Source: Streptomyces rubrogriseus
GTDB lineage: Bacteria; Actinomycetota; Actinomycetes; Streptomycetales; Streptomycetaceae
NCBI RefSeq assembly: GCF_027947575.1
Contig: NZ_CP116256.1
Coordinates: 6,386,001-6,450,000, forward strand
Direction: 5' to 3'
Length of the DNA stretch: 64,000 nucleotides
This document shows positions 1 to 64,000 of the stretch, piece by piece; position 1 is the stretch's first letter; each line of letters begins with the position of its first letter. Position numbers and translations under genes: made by a program. The notes under the pieces are model-generated. The model was not told where the DNA came from. It made no database searches and saw nothing but the letters and a program-made list of their open reading frames with translations.

Positions 1-540
1 GAGGAGCAGGGGCACAAGGCCGCCGCCAGCCTCGTCCTCGCCCTCTACGCGGCGGGGTCGTGCACGGCCGCCATGATTTTCGGGCTGCTGCGCTTCGCCG
101 GTCCGCCGGAACGCCGCTGGCTCCTGGGCGTGTGTGCGATGGCCGTGAGTATGATCCCCCTCCTACTGGTCGGAAACCTGCCGTTTCTGGCCGCGGCGCT
201 GTTCGTTGCGGGTCTGTCCATCGCTCCCACGATGATCACGACCATGTCCCTCATCGAAGAGCACGTACCGCGCACGCAGCTCACCGAGGGCATGACCTGG
301 GTGAGCACCGGACTCGCGGTGGGGGTCGCGCTCGGCTCCTCCGCGGGAGGCTGGGTGATCGACGCCTCCGGGGCGCGTGCCGGGTACGGGGTTCCGGCGG
401 TGGCCGGGGCCGTCGCGGTCGCGGTCGGTTTCCTCGGGTACCGCCGGCTCAAGCGGCCGGAACCGCGTCGGGGAGGGACCGTTGAGCAGCACACGCACGG
501 CGAACGGCAGGACGAGCGGCCGGAACGGCACATGGCGTAA
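1..540 (+). CDS. MFS transporter, C-terminal part (5' end outside window)
   Basis: The frame is open from the first base of the window and ends at the TAA at 538-540, so only the last 179 residues are present. Several hydrophobic segments rich in Ala, Gly, Val and Leu are separated by short basic loops, followed by a hydrophilic Arg/Glu-rich cytoplasmic tail, as in the C-terminal half of a 12-helix major facilitator transporter. The phrase with two Gly-rich helices (about residues 100-140) fits the last transmembrane pair. The substrate cannot be read from this part. The last 60 bp overlap the next gene's proposed TTG start, so the two may be translationally coupled. Confidence 0.75.
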   Translation, partial: EEQGHKAAASLVLALYAAGSCTAAMIFGLLRFAGPPERRWLLGVCAMAVSMIPLLLVGNLPFLAAALFVAGLSIAPTMITTMSLIEEHVPRTQLTEGMTWVSTGLAVGVALGSSAGGWVIDASGARAGYGVPAVAGAVAVAVGFLGYRRLKRPEPRRGGTVEQHTHGERQDERPERHMA

Positions 541-1819
541 CTGGGGCGGAAACGTCTCGGCGCGTCCCGCGCGGGAGGTCACTCCCGCCTCCGTCGACGA
601 ACTGGCCGACGCCGTCCGCCGGGCGGCCGAGGACGGACAGCGGGTCAAGGCGGTCGGCACCGGGCACTCGTTCACGTCGATAGCCGCGACGGACGGTGTG
701 TTGATCCGGCCTCAACTGTTGACGGGCATCCGCAGCATTGATCGCGACGCCATGACGGTCACGGTGGAGGCGGGTACCCCGCTCAAGAGGCTCAACATGG
801 CGCTCGCGCGCGAGGGCCTGTCGCTGACCAACATGGGCGACATCATGGAGCAGACCGTCTCCGGGGCCACCAGCACCGGCACCCACGGCACCGGCCGCGA
901 CTCGGCCTCGATCGCCGCCCAGATCCGCGGCCTGGAACTGGTCACGGCGGACGGCTCGGTGCTGACCTGCTCCGCGGACGAGAACCCCGAGGTGTTCGCC
1001 GCCGCCCGGATCGGGCTCGGAGCACTGGGCGTCGTCACCGCGATCACCTTCGCCGTGGAGCCGGTCTTCCTGCTCACGGCCCGCGAGGAACCGATGCCCT
1101 TCGACCGGGTCCTGTCCGACTTCGACGCGCTGTGGTCGGAGAACGAGCACTTCGAGTTCTACTGGTTCCCGCACACCAACAGCACCAACACCAAGCGCAA
1201 CAACCGCAGCGCCGGTCCGGAGCGGCCGGTGGGCCGGTTCCAGGGCTGGCTGGACGACGAGTTCCTGTCCAACGGCGTCTTCCAGGCGGCCAACTGGGTC
1301 GGCCGCGCGGCGCCCGCCACCATCCCGGCGATCGCCCGGATCTCCAGCCGGGCACTCTCCGCGCGGACGTACACGGACACTCCCTACAAGGTCTTCACAT
1401 CCCCGCGCCGGGTGCGGTTCGTGGAGATGGAGTACGCCGTGGCGCGCGAGGCCGTCGTCGAGGTGCTGCGCGAACTGAGGACGATGGTCGACCGCTCAGG
1501 GCTGCGGATCAGCTTCCCGGTCGAGGTGCGCACGGCCCCGGCCGACGACATCACGTTGTCCACCGCGTCGGGCCGCGACAGCGCGTACATCGCCGTGCAC
1601 ATGTTCCGGGGCACGCCCTACCAGGCGTACTTCACGGCCGCCGAGCGGATCTTCACGGCGCACGAGGGCCGGCCGCACTGGGGCAAGGTGCACACCCGGG
1701 ACGCCGGGTACTTCTCCCGGGTGTACCCGCGCTTCGGCGAGTTCACGGCGCTGCGGGACCGTCTTGACCCTGACCGTCTGTTCCAGAACGACTACTTGCG
1801 TCGGGTTCTGGGGTCGTAG
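482..1819 (+). CDS. FAD-linked oxidase, alditol oxidase / D-arabinono-1,4-lactone oxidase type
   Basis: A 445-residue protein of the vanillyl-alcohol-oxidase fold. The N-terminal FAD domain has the motif VGTGHSF, whose His (about residue 62) is where AldO-type enzymes attach FAD covalently, followed by the SGATSTGTHG phosphate loop. The C-terminal ALO domain ends with the HWGK motif (His about 399) and FQNDYLRR, typical of alditol/sugar-lactone oxidases. It probably oxidises a polyol or aldonolactone with O2, releasing H2O2. The TTG at 482 is chosen because GGGAGGG lies just upstream; an open frame extends to 377 but reads low-complexity Arg/Ser sequence. Its last 77 bp overlap the end of the convergent gene on the other strand. 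Confidence 0.85.
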   Translation: MSSTRTANGRTSGRNGTWRNWGGNVSARPAREVTPASVDELADAVRRAAEDGQRVKAVGTGHSFTSIAATDGVLIRPQLLTGIRSIDRDAMTVTVEAGTPLKRLNMALAREGLSLTNMGDIMEQTVSGATSTGTHGTGRDSASIAAQIRGLELVTADGSVLTCSADENPEVFAAARIGLGALGVVTAITFAVEPVFLLTAREEPMPFDRVLSDFDALWSENEHFEFYWFPHTNSTNTKRNNRSAGPERPVGRFQGWLDDEFLSNGVFQAANWVGRAAPATIPAIARISSRALSARTYTDTPYKVFTSPRRVRFVEMEYAVAREAVVEVLRELRTMVDRSGLRISFPVEVRTAPADDITLSTASGRDSAYIAVHMFRGTPYQAYFTAAERIFTAHEGRPHWGKVHTRDAGYFSRVYPRFGEFTALRDRLDPDRLFQNDYLRRVLGS

Positions 1820-2627
1820 CCGAGGCGTCCGGGTCGGGGGCTCCGGTGCCGTCGGCCTCCTCGTCGCCGTCGGCGTCCGGGGTGGGCGTCGGGCTGGACG
1901 CCGTACCGCCGCCCTCCGTCGAACCGGCGCCGGACGACGGGCTCCCGTCGGTTGCGTCCGGGCTCCCGGAGGGGGTGGGGGCCGGGGCCTCGCTGCCGGA
2001 ACCGGAGTCCTTCGCGTCGCCCGGGTCACCGGAGCCCCCGGAGTCCCGGCCGTCCTGCGGGTCTTCCGCGCCGCCGGAGTCGCCGGACTCCCCCGAATCG
2101 GCGGCGGACTTGCCGTGTCCGGTGAAGGCGCTGCCGACGGTGGTGCTGTGGCCGCCGCTCAGGTTCTGGCCGGAGGCGACCTCGTACACCGTGATCCCGG
2201 CCATGGTGACGCCGAAGACGAGGGCCGCCGCGACCAGCGGGCGGCGCCAGCCCCTGGTCCGCGCGCGGTAGACGGTGCCCTCGGTGAACTCCCCCGAAGC
2301 CGAAGCCGAAGCCGGGTCCGGCGCCGCGGCCGGAACCGACGCGGTTCGCCCGTCGATCCGCACGGCAGCGACGGTGCGCTTCACCCGGATCTGCTCCCCG
2401 GTGCGCTTGAAGAAGTGCTGGAGCACCGAGCCCCCGCAGGTGGCGACGACACTGATCAGGCCGGCTCCGGCGATCGTGCCGTACACACCGAAGGAGGAGG
2501 CGAGTTTGGCGGCCACCACCGCCGCCAGGGCGCTGCCCGCGACCTGGGGGACGCTCAGGTCGATGCGCCTGGACTCCCCCTTCGAACGCACGTCCGCCAC
2601 GCCCGCGTCATCGGACCTTTCACGCAT
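1743..2627 (-). CDS. Membrane protein with Ser/Gly/Asp-rich tail, unknown function
   Basis: A 294-residue protein I do not recognise. Residues about 25-70 form a hydrophobic Ala/Val/Gly-rich region, a second hydrophobic segment lies at about 128-150, and the rest (about 165-294) is low-complexity, acidic and rich in Ser, Gly, Asp, Pro and Thr, as in proteins with an extracytoplasmic flexible tail. A basic stretch separates the two hydrophobic parts. The ATG is near the start of the long spacer before sepH. The final 77 bp overlap antisense to the end of the FAD-oxidase gene, in the low-complexity tail, so the exact C-terminus could vary between strains. It is a single gene, with no operon partner visible. 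Confidence 0.65.
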   Translation of the reverse strand: MRERSDDAGVADVRSKGESRRIDLSVPQVAGSALAAVVAAKLASSFGVYGTIAGAGLISVVATCGGSVLQHFFKRTGEQIRVKRTVAAVRIDGRTASVPAAAPDPASASASGEFTEGTVYRARTRGWRRPLVAAALVFGVTMAGITVYEVASGQNLSGGHSTTVGSAFTGHGKSAADSGESGDSGGAEDPQDGRDSGGSGDPGDAKDSGSGSEAPAPTPSGSPDATDGSPSSGAGSTEGGGTASSPTPTPDADGDEEADGTGAPDPDASATTPEPDASSRSGTDGQGQDGPAAP

Positions 2628-3099
2628 CGTCGGACCTTGCCTGCCTTTCCCGTACGGGATCGATCAACTGCATGAGAAAGGGACGTGCGGCCGAAACCAT
2701 TAGTTCCGTTTCTGGTGATTGCGTGAAGTACGCCACGTCCAAGATCGCGGAAATCGCGCCAGGGACGGCCGAGCGCCACCTCTTGCCAGAAGTTGGGCGG
2801 CGCGCCAATCCACGCACGTGGTCCGAATGGAGTACTGTTGCGAGCCCTGGAGCTGGTCTCCCGACAGGGGGTCCGGCACCTTGAAGGACCGCCGGGAGGG
2901 GGCTAGTTGCACAGGGTGACGAGGTTGGTCACTTAGCGTTGCGAACAGGTAACCGTGCCATAACGGCGATCCAGGGCCCGTGCCCGACACGCCGGGCAAC
3001 TCGGCAAGGTTGTGGCAGGCTGCACCCGGGCAGGCCACACTCGACAGAGCGGAAGCAGCGACGCACGTGACGTCGGCAGGCACCACCCGGGAGGTCCCC
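2628..3099. other. Divergent intergenic region upstream of sepH
   Basis: 472 bp between the divergent membrane-protein gene and sepH. It must carry both promoters. I see a short inverted repeat GGTGAC-6-GGTCAC-like around 2915-2935 but no convincing -35/-10 pair, RNA gene or ORF. Confidence 0.5.
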
Positions 3100-4158
3100 A
3101 TGCCCGAACTGCGTGTCGTGGCCGTCTCGAATGACGGCACACGGCTGGTGCTGAAGGCTGCGGACAGCACGGAGTACACGCTTCCGATCGACGAGCGGCT
3201 CCGTGCCGCCGTACGCGGCGACCGTCCCCGCCTCGGCCAGATCGAGATCGAGGTGGAGAGCCATCTCCGCCCCCGCGACATCCAGGCGCGTATACGTGCC
3301 GGCGCGACCGCGGAAGAGGTCGCCCAGATGGCCGGCATCCCCGTCGATCGCGTACGGCGCTTCGAGGGCCCCGTGCTGGCCGAGCGCGCCTTCATGGCGG
3401 AGCGGGCCCGCAAGACCCCCGTCCGCCGCCCCGGCGAGAACTCCGGGCCGCCCCTCGGCGAGGCCGTCCAGGAGCGGCTGCTGCTGCGCGGCGCCGACAA
3501 GGACACCGTCCAGTGGGACTCCTGGCGCCGCGACGACGGCACCTGGGAGGTCCTGCTGGTCTACCTGGTCGCGGGCGAACCGCACTCGGCGAGCTGGACG
3601 TACGACCCGCCCCGGCGGCTCGTCCAGGCCGTCGACGCGGAGGCGCGCGCGCTGATCGGGGAGTCCGACGACCTCGCCGCGCCCGAGCCCAGCTTCCCGT
3701 TCGTGCCGCGCATCGCGCGACTGCCGCGCGACCGGCCGCTGGACCGCACCCTCGACCGGGAGCAGCGGGAGCGTCCGAGCCTGCCCCCGCCGCCGTCCGA
3801 GCCGGTCGACGACACCGCGGCCACCGCCTCGGCCGAGCGCGAGCGCGACTCGCTCACCAGCCTGCTGGAGGCCGTACCGAGCTTCCGCGGCGACCTGGTG
3901 GTGCCCGAGCGCGCTCCGGATCCGGTGGAGGAGCCCGTCGAGGAACCCGAGGTGGAGGAGCCGCCCGCGCCCGCCGCGTCGGCCGGTTCCGCCTACGCCG
4001 ACGTGCTCATGCCGCGCTCGGTGGCGAGCCACCGCGACCGCCTCACCGGCTCCACCGACCGCCAGGCCGAGGCCGACGGCGTCCGGCCGGGTCGCCGCGC
4101 GGCGGTGCCGAGCTGGGACGAGATCGTGTTCGGCACGCGGCGCAAGAAGCAGGAGTAG
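3100..4158 (+). CDS. sepH: Cell division protein SepH
   Basis: A 352-residue protein whose first 180 residues match the DUF3071 domain of SepH: it begins with MPELRVVAVSNDGT, has a helix-turn-helix-like segment at about residues 66-95 (IQARIRAGATAEEVAQMAGI) and the conserved SWRRDDGTWEV block. The C-terminal half is Pro/Glu/Arg-rich and disordered, ending with VPSWDEIVFG. In S. venezuelae SepH binds FtsZ and promotes Z-ring assembly; its usual length is about 340-350 residues, as here. The ATG at 3100 is preceded by GGGAGG; the frame is open further upstream but without SepH-like sequence. It is followed by a strong terminator, so it is probably monocistronic. Confidence 0.95.
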   Translation: MPELRVVAVSNDGTRLVLKAADSTEYTLPIDERLRAAVRGDRPRLGQIEIEVESHLRPRDIQARIRAGATAEEVAQMAGIPVDRVRRFEGPVLAERAFMAERARKTPVRRPGENSGPPLGEAVQERLLLRGADKDTVQWDSWRRDDGTWEVLLVYLVAGEPHSASWTYDPPRRLVQAVDAEARALIGESDDLAAPEPSFPFVPRIARLPRDRPLDRTLDREQRERPSLPPPPSEPVDDTAATASAERERDSLTSLLEAVPSFRGDLVVPERAPDPVEEPVEEPEVEEPPAPAASAGSAYADVLMPRSVASHRDRLTGSTDRQAEADGVRPGRRAAVPSWDEIVFGTRRKKQE

Positions 4159-4187
4159 TCGGTCCTCGCCGAATGACGTGACCGAGG

Positions 4188-4219
4188 TCGGGGCCGCACC
4201 CGGGTGGGTGCGGCCCCGA
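4188..4219. terminator. Bidirectional hairpin after sepH
   Basis: A 14-bp perfect stem (TCGGGGCCGCACCC and its complement) with a 4-base loop lies between the convergent ends of sepH and the sulfurtransferase gene. There is no T-tract, as is usual in Streptomyces. Confidence 0.8.
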
Positions 4220-4439
4220 TCGCGTGCCAACGGCCGACTGCGCGTACGGACTTGCCGCGGACGGGTCGACGGGTTCGGCCCTCGTGCGGGCGCCGCGCCG
4301 CCCTCGGTGCCAGGTCCTGCTTCCGGACCGGCCCCCGCTCCCGGCGGGCATGGCCCCGCCACACCCCGGCCCGGGGTCCCACGCGCGGTGACCGGGGCCT
4401 CCTGCGCGCGAGTCCGCCACCCACGCGCAGCGCACCCCT

Positions 4440-5291
4440 CTACTGCGGGTCGGGGCCCACCGCGACCGGCCGGGCCGGGTCCGACGACCACTCGGACCAG
4501 GAGCCCACGTACAGCGCCGCCTCGATCCCCGCCACCGCCAGGGCGAGCACTTCGTGGGCACCCGACACGCCCGAGCCGCAGTACACGCCGACCGCGCCGT
4601 CCTCCGTGGCGCCGAGGGTCTTGAAGCGTGCCCGGAGTTCCTCGGCGGGCAGGAAGTGCCCGTCCGGGGCCACGTTGGCGGTCGTCGGCGCGGACACGGC
4701 GCCCGGGATGTGGCCGCCGACCGGATCGATCGGCTCGACCTCGCCCCGGTAACGCTCCCCCGCGCGGGCGTCGAACAGCACCCCGGACCGGGCCAGCGCG
4801 GCCGCCCCGTCCGCGTCCAACAGACCCGTGGCGCCCGGCGCCGGCGCGAAGTCGCCCTCCGCGGGCGCCGTGACGTCCGTCGACAGCGGCGCCTCCCAGG
4901 ACGGCAACCCGCCGTCGAGGACCCGCACGTTCGGGTGACCCGTCCAGCGCAGCAGCCACCAGGCGCGGGCCGCCGCCCATCCCTGCCCGCCGTCGTAGAC
5001 CACGACCGGCCGCCCGTGCGACACGCCCGCCCGGCGCATCGCCGCGCCGAACTCTCCCACCTCGGGCAACGGGTGCCGGCCGTGCGCGCCGGGCGCGGAG
5101 GCGAGTTCGCGGTCCAGGTCGACGTAGACGGCACCGGGCAGGTGCCCGGCCGCGTACTCGGCCCGGCCGTCGAACGGCGGGGCGCCGGCCGCCTTCGCCG
5201 TGCTCAGCTGCCAGCGGACGTCGAGCAGGACGGGCGGATTGGCGCCCGCCAGTTCGTCGACGAGTTCGGATGCGGAGATGATGGCGTTCAT
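4440..5291 (-). CDS. Thiosulfate/3-mercaptopyruvate sulfurtransferase (rhodanese tandem)
   Basis: A 283-residue protein with two rhodanese domains. The N-terminal domain begins MNAIISASELVDEL and keeps LLDVRW and GHLPGAVYVDLD but lacks the catalytic Cys. The C-terminal domain carries the active-site loop CGSGVSG with Cys about 238, after the GGHIPGA motif. The CGSGV(S/T) loop is typical of actinobacterial SseA/CysA-type enzymes, which transfer sulfane sulfur from thiosulfate or mercaptopyruvate to an acceptor such as cyanide or a thiol. The ATG at 5291 is chosen because homology-like sequence starts there; upstream frame is Arg/Pro-rich. It is divergent from the VOC gene and convergent with sepH. 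Confidence 0.9.
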   Translation of the reverse strand: MNAIISASELVDELAGANPPVLLDVRWQLSTAKAAGAPPFDGRAEYAAGHLPGAVYVDLDRELASAPGAHGRHPLPEVGEFGAAMRRAGVSHGRPVVVYDGGQGWAAARAWWLLRWTGHPNVRVLDGGLPSWEAPLSTDVTAPAEGDFAPAPGATGLLDADGAAALARSGVLFDARAGERYRGEVEPIDPVGGHIPGAVSAPTTANVAPDGHFLPAEELRARFKTLGATEDGAVGVYCGSGVSGAHEVLALAVAGIEAALYVGSWSEWSSDPARPVAVGPDPQ

Positions 5292-5524
5292 GGCCCCATC
5301 CTGACGTACCGAGTGGCCGAGGCGTCGTTGTCGGGCTACTCTGCCCGCCGGACAGTACCGATCACGAGGCGTACGGGTTCGGCCACATGCTGTACTGCCC
5401 GGGCAGGCGGGCTGCCCCACGAGCGCGAGCACGCCCGAAGCACGCACCGGAACCCGGTGCCGGTGCCGAGGCCCGTCGGAGCGGAAGCGGACGCACGGCC
5501 CGGAGGGCCGAGAAGAGGGTGACG

Positions 5525-6328
5525 ATGACCGACGCACGGGGATCGGACGGCCGGATCGGCGAGACGAACGCCCGACGCGCGCCCGGCACGCCCTGCTGGG
5601 TGAGTCTGATGGTGCACGGACCGGCCGCCACCCACGACTTCTACGGTGCCCTGTTCGGCTGGGAGTTCCGGCCCGGCCCCCAGCAACTGGGCCCCTACGC
5701 GCGGGCCCTGCTCGACGGGCGGGAGGTGGCCGGCATCGGGCAGCTGCCCCCGGACCGGCAACTGCCCACCGCCTGGACGCCGTACTTCGCCTCCGACGAC
5801 GTCAACCGGACGGCGGAAACGGTGCGCCTGTGCGGTGGCACGGTCGGTGTCGGCCCCCTGGACGCGGGCGAGGCCGGCCGCATGGCCCTGGGCTCCGACC
5901 CGGCCGGCGCCGTCTTCGGGGTGTGGCAGGCGGCCGCGCACCTGGGCACGGCCGTCACGGGCCGGCCCGGCACACCGGCCTGGAACGAACTGCTGACGTA
6001 CGAGACGGCGGGCGTCGCCAAGTTCTACGAGACGGTCTTCGGCTTCGAACTGCTCCCGGATCCCTCCGCCGACCGCGACTACGTGACCCTGCGCATCGAG
6101 GGCCGCCCGGTCGCCGGCATCCACGGCGTGGGCGACGCCCTGCCGCGCGAGCGGGGTCCGCACTGGACGACGTACTTCGAGGTGGCAGACACGGACGAGT
6201 CCGCGGCGCACCTCGTCGACCTGGGCGGGCACGTGCTGGTCCCGGCCCACGACACGCCCCACGGCCGGGTGGCGACGGTGGCGGATCCGGAGGGGGCTCG
6301 GTTCACGCTGCTGCACGCTCGGCGGTGA
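5525..6328 (+). CDS. Two-domain VOC (glyoxalase-like) protein
   Basis: A 267-residue protein with two vicinal-oxygen-chelate domains. Each repeat has the FYGALFGWEF / FYETVFGFEL helix-strand signature (about residues 38 and 166), a mid-domain WTPYFASDD / WTTYFEVAD strand, and a terminal DPAGAVFGVWQ / DPEGARFTLLH strand. Such tandem VOC proteins in Streptomyces are often annotated hydroxylases or antibiotic-binding proteins, but the substrate cannot be read from the sequence. The ATG at 5525 follows GAAGAGGG; a GTG two codons earlier is possible. It ends 54 bp before the convergent aldolase gene. Confidence 0.8.
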   Translation: MTDARGSDGRIGETNARRAPGTPCWVSLMVHGPAATHDFYGALFGWEFRPGPQQLGPYARALLDGREVAGIGQLPPDRQLPTAWTPYFASDDVNRTAETVRLCGGTVGVGPLDAGEAGRMALGSDPAGAVFGVWQAAAHLGTAVTGRPGTPAWNELLTYETAGVAKFYETVFGFELLPDPSADRDYVTLRIEGRPVAGIHGVGDALPRERGPHWTTYFEVADTDESAAHLVDLGGHVLVPAHDTPHGRVATVADPEGARFTLLHARR

Positions 6329-6382
6329 CGTGGTGACGGGACCGGCCGTACGCCTGCGACCTCCCGCAGGCCTCGGACCCGC

Positions 6383-7231
6383 TCAGCCGCTCACCACGGC
6401 GAGCAGGGCACGTACCGTCTCCGCCATCGTCTCCCGGCCGCGGGCGACGTAGGGGCGGGGGTCCGTCAGGTCGGGGCGCGCCGCCAGCGTCTCGCGCACC
6501 GCGCCCGTGAAGGCGATGTTGAGGGCGGTGCCGACGTTGACCTTCAGGATGCCCGCCCGGACGGCCCGCCGCAGTTCGTCGTCCCCGACTCCCGACGAAC
6601 CGTGCAGTACCAGGGGTACGGGCACGGCCTCCCGGAGCCGTTCGATCAGCGCGTGGTCCAGGGACGCGGAGCGTTCGGTCATCGCGTGGCTGCTGCCGAC
6701 GGCGACGGCCAGCGCGTCCACGCCGGTGTCCGCCACGTAGCTCGCCGCTTCCTGCGGGTCGGTGCGCACCCCGGCCGCGTGGGCGCTCGCGGGGGCGTCG
6801 GGTTTGCCCCCCACGTACCCGAGTTCGGCCTCCAGCCACAGGCCCGCGCCGTGGGCCCACTGTGCCGCGGCGCGGGTGGCGGCGAGGTTCTCGGCGTAGG
6901 GCTGTGCCCCGGCGTCGAACATCGCGGAGGAGAACCCGGCGTCGGCGGCCGTGCGCAGCAGCCGCATGTCCGTCACGTGGTCCAGGTGCAGCGCGACGTC
7001 GACGTCGCATGCCTTGCCGACCTCGGCCGCGGCCCGTGCGATCGGCTCGACGCGGCCGCCGTGGAACCGCACGGCGTTCTCGCTGATCTGCAGGATCACG
7101 GGGGCGCCCGCGGCCTGCGCACCGGAGGTGATCGCCTCGGCGTGCTCCAGCGTGATCACGTTGAACGCCGCGACGGCCCGGCCTGCGGCGGCGGCCTCCG
7201 AGACGAGTTCGCGCGTGGGAACCAGGGGCAT
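6383..7231 (-). CDS. Class II ketose-bisphosphate aldolase (GatY/KbaY/AgaY type)
   Basis: A 282-residue Zn-dependent aldolase: AFNVITLEHAEAI near the start, the metal-binding LHLDH (about residue 80), LEAELGYVGG, and the second metal His in VLHGSSGV followed by GILKVNVGT, all in the order of the FbaA/GatY family. Tagatose-1,6-bisphosphate or a related ketose bisphosphate is the likely substrate, because the gene closes a leftward operon that also encodes a GatZ/KbaZ-like protein and an AgaS-like isomerase. It would yield dihydroxyacetone phosphate and glyceraldehyde 3-phosphate. A 104-bp gap with a direct repeat CCGGCCGGTAC separates it from the permease gene upstream. Start ATG at 7231 is preceded by GAGGGGAA. 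Confidence 0.85.
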   Translation of the reverse strand: MPLVPTRELVSEAAAAGRAVAAFNVITLEHAEAITSGAQAAGAPVILQISENAVRFHGGRVEPIARAAAEVGKACDVDVALHLDHVTDMRLLRTAADAGFSSAMFDAGAQPYAENLAATRAAAQWAHGAGLWLEAELGYVGGKPDAPASAHAAGVRTDPQEAASYVADTGVDALAVAVGSSHAMTERSASLDHALIERLREAVPVPLVLHGSSGVGDDELRRAVRAGILKVNVGTALNIAFTGAVRETLAARPDLTDPRPYVARGRETMAETVRALLAVVSG

Positions 7232-7335
7232 GGGGGTGTTCCCCTCGCTTTCGTGTTGCTTCGACGGTCGGTCGGTCCGGCCGGTACGGCGGTTGCCGTC
7301 CGCACCGGCCGGTACGGGTGGGTGGGCGTTCGGGA

Positions 7336-8274
7336 CTAGCGTGCGACGGAACTCACGTCGTCGTCCGCCGCACCCGGTGCCACGGAACTCTCGCCGCTCT
7401 TCTCGTCGCTGTAGACCATCAGCGTCGAACCCGCGAGGGCGAGCACGATGCCGAGGGCGCCCCACACGCTGGGCAGCGTCTGGTAGACCGCCAGGGACAG
7501 CACGATGGTCAGGACCGGGGCGAGTGCGTTGGTGATGGGGGCGACCACGGTGGCCTTGCCCCGGCTGAACGCCATGACCAGGAACAGCGCGCCGACCGCG
7601 TTGAGGACCTGCGTCACCGCGGTGAGGGCCGGTGCCTGCCAGGGAGCCCCGGACGGGAAACCGCCCATGATCGCGAACGCCACGGGAACCAGCAGCAGTC
7701 CGCTGATGGTCATCCATCCGAAGGTGGTCGCGTCGTTGACCCCGACGAGCGCGGCCTTGCGCATGCAGAACGCCTGCACGCCCCAGGCGACGCAGATCAG
7801 GATGGCCATCGGCAGCCACGGGCCGTGCGCGTCCGAGTCGCCACCGCCGCTGGGGATGCTGAGCAGCACGATCGCCACCAGCGCCGCGACCACGCCCACG
7901 ACGGCGAGCCGGGTGATCCGCTCCCGCAGCAGCACCGTCGCCATGAGGACGGTGATGACCGGGGACAGGGACACCAGGGGGAAGATCAGGTACGCGGGCC
8001 CGTCGGCGAGCGCCTGGAACAGCAGCAGTTGTCCGCCGGCGCCGGTGAGGCCCGCGATCAGTCCGTACATCGCGGCGACCGGCCGGCGGTCGAACGTGTT
8101 GCCGCGCATCGCGAAGTACGCGGGGATGAGCATCGTGAAGGCCCAGATGATGTAGATCATCTCGTTGGGGTAGCCGTACCTGCTGTTCGGCTCGCTGGAG
8201 AAGGCGCCCCACACGCCCCAGAACAGGACCAGCAGCGACGCGTACAGGATCCAGCCTCTTGTGCCGTTCTTCAT
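7336..8274 (-). CDS. DMT/EamA-type permease, probable sugar uptake
   Basis: A 312-residue membrane protein with about ten hydrophobic helices arranged as two five-helix repeats, as in the drug/metabolite transporter superfamily. Features seen include LVLFWGVWGAF in helix 1, the ALADGPAYLIFPLVSLSPVITVL segment around residues 88-110 and a second copy-like segment AFSRGKATVVAPITNALAPVL near 240. Some DMT members (GlcU, RhaT) import sugars. It starts with ATG inside the stop of the kinase gene (ATGA overlap at 8271-8274), so it is co-translated with it, and no ABC or PTS importer is present in the cluster. I infer that it imports the sugar used by this operon; export cannot be excluded. Confidence 0.75.
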   Translation of the reverse strand: MKNGTRGWILYASLLVLFWGVWGAFSSEPNSRYGYPNEMIYIIWAFTMLIPAYFAMRGNTFDRRPVAAMYGLIAGLTGAGGQLLLFQALADGPAYLIFPLVSLSPVITVLMATVLLRERITRLAVVGVVAALVAIVLLSIPSGGGDSDAHGPWLPMAILICVAWGVQAFCMRKAALVGVNDATTFGWMTISGLLLVPVAFAIMGGFPSGAPWQAPALTAVTQVLNAVGALFLVMAFSRGKATVVAPITNALAPVLTIVLSLAVYQTLPSVWGALGIVLALAGSTLMVYSDEKSGESSVAPGAADDDVSSVAR

Positions 8275-9263
8275 TGTTCGTCCTCTCCTGAGGCGAGGGA
8301 CCCTGAGGCCTTGCGCAGCGCGTCGAGCGCCGGCCGGTCGAGCGGGGTTCCAGCGAGTTTCGCCGCGTACAGGGCGGCGCCCACGACGGGCTCGTACAGG
8401 GGGTGTCGCAGCTCGTAGCCCGCGAAGCGGCTCTTCAGCCCGGTGGTGAACGCCTCCAGGACCGGGGCGGCGCCGAAGGTACCGCCGGAGTAGGAGACGG
8501 GCACGGTCTCGTCCGGGCCGAACCCGAGCCGTTCGCGGGTGGCTTCGACCAGCAGGGCGAGTTCGCGGCCGGCCTCCGCGAGGATCGCCGCGGCGGTCTC
8601 GTCGCCCGCCGCGGCCGCCTCGGCCACCGAGCGGCTCAGTGCGGCGATCCGGCCGCGGTCGCCCTGCCACCGGTTGTGCACGACGTCGATCACGTCGAGG
8701 TCCGACTCCAGGCCGAGCCGGCTTCGGAACACCCCGGCCAGGGGGCCCTCGGGGAGCCGTCCGTCGCTCATCCGGGAGAAGGCGTTGAGGCCGCGGATCG
8801 CGATCCAGTACGCCGATCCCTCGTCGCCGAACGACTCGCTCCAGCCGCCGATGCGTACGCCCCGGCCCTGCCGCTCGCCGTAGGTCATCGAGCCGGTGCC
8901 GCTGATGACGTTGATGCCGTCGGCCGCGCCCAGCGAACCGGCCCAGCCGCAGACCATGTCGTTGTCGCACGCGTAGCGGTCGTGCCCGAGCACGGCCCGC
9001 GGTGTCGCGTCGAGCACGGGCAGGTCGCGGGCCGCCTCCCCGTAGCCGGGCAGGCCGAAGAAGGCGTACTCGATGTCGGCCGGGGACAGTTCGGCCGCCG
9101 CGCAGACGGTGCCGACGCCTTCCCTCAGCACCCGCTCGACGAGCTCGATGCCGTGGGAGAAGTAGTACGAGCTTGCCGCCTGGGCACGCGCCACCACTTG
9201 TCCGGACCGGTCGACCAGATAGAACGCGGTTTTCGTACCGCCGCCGTCGACACCCAGGAACAT
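8271..9263 (-). CDS. BadF/BadG-type sugar kinase (N-acetylhexosamine kinase-like)
   Basis: A 330-residue ASKHA-fold ATPase. It begins with the phosphate-1 motif GVDGGGTKT (residues 4-12), has INVISGTGSMTYG (adenosine/phosphate-2 type loop, about 116) and the GGWSESFGDEGSAYWI block characteristic of the BadF/BadG/BcrA/BcrD family that includes eukaryotic N-acetylglucosamine kinase and bacterial amino-sugar kinases. C-terminal motif SYSGGTFGA and PVVGAALYAA fit the second ATP subdomain. In this operon it most likely phosphorylates an imported hexosamine or N-acetylhexosamine at O6. It overlaps the permease start by four bases and is 49 bp downstream of the SIS gene. Confidence 0.8.
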   Translation of the reverse strand: MFLGVDGGGTKTAFYLVDRSGQVVARAQAASSYYFSHGIELVERVLREGVGTVCAAAELSPADIEYAFFGLPGYGEAARDLPVLDATPRAVLGHDRYACDNDMVCGWAGSLGAADGINVISGTGSMTYGERQGRGVRIGGWSESFGDEGSAYWIAIRGLNAFSRMSDGRLPEGPLAGVFRSRLGLESDLDVIDVVHNRWQGDRGRIAALSRSVAEAAAAGDETAAAILAEAGRELALLVEATRERLGFGPDETVPVSYSGGTFGAAPVLEAFTTGLKSRFAGYELRHPLYEPVVGAALYAAKLAGTPLDRPALDALRKASGSLASGEDEQ

Positions 9264-9312
9264 CGTCGTACCTCCGTCCGGCGCCCTCGATCCGCGCCGT
9301 TGCTGACTTCGA

Positions 9313-10470
9313 TCAGTCGTTCAAGGAGTGCAGGGTCACGCCCTGCACCACGCGGTTGACCTCACCCGAGGGGAACGGGTTGTCGGGCCGCAGACCCCGG
9401 ACCCGGGAGGCGCGCAGGGCGATGAGCTGGGCGTACACCACGGCGGGCAGTGCCAGGGCGGCGTCCTCGACGTCGCCGAGGCCCGGGAGCGGCCAGGCAT
9501 CGGTGCCCTCCGTTCCCGCGCCGCTCTCCGCGGAGACCGCGACGACACTGCCGACGGGAAGGTTTCCGCGCAGCTCCGCGACGATGTCGTGGTCGTACTG
9601 GCGGGTGTACGGGTCGTTCGACACGTACACCACCGCGACGGAACGTTCGTTGAGCACCGCCTTGGGACCGTGCCGGAAGCCCAGTGAGGACTCCGCGACG
9701 GCCATGAGCGTCCCGCCGGTGAGCTCCAGCACCTTCAGCGCCGACTCCTCGGCGAGGCCCTTCAGCGGGCCGCTGCCGAGGAAGACGATGCGCTCGGGTG
9801 CGCGGTCCACCAGGGCGCCGGCCGTGCGGTCGGCGGCGTCGTCCTCGATGATCGACTCCGCTGCCCGTGCCAGGCGTTCGGCGAGCCCGTCGCGGCCGCC
9901 CCCGCCCAGGGCGAGCAGTGCCGCGAGCGTCATGCAGGTGAAGCTCGACGTCATGGCGAAGCCGCGGTCGTTGGACGCGGCCGGCATCAGCAGCACGTGC
10001 GACCGCTGCCGCTGCGCGTGTTCGCGCGCCAGGCGGCCCTGGTCGTTGCAGGTGATCACGAGGTGGTGCACCTCGGAGAGGACCTGGTCGGCCAGGGCGG
10101 TGGCGGCGACGGACTCCGGGCTGTCACCCGACCGGGCGAAGGAGACCAGCAGCGTGGGCAGGTCCTCGGCGAGGCACCCGCGGGGGTCGGCGACGAGGTC
10201 CGTGGTGGCAACCGCGTCGACGCGCCGCCCCAAGTGCCGTGCCAGGGAGGGCTGGAGCACCTGCCCGGCGAACGCGGAGGTCCCGGCGCCGGTGAGCACC
10301 ACGCGCAGGTCGCCGCGTGCCACGAGCGGACCCAGGAACGCGTCCAGCGCTTCCCGGGAGGTTCCGACGATCCGGTCGACCTCCCGCCACAGGGCGGGCT
10401 GCTGGGCGATCTCGCGGACGGTGTGGACGGCGCTGTCGTCGACGGGCAGCGTGCCGGGGGGCGTGGTCAC
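9313..10470 (-). CDS. AgaS-like SIS-domain sugar-phosphate isomerase/deaminase
   Basis: A 385-residue protein with two SIS domains. The first contains VVLTGAGTSAFAGQ, LLVSFARSGDSPESVAA and ASNDRGFAMTSSFT; the second FLGSGPLKGLAEESALKVLEL and ESSLGFRHGPKAVLN. This combination is that of AgaS, a galactosamine-6-phosphate deaminase/isomerase that makes tagatose 6-phosphate and ammonia; GlmS-type glutaminase is absent. GTG start at 10470 overlaps the stop of the GatZ-like gene (GTGA, 10467-10470), indicating translational coupling. An upstream open extension is Arg/Pro-rich and rejected. Substrate choice between GalN-6-P and another amino-sugar phosphate is inference from the operon. Confidence 0.85.
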   Translation of the reverse strand: MTTPPGTLPVDDSAVHTVREIAQQPALWREVDRIVGTSREALDAFLGPLVARGDLRVVLTGAGTSAFAGQVLQPSLARHLGRRVDAVATTDLVADPRGCLAEDLPTLLVSFARSGDSPESVAATALADQVLSEVHHLVITCNDQGRLAREHAQRQRSHVLLMPAASNDRGFAMTSSFTCMTLAALLALGGGGRDGLAERLARAAESIIEDDAADRTAGALVDRAPERIVFLGSGPLKGLAEESALKVLELTGGTLMAVAESSLGFRHGPKAVLNERSVAVVYVSNDPYTRQYDHDIVAELRGNLPVGSVVAVSAESGAGTEGTDAWPLPGLGDVEDAALALPAVVYAQLIALRASRVRGLRPDNPFPSGEVNRVVQGVTLHSLND

Positions 10471-11786
10471 ACGAACTCCCTCTGGTTCTGGTTCCGGTTC
10501 TGGTTCCGGTCCTGGTCGGCGGCGCGGTCGTAGTCGCGCAGGACGTCGCGGACGTGGTCCACGACCAGTTCGCGCGGGCGGGCGGCCAGCTCGCCGCGGC
10601 GGACGCGGGCGTACTGGAGCGGAAGGTGCGCGCTGAGCAGGGGCAACGGGACGGCCGTGGCCGAGAGGTTGGCCAGCAGTCGGGTCTGGGCCGCTTCGAT
10701 CTCGGGGTCGGCCCAGTAGTAGCGCATCCGGTCGCTGTAGCTGTAGCGGCGTGCGAGGCGCTGCTCGGCGTCGCCGCCCGGGTAGTAACCCTCCCACTGG
10801 GCGGGCTCGGCGAGCATCCGCCGCTCGACGACCTCGGGAAGCCGTGACCGCTCGCCGGCCGGCACCAGCTCGTCCTCGATCGCGGCGAGGGCGAACAGCG
10901 CCTCGCGCAGGGCGAAGGTCAGCCCGGGGCCCACCTTGAGGACCGCCCAGTGGTCCTCGACCAGCGCGGTGAGCGCCTCGGCGGTCTGGTAGTCGGTCGA
11001 GTGGGCCTCGTAGACCATGGTGGGCTCGTCGTCGAGGACCTTGCGCAGTTCCTCGGTCGACTCCCGCCGGTAGTCGACGACCCGCAGGTGGTCGAACTCC
11101 ACGGCCGGCTGCACCACCAGGGCCATGACGCGCGGCCAGGCCCCTTCGACGCCGTGCCGGGCGAACGCCTTCCGGTGCTGCTCCAGGGTCGCGCAGGCCG
11201 CCTCGGGCGTGGTGGGCACCAGGGCGCCGAGCGTCTCGTGCGCGCCGCCGGGCGTCGGCACCTCGGTACCGATCACATACCGGATCCGCTCCGCCCGCTC
11301 CGGGCCCACCGTGTCCTCGGCCACCCGGATCAGACGCGCGGCGCGTTCGGCGACCACGTCGTCGGTCAGCGGTGCGGGGTCACCGGCGCACGCGAAGCTG
11401 CAGTCCAGGTGGATCTTGGTGAAGCCCGCCTCCGCGTAGGCCGCGACCAGCGCGTCGGCCTCCCCCATCGCCTCGTCGGGCGTCAGGGACTGCCACCGGT
11501 TCGGTCCGAGGTGGTCGCCGCCGAGGACGACGCGGTCCAGTGGCAGACCGTGTTCCGTCGCGATGCCGTGCACGAGGTCGCGGAAGTCCGCGGGCCGCAG
11601 GCCCGTGTAGCCGCCGTACTGGTCGACCTGGTTGGAGGTCGCCTCCACCAGTACCGGACCACCGGTCTCACGTGCCTGCAGCACGGCCGCCTCGATGACC
11701 AGCGGATGGGCCGAGCACACGGAGGTGATGCCCTGCGGTCGTCCGGCCTTCTGACGCCGGACGACCTCGTCCAACGGGCTCTCCAT
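10467..11786 (-). CDS. GatZ/KbaZ/AgaZ-like tagatose-bisphosphate aldolase accessory subunit
   Basis: A 439-residue TIM-barrel protein of the D-tagatose-bisphosphate aldolase class II non-catalytic subunit family: ITSVCSAHPLVIEAA, LVEATSNQVDQYGGYTG, VVLGGDHLGPNRWQ, KIHLDCSFACAGDP and YVIGTEVPTPGGA are characteristic. In E. coli these proteins support GatY/KbaY/AgaY aldolase activity; a sugar-phosphate kinase role has also been proposed for relatives. The matching GatY-like gene lies at the other end of this operon. ATG at 11786 follows GAGGGG; an in-frame upstream TTG/ATG extension lacks an RBS. The C-terminus is an unusual Asn/Gln/Arg repeat encoded by TGGTTC-type hexamers at 10482-10518. Confidence 0.85.
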   Translation of the reverse strand: MESPLDEVVRRQKAGRPQGITSVCSAHPLVIEAAVLQARETGGPVLVEATSNQVDQYGGYTGLRPADFRDLVHGIATEHGLPLDRVVLGGDHLGPNRWQSLTPDEAMGEADALVAAYAEAGFTKIHLDCSFACAGDPAPLTDDVVAERAARLIRVAEDTVGPERAERIRYVIGTEVPTPGGAHETLGALVPTTPEAACATLEQHRKAFARHGVEGAWPRVMALVVQPAVEFDHLRVVDYRRESTEELRKVLDDEPTMVYEAHSTDYQTAEALTALVEDHWAVLKVGPGLTFALREALFALAAIEDELVPAGERSRLPEVVERRMLAEPAQWEGYYPGGDAEQRLARRYSYSDRMRYYWADPEIEAAQTRLLANLSATAVPLPLLSAHLPLQYARVRRGELAARPRELVVDHVRDVLRDYDRAADQDRNQNRNQNQREFV

Positions 11787-11850
11787 CGCCAACCCCTCAC
11801 TGAAGTGCGATTTGAGCCCGTTTGCCGCGATGGCCCGAAGCTCATGCGGA

Positions 11851-11879
11851 ACGTTACTGGTCTTATTTTCGGCCGTCAA
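11851..11879 (-). promoter_or_regulatory. Probable promoter of the gatZ-agaS-kinase-permease-aldolase operon
   Basis: On the minus strand TTGACG (11879-11874) and TAACGT (11856-11851) are separated by 17 bases, a good match to the vegetative HrdB-type consensus, 65 bp upstream of the ATG. A 15-bp palindrome CAATAG-TCT-CTATTG (11877-11891) covers the -35 box. Confidence 0.65.
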
Positions 11880-11890
11880 TAGTCTCTATT

Positions 11891-11907
11891 GGTATGGTTC
11901 TGGTATG
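11891..11907 (+). promoter_or_regulatory. Candidate GntR operator, copy 1
   Basis: GGTATGGTTCTGGTATG contains GGTATG twice with an 11-bp period and lies directly upstream of the operon's -35 box. A 16/17 identical copy lies at 12790-12806 at the start of the adjacent gntR gene, in opposite orientation, so it is a good candidate binding site for that regulator. Confidence 0.6.
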
Positions 11908-11932
11908 CCTCCATGTCTGCTGGAACGGCGAC

Positions 11933-11965
11933 GGGCCGGGCGTCGGCTGCTCCGACGCCCGGCCC
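11933..11965 (-). terminator. Terminator of the gntR gene
   Basis: A perfect 14-bp stem GGGCCGGGCGTCGG / CCGACGCCCGGCCC with a 5-base loop, 39 bp after the gntR stop codon and before the operon promoter. It separates regulator transcription from the operon. Confidence 0.8.
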
Positions 11966-12003
11966 GGGCAGGTTCAGGTCTGGTCCGGTCTGGTCCGGTC
12001 GGT

Positions 12004-12792
12004 TCAGGTCTGGTTCGTGATGGAGGCCCGGAACCGGTAGCGGTCCCCCCGGTAGACCTGGACGGTCAGTTCGATCGGGCGGGCGTCCTGGTTGGAGGTC
12101 AGCTGGGTCGCGACCAGCATCGGCATGGTCGCCCCGATCTCGAGCAGCTCCATCTCCCGCGCCGTCGGATGGCGGGCTTCGACCGAGTAGTCGGCGACCC
12201 GGGGAAGCTGCGGCGGGTCGGCGGCGCGCAGGGTGGCGTACAGCGAGGCGGTGCTGAAGTCGGCGTCGGCCAGGGCCGGGCAGGCCGACAGCGGCAGCCG
12301 GTTGTGCTCCAGCACGACCAGCAGGCCGTCCAGGAAGCGCAGCCGGTGGAGGTCGAAGAGGTCGGCGCCCGGGGCGATCCGGAGCTGCTCGGCCTCCGCC
12401 ACGGTGGCCGGGCGGACGGTGGCGGAGAGCACCTTGCTGGCCGTCGTCAGACCGTTGGCCTCGGCGTAGTCGGCGAATCCCTGGACCTGGGGGGCGGCCG
12501 AGGCCGGCGCCGTCACCGTTTCGGGGAACAGGCCGGGTTCGGCGACGAACCACCCGCGCGACGACGACGGCCGCACGACGCCTCGCGCCTCCAGCTGGGC
12601 GAGGGCGGCCCGCAGTGTCACCCGCGAGACGGCGTACCGGGTGACCATGGCCCGCTCGGAGGGCAGCCGGTCACCGGGGCGGGCGCCGGCGGCACGCAGG
12701 TCGTCGAGGAGCCGCGCGGCCGTGCGCTCGTACAGCGGGAGGGCGTCGTCGGCGAAGAGGCCCCTGGGCATCGGCGTACTCGCTTCGGTCAT
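12004..12792 (-). CDS. GntR/HutC-family transcriptional regulator (UTRA ligand domain)
   Basis: A 262-residue regulator. Residues about 15-85 form the winged helix-turn-helix (LPLYERTAARLLDDLRAAG, LPSERAMVTRYAVSRVTLRAAL, GVVRPSSSRGWFVA); residues about 100-255 form the UTRA domain that binds sugar or amino-sugar phosphates in NagR/DasR-type proteins (FADYAEANGL, LFDLHRLRFLDGLLVVLEHNRLP). It sits between the sugar operon and the divergent secreted glycosidase and presumably controls both. The first ATG (12792) lies inside a copy of the candidate operator and has no Shine-Dalgarno; the second Met codon (12771) is a plausible alternative start, which would remove seven residues. Confidence 0.85.
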   Translation of the reverse strand: MTEASTPMPRGLFADDALPLYERTAARLLDDLRAAGARPGDRLPSERAMVTRYAVSRVTLRAALAQLEARGVVRPSSSRGWFVAEPGLFPETVTAPASAAPQVQGFADYAEANGLTTASKVLSATVRPATVAEAEQLRIAPGADLFDLHRLRFLDGLLVVLEHNRLPLSACPALADADFSTASLYATLRAADPPQLPRVADYSVEARHPTAREMELLEIGATMPMLVATQLTSNQDARPIELTVQVYRGDRYRFRASITNQT

Positions 12793-12806
12793 ACCAGAAA
12801 CATACC
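12790..12806 (-). promoter_or_regulatory. Candidate GntR operator, copy 2, overlapping gntR start
   Basis: GGTATGTTTCTGGTATG on the minus strand differs at one position from the copy at 11891-11907. Its last three bases are the first possible ATG of gntR, which suggests autoregulation. Confidence 0.6.
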
Positions 12807-12893
12807 GGTTCGACCGGCCGCGCAGGCATCCGGATCCCTCGCCCCCTCACCGGGACGGGGTGAACTCCTGCGCCGCGGTGGACCATTGGACCA

Positions 12894-12923
12894 TTGACAT
12901 GCCAATCGAATACCACTTACGTT
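12894..12923 (+). promoter_or_regulatory. Candidate promoter of the secreted glycosidase gene
   Basis: TTGACA (12894-12899) and TACGTT (12918-12923) are 18 bases apart, 112 bp before the ATG. A duplicated GGACCATT precedes the -35 and an ATTGG...CCAAT inverted repeat overlaps it. The 17-bp GntR motif is not obviously present here. Confidence 0.45.
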
Positions 12924-13035
12924 CTCGATGCAGGCCACCCGGAGCCCGAACGGTGCCGCCCTCGCCCTCACGGGTGTCCCGACTCCGTCCGAGGAGCCGG
13001 TTGCGGACGGAGCCTGCTCCGAGAGAGAGGCCGAC

Positions 13036-15105
13036 ATGACGGATGTGAACCGGCGCAGCGTACTGAAGGTGGCGCTGGGAGGTGCCGGCCTGGCCGCCTT
13101 CCCCTCGGTGGCCCTGGGTGCCACACCCGCGGCCGCGGCACCGCACGGCGGCCCCGAACTCGTCGGGGTCGGCGACACCTCCATCACCCTGGAGTTCGAC
13201 GACCGGCTGCGCAGCCGGGTGGCTTTGCGGGGCGTCGACGTCACCCGCTTCGACGCCGGTGAGGCCCTGCTGGTGGACGGCGGGGCGATCGACGAGTTCA
13301 CGTACGGCGGGCACGAGACCCGCAGGACCCGGCATTCCCGGCACGGCGCAGGCGTGAGCGTGACCGTCTGGGGCGAGTCCGCGACCGGAGTCCGCAAGAC
13401 GGTGGAGCTGACCTCCTACCGGCGCCTGACCGGGATGATCGTGATGAAGGTGACCTACACCAACGGGACCGGCGCCCCGCTGGCGGTCACCGGATGGCGC
13501 AGCGGGGCCCACGAACTCCTGGAGGTTCCCGGCGGCTTCCACACCTTCTCGGGAACCACGTACGAGGACCGTCGCGACTGGGTGCGGCCGATGACGGACG
13601 GGTTCGTCCAGGAGAACTCGCTGGGGATGGACGCCTCCGACTACGGCGGCGGCACCCCGATGGCGACCGTGTGGCGGCCGGGGGCGGGTCTCTCCGTCGG
13701 ACACGTCGAACCCGTGGCCAGGATGCTGCGCCTGCCCGTTCGCAGGACGGTCGGCGGAGCGAGCCTCGCCGTCGAGGGCGACACCCCCGTGACCCTGAAG
13801 CCGGGGCGGCGTCTGACCACCGACACCACGTTCCTGACCGCGCTGCCGGGCGACCACTTCGCACCGCTCCAGCGCTATCGCGACTACATGAGCGACATCG
13901 GCCGGCGTGCGCCCAGGACGCCCGGGCCGGCCCTGGAACCCATGTGGTGTGCCTGGGGCTACGAGCGGGACTTCACCGTCGAGCAGGTCGTCGCAACGCT
14001 CCCCAAGGTGCGTGAGGTCGGCCTCAAGTGGGCGGTCCTCGACGACGGCTGGCAGACCAACGAGGGCGACTGGGAGCTGGACCCGCGGAAGTTCCCGGGG
14101 GGCGCGGCGGACATGCGGGCCTTCACCCAGCAGATCCGGGACGCCGGTCTGCGGCCGCGCCTGTGGTGGGCTCCGCTGGCGGCGGACCCGGAGAGCAGCC
14201 TGTACCAGGACCACTCCGACATGCTCCTGCTGGACCGTGAGGGCAACAAGCAGCGGGTGAGCTGGTGGGACGCCTGGACCCTGTGCCCCGCGTACCGGCC
14301 GACGGTGGACTACTTCGTCGGGCAGGTGAAGCGGTTCATCGGCGACTGGGGATACGAAGGGCTCAAGATCGACGGCCAGCACCTCAACGCCGTCGCGCCC
14401 TGCTACAACCCGGCGCACGGGCATGCCCGCCCCGAGGAATCGACCGAGGGTCTCGCGCGGTTCTGGAAGGCGGTGTACGAGGCCGCGCACGAGGCGAACC
14501 GCGACGCCGTCGTCGAGCTCTGCCCCTGCGGCACCGCCTTCGCCTTCCACAACCTCCCCTACGTCGACCAGTACCCGAGCTCGGACCCGCTCTCCTCGTA
14601 CCAGGTCCGTACGAAGGGCAAGACGATGAAGGCGCTGATGGGCCGGGGCAGCAGCTACTCCGGCGACCACGTCGAACTGAGCGACGGCGGCGACGACTTC
14701 GCCTCCAGCTACGGTGTGGGAGCCGTGCTGTCGACGAAGTTCACCTACCCCGCGGGCCCGGACGACGCCATCGTGCTCACGCCGGAGAGGGAAGCCCTCT
14801 GGCGCCGGTGGGTGAACCTGTACGAGGAGAACCTGCTGTCCACGGGCGAGTACCGGGGCGAGCTGTACGACATCGGTTTCGACAAGCCCGAGGCGCACGT
14901 GGTGGCCAAGGGCGCGACCCTGCACTACGCGTTCTACGCCGGGCGGTGGGACGGGACGGTCGAGCTGCGTGGCCTGGGCCGCGGCAGGTACCGCCTGACC
15001 GATCCGTTCAACGGCACCTCTCTCGGCACCGTCGACGCTCGGCACAACACCGTGGAGCTGGCCTTCGAGCGGTTCCAGCTCGTCGTGGCCGAGCGCATCG
15101 GCTGA
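13036..15105 (+). CDS. Tat-secreted GH36-like alpha-galactosidase / alpha-N-acetylgalactosaminidase
   Basis: A 689-residue exported glycoside hydrolase. The N-terminus NRRSVLKVALGG is a twin-arginine signal, with likely cleavage after AAAA near residue 35. An N-terminal beta-sandwich region (about 40-290) precedes a TIM barrel starting at EPMWCAWGYERDFT; LDDGWQ, RLWWAPL and LKIDGQ (Asp about 446, likely nucleophile) followed by SSDP (Asp about 517, likely acid/base) are the expected order of clan GH-D (GH27/GH36). A C-terminal beta domain ends the protein. The adjacent operon for amino-sugar/tagatose breakdown makes alpha-linked Gal or GalNAc plausible substrates. ATG at 13036 follows GAGAGAGAGG. 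Divergent from gntR. Confidence 0.8.
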   Translation: MTDVNRRSVLKVALGGAGLAAFPSVALGATPAAAAPHGGPELVGVGDTSITLEFDDRLRSRVALRGVDVTRFDAGEALLVDGGAIDEFTYGGHETRRTRHSRHGAGVSVTVWGESATGVRKTVELTSYRRLTGMIVMKVTYTNGTGAPLAVTGWRSGAHELLEVPGGFHTFSGTTYEDRRDWVRPMTDGFVQENSLGMDASDYGGGTPMATVWRPGAGLSVGHVEPVARMLRLPVRRTVGGASLAVEGDTPVTLKPGRRLTTDTTFLTALPGDHFAPLQRYRDYMSDIGRRAPRTPGPALEPMWCAWGYERDFTVEQVVATLPKVREVGLKWAVLDDGWQTNEGDWELDPRKFPGGAADMRAFTQQIRDAGLRPRLWWAPLAADPESSLYQDHSDMLLLDREGNKQRVSWWDAWTLCPAYRPTVDYFVGQVKRFIGDWGYEGLKIDGQHLNAVAPCYNPAHGHARPEESTEGLARFWKAVYEAAHEANRDAVVELCPCGTAFAFHNLPYVDQYPSSDPLSSYQVRTKGKTMKALMGRGSSYSGDHVELSDGGDDFASSYGVGAVLSTKFTYPAGPDDAIVLTPEREALWRRWVNLYEENLLSTGEYRGELYDIGFDKPEAHVVAKGATLHYAFYAGRWDGTVELRGLGRGRYRLTDPFNGTSLGTVDARHNTVELAFERFQLVVAERIG

Positions 15106-15134
15106 GCAGAACCGGCGCGCACCGGTCCCGGCAC

Positions 15135-15785
15135 TCAGGTGGCGGTGACCGGCAGCACGTCCGGCGAGAGCGCCGCCGCCCGCGCCGTAGCGCTCGTCAT
15201 CCGCCTGCGGTGGTGGCGGCGGCACAGCACCTCGTAGCCGATCTCGTCGGGGGACTGGGCGACGTCCCCGACGACCACCTGGGCGCCCTCGACGACCATG
15301 ACGCCGCCCACGGTGCGGGCGTTGTGCGTGGCGCGGGCTCCGCACCAGCACAGGGCCTCGACCTGGAGCACCTCGACGCGGTCGGCGAGTTCCACCAGCC
15401 GCTGGGAGCCCGGGAAGAGCTTGGAGCGGAAGTCGGTGGTGATGCCGAAGGCGTACACGTCGACGTCGAGGTCGTCGACCACGCGCGCGAGCTGGTCGAT
15501 CTGGTCCGGCGCGAGGAACTGCGCCTCGTCCGCGATCACGTAGTCCACCCGGCCGCCCTGCGAGAGGTGGTCGACTACGTGGGCGTACAGGTCCTGGCCG
15601 TCCCCGACCTCGACCGCGTCGGTGACGAGGCCGAGGCGGGAGGAGAGCTTGCCCTCGCCCGCACGGTCGTCGCGGGTGAAGATCATGCCGGCCAGTCCGC
15701 GCGCCGATCGGTTGTGCTCGATCTGGAGAGCCAGTGTCGACTTCCCGCAGTCCATCGTTCCGGAGAAGAACACCAGCTCGGGCAT
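15135..15785 (-). CDS. tdk: Thymidine kinase
   Basis: A 216-residue type II thymidine kinase. Walker A loop SGTMDCGKST (residues 8-17), DEAQF with the catalytic Glu about 87, and a zinc ribbon formed by CWCGA and the C-terminal CRRHH. The lasso-loop region with TVGGVMVVEG is the thymidine-binding part. It salvages thymidine to dTMP. Length is normal for the family. It lies 47 bp downstream of the phosphodiesterase gene on the same strand, so it is likely the last gene of a DUF5998-phosphodiesterase-tdk unit. Confidence 0.95.
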   Translation of the reverse strand: MPELVFFSGTMDCGKSTLALQIEHNRSARGLAGMIFTRDDRAGEGKLSSRLGLVTDAVEVGDGQDLYAHVVDHLSQGGRVDYVIADEAQFLAPDQIDQLARVVDDLDVDVYAFGITTDFRSKLFPGSQRLVELADRVEVLQVEALCWCGARATHNARTVGGVMVVEGAQVVVGDVAQSPDEIGYEVLCRRHHRRRMTSATARAAALSPDVLPVTAT

Positions 15786-15832
15786 GAGGGGTTGGGCACC
15801 TTTCGGCAGCGGGATCGGTGGGGCGCAGAGGG

Positions 15833-17026
15833 TCAGGAGCGTACTTCGAGCAGCGGGACGAGCTGCTCGGCAGGGGTCATCGAACCGTGGTTGCCGACCA
15901 TCGCCGACTCCTTGGGCTCGCGCTCGGAGGCGATGACCAGGACGTCGTCGCGCGCCGCGGCGACCACGTCGCCGATGCGGTCGTACACCCGGTCGTCGAT
16001 GCTCGGGCCGAACCAGCCCGCGTCGACCGCCTCGTCCCGGGACGCCACCCAGAACTGCTCGCCGAGCACCTCGCGCCAGCAGAACAGCACGTCGTTGTGG
16101 GCGCCGGGGACGGCGTAGACGTGGCGGGCGCGGCCCTCGCCGCCGAGGAGGGCGACGCCCGCCTTCAGCTCCCAGTCCTCGTCGAAGTCGATGCGGTGCT
16201 CCTCGTCGAAGGGCACGTCGACCATGCCGTGGTCGGCGGTGACGTACAGGGCGCTGCGCGGCGGCAGCTGCTCGGCGAGGCGCTGGACGAGCCGGTCGAC
16301 GTGGCCGAGCTGCCCGCGCCAGGTGTCGGAGTCGACGCCGAAGCGGTGTCCGGCGCCGTCGACCTCGGCGTAGTAGGTGTAGACGAGGGCGCGGTCGGCG
16401 CGGGCCAGCTGTTCGGCGGCGCAGTCCATCCGGTCCTCGCCGGACAGGCGTCCGTGGAACTCGCCGCCGCTGAGCGCGACCTTGGTCAGCGGGGTGTTGG
16501 CGAAGGTGGGCGAGGAGACCTGGGCGGCGTGCACCCCCGCCTCGTGGGCCAGGCCGAAGACGGTGGGGTAGGGCTGCCAGGGGCCGGGCGCGGTCCACGG
16601 CTGCCAGCGGAGCTGGTTCATCAGGGCGCCGGTGTCGGGATTGCGCACCGTGTATCCGGGCAGGCCGTGGGCGCCCGGTGGGAGGCCGGTGCCGACGGAG
16701 GCGAGGGAGGTCGCCGTGGTCGCCGGGTAGCCGGCGGTGATCGGGCGCCCCGTGCCGCCGCGCGAGCTGCCCAGGAGGGAGCTCAGGAAGGGCGCGTCCT
16801 CGGGGTGCGCGCGCAGCTGCTCCCAGCCGAGGCCGTCGATCAGGAAGACGCAGTTGCGGTCGGCGGGGGTCAGTTCGGTGATCCCCGCGGTCATGCCGGG
16901 GACACCGAGGCCGGCGGCCAGGGTGGGCAGCAGGTCGGCGAGGGAGCCGCGGCCGTACTCGGGTACGGGGGCGGAGTCGACGGGGAGCGGTTCCGGGTGG
17001 GTGTCCCAGGCGGTGTGCTGCACCAT
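15833..17026 (-). CDS. Type I phosphodiesterase / nucleotide pyrophosphatase family protein
   Basis: A 397-residue member of the alkaline-phosphatase superfamily. The metal-site residues can all be seen in order: VFLIDGLG (Asp), GYPATTATS (nucleophilic Thr), EVDGAGHRFG (Asp, His), VTADHGM (Asp, His) and VGNHGS (His). No signal peptide or membrane segment, so a cytoplasmic phosphodiesterase acting on nucleotides or a related phosphodiester is likely; the substrate is not known. Its ATG overlaps the stop of the upstream DUF5998-like gene by one base (TGATG at 17024-17028), so the two are translationally coupled. Confidence 0.85.
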   Translation of the reverse strand: MVQHTAWDTHPEPLPVDSAPVPEYGRGSLADLLPTLAAGLGVPGMTAGITELTPADRNCVFLIDGLGWEQLRAHPEDAPFLSSLLGSSRGGTGRPITAGYPATTATSLASVGTGLPPGAHGLPGYTVRNPDTGALMNQLRWQPWTAPGPWQPYPTVFGLAHEAGVHAAQVSSPTFANTPLTKVALSGGEFHGRLSGEDRMDCAAEQLARADRALVYTYYAEVDGAGHRFGVDSDTWRGQLGHVDRLVQRLAEQLPPRSALYVTADHGMVDVPFDEEHRIDFDEDWELKAGVALLGGEGRARHVYAVPGAHNDVLFCWREVLGEQFWVASRDEAVDAGWFGPSIDDRVYDRIGDVVAAARDDVLVIASEREPKESAMVGNHGSMTPAEQLVPLLEVRS

Positions 17027-17613
17027 CAGCGGGCGGAGTCCGCGGTCGCCTCGGAGAGGGCCTGGGCGAAGGTGAGCGCCTGGCGCACCGTCTCGGGGCC
17101 GTCCCCGGCCTCGCTGACACGCAGGCTGAGGTCGTCGGCCGTCGAGCTGCCCGTGTAGCCGTGGTCGGCCTCGCAGTTGGGGTCGCCGCAGGCGGCGGGC
17201 TCCAGGTCGAGCCGGGAGACGGCGCCCCAGCCGATGGTCAGCACGATCTCGCGCGGCAGGGTGCCCGGCTTGTACTGCTCCGGGTTGGCGACGACGCGGC
17301 TGACGACGATGGACGAGATCCGGCCGAGCTTGACGGACTCCGTGGACGTCGTGGCGTACGGCGTCGGGGAGGTGTCGTCGGCGGCCTGCTCGTCGGTGTG
17401 GCTGACGATGAAGCGGTTGCCGGTGAGCACCAGCACGGTCACGTGCCGGCGCACCTCGTTCTGGTCGAACGTCGTCTCCTGGTGGACCAGGTACGACCGC
17501 ACGGGCTCGCCGCCCACGGCGGCCTCCACCGCCTCGGCCACGAGGGCCGGGTAGTAGCCGCTGCGCTCGATCGCCGCTCGCAGCCCCTGGGTCGTCGTAC
17601 TGGTCTTGGCCAT
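17026..17613 (-). CDS. DUF5998-like conserved protein
   Basis: A 195-residue protein with the pattern of a conserved actinobacterial family of unknown function (DUF5998): TTTQGLRAAIERSGYYPALVAEAVEAA at the start, a core HQETTFDQNEVRRHVTVLVLTGNR and the motif CGDPNCEADHGYTG, which could bind a metal through two Cys and His. No transmembrane segments. The ATG at 17613 is preferred because GGATGGAC lies upstream; an ATG three codons earlier has no room for an RBS. It is coupled by a one-base overlap to the phosphodiesterase gene, implying a joint role that cannot be read from sequence. Confidence 0.75.
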   Translation of the reverse strand: MAKTSTTTQGLRAAIERSGYYPALVAEAVEAAVGGEPVRSYLVHQETTFDQNEVRRHVTVLVLTGNRFIVSHTDEQAADDTSPTPYATTSTESVKLGRISSIVVSRVVANPEQYKPGTLPREIVLTIGWGAVSRLDLEPAACGDPNCEADHGYTGSSTADDLSLRVSEAGDGPETVRQALTFAQALSEATADSAR

Positions 17614-17674
17614 GCCGTCCATCCTACGGGGACCCGCTGACTGCGAGGCACGCTCCCGCGGTACCCGTCCGGGG

Positions 17675-17707
17675 CCGTACCCGGCGCGGGCACCGGGCCG
17701 GGTACGG
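17675..17707 (-). terminator. Hairpin downstream of pat
   Basis: An 11-bp perfect stem CCGTACCCGGC / GCCGGGTACGG with an 11-base loop, 12 bp after the pat stop codon and before the DUF5998-like gene. Confidence 0.65.
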
Positions 17708-17718
17708 GGCGTGGCGGG

Positions 17719-20700
17719 TCAGTAGGCCGGCAGGGTCCGCGGGCCCAGGTCGTCCCTGGCGGGAGGGGGCGCGAGGCGGACGGAGGCGCCGAGGACGCTC
17801 AGGCCGTGCGGGGCGACCACGACGGGCTCCAGGGTGACCGCGACGACCTCCGGGTGGTCGTCGACCAGCCGGGAGACCCGCAGCAGCAGCTCCTCCAGGG
17901 CGGCGGCGTCGACCGGGGCCGAGCCGCGCCAGCCGAAGAGGAGGGGGGCCGTACGGACCGAGCGGATGAGCGAGGTGGCGTCCCGGTCGGTGACCGGAAT
18001 CAGCCGGTGCGCCATGTCGCCGAGCAGCTGGGTGGCGGCGCCGGCGAGGCCGAAGGAGAGCACCGCGCCGGCCGCCGGGTCGATGACCGCCCGTACGACG
18101 GTGTCGACGCCGCGCGGGGCCATGCCCTGCACCACCGGGCGCAGCTCCGCGGGCTTTCCGAACAGCTCGGTCAGTTCGGCGTAGGCCCGCCGCAGTTGCT
18201 CCTCGTCCGCGAGGTCGAGGCGTACGCCGCCCAGGTCGGCGCGGTGGCGCAGGTGCGGGGCGGTGGCCTTGAGGGCCACCGGGTAGCCGATGGTCCGCGC
18301 GGCGGCCGCTGCGTCGTCGGGAGTGGCGGCGGGCAGGGCGCGGTGGACGTGGACGCCGTACCGGCCGAGCAGGTCGCAGGTCTCCCGGCTGCCGAGGGTG
18401 AGCCCCTGCCCGCGCGCGAGGTGCCCCGCTATCTGCTGGGCGGCGCCCTTCTCGTCGATGTCCTCGTACTCCGGCACCTTGCCGGGGTCGGCGGCCTCGC
18501 GCCGCCACTGGGCGTAGGCGACCGCCTCGCCGAGGGCGCGGACGGCACGCTCGGCGGCGGGATAGGCGGGGATGAGGTGGGCTCCCTCCGGGGCCCTGAC
18601 GACGGACTGCGTCCGGCCCGGGGTCGCGGACGGGCGGGGCGGCCCGGACGGGACGGGCGCGCCGGTCCCGGACGGGACGGACGGGACGGGCGCGCCGGAC
18701 GGGGGCTGATCGGCGGGGCCGGGAGCGGCATGGGGTCCGGTGCCCGGGGTGGCTCGGGAGGCAGGGCCGCCCGGGGTGCCCTGCGGCACGGCACCCGGGT
18801 CGCCCGGCCGGGCCGCGCTCGAAGCCGCTTGGGCGGCGGTGCCCGCAGCCGCCTGGGAAGTGGTGCCCGCAGTGCTCTGAGCCGTCTGCGGGGCCGTGCT
18901 CGCCGCCGCGGACAGGGCCTCCGCCAGGCCGCCCAGCTCCACGTGGACCACGAGGACGGGCTTGGTGGGGACCGCGGCCGCCGCCGAGCGCAGGGCCTCC
19001 GCGAGCGCGGCGTCCCCGGCCGCCCCCTCCCCCAGCGTCGGGATGGCGGTCACCACGACCGCGTCGCACGTGTCGTCGGCCAGGGCCCTGGCCAGGGCCG
19101 CGTGGAAGTCGTCGGCCGAGGCGGCGGTCGTCAGGTCCAGCGGGGGCTGCGGGCGCAGGCCCTCGGAGAGGCACGCGTCGTACGTGAGCAGTCCCAGGGA
19201 CTCCGAGTTGCCCAGGATGGCCACCCTCGGTCCGGCGGGCAGCGGCTGGCGGGCGAGGAGCAGCCCCGCGTCGACCAGGTCGGTGATGGTGTCGACGCGG
19301 ATCACGCCGGCCTGCCGCAGCAGCGCGGAGACCGTCGCGTGGGGCAGCCGCGTCGCCCGTACGGCGTGCCCCTGGGGTGCCACGCCGCCGTGCCGGGCGC
19401 CCTGCACCACGACCAGGGGCTTGGCGGCCGCCGTGCGCCGGGCCAGGCGGGTGAACTTGCGGGGGTTGCCGATGGACTCCAGGTACATCAGCGCGACGTC
19501 GGTCTCCGGGTCGTCGTACCAGTACTGGAGGACGTCGTTGCCGGAGACGTCGGCGCGGTTGCCGGAGGAGACGAAGGTGGACACGCCGGTGACGCCGGTG
19601 ACCCCGCCGCCGCGCCGGTGCAGCCGGGAGAGCAGGGCGATGCCGATGGCGCCGGACTGCGCGAACAGGCCGATCCGTCCCGCGCGCGGCATCTCGGGGG
19701 CGAGAGAGGCGTTGAGCCGCACGTCGGGGGAGGTGTTGATGATCCCGAAGGCGTTGGGCCCGATGATGCGCATGCCGTACGACCGCGCGTGCCGCACGAG
19801 GGCGCGCTGGCGTTCGCGCCCCTCGGGGCCGCTGTCGGCGTATCCGGCGGAGATCACCACCAGGCCCTGCACCCCGTGCTCGCCGCACGCCGTGACGACG
19901 TCCGGGACGTGCTCGGCGGGCACGGTGACGACGGCGAGGTCGACGGGCCCGTCGATGTCGCGCACGGAACGGCACGCCGGAACCCCGTCGAGCTCCTTCA
20001 TGTCCTCGGGGAAGGCCCTGTTCACGGCGTACAGGCGCCCCGTGTAGCCGGCGTCCCGGATGTTGCCGAGGATGCTGCGGCCGACGCCGCCCGGGGTGCG
20101 GCCGGCGCCGACGACCGCGACCGAGCCGGGCTGCAGCAGCCGCTGCACGGAACGGGCCTCCGCGCGGTGCTCGCGCGCGTACTGCACGGCCAGCGAGCGG
20201 TCGGTGGGTTCGAGATCGAACTCCAGGCGGACCACCCCGTCCTCGAAGCTTCGCTTCTGGGTGTACCCCGCGTCCATGAAGACTTTGATCATCTTGTTGT
20301 TGGCGGGCAGCACCTCGGCGGCGAAGCGGCGGATGCCCCGCTCGCGGGCGACGGCGGCGATGTGCTCCAGGAGGGCGGAGGCGACGCCGCGCCCCTGGTG
20401 GGCGTCCTGGACGAGGAAGGCGACCTCGGCCTCGTCGGCCGGTGCGGTGGCGGGTGTTCCGCCGGCCCCGATCCGGTCGTAGCGTACGGTGGCGATGAAC
20501 TCGCCGCCGATGGTGGCCGCGAGTCCCACCCGGTCCACAAAGTCGTGGTGCGTGAAGCGGTGGACGTCCTTGGCGGACAGGCGAGGGTACGGCGCGAAGA
20601 AGCGGTAGTACTTCGACTCGTCGGAAACCTGCTCGTAGAAGCTGACCAGGCGCTCGGCGTCATCGACGGTGATGGGGCGGACGCGCGCGGTGCCGCCGTC

Positions 20701-20763
20701 GCGCAGCACCACGTCGGCTTCCCAGTGGGCGGGGTACTCGTGCCGGTCCGACGAGGTCTGCAT
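17719..20763 (-). CDS. patA: GNAT protein acetyltransferase fused to NDP-forming acyl-CoA synthetase (Pat)
   Basis: A 1014-residue protein. Residues 1-185 are a GNAT domain with the acetyl-CoA loop QGRGVAS (about 123-129). Residues about 205-330 are a CoA-binding Rossmann domain (GSVAVVGAGRTPGGVGRSILGNI), about 335-640 a succinyl-CoA-ligase-like part (GPNAFGIINT, FAQSGAIGIALL), and about 790-1014 an ATP-grasp part (GYPVALKATAPHLRHRADLGGV). Between about 640 and 770 lies an Ala/Pro/Gly-rich linker. This architecture, GNAT first, is that of the S. lividans protein PatA, a lysine acetyltransferase acting on acyl-CoA synthetases. Start ATG at 20763; an upstream extension is open but lacks an RBS. 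Divergent from ptsH. Confidence 0.9.
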   Translation of the reverse strand: MQTSSDRHEYPAHWEADVVLRDGGTARVRPITVDDAERLVSFYEQVSDESKYYRFFAPYPRLSAKDVHRFTHHDFVDRVGLAATIGGEFIATVRYDRIGAGGTPATAPADEAEVAFLVQDAHQGRGVASALLEHIAAVARERGIRRFAAEVLPANNKMIKVFMDAGYTQKRSFEDGVVRLEFDLEPTDRSLAVQYAREHRAEARSVQRLLQPGSVAVVGAGRTPGGVGRSILGNIRDAGYTGRLYAVNRAFPEDMKELDGVPACRSVRDIDGPVDLAVVTVPAEHVPDVVTACGEHGVQGLVVISAGYADSGPEGRERQRALVRHARSYGMRIIGPNAFGIINTSPDVRLNASLAPEMPRAGRIGLFAQSGAIGIALLSRLHRRGGGVTGVTGVSTFVSSGNRADVSGNDVLQYWYDDPETDVALMYLESIGNPRKFTRLARRTAAAKPLVVVQGARHGGVAPQGHAVRATRLPHATVSALLRQAGVIRVDTITDLVDAGLLLARQPLPAGPRVAILGNSESLGLLTYDACLSEGLRPQPPLDLTTAASADDFHAALARALADDTCDAVVVTAIPTLGEGAAGDAALAEALRSAAAAVPTKPVLVVHVELGGLAEALSAAASTAPQTAQSTAGTTSQAAAGTAAQAASSAARPGDPGAVPQGTPGGPASRATPGTGPHAAPGPADQPPSGAPVPSVPSGTGAPVPSGPPRPSATPGRTQSVVRAPEGAHLIPAYPAAERAVRALGEAVAYAQWRREAADPGKVPEYEDIDEKGAAQQIAGHLARGQGLTLGSRETCDLLGRYGVHVHRALPAATPDDAAAAARTIGYPVALKATAPHLRHRADLGGVRLDLADEEQLRRAYAELTELFGKPAELRPVVQGMAPRGVDTVVRAVIDPAAGAVLSFGLAGAATQLLGDMAHRLIPVTDRDATSLIRSVRTAPLLFGWRGSAPVDAAALEELLLRVSRLVDDHPEVVAVTLEPVVVAPHGLSVLGASVRLAPPPARDDLGPRTLPAY

Positions 20764-20900
20764 GGGCCCCAGAGTACGGCTCGCGTACGACAACGGCGCG
20801 GGGCAGTCTGTGGGGGACGGAGGTCCGGACCGAGGCCGCGGTCCGGGACCCGGACGGGGCGGCCCACGTGGTCGTCCCGGCTCGCTTCACGATGTGGGAA

Positions 20901-20931
20901 ACTGGTCTAGACAAGACTGGTCTAGACAACT
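20901..20931 (+). promoter_or_regulatory. Two tandem DasR (dre) boxes upstream of ptsH
   Basis: ACTGGTCTAGACAAGA (20901-20916) and ACTGGTCTAGACAACT (20916-20931) overlap by one base. Both keep the core CTGGTCTAGAC of the DasR-responsive element; the usual consensus is ACTGGTCTAGACCACT. The boxes end 35 bp before ptsH, as expected for PTS control by GlcN-6-P-responsive DasR. Confidence 0.85.
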
Positions 20932-20965
20932 CCAACGCCTCTGAACACCTGAAGGGCAGCATCAC

Positions 20966-21247
20966 ATGGCTGAGCGCCGCGTCAACGTCGGCTGGGCCGA
21001 GGGTCTCCACGCCCGCCCCGCCTCCATCTTCGTCCGAGCCGCCACGGCCACAGGCGTCCCGGTGACGATCGCCAAGGCCGACGGGTCCCCCGTCAACGCG
21101 GCCTCCATGCTGGCCGTCCTCGGCCTCGGCGCCCAGGGGGGCGAGGAGATCGTCCTCGCGTCCGACGCCGAGGGCGCGGAGGCGGCCCTGGAGCGGCTGG
21201 CGAAGCTGGTCGCCGAGGGGCTCGAGGAGCTTCCCGAGACCGTCTGA
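20966..21247 (+). CDS. ptsH: PTS phosphocarrier protein HPr
   Basis: A 93-residue HPr. The active-site motif GLHARPAS places the phosphorylatable His at residue 15, and VNAASMLAVLGLG forms the second conserved block with a Ser at 47. It carries phosphate from enzyme I to the sugar-specific EIIA proteins; in Streptomyces this serves GlcNAc and fructose uptake. Two DasR boxes lie just upstream and a strong hairpin just downstream, so it is a single-gene transcript. No HPr kinase gene is nearby, as expected for actinobacteria. Confidence 0.97.
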   Translation: MAERRVNVGWAEGLHARPASIFVRAATATGVPVTIAKADGSPVNAASMLAVLGLGAQGGEEIVLASDAEGAEAALERLAKLVAEGLEELPETV

Positions 21248-21266
21248 CGGACGGGACAGCAGCACC

Positions 21267-21300
21267 GAAAGGCCCGCCGGGACCACCGGGCGGGCCTTTC
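21267..21300 (+). terminator. ptsH terminator
   Basis: A 12-bp perfect stem GAAAGGCCCGCC / GGCGGGCCTTTC with a 10-base loop, followed by TCCTTTT. Confidence 0.85.
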
Positions 21301-21309
21301 TCCTTTTCC

Positions 21310-21366
21310 GCTTCCGCTTCTGCCTCTGCTTCTGCTTCTGCTTCTGCTTCTGCTTCTGCTTCTGCA
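21310..21366. repeat. GCTTCY hexanucleotide repeat, about nine units
   Basis: About nine copies of GCTTCT, with GCTTCC and GCCTCT variants at the left end, in the non-coding spacer between the ptsH terminator and the 3' end of the FCD regulator gene. It is a simple-sequence tract that may differ in length between strains. Confidence 0.9.
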
Positions 21367-21425
21367 CGTTCGGGACGGCAGAAATAGCCGCCGGAATTCC
21401 CCCGCTTTTGTATACGGAACCTGTG

Positions 21426-22121
21426 TTACCGGAGCGGGCTCGCGGTGTTTACGGAATGTTGCGTATTCCTCACACGCTCTGCCGTCGCGCCGCCGGAGGC
21501 GAACCGGAGCCGGTACCCGGACGCCGACCGCTCGATGTGCCGGGTCATGAGCGCCCGCGCGCGTTCGGCGTCGCCCCGGGCCACGGCGTCGGCGATCGCC
21601 GCGTGCTCCGCCCAGTGCTCCACCGGTCCGACCGGTGCCTCCACGACGTACATCCAGGCGATCTTGTGGCGGAGCTGGGTCAGCAGCGCGGTCAGGGAGG
21701 GGCTGTCCGCCGCCCTGGCGAGGGTCTCGTGGAACCAGCCGCCCAGGGAGCGCAGCTCGTCCACGGTGCCCCGCCCGGCCCGTTCCTGCCCCAGCCTGAC
21801 CAGGCCGCGCAGCACCTTGAGGTGTGCGTCGGTGCGCCGCCGCGCGGCCCGGGAGGCGCCGAGCGGCTCGAGGAGCGTGCGGGTCTCCAGCAGGTCGGCG
21901 GCCTCCCGCCGGGTCGGTTCCGCGACGCACGCGCCCGCGTGCCGCCGGGTCACCACGAAGCCCTCCGCCTCCAGCGTGCGCAGGGCCTCGCGGACGGGGA
22001 CGCGGGAGACGCCGTAACGGCGGGCGAGGATCTCCTCGGTGAGCCGGCTCCCGCGTCCGTGGACGCCGGTCACGATGTCGTCCCGAATCGCCGTGCACAC
22101 CGAATGTGCCGGAATACGCAT
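21426..22121 (-). CDS. GntR-family regulator, FadR/FCD type
   Basis: A 231-residue regulator. The winged helix lies at residues about 5-70 (GSRLTEEILARRYGVSRVPVREALRTLEAEGFV) and the FCD all-helical ligand domain at about 85-215, with the metal/ligand His pattern FHETL, HWAEHAAIADAVARGD and MTRHIERS. Such proteins usually bind carboxylates or sugar acids. It is alone on its strand between ptsH and the M23 peptidase gene, so the target is unclear; autoregulation is common in the family. The start ATG at 22121 gives the standard N-terminus. Confidence 0.85.
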   Translation of the reverse strand: MRIPAHSVCTAIRDDIVTGVHGRGSRLTEEILARRYGVSRVPVREALRTLEAEGFVVTRRHAGACVAEPTRREAADLLETRTLLEPLGASRAARRRTDAHLKVLRGLVRLGQERAGRGTVDELRSLGGWFHETLARAADSPSLTALLTQLRHKIAWMYVVEAPVGPVEHWAEHAAIADAVARGDAERARALMTRHIERSASGYRLRFASGGATAERVRNTQHSVNTASPLR

Positions 22122-22206
22122 GACCGACCTCCGCCTTGATCCCCAGAAACGTCGACGATGGACGCGCTTTCAGCGACTCTAGGCCAATCAAGCCGGCATG
22201 GAATAC

Positions 22207-22239
22207 AAAAAGCCCCGACTCGGGAAGCCGGGGCTTTTT
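22207..22239 (-). terminator. Intrinsic terminator of the M23 peptidase gene
   Basis: A stem AAAAAGCCCCG / CGGGGCTTTTT directly after the M23 stop codon, followed by T-rich sequence on the minus strand; it has the A- and U-tracts of a classical intrinsic terminator. Confidence 0.85.
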
Positions 22240-22241
22240 CG

Positions 22242-22994
22242 TCAGACGTTCACTCCGTGGGAGCGGAGATAGGCGACGGGGTCCATGTCCGAGCCGTACT
22301 CGGGGCTGGTACGGGCCTCGAAGTGCAGGTGCGGTCCGGTGACGTTGCCGGTGGCACCCGAGACGCCGATCTGCTGGCCGGGCTCGACCGACTGGCCGAC
22401 CGAGACGCCGATGGACGACAGGTGCCCGTACTGGGTGTACGTGCCGTCGTGCATCCTGATCACGACCTGGTTGCCGTACGCGCCGCCCCAGCCGGCCTCG
22501 ACGACGGTGCCGACGCCCACGGAGTGCACGGACGTGCCGCTGGAGGCGTGGAAGTCGATGCCGGTGTGGCTGCCGGAGGACCACAGGGAGCTGCCGGCCT
22601 GGTAGGCGGTGGAGACGTACGAGGCGGTGATCGGCGCGACGAAGGTGTTGAGGCGCTCGCGCTCCGCCTCCCGCGCGGCGCGCTCCTTGGCCTCGCGCGC
22701 CTCCTTGGCCGCCTCGGCCGCCCGCTCGCGGGCCGCCTCGCGGGCGGCGGCGTCCGCGGCCGCCTGCTTCTGGGCGAGGGCCTGGGCGTCGATCTCGTCG
22801 GCTATGGAGTCGCCGATGGTGACGACCGGGGTGAGCCCGGTCTGTTCCACCTCGGGCTCGGCGGCCAGCGCCGGAGCCGCGAGGGTGCCGACCACGCCGG
22901 TGGTGGCGAGGGCCGCGACACCCGCCGCGCGGGCGGTGGTGCGGTGCACCCGACTGGGACGGCGGTGCTTCCCGGTGGCGCGCGTGAACGCCAT
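22242..22994 (-). CDS. Secreted M23 (LytM-type) peptidoglycan endopeptidase
   Basis: A 250-residue exported enzyme. A basic N-terminus and hydrophobic stretch (about residues 20-44) ending ALAAEP form a signal peptide. Residues about 65-115 are an Ala/Glu/Arg/Lys-rich coiled coil, as in NlpD/EnvC-like regulators. The M23 domain (about 125-245) has the zinc motifs SHTGIDFH and HLHFE plus YGHLSS. It should cut peptide bridges in the cell wall during growth or spore germination. The unusually long leader holds a c-di-AMP riboswitch, so expression should respond to c-di-AMP, as reported for cell-wall hydrolases of Streptomyces. AAGGAAAGGAC provides the RBS. Confidence 0.92.
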   Translation of the reverse strand: MAFTRATGKHRRPSRVHRTTARAAGVAALATTGVVGTLAAPALAAEPEVEQTGLTPVVTIGDSIADEIDAQALAQKQAAADAAAREAARERAAEAAKEAREAKERAAREAERERLNTFVAPITASYVSTAYQAGSSLWSSGSHTGIDFHASSGTSVHSVGVGTVVEAGWGGAYGNQVVIRMHDGTYTQYGHLSSIGVSVGQSVEPGQQIGVSGATGNVTGPHLHFEARTSPEYGSDMDPVAYLRSHGVNV

Positions 22995-23020
22995 GTAGAG
23001 GCTTGTCCTTTCCTTCCCTC

Positions 23021-23167
23021 TCGCCTACCGGGTTAGCTGACGGGTTCGGAGGTGGAAGGTCTCCTACGGACCCCCTCGCGGTGCGCGCGGGCGTCCGATT
23101 CACCCCAGGGACTTCGATGGGTCCCCGGCTCCCCTGGCTCGCGCCGTACGGGGACTCGGCGATGACT
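23021..23167 (-). promoter_or_regulatory. c-di-AMP riboswitch (ydaO/yuaA class)
   Basis: On the minus strand the leader of the M23 gene has the hallmark 3' segment CGAACCCGTCAGCTAACCC (within 23031-23050) followed by GGTAGGCGA, and the upstream GCGAGCCAGGGGAGCCGGGG block (about 23122-23141) of actinobacterial ydaO aptamers. The 5' part starts with ATCGCCGAGTCCCCG near 23162. c-di-AMP binding to these aptamers switches off downstream cell-wall hydrolase genes. Confidence 0.88.
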
Positions 23168-23311
23168 GTCCGGTGCCGCGGATGCGGCGCACTGCCTGAC
23201 GAACAGCCCGGACGACGCTAAACGCGGCTGCGTTCAATCCTCAAACGCAACAGGCTTTTTGTAGCGCACGCCACAGGGCAGACGAGCAACCACTCCCCCA
23301 ATCCGGACAAA

Positions 23312-23349
23312 CGGCGGCCCCGGTGACACACCGGTCACCGGGGCCGCCG
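23312..23349 (-). terminator. Terminator of the M16 protease pair
   Basis: A 16-bp perfect stem CGGCGGCCCCGGTGAC / GTCACCGGGGCCGCCG with a 6-base loop, 13 bp after the second M16 stop codon. Confidence 0.8.
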
Positions 23350-23362
23350 CGCGCGCGTGCCG

Positions 23363-24751
23363 CTACTCGGCCGCCACCACGGTGACTTCGCCGATGCCGA
23401 GGGCCTCGACGGGCTCCTTGATCTGCGCCGCGTCGCCGACCAGGACCGTCACGAGACGGTCCACCGGGAAGGCGTTCACGACCGCCGCGGTGGCCTCCAC
23501 GGTGCCCGTGGCGGCCAGTTGACGGTAGAGCGTGGCCTGGAAGTCGTCGGGCAGGTGCTGCTCGACCTGGTCGGCCAGCGTGCTCGCCACGGCCGCCGCC
23601 GTCTCGTACTTCAGCGGCGCCACGCCCACCAGGTTCTGCACGGCCACGTCGCGCTCGGCGTCGGTGAGCCCCTCCGCGGCCAGCTTGCGCAGCACCGTCC
23701 ACAGGTCCTCCAGGGCGGGACCGGTGTTGGGGGTGTCGACGGATCCGCTGATGGCGAGCATCGCGGCGCCCGTGCCGTCCGGCGCGGAGCGCAGGACCTG
23801 GCCGAACGCCCGCACACCGTAGGTGTAGCCCTTCTCCTCGCGCAGGACGCGGTCCAGGCGCGAGGTGAGGGTGCCGCCCAGGCAGTAGGTGCCGAGCACC
23901 TGCGCGGGCCACACGCGGTCGTGCCGGTCGGCGCCGGTGCGGCCGATCAGCAGCTGCGTCTGGACGGCGCCGGGACGGTCCACGATGACGACCCGGCCCC
24001 GGTCGTCGGCGGTCACCGGGGGCACGGGACGCGGCTCGGCGGCCGAGCCGGTCCAGGCGCCCAGGGTGTCGCCGAGCAACGCGTCCAGGTCGACGCCGGT
24101 GAGGTCGCCGACGACCACCGCGGTGGCCGTGGCGGGGCGGACGTGCCGCTCGTAGAAGGCGCGTACGGCCGCCGCGTCGATGGCCTCGACCGTCTCCTCC
24201 GTGCCCTGGCGCGGGCGCGACATGCGCGCGTCGGCCGGGAACAGCTCCTTGGAGAGTTCCTTGGCGGCACGCCGGGAGGGGTTGGCCAGCTCGTGCGGGA
24301 TCTCGTCGAGCCTGTTGCGCACCAGCCGTTCGACCTCGCCGTCCGCGAAGGCGGGCGCCCTGAGGGCGTCGGCGAGCAGGCCGAGTGCCTTGCCGAGGCG
24401 CGAGGCGGGCACCTCCAGGCTCAGCCGGACGCCGGGGTGGTCGGCGTGCGCGTCCAGGGTGGCGCCGCAGCGCTCCAGCTCGGCGGCGAAGTCCTCCGCG
24501 GAGTGCTTGTCGGTGCCCTCGGAGAAGGCGCGCGCCATGATGGTGGCGACGCCGTCGAGACCGGCCGGCTCGGCGTCCAGGGGGGCGTCGAGGAGCACCT
24601 CGACGGCGACGACCTGCTGGCCGGGGCGGTGGCAGCGCAGCACGGTGAGGCCGTTGTCGAGGCTGCCGCGCTCGGGGGCGGGGAACGCCCACGGCTTGGG
24701 CTCGCCGGCCTGCGGCTGGGCGTGGAATTCCATGGTGGCGAGCTCGGTCAC
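23363..24751 (-). CDS. M16-family peptidase subunit, zinc motif missing
   Basis: A 462-residue M16-fold protein. It has the family's C-terminal block GYTYGVRAFGQVLRS and the LGGTLTSRLDRVLREEKGY substrate-binding motif (Arg-Tyr element), but the HXXEH zinc motif is replaced by a segment around GVATIMARAFSEGT (about residues 70-83). It is therefore the non-catalytic partner of the upstream M16 protein, by analogy with the alpha/beta arrangement of mitochondrial processing peptidase. GTG at 24751 overlaps the upstream stop codon (GTGA), so synthesis is coupled; an internal ATG six codons later is the alternative start. Confidence 0.85.
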   Translation of the reverse strand: MTELATMEFHAQPQAGEPKPWAFPAPERGSLDNGLTVLRCHRPGQQVVAVEVLLDAPLDAEPAGLDGVATIMARAFSEGTDKHSAEDFAAELERCGATLDAHADHPGVRLSLEVPASRLGKALGLLADALRAPAFADGEVERLVRNRLDEIPHELANPSRRAAKELSKELFPADARMSRPRQGTEETVEAIDAAAVRAFYERHVRPATATAVVVGDLTGVDLDALLGDTLGAWTGSAAEPRPVPPVTADDRGRVVIVDRPGAVQTQLLIGRTGADRHDRVWPAQVLGTYCLGGTLTSRLDRVLREEKGYTYGVRAFGQVLRSAPDGTGAAMLAISGSVDTPNTGPALEDLWTVLRKLAAEGLTDAERDVAVQNLVGVAPLKYETAAAVASTLADQVEQHLPDDFQATLYRQLAATGTVEATAAVVNAFPVDRLVTVLVGDAAQIKEPVEALGIGEVTVVAAE

Positions 24752-26100
24752 TTGGCCGCCTCCTCGTTCTCGTCGGTGGCGTCGGTCTCGTCGGCGGGGG
24801 CGGTGGGCTCGTAGACGAGCACCGCGCGGTTGTCGGGGCGCAGGCGGGCCTTGGCGACCTCCTGGACCTCCTCCGCGGTCACCTCGAGCACCCGCTGCAC
24901 GGCGGTGAGGGCGAGCTGCGGGTCGCCGAACAGGACGGCGTACCGGCACAGTTCGTCCGCGCGGCCGGCGACCGTGCCCAGGCGGTCCAGCCACTCGCGC
25001 TCGAGCTGGGCCTGGGCGCGCTCCATCTCCTCGGCCGTGGGGCCCTCCTCGGCGAAGCGGGCCAGCTCCTCGTCGATGGCCGTCTCGATGACCGGCACCT
25101 CGACGTCGCCGGACGTCTTCACGTCCAGCCAGCCCAGGGAGGGCGCCCCGGCGAGCCGGAGCAGGCCGAACCCGGCGGCGACGGCGGTGCGGTCGCGGCG
25201 GACGAGCCGGTTGTACAGGCGGGACGACTCGCCGCCGCCCAGGACGGTCAGGGCCAGGTCGGCCGCGTCGCACGCGCGCGTGCCGTCCTCCGGCAGGCGG
25301 TAGGCCGCCATCAGGGCGCGGGCCGGGACCTCCTCCTCGACGACCTCCCGCAGTTCCCCGCCCATGACGTCGGGCAGCGCGCCGTCCCGGGGCGGCTGCT
25401 TGCCGTCGTGCGAGGCGATGGAGCCGAAGTACTTCTCGATCCACGCGAGTGTCTGCTCGGGGTCGATGTCGCCGACGACCGAGAGCACCGCGTTGTTCGG
25501 CGCGTAGTAGGTGCGGAAGAACGCGCGCGCGTCCTCCAGGGTCGCCGCGTCCAGGTCTGCCATCGAGCCGATCGGCGTGTGGTGGTAGGGGTGGCCCTCC
25601 GGGTAGGCGAGGGCGGTCAGCTTCTCGAAGGCGGTGCCGTAGGGGACGTTGTCGTAGCGCTGGCGGCGTTCGTTCTTGACGACGTCCCGCTGGTTCTCCA
25701 TCGACTCGTCGTCCAGGGCGGCGAGCAGGGAGCCCATGCGGTCGGCCTCCAGCCAGAGGGCGAGCTCCAGCTGGTGGGCGGGCATGGTCTCGAAGTAGTT
25801 GGTCCGCTCGAAGCTGGTGGTGCCGTTGAGCGAGCCGCCGGCGCCCTGCACCAGCTCGAAGTGGCCGTTGCCCTTGACCTGGGCGGAGCCCTGGAACATG
25901 AGGTGCTCGAAAAGGTGAGCCAGGCCGGTGCGCCCCTTGACCTCGTGGCGCGAGCCGACGTCGTACCAGAGGCACACCGCCGCGACCGGGGTCAGGTGGT
26001 CCTCGGAGAGCACCACGCGCAGGCCGTTGGCCAGGCGGTGCTCGGTCGCTGTCAGGCCGCCGGAGCCTGCCTGGGCTGTGGCCGTGTGACCCATGGGCAT
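24748..26100 (-). CDS. M16-family zinc metallopeptidase, catalytic subunit
   Basis: A 450-residue insulinase/processing-peptidase-type enzyme. The inverted zinc motif HLFEH is at residues 62-66, with the third ligand Glu in ENQRDVVKNERRQRYD about 70 residues later. Cytoplasmic: no signal peptide. It is paired and translationally coupled with the zinc-less subunit downstream, suggesting a heterodimeric chamber protease for short peptides. The C-terminus is acidic (DETDATDENEE). ATG at 26100 follows GAAGGG; a second ATG two codons later is possible. It is divergent from parC. Confidence 0.88.
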   Translation of the reverse strand: MPMGHTATAQAGSGGLTATEHRLANGLRVVLSEDHLTPVAAVCLWYDVGSRHEVKGRTGLAHLFEHLMFQGSAQVKGNGHFELVQGAGGSLNGTTSFERTNYFETMPAHQLELALWLEADRMGSLLAALDDESMENQRDVVKNERRQRYDNVPYGTAFEKLTALAYPEGHPYHHTPIGSMADLDAATLEDARAFFRTYYAPNNAVLSVVGDIDPEQTLAWIEKYFGSIASHDGKQPPRDGALPDVMGGELREVVEEEVPARALMAAYRLPEDGTRACDAADLALTVLGGGESSRLYNRLVRRDRTAVAAGFGLLRLAGAPSLGWLDVKTSGDVEVPVIETAIDEELARFAEEGPTAEEMERAQAQLEREWLDRLGTVAGRADELCRYAVLFGDPQLALTAVQRVLEVTAEEVQEVAKARLRPDNRAVLVYEPTAPADETDATDENEEAAK

Positions 26101-26435
26101 GTACGTCCCTTCGATCGCGAGATCCTGGTGGAGTCACTGGGTGAACCACCGGGTGGAATCCATGGGCGGAACTGCGGAATTCCGCCGGTCCTGCCACTGT
26201 ATGCAAGCGTGCGGGCGGCCGGTGGAGTTCCCGGGCCTCGTACGCCGAGAGCGAGAACGCGGTTGACGGGCCGCCGGAGACGGCTGCGCGGACGGCACCC
26301 CGGGACGAGGGCGTACCCTGCGGGCAGCGCCGGGCCGGCAGCCCGTGACGGGTCCTGGTCGGTCGCTGTCAGTGCCGCAGTCCACAATGGACGGCGTCAG
26401 ATCACCGTTCACGCTTCAGCAAGGAGCCGGCAGCG

Positions 26436-28892
<2,457 letters not shown>

Positions 28893-28895
28893 GGG

Positions 28896-29060
28896 CTGTC
28901 TGACAGTTCGCGTCGTCGCCCGAAGGGCGGCCGCGCGGCGTCAGGTGCGTGCTCTCGGTGGTCCGGCCCCAGACCCGCGTACTGGCCGTACTCGGGTCTG
29001 GGGCCGGTGCGGCGAGAGTGCGTGCATGGCGTCGCGCGGCAGACGGGAATCGTCAGACAG
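28896..29060. repeat. 165-bp long imperfect inverted repeat between parC and cobW-type gene
   Basis: CTGTCTGAC (28896-28904) pairs with GTCAGACAG (29052-29060). Inside, about 55 bases of the left half (GCCGCGCGGCGTC... to 28977) match the reverse complement of the right half (...GGCGTCGCGCGGC at 29025-29040) with few differences, and the innermost arms are a perfect 13-bp stem. The left end starts right after the parC stop; the right end includes the stop codon of the convergent CobW-type gene. It could be a bidirectional terminator of unusual size or a degenerate mobile element (MITE). Confidence 0.75.
28965..29005. terminator. Bidirectional terminator, core of the long inverted repeat
   Basis: A perfect 13-bp stem GGCCCCAGACCCG / CGGGTCTGGGGCC with a 15-base spacer between the convergent parC and CobW-type genes. 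Confidence 0.75.
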
Positions 29061-30150
29061 GCCCGGGGCCGTCCGGCGGCTCCTCGCCGTTGGCCACGTA
29101 ACGCAGGACGCCCCACATGCCGTGTTCGTCGGCGGGTGGGGCGTCGGCGTCCCGGCGGCACGCGTCGAGTTCCTCGCCGAGGGCCGCCGCGTCGATCCCG
29201 GAGCCGATGAGGACGAGCTGGGTACGGCCGGCCTCCGGGGCGCCGGACGCGCCGGCGGCACCGGCCGGGGTCCAGGGCTCCGGGTAGAAGCGCAGGAAGC
29301 GTCCGACGGCGTGGACTGCGTACCGGTTCCGCGGGTCGTACGGGCCGAAGTCGACGTACCCCTTGATCCGGTACAGGCCCTCGGGACGGCTGTCGAGGAA
29401 GCGCATGAGCCGGCGCGGGTCGAGCGGGACGCCGGAGACGAACGACAGGGTGTCGTAGGCGGCGTGCAGGTGATCGGCTTGTGCGCCGCCCTCGGAGTGG
29501 TCGTGCAGGTCGTCGAAGGACAGCTGCCCCACGCGCTCCTCGCTGGGCCGGCAGTCGTAGAGGAACTCGGGGTCGATACGGCCGTAGGTCGCCGGGACGA
29601 CGGCGGCGCCGTCCACGAGCGAGTGCACCAGGCCGAGCACCCGCTCGGCGTCGGTGGCCCGGTCCGTCTTGTTGACCACGACCAGGTCGGCGAGGGCCAG
29701 GTGCCGGTCGATCTCGGGGTGCCTGGCGCGGGTGTCGTCGAACTCGGCGGCGTCGACGACCTCGACCAGCCCGCCGTACACGATCCCCGGTTGCTCGCTG
29801 GCCAGCAGCATGCGTACCAGTTCCTGCGGTTCGGCGAGGCCGCTGGCCTCGATGACGATGACGTCGATGCCGGCCTCGGGACGGGCGAGCCGCGCCAGGT
29901 ACCCGTCCAGTTCGCTCGCGTCGACGGCACAGCACAGGCATCCGTTGCCCAGCGACACGGTGGAGTCGCCGAGGGCTCCAGCGACGGCCATCGCGTCGAT
30001 CTCGATCGATCCGAAGTCGTTGACGACGGCGCCGATCCGGCTGCCTCCGCTGCGGTGGAGGAGGTGGTTGAGCAGGGTGGTCTTCCCGGACCCGAGGAAT
30101 CCGGCGAGCACGACGACCGGGATCTGCTGCGGAGTCGAGCGCTGCCCCAC
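29053..30150 (-). CDS. CobW/COG0523-family GTPase (metal chaperone)
   Basis: A 365-residue G3E GTPase: Walker A GFLGSGKTT (17-25), the metal-binding CLCC (Cys 71, 73, 74) in GNGCLCCAVDAS, IVIEASGLAEPQ and the NKTD base-specificity motif (about 165). The C-terminal CobW domain (about 235-365) carries HDH and HLHAA His-rich loops and RIKGYVDFG. Members insert Zn, Co or Ni into client enzymes and are often zinc-responsive. I see no clear Zur box upstream, and the client is unknown. Its stop codon is inside the long inverted repeat shared with parC. Confidence 0.88.
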   Translation of the reverse strand: MGQRSTPQQIPVVVLAGFLGSGKTTLLNHLLHRSGGSRIGAVVNDFGSIEIDAMAVAGALGDSTVSLGNGCLCCAVDASELDGYLARLARPEAGIDVIVIEASGLAEPQELVRMLLASEQPGIVYGGLVEVVDAAEFDDTRARHPEIDRHLALADLVVVNKTDRATDAERVLGLVHSLVDGAAVVPATYGRIDPEFLYDCRPSEERVGQLSFDDLHDHSEGGAQADHLHAAYDTLSFVSGVPLDPRRLMRFLDSRPEGLYRIKGYVDFGPYDPRNRYAVHAVGRFLRFYPEPWTPAGAAGASGAPEAGRTQLVLIGSGIDAAALGEELDACRRDADAPPADEHGMWGVLRYVANGEEPPDGPGPV

Positions 30151-30468
30151 CGTGCGACCTCTCTCTCACCCATGCGTACGCCGGCCCGCGCCAGGGCGTA
30201 CACCCACGTACGGAATTGCCTGCTCAGGATACGAGCCGGCGGAGTACCCGCGGAGTGAACGATTGTTAGCAGCACTTGGTGGGCAGACGTTTTCCAAGGC
30301 GCCGGACCGTGCGACCCTCGCTTCCCTCCGTGCGCCTCCTCTCCGCCTCCCCGTCGATCAGCGCCGCTCGGCACCCTGGAGGTGGCAGCACCAAACATCG
30401 CTCGCCGGTCCCCGTCAGCCGACCCGCACTCGACGACCGGCGGGCGGTCGCCTGATTCGGGGGTTGAC
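30151..30468. other. Divergent intergenic region
   Basis: 318 bp between the CobW-type gene and the following hypothetical gene. It must hold two promoters; I see no confident -35/-10 pair, RNA structure or ORF. Confidence 0.4.
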
Positions 30469-31020
30469 ATGGTCACACGGAAGAAGGTCACGGGGAGGTT
30501 CGGCTCCGCCGCGGCCGGGATGTTGCTGGCCACGGCCGGGATATCGCTCGCCGCGCGCCGGCAGCGGCGCGAGGCAGCGCATATGCACGAACGGCTGCTG
30601 GAACTGGAGGAGCTGGCCATCCGGCGCCAGTCGTTGGCACATCAGCAGCGCATGCACTGGGAGTTGCTCACCAGGGCCATCGACGATCCGTCGCTCGCCG
30701 AAGTCATCGACACCTACGACAAGAGCATCCCGGCCGAGCGGCGGCGCCAGTTCTTCTATGCGAATGCCTGGTACGTCAACCTCTACCACGTGCACCGTGC
30801 GGGGCTCCTGGACCAGGAAGGGCTGCAGGGGCGCCTCAGGGAGTTCTTCCAGAGCCCGGTCTTCCGCGAGTACTGGGAGGCGACGAGGAACATGCGCGCC
30901 GCCTTGGACCAGAACTCCGACGAAGCCCGGCTGGGGCTGGTGGTCGACGCTCTGGCCAAGGACTTCGAGGACGCCGACACGGACGAATGGTGGGTGGTCG
31001 GGACGCCTCCCCACGACTGA
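30469..31020 (+). CDS. DUF6082-like small membrane-anchored protein
   Basis: A 183-residue protein. A basic start (TRKKVTGRFG) is followed by one hydrophobic segment (about 12-28, SAAAGMLLATAGISLA), a short Arg-rich stop and a long amphipathic helix (REAAHMHERLLELEELAIRRQSLAHQQRMHWELL). The core FFYANAWYVNLYHVHRAGLL and FFQSPVFREYWEATR with conserved aromatic residues resembles the Streptomyces family DUF6082, which has no established function. ATG at 30469 is preceded by a G-rich stretch. An upstream extension exists but is not family-like. It may be transcribed with the next small gene. Confidence 0.65.
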   Translation: MVTRKKVTGRFGSAAAGMLLATAGISLAARRQRREAAHMHERLLELEELAIRRQSLAHQQRMHWELLTRAIDDPSLAEVIDTYDKSIPAERRRQFFYANAWYVNLYHVHRAGLLDQEGLQGRLREFFQSPVFREYWEATRNMRAALDQNSDEARLGLVVDALAKDFEDADTDEWWVVGTPPHD

Positions 31021-31170
31021 GGGTCGCCTGCTCCGAACGGGGGCCATACCGTCAACCTCAAGGAGCAACAGGGGACTTCCGAGGCCCCGTCGGTCACACG
31101 GGCCACTCGGCACCCAGTAGCGTGGGGACTCATCAATCTGCCAGCAACCTTGCCCATAAGGACCGGTACC

Positions 31171-31407
31171 TTGAAGATCGTGCGCCGCATCGGTGTGCCT
31201 CCCAGCGCTCGTGGCAGTACCACGGGATCCACCTGCCCCGACCTGTTCGAACTGAGTGACGGCAACTTCGCCGTCATCGGCACCGAGGCCACCGAGGCGC
31301 TGGAGCGTGAGCTGCCCGCCGACGCCGCCAGGGCCGACTACGAACGCATCGTGGTCATCAGCCGGGAGACCCTCATCCGGGCCAAGGCGGACATCCCCGA
31401 CGCCTGA
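31171..31407 (+). CDS. Small conserved protein of unknown function
   Basis: A 78-residue protein starting MKIVRRIGVPPSARGSTTG and ending RETLIRAKADIPDA. The pattern CPDLFELSDGNFAVIG followed by ELERELPADAARADYERIVVISR looks like a compact alpha/beta fold; I recall similar short proteins scattered in Streptomyces, often beside regulators, but cannot name a function. The TTG at 31171 is chosen because AAGGA lies 8 bases upstream; another TTG at 31150 is in frame. It ends 142 bp before the convergent citrate synthase gene. Confidence 0.6.
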   Translation: MKIVRRIGVPPSARGSTTGSTCPDLFELSDGNFAVIGTEATEALERELPADAARADYERIVVISRETLIRAKADIPDA

Positions 31408-31548
31408 CTTCACCCGCGCCGTCGGCCGTACCCCACCGCCGACGACGCACGGACCCCCACCACCGGCGAGCAACCCGGCACCCCGTCCTTGCTCGACGCT
31501 CCCCCGACCAGGCCTGGCGCCCGAACGGCACCAGGCCGCTCGTGTTTC

Positions 31549-32721
31549 TCAGGCCGCCGCCGGGACTCCGACCGGCGCCCCCGGCCCCACATACCGCGCC
31601 GCCGGACGGATGATCTTGGAGTCGGACGCCTGCTCCAGAATGTTGGCGCTCCAGCCCACCACCCGTGCCGCCGCGAACGTGGGAGTGAACATCTCGCGGG
31701 GCAGGCCGCACAGTTCCATGACCACGCCCGCGTAGAACTCGACGTTGGTGTGCAGTTCGCGTCCCGGCTTCAGCTCCGCGAGGATCGCCTCGACCTGCCG
31801 CTCCACCTCGACGGCGAACTCCACGCGCGGCCCGCCGAAGCCCCGCGCCACCTCACGCAGCATCCGTGAGCGCGGGTCCTCCGTGCGGTAGACGGCGTGG
31901 CCGAAGCCCATGATGCGGTCACCGGCGAGTACCCGCTCGCGGATCCACGCGTCGATGCGATCGGGCGTGCCGATCGCGTCCAGGGTGTCCAGCGCCCGGC
32001 TGGGCGCGCCGCCGTGCAGCGGGCCGGACAACGCCGACACCGCTCCGGCCAGGCAGGCCGCGACGTCCGCACCCGTCGACGCGATGACCCGCGCGGTGAA
32101 GGTCGACGCGTTGAACCCGTGGTCGATGGTGGAGATCAGGTACTGCTCGATCGCCCGGGTGCGCGCCTCGTCCGGCTCCTGGCCGGTCAACATGTACAGG
32201 TAGTTCGCGGCGAACGAGAGGTCCTCGCGCGGCTCCACCGGCTCGAGCCCCCGCCCCAACCGGTGCAGCGCGGTCAGCAGCGTCGGTACGGCCGCGGCGG
32301 CCACCAGGGTGTCCTGCCGACGCTGGTCGACCGACAGGTCGTACACCGGCCGGAAGCCCAGGGCCGCGCCCAGCAGGGACAGGCCGGTGCGCATGCCGGC
32401 GAGCGGACCGGAGCGTCCGCCGGCCTCGGCGATGGCGGGCAGGGCGGCGCGCACCGCGTCGGGGAGCCGCCGCAGCGCCGCGGTCTCGGCGGCGAAGGCG
32501 GCCCCGGTTCGCGCGTCGGGGAGTTCCCCGTGGACCAGGAGGTGCCAGACGTCCTCGAAGCCGCGACTCCGGGCGAGTTCGACGGCCGAGTACTGGCGGT
32601 AGTGGTAGAACCCCTCGAGTCCCCGTACATCGCCGACCTCGGTTTCGGCCACCACGACACCGGCGAGCCCGCGCGGCACCTCGACGGGCGTCGCCGCGGC
32701 TGCGGTTCTGTTGACGGACAT
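31549..32721 (-). CDS. Citrate synthase family protein with Asp-to-Glu change at the catalytic site
   Basis: A 390-residue type II citrate synthase. The substrate His residues are present in GPLHGGAPS and GFGHAVYRTEDPRS, and VVGWSANILEQ and the oxaloacetate-binding Arg follow. At the position of the catalytic Asp (E. coli NVDFYSG, Asp362) this protein has Glu (NVEFYAG, about residue 328), which may alter the reaction or substrate (for example methylcitrate or another acyl-CoA condensation). The start ATG at 32721 has a perfect AAGGAGG. It is divergent from a second citrate synthase that has a DNA-binding domain, across a 124-bp AT-rich palindromic spacer. Confidence 0.85.
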   Translation of the reverse strand: MSVNRTAAAATPVEVPRGLAGVVVAETEVGDVRGLEGFYHYRQYSAVELARSRGFEDVWHLLVHGELPDARTGAAFAAETAALRRLPDAVRAALPAIAEAGGRSGPLAGMRTGLSLLGAALGFRPVYDLSVDQRRQDTLVAAAAVPTLLTALHRLGRGLEPVEPREDLSFAANYLYMLTGQEPDEARTRAIEQYLISTIDHGFNASTFTARVIASTGADVAACLAGAVSALSGPLHGGAPSRALDTLDAIGTPDRIDAWIRERVLAGDRIMGFGHAVYRTEDPRSRMLREVARGFGGPRVEFAVEVERQVEAILAELKPGRELHTNVEFYAGVVMELCGLPREMFTPTFAAARVVGWSANILEQASDSKIIRPAARYVGPGAPVGVPAAA

Positions 32722-32771
32722 GATTACCTCCTTGAACTTGACTCAACTGTCCATACTTGACTACAGCTCTG

Positions 32772-32800
32772 TCAATATTGATTCAATCAATGCATAATAT
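32772..32800. promoter_or_regulatory. AT-rich palindromic operator-like region between two citrate synthase genes
   Basis: TTGATTCAATCAA (32778-32790) is a perfect palindrome, overlapping the palindrome CAATATTG (32773-32780); a second AATATTG follows at 32796-32802. TTGACTCAA (32738-32746) and TTGACTA (32757-32763) lie nearby. This low-GC, symmetric segment between divergent genes is a candidate binding site for the HTH-citrate synthase. Confidence 0.55.
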
Positions 32801-32845
32801 TGCGGCGACTCAACACGGACCGCCTCCGATCGATACGGTGACCTC

Positions 32846-34111
32846 ATGCGCGATCACGAGCCCGACCACCCCGCAGACAGCGAGCGGCGCCTGACCACCA
32901 GGGAGGCGGCCGAACTGCTCGGGGTGAAGCCCGAGACCGTGTACGCGTACGTCAGCCGCGGCCAGCTCGGCAGCCGACGCGCGCCCGGCTCCCGGGGCAG
33001 CACCTTCGACGCCGACGAGGTGCGGGCCCTCGCCCGGCGCAACCGGCGCGACGGCGGCACCAACCCGGCCTCGGCCGCCGGTCAGGAGCTGACCGTGCGC
33101 ACCCGCCTCACGCTCATCGAGAACGACCGGTTCTCCTACCGGGGCGTCGACGCGGTCGAACTCGCCGCGCGCCACACCTACGAGGAGGTGGCCGAGTGGC
33201 TCTGGACCGGGGAGCTGCGCCCCGGCACCGCGTTCTCGGCCCCCGAGTCCTCCGTCGCCGTCGCCCGCCGGGCCGTCGACGCCCTGCCCGAACACGCCGG
33301 TCCCGCGGACCGGCTCCGTGTCGCGGCGATCGCCGCGGCGGTCACGGACCCGCTCCGCTTCGACCTGTCGGAGGACGCGGTGCTGGGCACGGCGCGCGTC
33401 CTCATCCCCACCCTCGTCGCCGCGCTTCCCCCCGTACTGCGCGACGGACACGACCGGGACCCGATCGCCCGCCGCCTGTGGACCCGGCTCAGCGGGCAGG
33501 AGCCCGACGAGCCGACGCTGCAGGCGCTGGACACGGCGCTCGGACTCCTCGTCGACCACGATCTGGCGGCCTCCACGCTCGCCGTGCGCGTCGCCGCGTC
33601 GGCGCGGGCGCACGCCTACGCCGCCGTCTCCGCCGGGCTCGGCGTGATCGAGGGACCGCTGCACGGCGCCGCCGGGGGACTGGCGCACCGGATGCTGCTG
33701 GAGGTTCTCGACCTGGGCAGCGCGGCCCCGGTGGTCGCGGAGGAGTTGCGGGCCGGCCGGCGCATCCCGGGGCTCGGCCACCGGCTCTACCCCGGTGAGG
33801 ACCCGCGCGCGCGTGCCCTGTTCGCGCTCCTGGAGGACGTGCCCCGGGCGGCGCCCGCGCTCGCGGCGGCCCGGGACGTCCAGGCCACCGCCGCCCGCCA
33901 CACCCCGCTGCACGCCAATGTCGACCTGGCGCTCGCCGCGCTCACCGTGTCCTCCGGCATGGCCTCCACCGCGGCCGAGACGATCTTCGCGGTGGCCCGT
34001 ACGGCGGGCTGGATCGCGCACGCCCTGGAGGAGTACGGGGAGCGCCCGCTGCGGATGCGGCCGAGTGGGCTGTACTCGGGGCCGAGGCCCCCGCGGCCGC
34101 TGCCGGAGTAG
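32846..34111 (+). CDS. Citrate synthase with N-terminal excisionase/MerR-type helix-turn-helix
   Basis: A 421-residue fusion. Residues about 14-65 (RLTTREAAELLGVKPETVYAYVSRGQL, then AFDADEVRAL-like) form a DNA-binding domain of the HTH_17/excisionase type. Residues about 80-410 are a citrate synthase: GPLHGAAGGL and GLGHRLYPGEDPRA carry the active His residues, NVDLALAAL keeps the catalytic Asp, and GWIAHALEEY follows. It could be a metabolic sensor that binds DNA, an enzyme, or both. It is divergent from the other citrate synthase gene, whose promoter region contains a striking palindrome. The C-terminus is RMRPSGLYSGPRPPRPLPE. Confidence 0.85.
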   Translation: MRDHEPDHPADSERRLTTREAAELLGVKPETVYAYVSRGQLGSRRAPGSRGSTFDADEVRALARRNRRDGGTNPASAAGQELTVRTRLTLIENDRFSYRGVDAVELAARHTYEEVAEWLWTGELRPGTAFSAPESSVAVARRAVDALPEHAGPADRLRVAAIAAAVTDPLRFDLSEDAVLGTARVLIPTLVAALPPVLRDGHDRDPIARRLWTRLSGQEPDEPTLQALDTALGLLVDHDLAASTLAVRVAASARAHAYAAVSAGLGVIEGPLHGAAGGLAHRMLLEVLDLGSAAPVVAEELRAGRRIPGLGHRLYPGEDPRARALFALLEDVPRAAPALAAARDVQATAARHTPLHANVDLALAALTVSSGMASTAAETIFAVARTAGWIAHALEEYGERPLRMRPSGLYSGPRPPRPLPE

Positions 34112-34146
34112 CGCGCAGGCGCGGCTGGAGGCCGCCGCGGGCCAAG

Positions 34147-34165
34147 TCAGGTTAGGCTCACCTCT
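34147..34165 (+). promoter_or_regulatory. Iron box (DmdR1/IdeR-type operator)
   Basis: TCAGGTTAGGCTCACCTCT matches the Streptomyces iron box TTAGGTTAGGCTCACCTAA at 16 of 19 positions. It ends directly before the GTG start at 34166 and contains TAGGCT at the position of a -10 box for a leaderless transcript. Confidence 0.8.
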
Positions 34166-35110
34166 GTGAGTACGTGCTCAACCGCCTCCCGGGACCTCGA
34201 CGAGCCCGTTTCGGGCACCGCACCCGTCGCGAGGACCTGGTTGCTGCTCGAACAGCCCGGCCCGTGGGGCGCCAAGGCGCTCACTTCGAGCCACCTGGAC
34301 CCCGCGCTGGGGCGCGCCCTCGACGCGGCGGCAAAGGGGACGGGTGTACGCATCGCGCTCGTGCGGCGTCCCGGGCGCCACGCGGACCGGGGCACGACCG
34401 CCGCACGCAGGGTGTACGCGGCCCACACCGTGCCGGGAAACGTGTGGCTGCACGGCACCACCCTCAAGGACCCCCGCCGGCTGCTCGGCCTCGATTTCGC
34501 GGCGCTCGGCCGGGGCGACCACCGCGCCTTCGACTCGGTGCTGGACGGCCGCCCCCACACGGGCGATCCGCTCGCCCTCGTCTGCACCAACGGCAAGCGC
34601 GACCGGTGCTGCGCCCTCCTGGGCAGGCCCCTGGCGGCCGAACTCGCCGCCTCCGGAGCCCACGGCGTCTGGGAGGTCACCCACCTGGGCGGGCACCGCT
34701 TCTCTCCGACCGTGCTCGTGCTGCCCCACGGATACGTCTACGGCCGGGTCCAGGCGCACACCGTCAAGGAGATCCTGCACGGCGCGCGGGAGGACCGGAT
34801 CGTCGTCGAGGGCTGCCGCGGGAACTCCGCGTGGGACCGCCCCGGCCAGGCGGCCGAGCTGGCCCTGCGATCGGCCCTCGGCGAGGACAAGGCCCAGGCA
34901 CTGACCGTCGTACGGACGGACGGCGCCGCACCGCGCTGGGAGGTGACCCTGGCGCACCGCGACGGCCGGCACTGGCGGGTCACCGTCGTACAAGGGGCGT
35001 CCGTGCCGCCGCGACCGGAGAGCTGCGCGGCGTCGGTACTGGGCTCGCCGGCGCGGATGGAGGTCACGGCGGTGCACGCCCTGCCGGTGACGGCGGCACT
35101 GGCGAGCTGA
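34166..35110 (+). CDS. Sucrase/ferredoxin-like family protein (thioredoxin-fold 2Fe-2S type)
   Basis: A 314-residue protein of the sucrase/ferredoxin-like family: WLLLEQPGPWGAKAL near residue 28, the Cys-rich CTNGKRDRCC (about 147), WEVTHLGGHRFSPTVLVLPHGYVYGRV and the later EGCRGNSAWDRPGQAAE. Such proteins can hold a thioredoxin-like [2Fe-2S] cluster and some act in siderophore-iron release. An iron box abutting the GTG start suggests iron-repressed expression, most likely from a leaderless mRNA because no RBS fits. The alternative is a start further downstream with the box at the operator. Confidence 0.82.
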   Translation: MSTCSTASRDLDEPVSGTAPVARTWLLLEQPGPWGAKALTSSHLDPALGRALDAAAKGTGVRIALVRRPGRHADRGTTAARRVYAAHTVPGNVWLHGTTLKDPRRLLGLDFAALGRGDHRAFDSVLDGRPHTGDPLALVCTNGKRDRCCALLGRPLAAELAASGAHGVWEVTHLGGHRFSPTVLVLPHGYVYGRVQAHTVKEILHGAREDRIVVEGCRGNSAWDRPGQAAELALRSALGEDKAQALTVVRTDGAAPRWEVTLAHRDGRHWRVTVVQGASVPPRPESCAASVLGSPARMEVTAVHALPVTAALAS

Positions 35111-35187
35111 CCCCACGGGCGACGCACGCCCCGGGGGAGATACGTGCCACACCCCGCTACGGCATCCCACCGGCCCCACGTACCGTC

Positions 35188-36864
35188 ATGGCCATGAGCT
35201 CCACTCCCCCCGTCCGCCGACTGCGCCTGGGCCTGCCGCGGCGGGTGTTCTCACAGGTGCTGCTGATGCAGCTGGCGATCGCCGCGGGCGTCGCGGTACT
35301 CGCGACCGGGCTGTTCCTGGCGCCGCTCGGCGACCAGCTGGACGACCAGGCGATGCGCCGGGCGCTGGCGATCGCGCAGACCACCGCGCAGCAGCCGCAG
35401 GTCGTGCGGGACCTGCGTACCACCCGGCCGACGGCGAACGGCCCGGTGCAGCGGGAGGCGGAGCGGGTCCGGGAGGCCACCAGGGCGGAGTACGTGGTCG
35501 TGATGGACCGGCAGGGCGTGCGCTGGTCGCACACGGACCCGGAGCGCATCGGCGAGGTCGTCTCGACCGACCCTGGGCAGGCTCTGGCCGGACGCGAGGT
35601 CATGGAGATCGACGACGGCACCCTGGGCCGCTCCGCCCGCGGGAAGGTGCCCCTGCGCGACGGCGACGGCGAGATCGTCGGGGCGGTCTCGGTGGGCATC
35701 GCCTACGACAGCGTCCGGGCGCGGCTGATCCATGCCATTCCCGGTCTGTTCGCGTACGCCGGTGGCGCGCTGGCCGTCGGCGCCCTGGCCTCCTGGATCA
35801 TCTCGCGCCGGGTGCAGCGGCAGACCCGGGACCTGGCCTTCTCCGACATCGCGGGGCTGCTGGCGGAGCGGGAGGCCATGCTGCACGGCATCCGGGAGGG
35901 CGTCGTCGCCCTCGACCGGGGCGGCCGGGTGCGCCTGCTCAACGACGAGGCGCAGCGCCTGCTCGGCATCGGCGGCGAGGCCGTCGGCCGCTCCCCCGAC
36001 GAGGCGCTCGGCGCGGGACGCACGGCCGACGTGCTGGCCGGCCGGGTGACCGGCACCGACCTGCTGACCGTGCGCGGCCAGCGGGTCCTGGTCGCCAACC
36101 GGATGCCCACCGACGACGGCGGGGCCGTGGCCACACTGCGCGACCGTACCGAGCTGGAGCAGCTCGGCCGGGAGCTGGACTCCACGCGCGGCCTGATCGA
36201 CGCGCTGCGCGCCCAGGACCACGAACACGCCAACCGCATGCACACCCTGCTGGGCCTGCTCGAACTGGAGATGTACGACGACGCCGTGGAGTTCGTCGGC
36301 GAGGTGGTCGGCGACCACCGGGTCACCGCGGAGCAGATCACCGAGCGGATCCACGACCCCCTGCTCGCCGCCCTGCTGGTCGGCAAGGCCACCGTCGCGG
36401 CCGAACGGGGAGTCGCCCTGTGGGTCTCGGACCGGACGCGGCTGCCGGACCGGCTGGTCGATCCGCGGGGGCTCGTCACGATCGTCGGCAACCTGGTCGA
36501 CAACGCGCTCGACGCCGCCGCGGGGACAGCGCACGCGCGCGTGGAGGTCGAACTGCGGGCCGAGGGGCGCGCCGCCACGCTCACGGTGCGCGACACGGGG
36601 CCCGGGATCGCGGCGGACCATCGTGAGCTGGTGTTCGCCGCGGGCTGGTCCACCAAGGAGCCGCCCGCCCACCGCGAGCGCGGCATCGGACTGCCACTGG
36701 TGCGCCGCCTGGCCGAGCGGCAGGGCGGCACCGCGACCGTCGGGGAGGCGTACGGCGGGGGCGCGGAGTTCGTCGTCGTCCTCCCGGAGGCGCTGACCGA
36801 GGCGGCCCCGGAACCCGCCTTCACCGCCCCCGTGACCACCGCTGCCGAGGAGGAGTCCCGATGA
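35188..36864 (+). CDS. CitA/DcuS-type sensor histidine kinase
   Basis: A 558-residue membrane sensor. Two transmembrane helices (about 22-45 and 178-200) flank an extracytoplasmic PAS-like sensor domain; a cytoplasmic PAS domain (about 230-330) precedes the kinase core. The phosphoacceptor is in QDHEHANRMHTLLGLL (His about 345 or 347), as in the CitA/DcuS family, with the N-box GNLVDNALDAA and G-boxes DTGPGIAADH and RGIGLPLVRRL. It likely senses a carboxylate and phosphorylates the regulator encoded next (ATGA overlap). Start ATG at 35188; another ATG lies two codons later. Next downstream is an acetate-type symporter, a plausible target. Confidence 0.9.
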   Translation: MAMSSTPPVRRLRLGLPRRVFSQVLLMQLAIAAGVAVLATGLFLAPLGDQLDDQAMRRALAIAQTTAQQPQVVRDLRTTRPTANGPVQREAERVREATRAEYVVVMDRQGVRWSHTDPERIGEVVSTDPGQALAGREVMEIDDGTLGRSARGKVPLRDGDGEIVGAVSVGIAYDSVRARLIHAIPGLFAYAGGALAVGALASWIISRRVQRQTRDLAFSDIAGLLAEREAMLHGIREGVVALDRGGRVRLLNDEAQRLLGIGGEAVGRSPDEALGAGRTADVLAGRVTGTDLLTVRGQRVLVANRMPTDDGGAVATLRDRTELEQLGRELDSTRGLIDALRAQDHEHANRMHTLLGLLELEMYDDAVEFVGEVVGDHRVTAEQITERIHDPLLAALLVGKATVAAERGVALWVSDRTRLPDRLVDPRGLVTIVGNLVDNALDAAAGTAHARVEVELRAEGRAATLTVRDTGPGIAADHRELVFAAGWSTKEPPAHRERGIGLPLVRRLAERQGGTATVGEAYGGGAEFVVVLPEALTEAAPEPAFTAPVTTAAEEESR

Positions 36865-37541
36865 TCGAGGTCCTGGTCGTGGACGACGACACGCGCGTCG
36901 CGCGCGTCAACGCCGCGTACGTCGAGAAGGTGCCGGGCTTCCACGTCGCCGGTGAGGCGCACAGCGCGCTGGAGGCACTGGACGCGGTGGAGCGGCTGCC
37001 CCGCCTGGACCTGATCCTGCTGGACCACTACCTGCCCGACCGGACCGGTCTGGAGGTCGTCCAGGAGATGCGGCGACGGGGACGCCAGACCGACGTGATC
37101 ATGGTGACGGCCGCCCGGGACGTGTCGACCGTGCAGGCGGCGATGCGCCAGGGGGCACTCCAGTACCTGGTGAAACCGTTCGCCTTCGCCGGTCTGCGCG
37201 CCAAACTGCAGGCGTACGCCGAACTGCGCCGCACCCTCGACGGGGGCGGCGAGGCCGAACAGGCCCAGGTCGACCGGATCTTCGGCGCCCTGTCGGCACC
37301 CTCCGAACCCGGGCTCCCCAAGGGCCACTCCCCCGCCACCGCCGAGTCGGTGCGCCAGTGCCTGCTGACGGCCGACGGACCGCTCTCCGCCCAGGAGATC
37401 GCCGAACGGACCGGCGTGAGCCGCCAGACCGCGCAGCGCTATCTGAAGCTGCTGGAACGCACCGGACGGGCCGTCCTGACCCTCAAGTACGGCGAGGCGG
37501 GCCGCCCCGAGCACCGTTACGCGTGGGCGACCCGCACCTGA
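36861..37541 (+). CDS. CitB/DcuR-type response regulator
   Basis: A 226-residue response regulator. Receiver domain: DDD acidic cluster (8-10), phosphoacceptor Asp about 55 in LILLDHYLPD, Thr in VTAARD and Lys in YLVKPF. The C-terminal helix-turn-helix (about 175-215, LSAQEIAERTGVSRQTAQRYLKLLERTGRA) is the winged type seen in CitB/DcuR. ATG overlaps the kinase stop codon (36861-36864). Convergent with the symporter gene 36 bp away, which is the obvious candidate target. Confidence 0.92.
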   Translation: MIEVLVVDDDTRVARVNAAYVEKVPGFHVAGEAHSALEALDAVERLPRLDLILLDHYLPDRTGLEVVQEMRRRGRQTDVIMVTAARDVSTVQAAMRQGALQYLVKPFAFAGLRAKLQAYAELRRTLDGGGEAEQAQVDRIFGALSAPSEPGLPKGHSPATAESVRQCLLTADGPLSAQEIAERTGVSRQTAQRYLKLLERTGRAVLTLKYGEAGRPEHRYAWATRT

Positions 37542-37577
37542 GACGACCCCCGGCCTGCGGGAGCCCCCTCGCCGTCC

Positions 37578-39170
37578 CTACACGGCCCCCGCCCCGGTCA
37601 GCGACCGCACCTCGGTCTCGGCGTGCCTGGCCTCGTCCGGGACCTCCGGGGAGGTCACCGTGCCCAGCCAGCCGGCGACGAAGCCGAGCGGGATCGAGAC
37701 GAGGCCCGGGTTCTGCAACGGGAAGTACTGGAAGTCCAGGTCCGGGAAGAGCGACTGCGGGCTGCCGGAGACCACCGGGGACAGCAGCACGAGCACCACG
37801 GACGGCACCAGACCGCCGTAGACCGCCCAGACCGCGCCGCGCGTGGTGAAGCCGCGCCAGAACAGCGAGTAGAGCAGCACCGGCAGGTTGGCGGAGGCGG
37901 CCACGGCGAAGGCGAGGCCCACCAGGAAAGCGACGTTCAGGTCGCGGGCGAGCAGACCGAGCCCGATCGCCACGGCGCCGATGCCGACGGCGGCGACCCG
38001 CGCCACGGCGACCTCGCTGCGCGGCTTTGAGCGGCGGCGCCGCAGGGACGCGTACAGGTCGTGGGCCACGGACGCCGAGGACGCCAGGGTGATGCCGGCC
38101 ACCACCGCGAGGATGGTGGCGAACGCGACGGCGGCCACGACGGCGAACAGGACCGTCCCGCCGGTGGACTGCGCGCCGCCGCCCAGATCGAGGGCGAGGA
38201 GCGGCACCGCCGTGTTCCCGGCGGCGTTGGACGCACGCACGGCGTCCGGCCCGACCAGGGCGGCGGCACCGAATCCCAGCACGATCGTCATCAGGTAGAA
38301 GCCGCCGATGAGACCGATCGACCAGACCACGGACCGCCTCGCCGCCCGCGCGGTGGGCACGGTGTAGAAGCGGGACAGGATGTGCGGCAGCCCGGCCGTA
38401 CCCAGGACCAGGGCGAGTCCCAGGCTGATGAAGTCGAAGCGGGCGACCCAGTCCCCGCCGTAGGCGAGGCCGGGCGCGAGGAACGCCTCACCGTGGCCAC
38501 TGCGCTCGGCCGCCGTGCGCAGCAGCCGGTCGACGTCGCCGTGGAAGCGCACCAGGACGAGCGTGGTCAGCGCCACGGTGCCGCCGAGCAGCAGGACCGC
38601 CTTCACGATCTGGATCCAGGTGGTGGCGCGCATCCCGCCCAGCGACACGTAGATCACCATGAGGGCACCGACGCCGATGACGGTCCACGTCCGCGCCGCC
38701 TCGCTCGTCCCGCCCAGCAGCAGCGCGACCAGGCTGCCCGCGCCCACCATCTGCGCCACCAGGTACAGGACGGAGACGGTGACCGAGGAGGTCCCCGCTG
38801 CGATGCGCACCGGCCGCTCCCTCATCCGGGCGGCCACGACGTCGGCGAGGGTGAACCGGCCGCAGTTGCGGACCAGTTCGGCGACGAGGAACAGGACCAC
38901 GAGCCAGGCCACCAGGAAGCCCACCGAGTAGAGCATGCCGTCGTAGCCGTTGAGCGCGATGAGCCCCGAGATACCGAGGAAGGATGCGGCCGACATGTAG
39001 TCGCCGGAGATGGCAAAACCATTCTCCATCGGCGAGAAGAGGCGTCCTCCGGCGTAGAACTCCTCGGCGGATCCCTGCCGGTGGCGGCCCACCCAGGTGG
39101 TGATCCCGAGGGTGACGGCGACGAACGTGCTGAACAGCAGCAGGGCCAGCGTCTGGTGGTCGTCCGTCAT
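37578..39170 (-). CDS. Sodium:solute symporter (ActP/MctC-type monocarboxylate transporter)
   Basis: A 530-residue transporter with about 13 hydrophobic helices. The SSS-family signatures are clear: EEFYAGGRLFSPMENGFAISGDYMSAASFLGISGL near residue 36, and GTAGLPHILSRFYTVP (about 265). This is the acetate permease branch (ActP, MctC), importing acetate, propionate or pyruvate with a cation. The ATG overlaps the stop of the DUF485 gene (ATGA at 39167-39170), the usual partner of ActP-type transporters. Convergent with a CitA/CitB-type two-component system that may control it. Confidence 0.9.
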   Translation of the reverse strand: MTDDHQTLALLLFSTFVAVTLGITTWVGRHRQGSAEEFYAGGRLFSPMENGFAISGDYMSAASFLGISGLIALNGYDGMLYSVGFLVAWLVVLFLVAELVRNCGRFTLADVVAARMRERPVRIAAGTSSVTVSVLYLVAQMVGAGSLVALLLGGTSEAARTWTVIGVGALMVIYVSLGGMRATTWIQIVKAVLLLGGTVALTTLVLVRFHGDVDRLLRTAAERSGHGEAFLAPGLAYGGDWVARFDFISLGLALVLGTAGLPHILSRFYTVPTARAARRSVVWSIGLIGGFYLMTIVLGFGAAALVGPDAVRASNAAGNTAVPLLALDLGGGAQSTGGTVLFAVVAAVAFATILAVVAGITLASSASVAHDLYASLRRRRSKPRSEVAVARVAAVGIGAVAIGLGLLARDLNVAFLVGLAFAVAASANLPVLLYSLFWRGFTTRGAVWAVYGGLVPSVVLVLLSPVVSGSPQSLFPDLDFQYFPLQNPGLVSIPLGFVAGWLGTVTSPEVPDEARHAETEVRSLTGAGAV

Positions 39171-39745
39171 GACGCACCGCCTCGCACTCCGCGCGTCAGC
39201 TCCTGGGTGTCCCAGCGCAGTTCGAGCGCGGCCCGGTCCCTGCGCAGCCGGGCGTGGCGGGCGTAGGCCCAGGTGAGCAGGAACGTAGTGAGGAACTGCC
39301 CGAGCCCCGCGACCATCGCCACGTTCACCGCACCGGCCACCGGCCGGGCCATCAGGGCGGGCGCCGACGTGGCGGCCACCACGTAGGCGACGTACCAGAG
39401 GAAGAAGCCGGCGACCGCCGGCACCACGAACCTCCGGTACCGGCTGCGGACCTCCTGGAAGGCCTCGCTGCGCTGGACCTCCAGGTACACGTCGGCCGCG
39501 GCCCGGGGCGGCTCCGCCGGGGCTTTCCGGCGCATCGGTGGCACCGTCGGCTCGGGGGACGCGGGACCGGCCGACTCGCCCCAGCCGGAGGCGAGGGCGT
39601 CGTACCACGGGTCGTCGTACCGCGGGCCGTCGTACCCCGCCCCCTGGCCCGTCTCGACGTAGGCCCTGCCCGGCACGGCGCGGTGGTCGGCCGCGCATTC
39701 CGGACCGCCCCCGGCGCCGCGGGGCGGATCGTTGCTTGACTGCAT
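39167..39745 (-). CDS. DUF485 membrane protein, symporter partner
   Basis: A 192-residue protein. The first about 85 residues are hydrophilic, Pro- and Asp-rich (a Streptomyces-specific extension); residues about 95-185 are DUF485: VQRSEAFQEVRSRYRRFVVPAVAGFFLWYVAYVVAA, a second hydrophobic helix, and WAYARHARLRRDRAALELR. DUF485 genes are nearly always next to ActP-like acetate transporters, as here, and the two overlap by four bases. ATG at 39745 chosen; a TTG two codons earlier is possible. Function is unknown but probably assists the transporter. Confidence 0.85.
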   Translation of the reverse strand: MQSSNDPPRGAGGGPECAADHRAVPGRAYVETGQGAGYDGPRYDDPWYDALASGWGESAGPASPEPTVPPMRRKAPAEPPRAAADVYLEVQRSEAFQEVRSRYRRFVVPAVAGFFLWYVAYVVAATSAPALMARPVAGAVNVAMVAGLGQFLTTFLLTWAYARHARLRRDRAALELRWDTQELTRGVRGGAS

Positions 39746-39814
39746 GCCCAAGGATGGACAGAACGGGAAGATCCCCGACTCTTCTTCCCCGCGCGCTTCA
39801 CCCCATCAGGTGAT

Positions 39815-40498
39815 TCATCTCCCTGGTGGCCGCACCAGCCCCTTCCCATAGGCGTAACGCACCGCCTGTGCGCGGTCCTTGAGGCCCGTCTTGGCGAACA
39901 GGTTGTTGATGTGGGTCTTCACCGTGGCCGTGGAGACCCGCAGTCTGCTCGCGATCTGGTGGTTGCTGAGCCCCTCGGCGATGAGGACCAGCACCTCGGT
40001 CTCCCGGGTGGTGAGCCCGTCCGGGGGCTCGGGCGGTCCGGTCGGCCGCGGCTCGGACTCGGACAGCCACTCCAGCAGGCGTCGTTGGATGCTCGGCGAC
40101 AGTCCCGCGTCTCCGGACAGCACGCTGTGCACCGCCCGGACGATCTCGTCCCCGCCCGCGTCCTTGGTGAGATAGCCACGCGCCCCCGCGTGCAACGCCG
40201 GGAACAGCGACTCGTCGTCCGCGTACGTCGTGAGTACGACGACCTGCGTCCCGGGGTGCTCGGACCGGATCCGACGGGTGGCCTCCACCCCGTCGCACCT
40301 GGGCATGCGCAGGTCCATCAGCACCACGTCCGGAGCGAGTTCGGCGACGAGCCGGACCGCCTCCTCGCCGTCACCGGCGGCGCCCACCACGTCCACGCCG
40401 GGCAGGAGTCCGAGCAGCATCACGATCCCCTCGCGCACCACGGTCTGGTCGTCCACGACCACCACCCGCGCGGGCCTCTTGCCGGACTCCTCACTCAT
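39815..40498 (-). CDS. NarL/LuxR-type response regulator
   Basis: A 227-residue regulator: receiver with the acidic pair at residues 16-17, Asp about 62 in VLMDLRMPR, Thr-Thr in VLTTYAD, Lys in YLTKDAGG, and a C-terminal LuxR-type helix-turn-helix (LTTRETEVLVLIAEGLSNHQIASRLRVSTATVKTHINNLFAKTGLKDRAQAV). ATGA overlap with the upstream kinase gene (40495-40498). The three-gene operon membrane protein-kinase-regulator is the LiaFSR/NarXL-like arrangement. A palindrome CTCCACCC-AG-GGGTGGAG upstream of the operon (42300-42317) is a candidate autoregulatory operator. Confidence 0.93.
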   Translation of the reverse strand: MSEESGKRPARVVVVDDQTVVREGIVMLLGLLPGVDVVGAAGDGEEAVRLVAELAPDVVLMDLRMPRCDGVEATRRIRSEHPGTQVVVLTTYADDESLFPALHAGARGYLTKDAGGDEIVRAVHSVLSGDAGLSPSIQRRLLEWLSESEPRPTGPPEPPDGLTTRETEVLVLIAEGLSNHQIASRLRVSTATVKTHINNLFAKTGLKDRAQAVRYAYGKGLVRPPGR

Positions 40499-41649
40499 AC
40501 GGGCACCTTCAACGTCACCACGAACCCCTCCTCGCCCGGCCCTGCCCGCAGCGAACCGCCCAGCAGCTCGGCACGCTCCCGCATGCCCAGCAGACCGTAC
40601 CCACCTCCGGTGCCGGTGTCTTCGCCGTGCGGGCCTCCCGAATCCCGCACGTCCAGCACCACTTCGTGGGCGGCGTAGTCCAGCCGCACCCGCACGCCGG
40701 CGCCGGGGGCGTGCCTGCGGGCGTTCGTCAGCGCCTCCTGGGCCACCCTGCGCACGGCCTGTGACGCCTCGGCCGGCAGTGGTCTGCGTTCGCCCGTAAT
40801 GGTGACCTCTGCCGTGCCCCCCGCGGTCTTGACGAGCTGGGCCAGGAAGTCCTCCAGCGGCGTCAGGTCGCCGCGCAGCGCGGACAGCGCCTGCCGGGTC
40901 TCGGCGAGTCCGTCGCGGGCCATCCCCCGCGCCGCCACCACCCGGTCCAGGATCTGCTGCCGGTCCGCGTCCCGCTCGATGAGCAGTCGGGCCGCCTCCA
41001 GGTGCACCATCTGCGCCGAGAGGCTGTGCGCCAGCACGTCGTGGATCTCCCGGGCGATACGGGCCCGCTCCGCGAGTGCCGCGGTCTCCGCCTCGGCCGC
41101 CCGGGCGGCCCGCTCCTGGGTCAGCAGCCGCTGCGCGCTCCCCCGTGCCTCGGCGTCGAGTCGCAGGACGTATCCGGCGAGCACCAGTCCGCCCGCCGTC
41201 GCCACCGTGGTCAGCCATGCGTCGTCGCCGACCGCGGCGTAGCAGGCCAGCGCGACCGAGGCCACGGGCAGGGCGGCGGCGATGGGCAACCGCTCCAGGG
41301 CCACGACGGCGCAGCCGCACCAGATGACCAGTGCGGGGACACCGAAGCCGACGGACCGGGCCGCCACCGCGATCGCGAGCAGGACGACGACGAGTGCCAG
41401 GGACGGCCACAACCGGTGCGCGAGCGTGGTCCGGAAGAAGGCCCATGCCGCGCACACGGCGGCCACGAGGCCGACGGCCGCCGCGGCCGATCCCCATCCG
41501 TGCAGACGGCTGCTGGTGAACGCACCCCACAGCAGCATCCCGAACACCACCAGGCGCACCGCCCCGGTGAGAAGGCGGCGGGGCCTGGAGACTCTCTCGG
41601 GCAGGAGCGCCTCCCTGGAAGGCCACCTCGTCCAGATGCTCTCCGTCAC
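40495..41649 (-). CDS. NarX/DesK-type sensor histidine kinase (HisKA_3)
   Basis: A 384-residue sensor. About five transmembrane helices in the first 160 residues, with short loops, followed by a coiled coil and the HisKA_3 box ARIAREIHDVLAHSLSAQ (His about 203). The ATPase part has QEALTNARRHAPGAGVRV and GGGYGLLGMRERAELLGG. It has no extracytoplasmic domain, so it probably senses a membrane-associated signal, perhaps with the small membrane protein encoded upstream. GTG start at 41649 overlaps that gene's stop (GTGA). Confidence 0.92.
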   Translation of the reverse strand: MTESIWTRWPSREALLPERVSRPRRLLTGAVRLVVFGMLLWGAFTSSRLHGWGSAAAAVGLVAAVCAAWAFFRTTLAHRLWPSLALVVVLLAIAVAARSVGFGVPALVIWCGCAVVALERLPIAAALPVASVALACYAAVGDDAWLTTVATAGGLVLAGYVLRLDAEARGSAQRLLTQERAARAAEAETAALAERARIAREIHDVLAHSLSAQMVHLEAARLLIERDADRQQILDRVVAARGMARDGLAETRQALSALRGDLTPLEDFLAQLVKTAGGTAEVTITGERRPLPAEASQAVRRVAQEALTNARRHAPGAGVRVRLDYAAHEVVLDVRDSGGPHGEDTGTGGGYGLLGMRERAELLGGSLRAGPGEEGFVVTLKVPV

Positions 41650-42170
41650 GCGGGCTCCTTCCAGGCGGGCCGGGGCACGGCGTCACGGTACGCGGGACCG
41701 GGTGCTCCGACGGGGCGTGAGCCCTGAAGGCGCCAGGCCAGGACGCCGGACCGGACCAGCAGGGTCACCGCCAGGCCGAACAGCAGGGCGGAACCGTCCT
41801 GTCGCACTCCCAGGACCGCACCGATCCCGTAGAGGCCGGCGCGCAGCGCGATTCCGACGGCCCACACGGCGACGCTCGCCCTGGTGCCCCTGCTCCATAC
41901 CGCGCCGTCGGCCTCCGCCCATATCCGGGTGGTCCAGGCCCACCCGGCCCCGGTGAGCAGACCGACGATCACCTCGGCGGCGAACAGCAGCAGGGCGGCC
42001 GTCTGGTGGTGGGCGTCGATCATGCCCGGTTGGCGCAGCGCGACGATGCCCAGCACCACGGGCAGCACCCACTGACGTCGGCCGGTGTCGATCCGGCTGG
42101 CGCGGAACTGCCGGGTGATCACCAGGCCGGCCACCGCCGTGACGACCAACGCGTCGAAGAGCCCGGACAT
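41646..42170 (-). CDS. Small multi-pass membrane protein, first gene of two-component operon
   Basis: A 174-residue protein with about four hydrophobic helices (residues 5-20, 34-50, 58-80, 105-150). The helix 1/2 loop RQFRASRIDTGRRQWVLPVVLGIVALRQPG resembles DUF1453/CcdC-like proteins. In the same operon as a NarX-type kinase and its regulator (GTGA overlap at 41646-41649), it probably modulates the kinase or is a target of the stress response. ATG at 42170 follows GGAGGCACG. Function unknown. Confidence 0.7.
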   Translation of the reverse strand: MSGLFDALVVTAVAGLVITRQFRASRIDTGRRQWVLPVVLGIVALRQPGMIDAHHQTAALLLFAAEVIVGLLTGAGWAWTTRIWAEADGAVWSRGTRASVAVWAVGIALRAGLYGIGAVLGVRQDGSALLFGLAVTLLVRSGVLAWRLQGSRPVGAPGPAYRDAVPRPAWKEPA

Positions 42171-42299
42171 CGTGCCTCCGTGAGCGGAAGAAGGGTGATG
42201 TCGGCGGAGTCCCGCCGACGCCTTCGACGTTACGGAAAGTGCGAGGTCACGGGATCGGAGCCCGGGTGGATCATGGGTGGAGTTCTGTCCGGCAGGGCA

Positions 42300-42317
42300 C
42301 TCCACCCAGGGGTGGAG
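42300..42317. promoter_or_regulatory. Palindrome upstream of the NarX/NarL-type operon
   Basis: CTCCACCC-AG-GGGTGGAG has perfect 8-bp arms; two further half-sites GGGTGGA(G) lie at 42264-42270 and 42275-42282. It is a candidate site for the LuxR-type regulator about 130 bp upstream of the operon. Confidence 0.5.
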
Positions 42318-42321
42318 AGAA

Positions 42322-42372
42322 CGACGGACCGCACACGACGGATGGCACACGACGGACCGCACACGTCGGACC
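42322..42372. repeat. 14-bp tandem repeat, 3.6 copies
   Basis: CGACGGACCGCACA is repeated three times with two changes in the middle copy, then CGTCGGACC. It ends inside the left arm of the parE terminator. Confidence 0.8.
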
Positions 42373-42406
42373 GGGCCCGGTTCACGCTCCCGGGCCCGGT
42401 CCGACG
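42364..42406 (-). terminator. parE terminator
   Basis: A perfect 17-bp stem (CGTCGGACCGGGCCCGG and its complement) with a 9-base loop, 12 bp after the parE stop codon. Confidence 0.85.
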
Positions 42407-42417
42407 GCTGAGCTGCC

Positions 42418-44541
42418 TCAGGCGTCGATGCGCGACCGGTCCAGCGTCGCCGCCGAGCTGGAGATGAACTCCTTGCGGGGTGCGACGTCGTTGCCCATCA
42501 GCAGGTCGAAGACCTGCTCGGCGGAGTCCAGGTCGGTCAGGTTGATCCGGCGCAGGGTCCGGCGGCGCGGGTCCATGGTCGTCTCCGCCAGCTGGTCGGC
42601 GTCCATCTCGCCGAGGCCCTTGTAGCGCTGGATGGAGTCCTTGTACCGGATGTTCTTGCTCTGGAACTCCATGAGCTTGTCGCGCAGCTCGCGGTCCGAG
42701 TACGTGTAGACGTACTTGTCCTGGCCCTTCTTCGGCTGCACCAGCTCGATGCGGTGCAGCGGCGGCACTGCGGCGAACACCCGGCCGGCCTCGACCATGG
42801 GCCGCATGTAGCGGTGGAAGAGGGTCAGCAGCAGGGTGCGGATGTGGGAGCCGTCCACGTCGGCGTCGGTCATCATGATGATCTTGCCGTAGCGGGCCGC
42901 GTCGATGTCGAAGGTACGGCCCGACCCGGCTCCTATGACCTGGATGATCGCCCCGCACTCGGCGTTCTTCAGCATGTCCGTCACGGAGGACTTCTGGACG
43001 TTGAGGATCTTGCCCCGGATCGGCAGCAGCGCCTGGAACTCGGAGTTGCGGGCGAGCTTGGCGGTGCCCAGCGCGGAGTCGCCCTCGACGATGAACAGCT
43101 CGCTGCGGTCGACGTCGTCGCTGCGGCAGTCGGCGAGCTTCGCGGGCAGCGACGACGACTCCAGGGCCGTCTTGCGGCGCTGGGCGTCCTTGTGCTGGCG
43201 CGCCGCGATACGGGTACGGGCCGCGGCGACGGCCTTCTCCATGACCACCCGGGCCTGCTGGGCCGCGTCACGCTTGGTCGAGGTGAGGAACGCCTTCAGT
43301 TCCCTGCTGATCACGCTGTTCACGATCCGGCGGGCCGCCGAGGTGCCGAGGACCTCCTTGGTCTGGCCCTCGAACTGCGGCTCGGCGAGGCGGACGGTGA
43401 CGACCGCCGTCAGCCCTTCCAGGGCGTCGTCCTTGACGATGTCGTCCTCGGCGACGCGCAGCATCTTCTTGGTGCGCAGCACCTCGTTCATCGTCTTGGC
43501 CACGGCCTGCTCGAAGCCCGCGACGTGGGTGCCGCCCTTGGGCGTGGCGATGATGTTGACGAACGACCTGACCGTGGTGTCGTAACCGGTGCCCCAGCGC
43601 AGTGCGACGTCGACACCGAGGTCACGGGTGACCTCGCTGGGCGTCATCTGACCGTCCTCGTCCAGGACCGGGACCGTCTCCTTGAAGCTGCCCTGTCCAC
43701 TGAAGCGCAGGACGTCGCAGACAGGCCGGTCGGCGGCCAGGAACTCGCAGAACTCGCTGATGCCCCCGTCGAAGCGGAACGACTCCTCGCCCTTGCTGCC
43801 GCCGTCGCCGAGACCGAACTCGTCGCGGACGACGATGGTCAGTCCGGGCACCAGGAACGCGGTCTGGCGGGCCCGCTGGTGCAGGTTGTCCAGGGAGAGC
43901 TTCGCGTCCTTGAGGAAGATCTGGCGGTCCGCCCAGTACCGCACGCGCGTGCCCCTGCGGCTCTTGGGGACCTTCTTCACCTTGCGCAGCCCGCTCCCGG
44001 CCTCGAACTTCGCGTCCGGCCCGGCCTTCGCGAACGTCCCCGGGACCCCGCGCCGGAAACTGATGGCGTGGGTGTGCCCGCCGAGGTCGACCTCGATGTC
44101 CAGGCGGGCGGACAGGGCGTTCACCACGGAGGCGCCGACGCCGTGCAGGCCGCCGGAGGCGGCGTAGGCGCCGCCGCCGAACTTGCCGCCGGCGTGCAGC
44201 TTGGTCATGACGACCTCGACGCCGGACAGGCCGGTCTTGGGCTCGACGTCGACCGGGATGCCCCGGCCGTTGTCCCGGACCTCGACCGAGGCGTCGTCGT
44301 GGAGGATCACTTCGATGTGGTCGCAGTAACCACCCAGGGCCTCGTCGACGGAGTTGTCGATGATCTCCCACAGGCAGTGCATCAGGCCACGGCTGTCGGT
44401 CGATCCGATGTACATGCCCGGACGCTTGCGCACGGCCTCGAGCCCCTCGAGGACGAGCAGGTGCCGCGCGGTGTAGTTGGATCCGTCCCGGTCTGCTCCT
44501 GCCAGCAGCGCAGTGGACGGCACGGATGTCTCGGCGGTCAC
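42418..44541 (-). CDS. parE: DNA topoisomerase IV subunit B
   Basis: A 707-residue GHKL ATPase/TOPRIM protein: EIIDNSVDEALGG and DNGRGIPVD for ATP, GGLHGVGASVVNALS, the TOPRIM motifs EGDSALGTAKLARN and MTDADVDGSHIRTLLLT, and the C-terminal QRYKGLGEMDADQLAETTMDP. With ParC 14 kb away it decatenates daughter chromosomes. It is called ParE, not GyrB, because of its partner and its place next to hrdB; gyrB normally lies beside recF. GTG at 44541 follows GAGGAG at good distance; an ATG-like extension upstream lacks support. Confidence 0.9.
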   Translation of the reverse strand: MTAETSVPSTALLAGADRDGSNYTARHLLVLEGLEAVRKRPGMYIGSTDSRGLMHCLWEIIDNSVDEALGGYCDHIEVILHDDASVEVRDNGRGIPVDVEPKTGLSGVEVVMTKLHAGGKFGGGAYAASGGLHGVGASVVNALSARLDIEVDLGGHTHAISFRRGVPGTFAKAGPDAKFEAGSGLRKVKKVPKSRRGTRVRYWADRQIFLKDAKLSLDNLHQRARQTAFLVPGLTIVVRDEFGLGDGGSKGEESFRFDGGISEFCEFLAADRPVCDVLRFSGQGSFKETVPVLDEDGQMTPSEVTRDLGVDVALRWGTGYDTTVRSFVNIIATPKGGTHVAGFEQAVAKTMNEVLRTKKMLRVAEDDIVKDDALEGLTAVVTVRLAEPQFEGQTKEVLGTSAARRIVNSVISRELKAFLTSTKRDAAQQARVVMEKAVAAARTRIAARQHKDAQRRKTALESSSLPAKLADCRSDDVDRSELFIVEGDSALGTAKLARNSEFQALLPIRGKILNVQKSSVTDMLKNAECGAIIQVIGAGSGRTFDIDAARYGKIIMMTDADVDGSHIRTLLLTLFHRYMRPMVEAGRVFAAVPPLHRIELVQPKKGQDKYVYTYSDRELRDKLMEFQSKNIRYKDSIQRYKGLGEMDADQLAETTMDPRRRTLRRINLTDLDSAEQVFDLLMGNDVAPRKEFISSSAATLDRSRIDA

Positions 44542-44981
44542 GCGGTTCGCTCCTCGCTGAATTTCAGATGGGGCCCCGCTGGGTAAGGGCGCGGCTCTGT
44601 TCACCGGTCAGAGGGTACCGAGGCGTGGTAGAGCCGTTGTAACGCCACCCTCGTCACGCGCTCACCCTAGTCCAGGATCGCATACCTGTTCGATCCCTCG
44701 ATGGGGTGAAGTACACATCACGTTCCCTTCGACGCATGAACCATTTAGGCTCCGGGCACGTCCTCATGAACAAACCGGCAACCCAGCCGGCGGGACCGAC
44801 ACTGACCGACTGCGCGAACCCGTACGACACAAAGACACGCAATACGGCACATTCGCCGCCAATCGGCAACAGCCGGCCCCTCGGAAAGTTTTTTCGAGGA
44901 AAAGCCACGAGCGGGAACGTTTTGGGGCTGGTTGGATGTTGACCCTGGTACGACAGCTCGTCGAGCTAGAGAAGAGGCGAC
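44542..44981. other. Divergent intergenic region parE / Cys-rich protein
   Basis: 440 bp. Low-GC for this genome around 44700-44930. GGGAAC (44911-44916) followed by GTTG 19 bases later resembles a SigR-type promoter for the rightward gene, but spacing is one base too long. TTGACC (44939-44944) has no good -10. No RNA gene or ORF seen. Confidence 0.4.
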
Positions 44982-45212
44982 GTGACTACTGTTCTGACTT
45001 CCGCAAGCCCGCTGACGGCCGCCGATCGTTGCGACCGCTGCGGCGCCCAGGCATACCTGCGCGTCGTCCTGCTGAGCGGCGGAGAACTGCTCTTCTGCGC
45101 CCACCACGGTCGCAAGTTCGAGCCGGAACTCAAGAAGATCGCCGCTGAGATACAGGACGAGACGGAGCGGCTGACGACCGTTCCGGCATCTTCCGCCGAG
45201 GAAGAGCGCTGA
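44982..45212 (+). CDS. Small Cys-rich (zinc-ribbon-like, DUF7455-type) protein
   Basis: A 76-residue protein. CDRCGAQA (about 17-24) and LLFCAHHGRKF (about 47-57) give a CxxC...CxHH set that can bind zinc; the remaining C-terminus is a charged helix (EPELKKIAAEIQDETERL). Homologues are found next to parE/hrdB in Streptomyces; function unknown. GTG start at 44982 has GAGAAGAGGCGAC upstream. It is followed by a very strong terminator. Confidence 0.85.
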   Translation: MTTVLTSASPLTAADRCDRCGAQAYLRVVLLSGGELLFCAHHGRKFEPELKKIAAEIQDETERLTTVPASSAEEER

Positions 45213-45255
45213 CTCAACGCGCCCGACGACGAGCCGAATCGGCACAGGCCGGTGA

Positions 45256-45294
45256 ACGGGCGGCCGCCTCCGGAACCCGGAGGCGGCCGCCCGT
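45256..45294. terminator. Bidirectional terminator with 18-bp stem
   Basis: ACGGGCGGCCGCCTCCGG and its exact complement flank a 3-base loop, between the Cys-rich protein gene and the convergent protease gene. Confidence 0.88.
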
Positions 45295-45323
45295 GCTCGT
45301 ACCCGAAAGGCTCTCAGCGGCCG

Positions 45324-46181
45324 TCAGACGCCCCCGCGCTGCCGCGCGGCCGTGCCGTCCCAGCCCAGCGTCCGCAGTATCGAGGAGACCCGCGTGTACA
45401 CCCCGGGACTGCCCGGGCGCCCGCAGCCGCTCCCCCAGGACACGAGACCGATGAGTCTGCCCCGACCGACCAGCGGTCCTCCGCTGTCCCCCTGACAGGC
45501 GTCACGGCCCCCGGCCTCCTCGCCGGCACAGAGCATGGTGCCCGGGAGGTAGTGGCCGTCGTCATCGCCCGGATACGCCCGCTCGCAGGACGCGTCGGGG
45601 AGTACGCGCACCCGGGACGCGTGCAGGCCGTTCGCGTAGTCTCCGGCGCCCGAGGTGTCCCCCCAGCCGTAGACAAGGGCCGCGGTGTCCGGTGTGTACG
45701 CCGGGTCGCCTTCCGCAGCCATCCCTATGACCGAGTCGGCGGGTAGGGCTTCGGAGAGCGTGAGCACCGCGAAGTCGCCGGCGTTGGTGCCGTCGTCGTG
45801 CTCCGGATTCACCCACACGGAGCGGACGGGGATCTCCTGGCCCCGGTCCGACAGCAGGTCGGTGCGGCCCGCGATGACCCTCAGGTCGTCCACCTGTTCC
45901 GGCGGCGACCCGAGAACCTCCTCCCCCAGACAGTGGGCCGCCGTGAGCACGGTGGTCCGGCCGACGGCCACTCCGCCGCAGAACTGTCCCGCCCGCGTAC
46001 CCCCGAACCGGTCACGACTGGACAGGGCGACGGTCCACGGACTGTCGGACACCTCGACCGGAAAGCCGCCGACGACGATGCTGTCGGCGGCCGCGGGGGC
46101 GGCGGACCCCAGCGGTATCGCGGTCGCCGCGGCCGCCAGCACCAGCGGCCGGGCCAGTGTCCGGGCAAAGAGACGACGCAT
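45324..46181 (-). CDS. Secreted trypsin-like serine protease (S1)
   Basis: A 285-residue exported protease. Signal peptide about 1-32 (RRLFARTLARPLVLAAAATAIPLGSAAPAAADS), mature N-terminus at or near IVVGG (35-39), as in self-activated trypsins. Catalytic triad: His 83 (TAAHC), Asp 136 (NAGDFAVL), Ser 233 (GDSGGP). Asp 227, six residues before the Ser, predicts cleavage after Arg or Lys. Six Cys residues can form three disulfides. Monocistronic: strong hairpins on both sides. Resembles S. griseus trypsin-type enzymes. Confidence 0.93.
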   Translation of the reverse strand: MRRLFARTLARPLVLAAAATAIPLGSAAPAAADSIVVGGFPVEVSDSPWTVALSSRDRFGGTRAGQFCGGVAVGRTTVLTAAHCLGEEVLGSPPEQVDDLRVIAGRTDLLSDRGQEIPVRSVWVNPEHDDGTNAGDFAVLTLSEALPADSVIGMAAEGDPAYTPDTAALVYGWGDTSGAGDYANGLHASRVRVLPDASCERAYPGDDDGHYLPGTMLCAGEEAGGRDACQGDSGGPLVGRGRLIGLVSWGSGCGRPGSPGVYTRVSSILRTLGWDGTAARQRGGV

Positions 46182-46262
46182 GCGGGCTCCTCACTCCTAG
46201 GTGGTCATGGGACACCCAGAGTGATCCAGTACGCCGTGCCGCGCACCCGCTGCCCAGCACGA

Positions 46263-46295
46263 AGGCCCGGCCCCGCACCTGGCGGGACCGGGCCT
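46263..46295 (-). terminator. hrdB terminator
   Basis: An 8-bp outer stem AGGCCCGG / CCGGGCCT and a 5-bp inner stem CCCGC / GCGGG around a 5-base loop, between the protease promoter and the hrdB stop codon. Confidence 0.8.
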
Positions 46296-46360
46296 CAGTC
46301 GCTCGAACCGACCGCTCGTACCGTCCGGTCGTGCTGCCGGTCCGTACTGTCGGCTACGAC

Positions 46361-47896
<1,536 letters not shown>

Positions 47897-48203
47897 GAAC
47901 AACCTCTCGGAACGTTGAAAAACGGCTTCCGGCCCCGTCCACGGCGGACAGGGGCCGACCACCGGCTTGGGAATGGGCCGACGGTGCGGGCGGGCCGGGG
48001 AGATGCACAGCGCCGTGAACGGCGTCCGTATTCCCTCCGCGGCTGTCACCTCTTAGGTCATCGTGTTGTTCCCAAGAGCGTTACGCCCAATCCGCGTGGC
48101 CCGAGTCACACCCCGTAAGCGATCAAAATTGGTCAGATGCGGATAAACAAGGTCATCAACTCGTACCTTCCGACCGCACGAGGAAGGCGCAGCCCGCTCA
48201 TCA
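47897..48203. other. hrdB leader and promoter region
   Basis: About 300 bp upstream of hrdB up to the terminator of the FCD regulator gene. It must contain the hrdB promoter(s); a segment GGGAACAACACGATGACC on the minus strand (about 48056-48073) has a SigR-like GGGAAC but GTG instead of GTT 18 bases later. I cannot assign start sites. Confidence 0.45.
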
Positions 48204-48253
48204 CACCTTCGGACCCCGTGGAACCGCGAGCGGCTCCGCGGGGTCCGAAGGTG
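48204..48253 (-). terminator. Terminator between FCD regulator and hrdB promoter region
   Basis: A 14-bp perfect outer stem CACCTTCGGACCCC / GGGGTCCGAAGGTG with an inner G+C-rich hairpin, 71 bp after the FCD regulator stop codon; it insulates hrdB. Confidence 0.8.
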
Positions 48254-48324
48254 ACGGCGGTGGCCGGCCACAGCCACAGGAGGGGTTTGGCGTGCCCGGA
48301 CCGCGCCGTTCCGGTGGAAGGCGG

Positions 48325-49212
48325 TCAGTGCTCGCGAGGGGCGGGCACCACGCGTTCCACCTCTGGGTGGACGGTCAGAAGTTGACGCATGGCCGCCTCG
48401 GCCGCCGCGCCGTCACCGGTGGCGAGGGCGTCGACGATCCTGCCGTGCTGTGCGAGCGACACGTCGTTCGGCCGGTCACAGCCCGTGACCGGACCGCCGG
48501 AGACGTGGAGGGCGGCGGAGACGATGCCGGAGAGGTGGTCCAGCATCCGGTTGCCCGCGATCTGGATGAGCAGGCTGTGGAACTCCGCATCGGCGCGCGA
48601 GAAGGTGAGCGCGTCGCCCTGCCCCATGGCGTGGCCCATGATCCCGACCATGTCGGACAGCCTCTGCTGGACGTCCTCACGCCCGTGCCCGGCGGCCAGG
48701 CGCGCGGCGAGCGGCTCGATCGTCCAGCGCAGCTCGCTCAGCTCGCGGCGCTGGTCGTCGCGCTGCGGACCGAAGGCACGCCATTCGATGATGTCCGGAT
48801 CCAGGAGGTTCCAGTCACTGACGGGGCGCACGCGGGTGCCGACATTGGGGCGAGCGCTGACCAGCCCCTTGGCCTCCAGCACGCGCAGGGACTCGCGCAC
48901 CACGGTGCGGGAGACCTCGAAACGCTGTCCGATCTCCTCGGGCACCAGCGGGCGGTCGGCACCCAGGTCGCCGGAAACGATCATCTGGCCCAGCTGCTGG
49001 ACGAGTTGCCCGTGCAGTCCGCGGCCACGGTTGCCCGCGGTGCGCCGGCCCACGCGCCCCAGCTCGGGCTCCACCCCTTCCCAGGAGGGCGCCCCGACGC
49101 GGTCGACGGCGGGCGTCTCCGCGTACGGGTAGCGGTCGAGTTCGCCCGGGTTCGCGAGGCCGGAGTCGGCGGAACGGGCGGCGGTCATCATGGTGTGCGC
49201 AAGGGTACTCAC
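48325..49212 (-). CDS. GntR-family regulator, FadR/FCD type
   Basis: A 295-residue regulator. An N-terminal extension of about 60 residues precedes the winged helix (LVPEEIGQRFEVSRTVVRESLRVLEAKGLVSARPNVGTRVRP, about 85-130). The FCD domain (about 145-285) has EWRAFGP, the metal-binding set AEFHSLLIQIAGNRML, and QHGRIVDALATGDGAAAEAAMRQLL. Sugar-acid or carboxylate ligands are typical. GTG at 49212 follows AAGGA at 4 bases; further upstream in-frame codons have poor context. It is separated from hrdB by a terminator, so its place beside hrdB may be coincidental. Confidence 0.87.
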   Translation of the reverse strand: MSTLAHTMMTAARSADSGLANPGELDRYPYAETPAVDRVGAPSWEGVEPELGRVGRRTAGNRGRGLHGQLVQQLGQMIVSGDLGADRPLVPEEIGQRFEVSRTVVRESLRVLEAKGLVSARPNVGTRVRPVSDWNLLDPDIIEWRAFGPQRDDQRRELSELRWTIEPLAARLAAGHGREDVQQRLSDMVGIMGHAMGQGDALTFSRADAEFHSLLIQIAGNRMLDHLSGIVSAALHVSGGPVTGCDRPNDVSLAQHGRIVDALATGDGAAAEAAMRQLLTVHPEVERVVPAPREH

Positions 49213-49375
49213 GCATCCTTTGTCGGCGCCGACCTCAACTCCCTTGAGGTCTTTGGTGAAAAGCACACGAAAGGGTGATCGCTCACCCCGTCGCAATTGA
49301 CGCCTTATCGGAAAGAAATGGGCTTTCCCCGGGGAGTTGCGCACACGGTCGGAACGGAAGGGTGGGAGAGGGTCC

Positions 49376-51583
49376 TCAAACCCTGCTGCGCAGGGTCATG
49401 AGCAGATAGGCGCAGAGCAACGCGGTCAGCGACAACGTCATTGCGCCGCCCACCGGTTGGGCGATCAGGCGCAGTACCTCCGCCACGTACCGCTCGCCTC
49501 CGAACGGCCACTGGGTCAGAAGGACCTCGCGCACCCGCATCGGCAGTCCGGCGGCCGTCCGCACGGACGGTCCCTCCCAGACCTTCTGTACGAGCGGTAC
49601 GACGACGACCGGGACGGCGACCACCACGGCCAGCCCGGCGGTGGTGGAACGGAAGACGCCCGCGGCGAGCACTCCGGACCAGGCGCACCCGACGACGAGC
49701 CCGAGCCAACCCGCACTCAGCGCGGGCCAGTCGGCGGGGGCCTGGGCGAGCTCCGGCCCGTAGAAGAGGCGGAGCACCTCGGCGTCGCAGCCCACCGTCA
49801 GCGCGGCCAGCAGCAGTGCGGTGGCCGCGGAGACGAGGAGTTTGGCGGTCAGCAGCCCCAGGCGTCGGGGCACGGTGCCGCGGTCCGCCGCCAGGGCGGG
49901 GTGGCGGAACTCGTCGCCGAAGGCGAGGGCGCCGAGCAGCCCGGCGCCGAGCGCGGCGGGCGGAAGCGGGAGTTCCCGCGGCCAGGCGGCCAGGAGTCGC
50001 GGCTGCGGGGTGTGTCCGACTCGGGCCAGGACCACGGCGACGACGGCGGACACGAGGAGGACGACCGCGCCGGTGACGAACCCGGTGCGGACGCCCACCG
50101 CGCGACGGAGTTCGTAGCGCAGCGGACGGAGCGGGCTGGGAGCGGAGCGGACGGAGATCGGCGGCGGCAGCGTGGCGGTCGCTTCCCGGGCCCGCGCGCC
50201 GCCCGCGTCGAGGACGCGGAACGGGCGCGTGGTGCGGAGCGGAGCGGCGTCGAGCGCGGAGGGGCAGGCAGCAGGCGCGGAGGGACCGGGAGCGGATACG
50301 GAAGGCCCGGGAGCGGACGCGGAATGCCCGGATGCGGGTTCGGCGGGACTGGGAGCGGACGCGGAATGCCCGGATGCGGGTTCGGCGGGACTGGGAGCGG
50401 ACGCGGAATGCCCGGATGCGGGTTCGGCGGGACCGGGAGCGGCTTCGGGGTGGTGGCCGGAGGCTGGGGCCTGGCGGGGGCCGGGAGTTCTGTTCGGGAC
50501 GGTTCCCGATGCGGGGCCGTCCGCGTCTCCGTGCCCGGCACCGCGCCCGTCTTCGACGGTTTCGCCTTCCGTGGCGGGAGACGGGAGGAGCACGCCGGGC
50601 GTCTCCGGGCCCGGCCCTCCCGCGCTCAACGTGCCTGTGCCCGGCTCTCGATCGCCGTCCGGCTCCTGGCGTTCCTGCTGCCGGGCTGCGGGAATCTCAC
50701 CGGCTCCGGGGCCCATGTCACCGACCTCGTCAGCGAGTTGGTGCACGAGGATGCCGTGCCGAAAGGCCGCCTCGCCGATGTCGGCGCACGTACTGCCGTA
50801 CACCGCCAGCCGGTTGCCGCCCTCGCGTACCACCTCGACGGAACGGCGGGCCGCGCGTGCCTCCTTGGTCACCAGGGCCGCGAGCCGGGCGGCGTGCGGG
50901 CTGCGTACGGCGACGCGGGGGCGCAGCCGGGTACGGGAGAACTCCGCCGCCTCCTGGTCGGCGACGACTCTGCCCCGCTCGAGTGTGACGACGTGGTCGG
51001 CCCTGCGCGCGGCCTCCTTGGGATCCGCCGTGCTGAACAGCACCGTGCCGCCCTGTGCGGCGTGCGCGCGCAGCGCTCCGTGCAGTCCCCGGGCATCGTG
51101 GGTGGAGAGGGCGCCGGCGGGATCGTCGAAGACCAGGGTGTGCGGGTCGGGGACCAGTGCGCAGGCCAGTCCGAGGCGCCGGTCCATGCCCCGGGAGAGG
51201 GAGCCGAGGCGTTCGTCGCGCAGGCCCAGGAGACCGACCGACTCCAGGACCTCGTCGGCCCTGCGGGCGGGAACACCGGCGGCGGCGCACAGCATGCGGA
51301 GATGGCCGCGCACCGTACGGGCGGGGTGGCCCGGAACGTCCCCCAGCAGCACGCCGACCTCGCGTGAGGGGTGGGCGATGCGGTGCAGGGGGCGGCCTCT
51401 GAAGTAGGTGAGGCCACGGCCCCGCTGAAGGCCGAGCATGAGTCTGAGTGCCGTCGTCTTGCCGGCGCCCGATGCTCCGAGCAGCGCGGTGACGCGGCCC
51501 GCGCGCGCCTCGAACGAGACGTCGTCGACGGCGGGCGGAAGCTCCTTGCGGGGGTTGCTGGTCAGTCCGAAGGCCTGGATCAC
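49376..51583 (-). CDS. ABC transporter: ATPase fused to a permease through a repeat-rich linker
   Basis: A 735-residue fusion. Residues about 1-215 form an ABC ATPase: Walker A GASGAGKTT, signature SLSRGMDRRLGLACAL, Walker B HTLVFDDP (DDP instead of DEP) and STADPKEAARRADHVV with no H-loop His. Residues about 300-490 are a low-complexity Pro/Ser/Ala/Gly linker with a 14-residue unit (PASGHSASAPSPAE) repeated three times. The rest (about 505-735) has six hydrophobic segments of an ABC-2-type permease. Substrate unknown; the degenerate ATPase motifs suggest slow or regulatory ATP use. GTG at 51583 matches the usual family N-terminus VIQAFGLTSNPRKELPPA. Confidence 0.8.
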   Translation of the reverse strand: MIQAFGLTSNPRKELPPAVDDVSFEARAGRVTALLGASGAGKTTALRLMLGLQRGRGLTYFRGRPLHRIAHPSREVGVLLGDVPGHPARTVRGHLRMLCAAAGVPARRADEVLESVGLLGLRDERLGSLSRGMDRRLGLACALVPDPHTLVFDDPAGALSTHDARGLHGALRAHAAQGGTVLFSTADPKEAARRADHVVTLERGRVVADQEAAEFSRTRLRPRVAVRSPHAARLAALVTKEARAARRSVEVVREGGNRLAVYGSTCADIGEAAFRHGILVHQLADEVGDMGPGAGEIPAARQQERQEPDGDREPGTGTLSAGGPGPETPGVLLPSPATEGETVEDGRGAGHGDADGPASGTVPNRTPGPRQAPASGHHPEAAPGPAEPASGHSASAPSPAEPASGHSASAPSPAEPASGHSASAPGPSVSAPGPSAPAACPSALDAAPLRTTRPFRVLDAGGARAREATATLPPPISVRSAPSPLRPLRYELRRAVGVRTGFVTGAVVLLVSAVVAVVLARVGHTPQPRLLAAWPRELPLPPAALGAGLLGALAFGDEFRHPALAADRGTVPRRLGLLTAKLLVSAATALLLAALTVGCDAEVLRLFYGPELAQAPADWPALSAGWLGLVVGCAWSGVLAAGVFRSTTAGLAVVVAVPVVVVPLVQKVWEGPSVRTAAGLPMRVREVLLTQWPFGGERYVAEVLRLIAQPVGGAMTLSLTALLCAYLLMTLRSRV
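50312..50440 (-). repeat. 42-bp tandem repeats in the linker of the fused ABC transporter
   Basis: Three near-identical 42-bp units, each encoding PASGHSASAPSPAE (last unit diverges), within the coding sequence. They are in frame, so copy-number change would not disrupt the gene. Confidence 0.85.
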
Positions 51584-51638
51584 CCGTAGCAAGATAGCGT
51601 GTGATATCCGATTTTTCGGGCATCGTGCGGGCCCGGCG

Positions 51639-52397
51639 TCAGACCTCGGGACGGAGCATCGGCGGGTTGAGGAGGGTGGCGCCGCCCGCGCGGAAGAGCT
51701 GGGCGGGACGGCCGCCCTGGCGGGTGGTCGTGCCGCCGGTGGGCACGAGGAAGCCGGGGGTGCCCGTCACTTTGCGGTGGAAGTTGCGCGGGTCGAGCGC
51801 CACGCTCCACACCGCCTCGTAGACACGGCGAAGCTCCCCCACGGTGAACTCGGGCGGGCAGAAGGCGGTGGCCAGCGACGAGTACTCGATCTTGGAGCGG
51901 GCTCGCTCCACGCCGTCCGCCAGGATCTGGGCGTGGTCGAAGGCGAGCGGCGCCACCGCCTCGTCGGCACGGCCGTAGCCACTCTGTTCGAGCAGTTCCT
52001 CGACCGGCGCCCAGCGGGCGTTGCTGGCGTCGCCACCGGCTCGCGGCGCGGGCAGGTCGGGGGCGAGCGCGAGGTGGGCGACGCTGACCACCCGCATGCG
52101 GGGGTCGCGCTCGGGGTCACCGTACGTCGCGAGCTGCTCCAGGTGGGCGCCGTTGTCCTGGGTCGGTGCGGCAGGGTCGTGGACGCACAGCCCGGTCTCC
52201 TCGGCCAGCTCCCGCGCCGCCGCCTGCGCCAGGTCCTCGCCGTCCCGTACGAACCCGCCGGGCAGGGCCCAGCGGCCCTGGAACGGCGGCTCACCCCTGC
52301 GCACCGCCAGCGCGCACAGTGAGTGGCGACGCACGGTCAGCACGACCAGGTCCACAGTGACGGCGAAGGGCGGAAAAGCTGACGGGTCGTAGGGCAT
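51639..52397 (-). CDS. NrtR-like Nudix/winged-helix protein
   Basis: A 252-residue protein. The Nudix domain (about 10-150) has an intact Nudix box GGFVRDGEDLAQAAARELAEETGL, so hydrolysis of ADP-ribose or a related compound is possible. The C-terminal part (about 165-245, YSSLATAFCPPEFTVGELRRVYEAVWSVALDPRNFHRKVTGTPGF) is the winged-helix domain of NrtR-type regulators of NAD metabolism. A pseudopalindrome TCGTC-TGCCT-GACGA lies 14 bp upstream of the start. It may be a regulator, an enzyme or both; no NAD gene is adjacent. The ATG at 52397 gives the standard N-terminus. Confidence 0.8.
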   Translation of the reverse strand: MPYDPSAFPPFAVTVDLVVLTVRRHSLCALAVRRGEPPFQGRWALPGGFVRDGEDLAQAAARELAEETGLCVHDPAAPTQDNGAHLEQLATYGDPERDPRMRVVSVAHLALAPDLPAPRAGGDASNARWAPVEELLEQSGYGRADEAVAPLAFDHAQILADGVERARSKIEYSSLATAFCPPEFTVGELRRVYEAVWSVALDPRNFHRKVTGTPGFLVPTGGTTTRQGGRPAQLFRAGGATLLNPPMLRPEV

Positions 52398-52410
52398 GCG
52401 GCGATCATAG

Positions 52411-52425
52411 TCGTCTGCCTGACGA
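52411..52425. promoter_or_regulatory. Candidate operator upstream of the NrtR-like gene
   Basis: TCGTC-TGCCT-GACGA, 15 bp, between the NrtR-like gene start and the DUF4192 gene's 3' end. Consistent with autoregulation; not compared to a known NrtR consensus. Confidence 0.4.
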
Positions 52426-52528
52426 TAAACACTCCCTTCGCCATCCGCTTCGCCGCTGATCCACTTCCTACCGACCTGCGCCTCCCTGCCCGGCGCCCCC
52501 GGGCACGTCCGGGCCTCGGCCGTCCGCC

Positions 52529-54118
52529 TCAGGAGCGCTCCCTGTCCTCGTGGCTCCCGCTCTCTCCCGGGCCCGCGCCCTCCGGGCGAGCGTCCTCCCG
52601 GCCGGTGACCGGCGTCGCCGGAGCGTGCGGGCGGGTCCGTCCCGTGCGCGGGACGCCGGGGTGGCCGGCCCCGGGGGTGATGCGGGGAGGCGTGGTGCGG
52701 GGAGGCGTGGTCTCGGTCCCGGGCCGGTGACCCCCCGCCCTCGTCCGGCGTCGTACACCGGAGGGCGAGGCGAGCGAGCGCCCGCGGTGCCGACGGCGGG
52801 GCGGCGCGGCGGACAGCGGCCGGGCCGGTTCCGTTTCCCCTTCCCTTCCCCCTCCCACGGCCGCACCGCCGCGTCCGTCGTCGTCCGCGGTGGTGTCTCC
52901 CGTACCTTGGCCGTCTTCCCTGCTCTCGCGCAGGCAGCGGCGGATCGACTCGGGGTCGAGGCCCTCGTTGCACGCCTGGTGCAGGAGCCGGGCGAAGAGG
53001 TAGTCGGGGTCCGCCCCGAGGGCCATGGCCAAGGCCTCCCGCGCCTCCAGCTCGTCACCCGTGGACCAGGCGACCCAGCCCGCGAGGGTGAGGGGCGCGG
53101 CCGCGTGTTCGCCGTACGGCCCGACGCAGCGTCGGGCCAGGGCCCGCCAGAGGCGCATCGCGGGTGCCGCCTCGGCGCCCTCCATCCAGGCGGCGGCACG
53201 GTCACGCGTCGTACGGTCCTGGAGCCCCAGGATCAGTGCCGCCGCCTCGTCGTGCCCGAGCAGTTGATCGTCCCGCACGTCCTCGGCCGACGCACCGGAC
53301 ACGGGCGGGGCCCCGGCGAGGCGTCGCATGATCCGCTCCGCCGTCTCCAGCGTCTCCTCGGCCACCTCCGCCCGGCCGCCGGCGTCAAGGATCCTGGCGA
53401 CCAGCGTCGTGGCGGCCGCGTCCAGGGCGGCCGCCTGCTCGGCCGCCGTCGTGTGCTCCCTCGGAAGCATCCTGGCCCGCAGCTCGGTGAGCGAGCCGCG
53501 CACCTGGATACCGGCGTAGGTGGCCGCCGCGGCCAGCACCGACGTACCCGGCAGTCCCACGGGGAGGCCGTCGGCAGGGCAGCAGGCCTCTTCGTCGCAG
53601 CAGTACGACCAGAAGCGCCCGTCCGAGATGCACAGGGCTTCGACGACGGGAATGTCGAGCGCACCGCACTCGACACGGAGCTTCTGGGCCAGCGGCCGCA
53701 GTCGCTCCATCACCTTCCGGCCGGTCTCGCCCGGGCGAGGTTCCTGGCAGAGGTAGGCGACCATCTGCTCGGGTCGCACCCCTCGGCGCTCGCTCCCGGT
53801 CACCAGGCCGTGAACCAGTTGTCCGGCCGCGCCCGCCCAGTCGTCCGGGCTCGCCGGGATGCCGAGGCGCGCGCGGCCGCCGAACCGGCCCCGACCGTCC
53901 CTGTCGCGCAGAGCCGCCAGGACGATGCTGTCCTCGGGGCGGTACCCGAGCAGATAAGGCAAGGCGTCCGCGAGCTCGGCGGGGGTGCGCAGGGTGACCT
54001 GGTGTTCGTCTGCGGGGCTCTCGGGCGTGGCGCCGTCGGCCCGCTCCGGCCCCCGCTCCGCGGCTCGCGAGATGTCGCCGTTCTCGGAGGATCCAGTCGT
54101 TTCGCTGTGGTTCGTCAT
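52529..54118 (-). CDS. DUF4192-domain protein
   Basis: A 529-residue protein. Residues about 40-385 are DUF4192: VTLRTPAELADALPYLLGYRPEDSIVLAAL, the Cys cluster YCCDEEACCPADG with GLPV, and AWSTGDELEAREALAMALGADPDYLFARLLHQACNEGLDP with helix-rich repeats. The C-terminal about 145 residues are a low-complexity Arg/Pro/Thr/Gly tail that is unlikely to be structured. The function is unknown; homologues are frequent beside recQ-like genes in actinomycetes, as here (174 bp upstream of it on the same strand). A role in DNA metabolism is a guess from context only. Confidence 0.75.
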   Translation of the reverse strand: MTNHSETTGSSENGDISRAAERGPERADGATPESPADEHQVTLRTPAELADALPYLLGYRPEDSIVLAALRDRDGRGRFGGRARLGIPASPDDWAGAAGQLVHGLVTGSERRGVRPEQMVAYLCQEPRPGETGRKVMERLRPLAQKLRVECGALDIPVVEALCISDGRFWSYCCDEEACCPADGLPVGLPGTSVLAAAATYAGIQVRGSLTELRARMLPREHTTAAEQAAALDAAATTLVARILDAGGRAEVAEETLETAERIMRRLAGAPPVSGASAEDVRDDQLLGHDEAAALILGLQDRTTRDRAAAWMEGAEAAPAMRLWRALARRCVGPYGEHAAAPLTLAGWVAWSTGDELEAREALAMALGADPDYLFARLLHQACNEGLDPESIRRCLRESREDGQGTGDTTADDDGRGGAAVGGGREGETEPARPLSAAPPRRRHRGRSLASPSGVRRRTRAGGHRPGTETTPPRTTPPRITPGAGHPGVPRTGRTRPHAPATPVTGREDARPEGAGPGESGSHEDRERS

Positions 54119-54292
54119 GACTGGACGATCTCGCGGATCGGGAAACTCCGCTTTGGCCTGTGGACAACTATCGGCAGGGGCACGTCACACCGGGCGACCC
54201 CTGCCATCGGAGACCGCATCGACGTGCCGTCCCAGCCGCCCCACCAGGCCCCGACGCCTGGCCGGACGACCGCCTCCGAGGGCCGGAATCCG

Positions 54293-56452
54293 TCATCCGG
54301 CCAGGGCCAGGACGAGCGGGAGGACCTCGTCTGCACCGGCCTGCCGCAGGAGGCGTGCGCCGACGGCCAGGGTCCAGCCGGAGTCGGTGAAGTCGTCGAC
54401 GAGCAGGACCGGACCGTCCGTGGCGGCCAGCGCCGCGGCGAGCTCGCCGGGCACGGTGAACGACTCGGCCAGGGCCCGCAGCCGCTGGGCGGAGTTGCTG
54501 CGGTGGGCGGCGTACTCGTCGGCGTGGGGGGTGTGGGCGAGGCTGCCCAGCAGCGGGAGCCTGCCGACCCGCGCCACTCCCTCGGCCAGTGAGCCGACCA
54601 GCTGGGGCCGGGCGCGGGAGGGCACGGCGACGACGCCCACGGGCCTCGCCACCGCGTCGGGAGAGCCGGTGGCCCAGCCACCCGGTGAGCGGGCCCAGTC
54701 GGCCAGCACCGTCACGACGGCCCGCAGCACGTCGTCCGGGACCGGGCCGTCCGCGGCCTGCGCCGACAGGAGGGGCCGCAGACGGTTGCCCCAGCCGATG
54801 TCCGACAGTCTTCCCAGCGCCCGCCCGGTGAGGGCCTGCCGACCTGCGGGAATGCGGCCCTTGAGGTCCATGCCCACCGCGGCGAGGCCGGTCGGCCACA
54901 TCTTGCGCGGCTCGACCTGCACGCCCGGACGGTCCAGCTCGCCCGTCGCCGCCGCGAGGGCCGCGGCGGAGACGGCGGGGTCGAGCCAGGGGCCGGCGCA
55001 GGTGTCGCAGCGGCCGCACGGGGCCGCCTTCTCGTCGTCCAGCTGCCGCTGCAGGAACTCCATCCGGCACCGCGTGGTGGACACGTAGTCCCGCATGGCC
55101 TGCTGCTCGGCCTGCCGCTGCCGGGCCACCCAGGCGTACCGCTCGGCGTCGTACGCCCACGCCTGTCCCGTGGCGGCCCAGCCGCCCTTGACCCGCTTGA
55201 CCGCGCCGTCCACGTCCAGGACCTTGAGCATGGTCTCCAGCCGCGATCGGCGAAGGTCCACCAGCGGCTCGAGCGCCGGGAGCGACATGGGCCGCCCCGC
55301 CTCCTCCAGCACCGCCAGCGTGCGCCGGACCTGCTCCTCCGGCGGGAAGCCCACCGAGGCGAAGTACGCCCAGATCGCCTCGTCCTCCCGTCCGGGCAGC
55401 AGCAGGACGTCCGCATGGTCCACGCCGCGCCCGGCACGTCCCACCTGCTGGTAGTAGGCGATGGGGGACGAGGGCGACCCCACATGTACGACGAAGCCCA
55501 GGTCGGGCTTGTCGAAGCCCATGCCCAGCGCCGACGTCGCCACGAGTGCCTTCACCCGGTTGGCCAGCAGATCCTCCTCCGCCTGCAACCGGTCGGCGTT
55601 CTCCGTCTTCCCCGTGTAGGAGGCCACCGGATATCCGCGCTGCCGCAGGAACGCCGCGATCTCCTCCGCCGCGGCCACCGTCAGGGTGTAGATGATCCCG
55701 GAACCGGGCAGCTCGCCCAGCCTCTCCCCCAGCCACGCCAGCCGGTGCGCCGCGTCCGGCAGCACGAGCACGCCCAGCCGGAGGCTCTCCCGGTCGAGCG
55801 GCCCCCGCAGTACCAGAGCGTCCCCGGCGCCGGTGCCCAGTTGCTCGGCCACGTCGGCCGTGACCCGCGCGTTGGCGGTCGCCGTGGTGGCCAGCACCGG
55901 CACCCCGGCCGGCAGCTCGGCCAGCATCGTGCGCAGCCTGCGGTAGTCGGGGCGGAAGTCGTGCCCCCAGTCGGAGATGCAGTGCGCCTCGTCCACCACC
56001 AGCAGGCCGGTCGTGGCCGCGAGCCTCGGCAGTACTTGATCGCGGAAGTCGACGGAGTTGAGGCGTTCCGGGCTCACCAGGAGGACATCCGTCTCACCCC
56101 GCTCGACCTCCCCGTAGATCGCTTCCCAGTCCTCCGGGTTCGCCGAGTTGATCGTGCGCGCCCGGATCCCCGCCCGCGCGGCCGCCTCGACCTGGTTCCG
56201 CATCAGCGCCAGCAGCGGCGAGATGATCACCGTGGGTCCGGCGCCACGGCGGCGCAGCAGGGCGGTGGCGACGAAGTACACCGCCGACTTGCCCCAGCCG
56301 GTGCGCTGCACCACCAGGGCCCGCCGGTGCTCCTCCACCAGGGCCGCCACCGCCTGCCACTGATCCTCCCGCAGCCGTGCCGAGCCCTCACGGTCACCGA
56401 CGAGCTCGGCGAGGACGGCGTCGGCTTCGGTCCGGAGTTCCACGTGGTCCAT
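54293..56452 (-). CDS. RecQ-type helicase fused to a phosphoribosyltransferase-like domain
   Basis: A 719-residue protein. RecQ helicase core: Walker A TGWGKS (51-56), DEAH (154-157), TTATAN, SALGMGFDKP and QQVGRAGRG; the zinc-binding module with Cys 462, 479, 482 and 485 (RCRMEFL... CGRCDTC). It lacks an HRDC domain. The last about 110 residues end with VDDFTDSGWT (685-694), the PRPP loop of a phosphoribosyltransferase of the ComF/RelA-like type. The start ATG at 56452 is close to GGAGGC; the GTG four codons later is also possible. Fusion is the striking point: it may recycle or sense nucleotides during repair. Followed by the DUF4192 gene's 5' side at 174 bp. Confidence 0.85.
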   Translation of the reverse strand: MDHVELRTEADAVLAELVGDREGSARLREDQWQAVAALVEEHRRALVVQRTGWGKSAVYFVATALLRRRGAGPTVIISPLLALMRNQVEAAARAGIRARTINSANPEDWEAIYGEVERGETDVLLVSPERLNSVDFRDQVLPRLAATTGLLVVDEAHCISDWGHDFRPDYRRLRTMLAELPAGVPVLATTATANARVTADVAEQLGTGAGDALVLRGPLDRESLRLGVLVLPDAAHRLAWLGERLGELPGSGIIYTLTVAAAEEIAAFLRQRGYPVASYTGKTENADRLQAEEDLLANRVKALVATSALGMGFDKPDLGFVVHVGSPSSPIAYYQQVGRAGRGVDHADVLLLPGREDEAIWAYFASVGFPPEEQVRRTLAVLEEAGRPMSLPALEPLVDLRRSRLETMLKVLDVDGAVKRVKGGWAATGQAWAYDAERYAWVARQRQAEQQAMRDYVSTTRCRMEFLQRQLDDEKAAPCGRCDTCAGPWLDPAVSAAALAAATGELDRPGVQVEPRKMWPTGLAAVGMDLKGRIPAGRQALTGRALGRLSDIGWGNRLRPLLSAQAADGPVPDDVLRAVVTVLADWARSPGGWATGSPDAVARPVGVVAVPSRARPQLVGSLAEGVARVGRLPLLGSLAHTPHADEYAAHRSNSAQRLRALAESFTVPGELAAALAATDGPVLLVDDFTDSGWTLAVGARLLRQAGADEVLPLVLALAG

Positions 56453-56739
56453 GCCTCCATGCAACCCGATGGCACTGACAATCGGCGAATCCGGAACAGG
56501 CCGTGGCGTGTGCCGTGCCCCATGCGTCGCCCGGTGACACTCCGGGTAGGGATATAGAACGCACATCGGCCGATATGGGTCCTCGGTCTCAATTGCTCGT
56601 TGCCGCATCCAAGTTCGACAGGAAGAATTGAAGTCCGCTCCCCGCACGGCCCGCCGTGACCCGGCAGGGCTTCGCTGCGGTGCGCGCTCCCCGATACCGA
56701 CCCTGCCCGCAGTGTGGGCGCGTAGCCGAAGGGAGGAAC

Positions 56740-57354
56740 GTGACCTTCGGATTCGCTCCGTCCTCGGCGGCCTCGTTTTCGTCGTCCGCCGTTTCCGCCA
56801 CTCGCATGCTCGAACCGGCGGAGTGGGCCGCCGCCGGAATCCCGCTGCTGCGCAATCCCCGCGAGGTCGTCACCGGGCTGCACTCACGGCACCGTCCCGA
56901 GCCGGCGACGGCGGTCGTGGCCGTACTCGACCCGGACGAACGCCTGCGCGCCAGCGCCTCGTTCACCAGCCGCCGCGCGCCCGCCGACGGATGGATGTTC
57001 CGCAACGCGCTGCTCTCCCAGCTGCGCCGTGTCATCCCGCACGACCTGCGCCGCCGCACTCCGGTGCGCACCGCCGTGCTGCTCTACTGCCGTGAGGGCG
57101 ACGGACGCTGGACGCAGGAGGACGGCGCGTGGATGTGGGGGCTGCGGGACGCGTGCACACTGCACGGGCTGCGCTGCGGCGCGTACATCACGCTGACCCG
57201 GGACGGCTGGCAGGTCCTGGGCGAGGGCCGCGGCGGGCGTCGGCCCAACGCGGCGTCGGCGCCGGAGCCCTTCGCCACGGCGGAGTCGCCTCCTCCGCCG
57301 CCACGCACCGGTGGTGTCGCCTCGGACGTGCTGCGCCGCGCCGCGGCCCGCTGA
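56740..57354 (+). CDS. Conserved protein of unknown function
   Basis: A 204-residue protein I do not recognise with certainty. It has a Ser/Ala-rich N-terminus, a core EPATAVVAVLDPDERLRASASFTSRRAPADGWMFRNALLSQLRRVIPHDLRRRTPVRTAVLLYCREGDGRWTQEDGAWMWGLRDACTLHGLRCGAYIT-type stretch with conserved aromatic residues, and a Pro-rich tail. No signal peptide. GTG at 56740 has GGGAGG 3 bases upstream, a very good start. Divergent from the RecQ-type gene; a role in the same process is only positional inference. Confidence 0.7.
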   Translation: MTFGFAPSSAASFSSSAVSATRMLEPAEWAAAGIPLLRNPREVVTGLHSRHRPEPATAVVAVLDPDERLRASASFTSRRAPADGWMFRNALLSQLRRVIPHDLRRRTPVRTAVLLYCREGDGRWTQEDGAWMWGLRDACTLHGLRCGAYITLTRDGWQVLGEGRGGRRPNAASAPEPFATAESPPPPPRTGGVASDVLRRAAAR

Positions 57355-57611
57355 GCACCGCGGCGGGGCGGACCCGGCGAGGCCGCCCCGATGGAGGCCA
57401 CGGGCCACGACGGGGTCGCGGCCCGGGCCGTCGCGCTGTTCGCTCGTGACCCGACCCGACCGGTGCGAGACCCGTCGGCGCCGACCGCGCCGGGCGTCCG
57501 GCGCCGGAGGCCCTCCGGGCACCCGGTCAGGCCGGAGTGTCCACCGTGCCGAGGGCTCCGGCCGGCGCCCCCTGTGTCACACCCGTGTCCGCCGCGCTCG
57601 GCGGAACGGGC

Positions 57612-58250
57612 TCAGACGCCCGCGCCCAGCACCGAGTTGATCCGCTGCGGATCACCGCAGACGATCAGCAGGGCACCGGCCCGGGAGTGGGCCACGGTCA
57701 GGGCGGTGACAGCGGCGGCCTCGGGGCCTCCGTTGAACGCGACCACGACCACGGCCCGCGACGCGGCACGGTCGGCGACGGCGGCGTCGGTGTAGAAGAC
57801 GTCGTCGCCCGCGTCGTGCTGCGCCCAGTAGGCGGCATCGCCGAAGGACAGTTCGTGGGCCGCCCACGGGTGGAGTTCGCCGGTGGTGATCACCAGCACG
57901 TCTCCGGGGGTACGACCCGAGTCCAGCAGCAGGTCCACGGCCTCTTCGGCGGCGTCGAGCGCGCCGTCGGGGGTGGCCGGGATCAACTGGATCTGCGGGG
58001 CGGCCGAGGTGGCTTCCGGGGTGGACGGTGCGGCCGGACCCGAAGGTCCGGGTTCGGCGGCCGTGTCGCGCGGTGCGCGTTGCGCCGGCGGTGCCGGCCG
58101 CACCGGGCCGGGACGGCCGGGGCGCGGCGGAGCCGCGGGACGGGGGCCGGGTACGGGGCGGGGGGTCGGCGCGGTGCGGCCACTGGCCGGAGTGGCGCGG
58201 GGACCCTGGGCCTTCTCGTGAATCTGAGGCTCCTCGGGAATGAGAGGCAT
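57612..58250 (-). CDS. Protein with helicase (UvrD C-terminal-like) tail motif, no ATPase core
   Basis: A 212-residue protein. The first about 90 residues are Pro/Arg/Ala-rich and probably disordered. The C-terminal about 110 residues (DVLVITTGELHPWAAHELSFGDAAYWAQHDAGDDVFYTDAA, then ALTVAHSRAGALLIVCGDPQRIN) resemble the C-terminal UvrD-like domain with the motif VI-like HSRA...LLIVCGD, but no Walker A or B is present. It may be a regulatory remnant or a subunit that works with a helicase. ATG at 58250; context between the RecQ-like region and rnhB suggests DNA metabolism. Confidence 0.55.
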   Translation of the reverse strand: MPLIPEEPQIHEKAQGPRATPASGRTAPTPRPVPGPRPAAPPRPGRPGPVRPAPPAQRAPRDTAAEPGPSGPAAPSTPEATSAAPQIQLIPATPDGALDAAEEAVDLLLDSGRTPGDVLVITTGELHPWAAHELSFGDAAYWAQHDAGDDVFYTDAAVADRAASRAVVVVAFNGGPEAAAVTALTVAHSRAGALLIVCGDPQRINSVLGAGV

Positions 58251-58318
58251 GAGCTGATATTTATCAAACGTTGGTGCGGCTCGCGTCGGCGGGTGGCACA
58301 TACCTGCGAGCGGAACGG

Positions 58319-59020
58319 TCAGAAATCGAATCCGAGCTGACCCTCGATTTCCGGAACGCTTCCCTCCACCCAACTGCGGACCTTCTTGAGGTGCCGCCAC
58401 TGGGGCAGCGCATCAAGATACGCCCACGACAACCGGTGGTGCGGGGTGGGGCCCCGCTCCTCCAGTGCCGCCTTGTGCACGGGCGACGGATACCCGGCGT
58501 TGTCCGCGAAACCGAAGTCTGCATGGTCGACACCCAGTTCGGCCATCATTTTGTCGCGCTGGACCTTGGCGAGCACCGAGGCCGCCGCGACGGCGATGCA
58601 GGACTGATCGCCCTTGATCACCGTGCGAACCCGCCAAGGGGCCCCGAGATAGTCGTGCTTGCCGTCGAGGATGACGGCGTCGGGGCGGACGGGCAGGGTA
58701 TCCAGGGCCCGCACCGCAGCCAGTCGCAGCGCGGCGGTCATCCCCAGCGCGTCGATCTCCTCCGGGGAGGCGTGACCCAGGGCGTAGGACGTGACCCAGG
58801 TCCGCAACTCCACCTCGAGTTCGGTGCGTCGCTTGATGGTGAGCAGCTTGGAGTCGGTCAGACCGACCGGGGGTCGGCGCAGTCCGGTGATCGCGGCACA
58901 GACGGTGACCGGGCCGGCCCACGCACCGCGCCCCACCTCGTCGACACCGGCAATGATCTTCGCTCCGGTCGTGGCGCGAAGGGAGCGCTCGACGGTGTGA
59001 GTAGGCGGTTCGTACGGCAT
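58319..59020 (-). CDS. rnhB: Ribonuclease HII
   Basis: A 233-residue RNase HII. Catalytic acidic residues: Asp 27 and Glu 28 in [12 protein letters not shown], Asp in [10 protein letters not shown] and Asp in [12 protein letters not shown], plus the DSKLLT and AGYPSPVH elements. It removes ribonucleotides from DNA and RNA primers in the cytoplasm. The length is standard. ATG at 59020 is the family start. It is followed by the helicase-tail-like gene on the same strand, 68 bp downstream. Confidence 0.96.
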
Positions 59021-59102
59021 GGCGCCCCTAGCGTACGCCGCCGCGATCGCCGGGCGACACCCCGGTCGCCCGAAGCGGGAACGGCCTCCTCGCCGCGCGG
59101 GG

Positions 59103-59723
59103 TCAGGGGCTGTCGGGCCGCAGCAGCGGGATCATCAACTGGTCGATCATTTCCTCGAGCTCGCGATCCGTCCATTCACTTGCACAAATCTTGGAGCGGT
59201 ACATCATCATCGCCGGGATGGCGTCGCAGACGTATCCGTTGGCCGCGTCGCGCCGGACCTCTCCCCGCTCCACTCCACGCTCGATGACCTCACAGAGCAG
59301 CTTGAGGGTCGGCTCGACGACACCCTTGACGATCACCGCGTGGAAGCGCTCGGCCTGCGTGGTGTCGCATTCGTGAATCACGGAGCGCAGAGCGGAGCCG
59401 GGCCGGGAGAACATCGCGTCGCGCGCCCTGCGGCACAGCTCCAGCAGGTCCTCGCGCACGTTGCCACGGTCGGGGGCCGTGTCGAAGTCCGGCAGCCCGG
59501 ACCGCAGCGCGTCAGCGACCAGGTCTTCCTTGGAGGGCCAGCGCCGGTAGACGGCGGCCTTGCCGGTCTGCGCGCCCGCGGCCACCCCCTCCATCGTCAG
59601 CCCGTTCCAGCCGACGGTCCCGAGCTGGTCCAGCGCGGCCTCGAGGATCGCGCGCTCCAGGACCGCGCCACGCCGGCGGGAGGGCGTCTGGGCGGAAGCG
59701 GACGCCCAGTGCGAAGCAACCAT
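59103..59723 (-). CDS. TetR-family repressor of the divergent efflux gene
   Basis: A 206-residue TetR regulator: helix-turn-helix at about 18-60 ([44 protein letters not shown]) and an all-helical C-terminal ligand domain. It is divergently transcribed from a DHA2 efflux pump, and two perfect 20-bp palindromes lie between them. This is the standard repressor/pump arrangement: a drug or other ligand releases the repressor and induces the pump. ATG at 59723 is preceded by GGAGAC at about 9 bases; the upstream in-frame extension covers the operators and is rejected. Confidence 0.92.
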
Positions 59724-59818
59724 GTCGGAGGTCTCCAGAAAGCGGTGAAAACGGGTATTCGGGAAAAGGCACACATCGCGCGGCCGCGACGGAGGACCGG
59801 ACGCGCGACGACACGACA

Positions 59819-59838
59819 AGTGAACGGTTGCGTTCACT
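59819..59838. promoter_or_regulatory. TetR operator 1
   Basis: AGTGAACGGTTGCGTTCACT: perfect 8-bp arms around a 4-base centre, in the divergent spacer near the repressor gene. Confidence 0.85.
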
Positions 59839-59866
59839 GTCTCCGGGTCGCTAACGTCGAAGCAAC

Positions 59867-59886
59867 AGTGAACGCGAGCGTTCACT
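59867..59886. promoter_or_regulatory. TetR operator 2
   Basis: AGTGAACGCGAGCGTTCACT: the same 8-bp arms as operator 1, 48 bp away, ending 22 bp before the GTG of the efflux gene. Confidence 0.85.
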
Positions 59887-59908
59887 AAATCGTTCGTGGG
59901 GACACATA

Positions 59909-61456
59909 GTGACAACCTCTTCTCTGATCAAAGACAAGAAGCCGGGAGCGGCCCGCCGGGAGGGGCATCCCGGCATCGCACTCGCCGTCATCGCGGCCTG
60001 CCAACTCATGGTCGTACTCGACGCGACGATTGTGAACATCGCGCTCCCGCACATCCAGAACGCGCTCGAGTTCAGCACCACGGACCTCACCTGGGTCGTC
60101 AGCGCCTACACGCTCACCTTCGGCGGCCTGCTCCTGCTCGGCGGCCGAGCCGGTGACATCCTCGGCAGGCGCCGGGTCTTCATGACGGGCATCCTGCTGT
60201 TCACCTTCGCGTCGCTGCTCGGCGGCTTCGCCCAGGAACCCTGGCAGCTGCTGGCCGCGCGCGTCCTGCAGGGCGTGGGAGGCGCGATCGCGTCGCCCAC
60301 GTCGCTGGCCCTCATAACCACCACCTTCCCCGAGGGGCCGGAACGCAACCGGGCCTTCGGCGTCTTCGCCGCCGTCTCCGCGGGTGGCGGTGCCATCGGC
60401 CTGCTGGCGGGCGGCATGCTCACCGAGTGGCTCGACTGGCGCTGGGTGCTCTTCGTCAACGTGCCGATCGGCATACTGATCGCCGTGCTCGCGCCGCTGT
60501 ACATCAGCGAGTCCGAACGGCACTCCGGCCGCTTCGACATCGCCGGGGCGGTCACCTCGACGGCGGGCATGGCATCTCTCGTCTACGGCTTCATCCGGGC
60601 CGCGGACGAGGGCTGGCGGGACAACCTGACCATCGGCTCCTTCGCGGCCGCCGCGGTCCTGCTGCTGGCCTTCGTCCTCATCGAGCAGCGGGCCAAGGAA
60701 CCGATCACCCCGCTGAAGATGTTCGCCGACCGCAACCGCTCCGGCACGTACGTGATCATGCTGAGCCTGGCCGCGGCGATGTTCGGCATGTTCTTCTACA
60801 TCGTGCTGTTCGTGCAGAACGTGCTCGGCTACACCCCCATCGAGGCCGGACTGGCCTTCCTGCCGGTCACGGTCGTGATCGCGCTCGGTGCCGGACTGTC
60901 GCAGCGCTTCCTGCCCGTGTTCGGCCCCAAGCCGTTCATGATCGCGGGCTCGGCGCTCGCGGCGCTCGGGCTCGGCTGGCAGGCGCTCATCAGCTCCGAC
61001 AGCTCGTACGTCGGCGGAATCCTGGGACCGATGCTGATCTTCGGCTTCGGCATGGGGCTGAACTTCGTCACGCTGACGCTGACCGCGGTCTCCGGCGTCG
61101 CCCAGCACGAGGCGGGCGCGGCGTCGGGGCTGCTCAACGCGATGCAACAGGTGGGCGGATCCATCGGCCTCGCCATCCTGACGACGGTCTTCGGCACGGC
61201 CAGCAAGGACGAGGCGGAGAAGCAGGTGCCCGACTTCCTCACCAACGGTTCGCCGGAGCAGAAGGCGGAGTTCGCCCAGACGCACCAGCTGCCCGCGCCT
61301 TGGTCGCACGACGTGCTGGCACAGGGCATCTCGGCCGCCTTCATCCCGGCGGCGGCCATGGCCGTGCTCGCGCTGGCCACGGCCTGGCTGGTGATACGGG
61401 TGCGCAAGAGCGACCTGGACGCCCTGTCCGGCACCGCCGGACCGGGTATGGGCTGA
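59909..61456 (+). CDS. DHA2-family (EmrB/QacA-type) multidrug efflux transporter
   Basis: A 515-residue 14-helix MFS transporter: VLDATIVNIALPHIQ (helix 1), motif A GGRAGDILGRRRV, RVLQGVGGAIASP, motif C-like GGGAIGLLAGG and WLDWRWVLFVNVPIG, all signatures of the DHA2 subfamily that exports drugs or cationic compounds by proton antiport. The C-terminus is short and hydrophilic. GTG start at 59909 follows GGGGAC. Control is by the adjacent TetR repressor through two operators. It could also export a natural product, but no biosynthetic genes are near. Confidence 0.92.
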   Translation: MTTSSLIKDKKPGAARREGHPGIALAVIAACQLMVVLDATIVNIALPHIQNALEFSTTDLTWVVSAYTLTFGGLLLLGGRAGDILGRRRVFMTGILLFTFASLLGGFAQEPWQLLAARVLQGVGGAIASPTSLALITTTFPEGPERNRAFGVFAAVSAGGGAIGLLAGGMLTEWLDWRWVLFVNVPIGILIAVLAPLYISESERHSGRFDIAGAVTSTAGMASLVYGFIRAADEGWRDNLTIGSFAAAAVLLLAFVLIEQRAKEPITPLKMFADRNRSGTYVIMLSLAAAMFGMFFYIVLFVQNVLGYTPIEAGLAFLPVTVVIALGAGLSQRFLPVFGPKPFMIAGSALAALGLGWQALISSDSSYVGGILGPMLIFGFGMGLNFVTLTLTAVSGVAQHEAGAASGLLNAMQQVGGSIGLAILTTVFGTASKDEAEKQVPDFLTNGSPEQKAEFAQTHQLPAPWSHDVLAQGISAAFIPAAAMAVLALATAWLVIRVRKSDLDALSGTAGPGMG

Positions 61457-61474
61457 CGCCCCGGCGCCCCGGGC

Positions 61475-61510
61475 CGGGCGGGGGCGACAGGTGGGAGTCG
61501 CCCCCGCCCG
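61475..61510 (+). terminator. Terminator of the efflux gene
   Basis: A 13-bp perfect stem CGGGCGGGGGCGA / TCGCCCCCGCCCG with a 10-base loop, 18 bp after the stop codon. The rest of the spacer up to 61755 has no gene I can support. Confidence 0.8.
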
Positions 61511-61755
61511 CCGGGGCCCGCCCCGCCTGCTCGCGTCCGACCGGGCGACCGGCCGGCCGAGCGGGGCGGCGGACAGCACGACGCACAGCACGACGGACAG
61601 CAGCGCGACGAACACCGACAGCGCGTCCACGTCCCACCCCCATGACCTTCCTGTCTGCCCGGAGGCGGTGCCCCGGGCAGCGGTTGTCATGACAACGCAC
61701 TGGCGGTCACGCAGAGTTCCCGACGCACACGGAGAGTTTCCGTCGAGGGGCCGGG

Positions 61756-62661
61756 TCAGGCCGGCGTCGCCATCCAGGCGGGCAGCGCCTCGACCCGCTC
61801 CGCCCACTCGGCCGGGGGCGCCCCAGCCTTGCCGGCCGCGATCACCCCGCCCACGATGGCACAGGTGGTGTCCACGTCCCCGCCGACCTGGGCGGTGGTC
61901 CAGAACGCCGTCTCGTAGTCCCGGAGGGCGCGCGCCGCGGACCACAGGGCGAAGGGGACCGTGTCATGGGCGGTCGTACGCCGACCGCAGCCCAGGACCG
62001 CCGCCACCGTGGCCGCGTCGCCGTAGTCGAGCATGTCCCGGGCGCGTCGCAGCCCTGCGCCCACCGCGCTCTTCGGTACGAGCGCGATCACCCCGTCGAG
62101 GAGCGTGTGCGCTGTGGGCGGGCCGGACGGATCGGCGGCCAGCGCCGCGGCCGCCGCGACGGCCATGGCACCGACCACGGCCTCACGGTGCTGGTGTGTC
62201 GGGTAGGCCGAGATCTCCGCCTGGTGGGTCGCCTGCTCCGGATCGTCCGCGTACCAGGCACCGAGCGGGGCGATGCGCATGGCGGCGCCGTTGCCCCACG
62301 AGCCCTGGCCGTTGAACAGCGCCGCGGCCAGCTCGCGCCAGTCGCCGCCTTCGCGGACCAGCCGCAGCAGCCGGTTGACCGCGGGGCCGTAACCCCGGTC
62401 GAAGTCGTGGTGGTGGGCGAAGGAGTGTGCCAGGGCGTCCTGGTCGATGCGGTGGTGGGCGGCCAGGACGGAGACGACGGAACAGGCCATCTCCGTGTCG
62501 TCCGTCCACTGCCAGGTACCGGACGGCAGCTCGCGGCGCCCCAACAGCGGGTAGTTCGCGGGAACGAAGAACTGTGAGCCGAGCGCGTCCCCCACCGAAA
62601 GTCCGCGCAGGCTGGAAAGGGCGCGGTCCAGGCGCCCGTCAGAAGAGGAATGAAGGGTCAT
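61756..62661 (-). CDS. ADP-ribosylglycohydrolase family protein
   Basis: A 301-residue DraG/ARH-type hydrolase: an N-terminal SLRGLSVGDALGSQFF, the metal-binding WTDDTEMACSV (about 52-61), GNGAAMRIAPLG and the second metal motif GGDVDTTCAIVGG (about 258). Removes ADP-ribose from proteins or related targets using two Mg2+ or Mn2+ ions; whether the substrate is Arg-ADP-ribose or another ADP-ribosyl compound cannot be read. Single gene; the phosphoglycerate mutase-like gene starts upstream on the same strand 12 bp away from its start, so the two could be co-transcribed (mutase first). Confidence 0.9.
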   Translation of the reverse strand: MTLHSSSDGRLDRALSSLRGLSVGDALGSQFFVPANYPLLGRRELPSGTWQWTDDTEMACSVVSVLAAHHRIDQDALAHSFAHHHDFDRGYGPAVNRLLRLVREGGDWRELAAALFNGQGSWGNGAAMRIAPLGAWYADDPEQATHQAEISAYPTHQHREAVVGAMAVAAAAALAADPSGPPTAHTLLDGVIALVPKSAVGAGLRRARDMLDYGDAATVAAVLGCGRRTTAHDTVPFALWSAARALRDYETAFWTTAQVGGDVDTTCAIVGGVIAAGKAGAPPAEWAERVEALPAWMATPA

Positions 62662-62673
62662 CGCCCCGCCACT

Positions 62674-63333
62674 CTATCCGGTGATCCCGTACGGTTCCGG
62701 ATCTCGCCAGCGTTCGAAGGGCCGGTCAAGGCTGTACTTGCCGTCCTCACCGAGAACGAGCATCCGCATCTCGGCGTTCCCGGGGTTGGACAGCGACTCG
62801 AACTCCGCGACCGTCCAGTGGAACCACCTCATGCAGAACAGCCGCATGGCCAGTCCGTGCGTCACCAGCAGCACGTTCGGGGGATGGTCCGGGTCGTCGA
62901 AGCTGCGGAACAGGCTCTCCAGGAAGCCGCCGACCCGGTCGTACACGTCGGCGCCGGACTCGCCCTGGGCAAAGCGGTAGAAGAAGTGCCCGTAGGCGTC
63001 GCGGTAGGCCTTCTGCAGGCGCACGTCGTCGCGGTCCTGCCAGTTGCCCCAGTCCTGCTCCCGCAGCCGGGGCTCCTCACGTATCCGTATGAGGTCCGGG
63101 TCGAGGCGGAAGGCGCGGAGCGTCTCGTGGGTGCGGCGGTACGGGGAGACGTACACGCTGATCCGCTCGCTGCCGAACACCTCGCGCAGCCCCTTGCCGG
63201 TCTCCTCGGCCTGCGCCCGGCCCCGGTCGGTGAGGGCGAGCGCGTGGTCGGGTTCGCGCTCGTACACGGTGTCATCGACGTTGCCGGTCGACTCGCCGTG
63301 CCGGACAAGAACGATGCGCCGTGGTCGTGCCAT
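62674..63333 (-). CDS. Histidine phosphatase (phosphoglycerate mutase) family protein
   Basis: A 219-residue enzyme: VLVRHGESTGN (catalytic His at residue 12 of RHGES 11-15), SPYRRTHETLRAF, EEPRLREQDWGNWQ and the second His in LLVTHGLAMRLF. The DWGNWQ and FAQGESGADVYDR elements are those of acid-phosphatase-like rather than true glycolytic mutases. Cytoplasmic, no signal peptide. Probably in one operon with the ADP-ribosylglycohydrolase gene 12 bp downstream. Substrate unknown. Confidence 0.88.
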   Translation of the reverse strand: MARPRRIVLVRHGESTGNVDDTVYEREPDHALALTDRGRAQAEETGKGLREVFGSERISVYVSPYRRTHETLRAFRLDPDLIRIREEPRLREQDWGNWQDRDDVRLQKAYRDAYGHFFYRFAQGESGADVYDRVGGFLESLFRSFDDPDHPPNVLLVTHGLAMRLFCMRWFHWTVAEFESLSNPGNAEMRMLVLGEDGKYSLDRPFERWRDPEPYGITG

Positions 63334-63454
63334 GCCAGAACCCTAGATCGAGACGGGCGGAACCAAGCACCCGTACGAGCCCCGTACGGCGTACGTCACA
63401 CAGTTTCCACACCTGGGAGAGGTATGCGGGTATGCGGGTCCGGATCTCAAACGT

Positions 63455-64000
63455 TCACACGGTCCAGGAAGGTTCCAGTTGCACGATGTCGCCCGTGAGC
63501 GCCGCGATGTCGGCCTCCGTCTGGGCGCGCAGGGCGAGCCGCTCCACCCGCTCGGTGCGGTACTTCCCGTGTTCGGCGGCCGACAGCCACATGGACAGCA
63601 CTAGGTACTCGTTGTACCCGTTCCCCGGGGCCTCGCCGAACAGGCCGCGGATCATGCCGGGCGAGCCGGCCATCGCCGGGTTCCAGACCTTCTCCTGCAT
63701 GAGGACGTAGTGCTCCGACCGCTCCTCGTGGACCCGGCACAGCGCCACCCGCAGCAGGTCGGCGTCGGTGAAGCGCGGCTCGAACCCGGTCTTCACGTCG
63801 AAGCGGTAGTCGAAGAGCCTGACCTGGGCGTCCTTGAACGTGCCCACCTGGGCCGAGGCCAGCCTGTCGTGGGAACGGGCCATGAAGGAGTCGTAGAAGG
63901 CACGGCTCTCCCAGAAGGCGAAGACGTGCGCCACGTCCGGCCGCCCCCGGCTCCAGCCACCCCCCTGTCCCCGAAAACCCGGCTCCCCCGGAAGCCCCGC
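63455..64000 (-). CDS. DUF4937/YdbC-like protein, 5' end outside window
   Basis: At least 181 residues are visible and the frame is open to the window edge, so the start lies outside. The sequence GQGGGWSRGRPDVAHVFAFWESRAFYDSFMARSHDRLA, KDAQVRLFDYRFDVKTGFEP, YVLMQEKVWNPAMAGSPGM and YLVLSMWLSAAEHGKYR matches the DUF4937/antibiotic-biosynthesis-monooxygenase-like fold. Function unknown. A GTG at 63934 could also serve as a start, but the preceding in-frame residues fit the family. Confidence 0.7.
   Translation of the reverse strand, partial: AGLPGEPGFRGQGGGWSRGRPDVAHVFAFWESRAFYDSFMARSHDRLASAQVGTFKDAQVRLFDYRFDVKTGFEPRFTDADLLRVALCRVHEERSEHYVLMQEKVWNPAMAGSPGMIRGLFGEAPGNGYNEYLVLSMWLSAAEHGKYRTERVERLALRAQTEADIAALTGDIVQLEPSWTV

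Follow-up and report, generated by a model that had tools for sequence, protein, structure and literature searches.

The window, a stretch of 64,000 nucleotides from Streptomyces rubrogriseus, harbors a unit of seven genes between positions 6383 and 15105. The reverse strand encodes a GntR/UTRA regulator, a GatZ, an AgaS, a BadF-family kinase, an EamA/DMT permease, and a GatY-like aldolase, while a GH36 enzyme is encoded divergently. All seven had been named in an earlier sequence-only reading, and profile matches confirm their families and positions. The starts of GatZ, GH36, and GntR are placed later than those of the longest open reading frames, on the basis of orthologues and in-frame ATGs. 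As that reading had noted, the genes called in the unit include neither ABC nor PTS genes, and it is to this set that the absence of a PTS refers. A deacetylase gene and a tagatose-6-phosphate kinase gene are likewise missing from the unit. Gene identities, gene order, the operator pair, active-site residues, and co-occurrence were computed, while we infer every activity and the direction of transport. The gene set looks self-contained and locally regulated, apparently for galactosamine use.

The genes gatZ, agaS, and the kinase gene are collinear in all 31 loci compared, and the permease gene comes after the kinase gene in 30 of 30 assessable loci. All seven genes are found in identical order in 22 of the 31 loci, and no gene family beyond the seven is common to more than five of them; thus, the set is more than a chance association. 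One genome (G130) retains agaS, the kinase, permease, and gatY genes, and the GH36 gene but has lost most of gatZ.

The GntR/UTRA regulator (12004..12792, reverse strand, start perhaps at 12771; PF00392 and PF07702) is found in 27 of the 31 loci. It is flanked by two near-identical predicted operators, one on each side of its gene: CATACCAGAACCATACC upstream of gatZ (11891..11907, reverse strand) and CATACCAGAAACATACC between gntR and the GH36 gene (12790..12806, forward strand). These are the only two sites returned by a search of the 8.4 Mb genome at up to two mismatches, for which the backward control gave zero, and a site of this kind, within the same tolerance, occurs in 26 of the 27 gntR-bearing loci. 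The regulator would repress both transcription units via the two operators, and a sugar phosphate would release the repression.

AgaS (9313..10470, reverse strand) belongs to the galactosamine-6-phosphate deaminase/isomerase family, scoring 586 bits against TIGR02815 (cut-off 529), and its best solved relative is 3c3j (290 bits). The AgaS proteins of four distant loci score under the TIGR02815 cut-off. The assignment supports the earlier proposal that the island is of the AgaS type and serves amino-sugar catabolism. AgaS would deaminate and isomerize galactosamine-6-phosphate (GalN-6-P) to tagatose-6-phosphate. GalN-6-P would in turn be formed from galactosamine by the BadF-family kinase (8271..9263, reverse strand, 330 aa; PF01869, 252 bits), a proposed galactosamine kinase. 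This protein is remote from every characterized kinase: the NagK_SO3507 model gives 74 bits and does not reach its cut-off of 370, and the best solved relative, a MurNAc/GlcNAc kinase, gives 92 bits.

The EamA/DMT permease (7336..8274, reverse strand, 312 aa) contains two EamA repeats (PF00892, 103 bits) and is the proposed galactosamine importer. Together with the kinase, it occupies the operon where a PTS would be expected, as had been suggested from the letters of the locus. Its distribution follows that of GatZ. Within the genus sample (8 GatZ genomes and 142 others), the permease is present in 8/8 of the former vs 1/142 of the latter (Fisher p 1.7e-12, kinship ignored), and in the phylum sample of 396 genomes, the permease and a GatZ over cut-off occur in the same five. 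Sequence comparison finds no convincing solved relative, and the predicted structure (mean pLDDT 38.8) is too poor for fold comparison.

Uptake of free galactosamine is the likely function of this permease. The EamA family is best known for exporters, and the permease could instead serve as a relief valve for surplus amino sugar or a by-product, with galactosamine entering via a transporter encoded elsewhere. Some observations fit such a role. In two of the 31 loci (L040 and L041), the gene run also includes an ABC importer and a gene of the GH4 alpha-galactosidase type, yet both loci keep the permease, so that its import role is put no higher than likely. Higher expression of the MFS transporter SCO1448 in S. 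coelicolor is also described as lessening glucosamine toxicity (PMC12680351). Export is nonetheless considered unlikely. The permease gene overlaps the kinase gene by 4 bases, and a kinase is required only if unphosphorylated sugar enters; in each of the four distant loci, the permease is better conserved (66-72%) than the other three core proteins; and within the loci surveyed, no other transporter family is common to the 31. An ABC importer in all relatives, which would have spoken against the original proposal, was looked for and found in the same run in only the two loci above. Relatives of the L040/L041 ABC permeases also occur somewhere in L059.

GatZ (10467..11786, with the longest open reading frame extending to 11879, reverse strand; TIGR02810, 672 bits, cut-off 569) is a proposed tagatose-6-phosphate 4-epimerase. 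A PF08013 protein was reportedly described by Wichelecki et al. in 2015 as epimerizing tagatose-6-phosphate. E. coli GatZ and KbaZ are described as having C4-epimerase activity between fructose-6-phosphate and tagatose-6-phosphate (PMC11907403). Among the metal-binding and catalytic residues that the paper names, E44, D87, H88, E171, H257, and K279 (numbered via an alignment to 2fiq) are retained in all 31 loci, and C20 is found in 21, with alignment gaps in the remaining 10. Because of this activity and the conserved residues, the pathway could be complete even without a tagatose-6-phosphate kinase: GatZ would convert tagatose-6-phosphate to fructose-6-phosphate, which would enter glycolysis. 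The sequence-only reading had required both missing genes to be encoded elsewhere unless the substrate is galactosamine. A NagA is indeed found elsewhere, while the need for a tagatose-6-phosphate kinase would fall away with the epimerase.

The GatY-like class II aldolase (6383..7231, reverse strand, 282 aa; PF01116, 275 bits, scanned as 6383-7207) would act at a later step of the pathway, on a ketose bisphosphate. Its PDB scores are alike for tagatose- and fructose-bisphosphate aldolases and do not separate the two substrates. In the classical route, a PfkB-type kinase encoded elsewhere would phosphorylate tagatose-6-phosphate, and GatYZ would be a tagatose-1,6-bisphosphate aldolase with GatZ as its accessory subunit. 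The presence of gatY in 28 of the 31 loci is consistent with this route, as is the description of KbaZ as required for full aldolase activity and stability in vitro (PMC3668189). The genome also encodes PfkB-family kinases without an assigned substrate outside the unit; one gene of the 1-PFK family is over cut-off and others are weaker, with one of the weaker ones split and adjoining nagA. However, the epimerase activity of the E. coli proteins, the lack of a tagatose-6-phosphate-type kinase in the unit, and two loci (L039 and L042) with the four-gene core but no gatY within the 20 kb read make the classical route distinctly improbable. The epimerase route would make the locus an example of an AgaS-type pathway that dispenses with tagatose-6-phosphate kinase.

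The GH36 enzyme (13036..15105, with the longest open reading frame starting at 12928, forward strand; PF02065, 51.6 bits) is of the FpGalNase kind, and its N-terminus reads as a twin-arginine signal. Residues 115-708 match the FpGalNase-type structures 8x1b, 9awt, and 9ayu with 236-239 bits, vs at most 56 bits for other solved alpha-galactosidases. Seven of the nine active-site residues of FpGalNase match in the printed alignment; Y464 differs, and the nucleophile D463 is matched only once a two-residue gap is shifted. The catalytic residues are retained in 22 of 22 sequences. The gene is missing from nine of the 31 loci and is solitary in one genome (G045). The structure prediction (mean pLDDT 36.0) is too poor for a fold search. 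An apparent break of the GH36 gene in G130, a TGA within the match, was dropped, as an open frame of 686 aa is present and the match began upstream of the likely start. GH114 is uninformative as support, since 138 of 150 genus genomes carry it. The Tat-exported enzyme would cut terminal alpha-linked galactosamine off outside the cell. Possible substrates are pieces of galactosaminogalactan that has lost some of its acetyl groups, or of Pel-like polymers.

Galactosamine is the likelier substrate of the unit over GalNAc, since the GH36 enzyme is nearest to FpGalNase and the unit contains no deacetylase. FpGalNase liberates free galactosamine, acting on the blood group A antigen with a partner GalNAc deacetylase (PMC11762096), and AgaS without AgaA has been taken as a galactosamine signature (PMC5583593). 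Galactosamine had been offered earlier as an alternative substrate, which these features favor. GalNAc would become the substrate if the GH36 enzyme were an alpha-N-acetylgalactosaminidase, the kinase formed GalNAc-6-P, and a NagA encoded elsewhere deacetylated the product ahead of AgaS. A NagA over cut-off is encoded at 8.02 Mb, the NagA of S. coelicolor is described as active on GalNAc-6P in vitro (PMC12680351), NagA can replace AgaA in E. coli (PMC3668189), and GlcNAc kinases are among the BadF relatives. However, the genome site search (up to two mismatches) finds no operator copy at nagA, and the closest kin of the GH36 enzyme is a galactosaminidase. Moreover, an amidohydrolase gene adjoins agaS in 5/5 tested DMT-less AgaS loci of the phylum, whereas no amidohydrolase-like family is common to the 31 loci. 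GalNAc as the actual substrate is therefore judged somewhat unlikely, although it could share the galactosamine route, with NagA from elsewhere deacetylating GalNAc-6P.

With confidence slightly above even, the unit is read as a locally regulated galactosamine utilization system comprising an exported GH36 enzyme, the permease, the kinase, AgaS, and GatZ. The stricter proposal of a complete system for galactosamine and not GalNAc, with an EamA/DMT importer, a BadF galactosamine kinase, a C4-epimerase exit, and a secreted exo-alpha-galactosaminidase, is more tentative and falls a little short of even confidence. If true, the system would mirror the Streptomyces chitosan system in the galacto series and would probably feed on galactosaminogalactan from fungi or on polymers of the Pel type. 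It would offer a candidate route by which some soil actinomycetes could exploit the cationic galactosamine polymers present in biofilms of fungi and bacteria, as well as a candidate GH36 exo-galactosaminidase from outside gut bacteria. The locus also makes amino-sugar import by an EamA/DMT protein a directly testable question.

A literature search covering titles and abstract openings returned no paper on such a Streptomyces locus. The unit shares the AgaS, GatZ/KbaZ, and GatY/KbaY families with the E. coli aga/gam pathway. In contrast to the PTS uptake, DeoR-type regulator AgaR, and AgaA deacetylase described for the latter (PMC3668189, PMC12118421), it has a kinase and an EamA/DMT permease, a GntR/UTRA regulator, no deacetylase, and a secreted GH36 enzyme. 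The combination had been called new, which may hold for the EamA/DMT version but not for the replacement of a PTS by a permease and a kinase: the Shewanella GalNAc pathway already employs AgaP and AgaK in this way, together with AgaS (PMC2996990). However, AgaP is of the GGP family and AgaA is part of that pathway, whereas the Streptomyces permease is an EamA protein (PF00892) and thus differs from the known family; the text of PMC2996990, as far as it was available, mentions neither an EamA protein nor GatZ.

Other Actinomycetota harbor PTS-AgaS-deacetylase loci (families f19 and f40) in which AgaS likewise occurs with a GntR/UTRA gene (5/5 tested). They differ in the amidohydrolase gene adjoining agaS (5/5 tested) and in PTS subunits (4/6 examined), and their genomes lack both a DMT permease at E 1e-30 and a GatZ over cut-off. 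The likeness to FpGalNase of Flavonifractor plautii (GH36) extends to a full-length relationship and most of the active-site residues, but FpGalNase works with a GalNAc deacetylase (PMC11762096), while the Streptomyces enzyme is without Y464 and has no adjoining deacetylase gene. The Streptomyces chitosan operon csnREFGHK resembles the unit in its local repressor, its kinase, and the extracellular depolymerization of an amino-sugar polymer, and its ABC and GH4 layout is shared by L040 and L041 (PMC6097792). It differs from the unit in its ABC oligosaccharide importer, its ROK-family repressor, and a substrate that would belong to the gluco rather than the galacto series.

The window holding the unit spans positions 6,386,001-6,450,000 of one 8.41 Mb contig. 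gatY (6383-7231), the EamA/DMT-family permease gene (DMT; 7336-8274), the BadF-family kinase gene badF (8271-9263, overlapping the DMT gene), agaS (9313-10470), and gatZ (10467-11786) form one minus-strand run. gntR/UTRA (12004-12792) is on the same strand, and gh36 (13036-15105), whose product has a twin-arginine-like start, is on the plus strand. The scores of AgaS and GatZ are above the curated cut-offs, and the linkage of the seven named genes at this place, as claimed by the sequence-only reading, is confirmed. Many of the longer ORFs are shadow frames (window G+C 69-76%). The convergent neighbor of gatY (5525-6328) encodes a glyoxalase-domain protein that scores 160 bits with the model of the AfsK-binding protein KbpA, below the cut-off of 250.

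Across 31 compared loci (the window, 11 genome pieces, and 19 named records kept after removal of two duplicates and one distant fragment), gatZ, agaS, and badF are invariably collinear. The gene caller places the DMT gene next in 29 loci and tblastn does so in L039, which gives 30/30 assessable loci, L062 being left out because its contig ends inside badF. gatY is present in 28/31 loci (not found in L039 and L042; L062 is cut by the contig end), gntR in 27/31, and gh36 in 22/31. No further gene family is common to more than five of the 31 loci, and families common to four or five come mostly from close relatives of the window. L040 and L041, from two members of another family within the class, and L039 and L042, from two phylum genomes outside it, also carry the core. 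Its four proteins show 49-72% identity there, DMT being the best conserved in every one of these loci.

The same association is seen in samples of 150 genus genomes, including the window's own, and 396 phylum genomes, in which a limited number of candidates was scored per genome and absences are bounded accordingly. GatZ is above cut-off in 8/150 genus genomes, and DMT (E up to 1e-40) occurs in 9/150, namely these eight and G130, in which most of gatZ is gone. This streptomycete keeps gh36, gntR, agaS, the kinase gene, DMT, and gatY (L089:5911-13800; G130:C25) and has a short gatZ remnant matching residues 23-59, a pattern that would fit a deletion of gatZ. Eight of the 150 genomes have GH36 (E up to 1e-30): six GatZ genomes, G130, and G045, where the orthologue (L090:9627-11696; G045:C13) is 80% identical and the other six genes were not found within the 20 kb read. 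In the phylum sample, 5/396 genomes have DMT (E up to 1e-30), the same five that have GatZ above cut-off; it is absent from 16 further genomes with weaker GatZ-like matches. AgaS (E up to 1e-60) is present in 25/396, with only the window's own above its cut-off; families f19 and f40 hold 20 of these 25. In f19/f40-type loci, PTS subunits lie upstream in four of the six looked at, whereas three L100 ORFs and one L103 fragment matched nothing; agaS is flanked by a GntR/UTRA gene and an amidohydrolase in 5/5 tested. These differences show two AgaS architectures in the phylum sample, one combining a PTS with a deacetylase and the other a kinase with DMT and GatZ.

Import by DMT is suggested by where its gene lies, by the overlap of that gene with badF, by its near-exclusive association, and by the fact that the loci have no other transporter in common. 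The alternative, that DMT may be an exporter, draws support from L040 (927-12534) and L041 (655-12131), in which the core retains DMT in the same run as a CUT1-type ABC importer, a GH4 alpha-galactosidase-type gene (above the alpha-galactosidase cut-off in L040), and a DeoR-family regulator. With DMT as importer, these loci may have two feeding routes. The L040 regulator resembles AgaR, scoring 160 bits with the AgaR model (cut-off 260). Relatives of the two L040 ABC permeases are present in the 21 kb locus L059.

The nearest solved relatives of GH36 are 8x1b, 9awt, and 9ayu (236-239 bits across residues 115-708), the latter two named A type blood alpha-D-galactosamine galactosaminidase; other solved enzymes reach at most 56 bits and cover part of the barrel only. 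Of nine residues discussed in an excerpt of PMC11762096 for FpGalNase, the GH36 galactosaminidase of Flavonifractor plautii, seven have a counterpart in the printed alignment. D482 aligns with the nucleophile D463 only if a two-residue gap is shifted, and Y464 is not kept in that alignment. The 22 GH36 orthologues agree at these positions. Together with the lack of a deacetylase in the unit and the presence of AgaS but not AgaA, which serves as a galactosamine signature in an excerpt of PMC5583593, these relatives point to galactosamine as the substrate. An excerpt of PMC12054363 mentions a galactosaminidase from Streptomyces griseus whose sequence is unknown. GH114 endo-galactosaminidase genes, two in this genome, occur in 138/150 genus genomes, which shows only that fragments could be made.

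GatZ residues are numbered through alignment to 2fiq, which we take to be E. coli GatZ. C20 is kept in 21/31 GatZ sequences, with gaps in ten. E. coli GatZ and KbaZ convert fructose-6-phosphate to tagatose-6-phosphate (excerpt of PMC11907403), and 31/31 sequences retain six residues that it names, suggesting that a tagatose-6-phosphate kinase would not be required. The sequence-only reading held that this kinase and a deacetylase must be encoded elsewhere unless the substrate is galactosamine; NagA, which could serve as the deacetylase, is encoded outside the unit, and the kinase may be dispensable. PfkB-family genes are present elsewhere in the genome. Since NagA of S. coelicolor is active on GalNAc-6P (excerpt of PMC12680351) and NagA can replace AgaA in E. 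coli (excerpt of PMC3668189), use of GalNAc by the same route is possible. The frame after the sole nagA above cut-off (L128:9161-11323; G000:C1:8022161-8024323) is that of a PfkB-family kinase and is split in two, either by a natural frameshift or by a sequencing error.

The putative operator, CATACCAGAANCATACC, has two copies genome-wide within two mismatches, one upstream of gatZ and one between gntR and gh36, differing by one base; the backward control has no genome match at this stringency. At up to three mismatches, the window holds three sites versus 0.09 expected, the third at 25962. Sites within two mismatches occur in 26/27 loci that have gntR, and a rule of fixed distance puts them on both sides in 11. 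All 41 sites fall at a gntR or gatZ start, including eight that were counted as far: these lie 220-260 bases ahead of called gatZ starts, which the gene caller probably placed too late. The motif is a direct repeat of GGTAT, eleven bases apart, to which the GntR of the unit would bind.

The layout of L040 and L041 resembles that of the csn chitosan operon (excerpt of PMC6097792). The literature search yielded no description of a unit that joins a kinase, DMT, GatZ, and AgaS to a co-regulated GH36 enzyme, and the proposed novelty is retained for this full combination. It does not extend to the replacement of a PTS by a kinase and a permease, which is already known from Shewanella, although the permease there is GGP (excerpt of PMC2996990).
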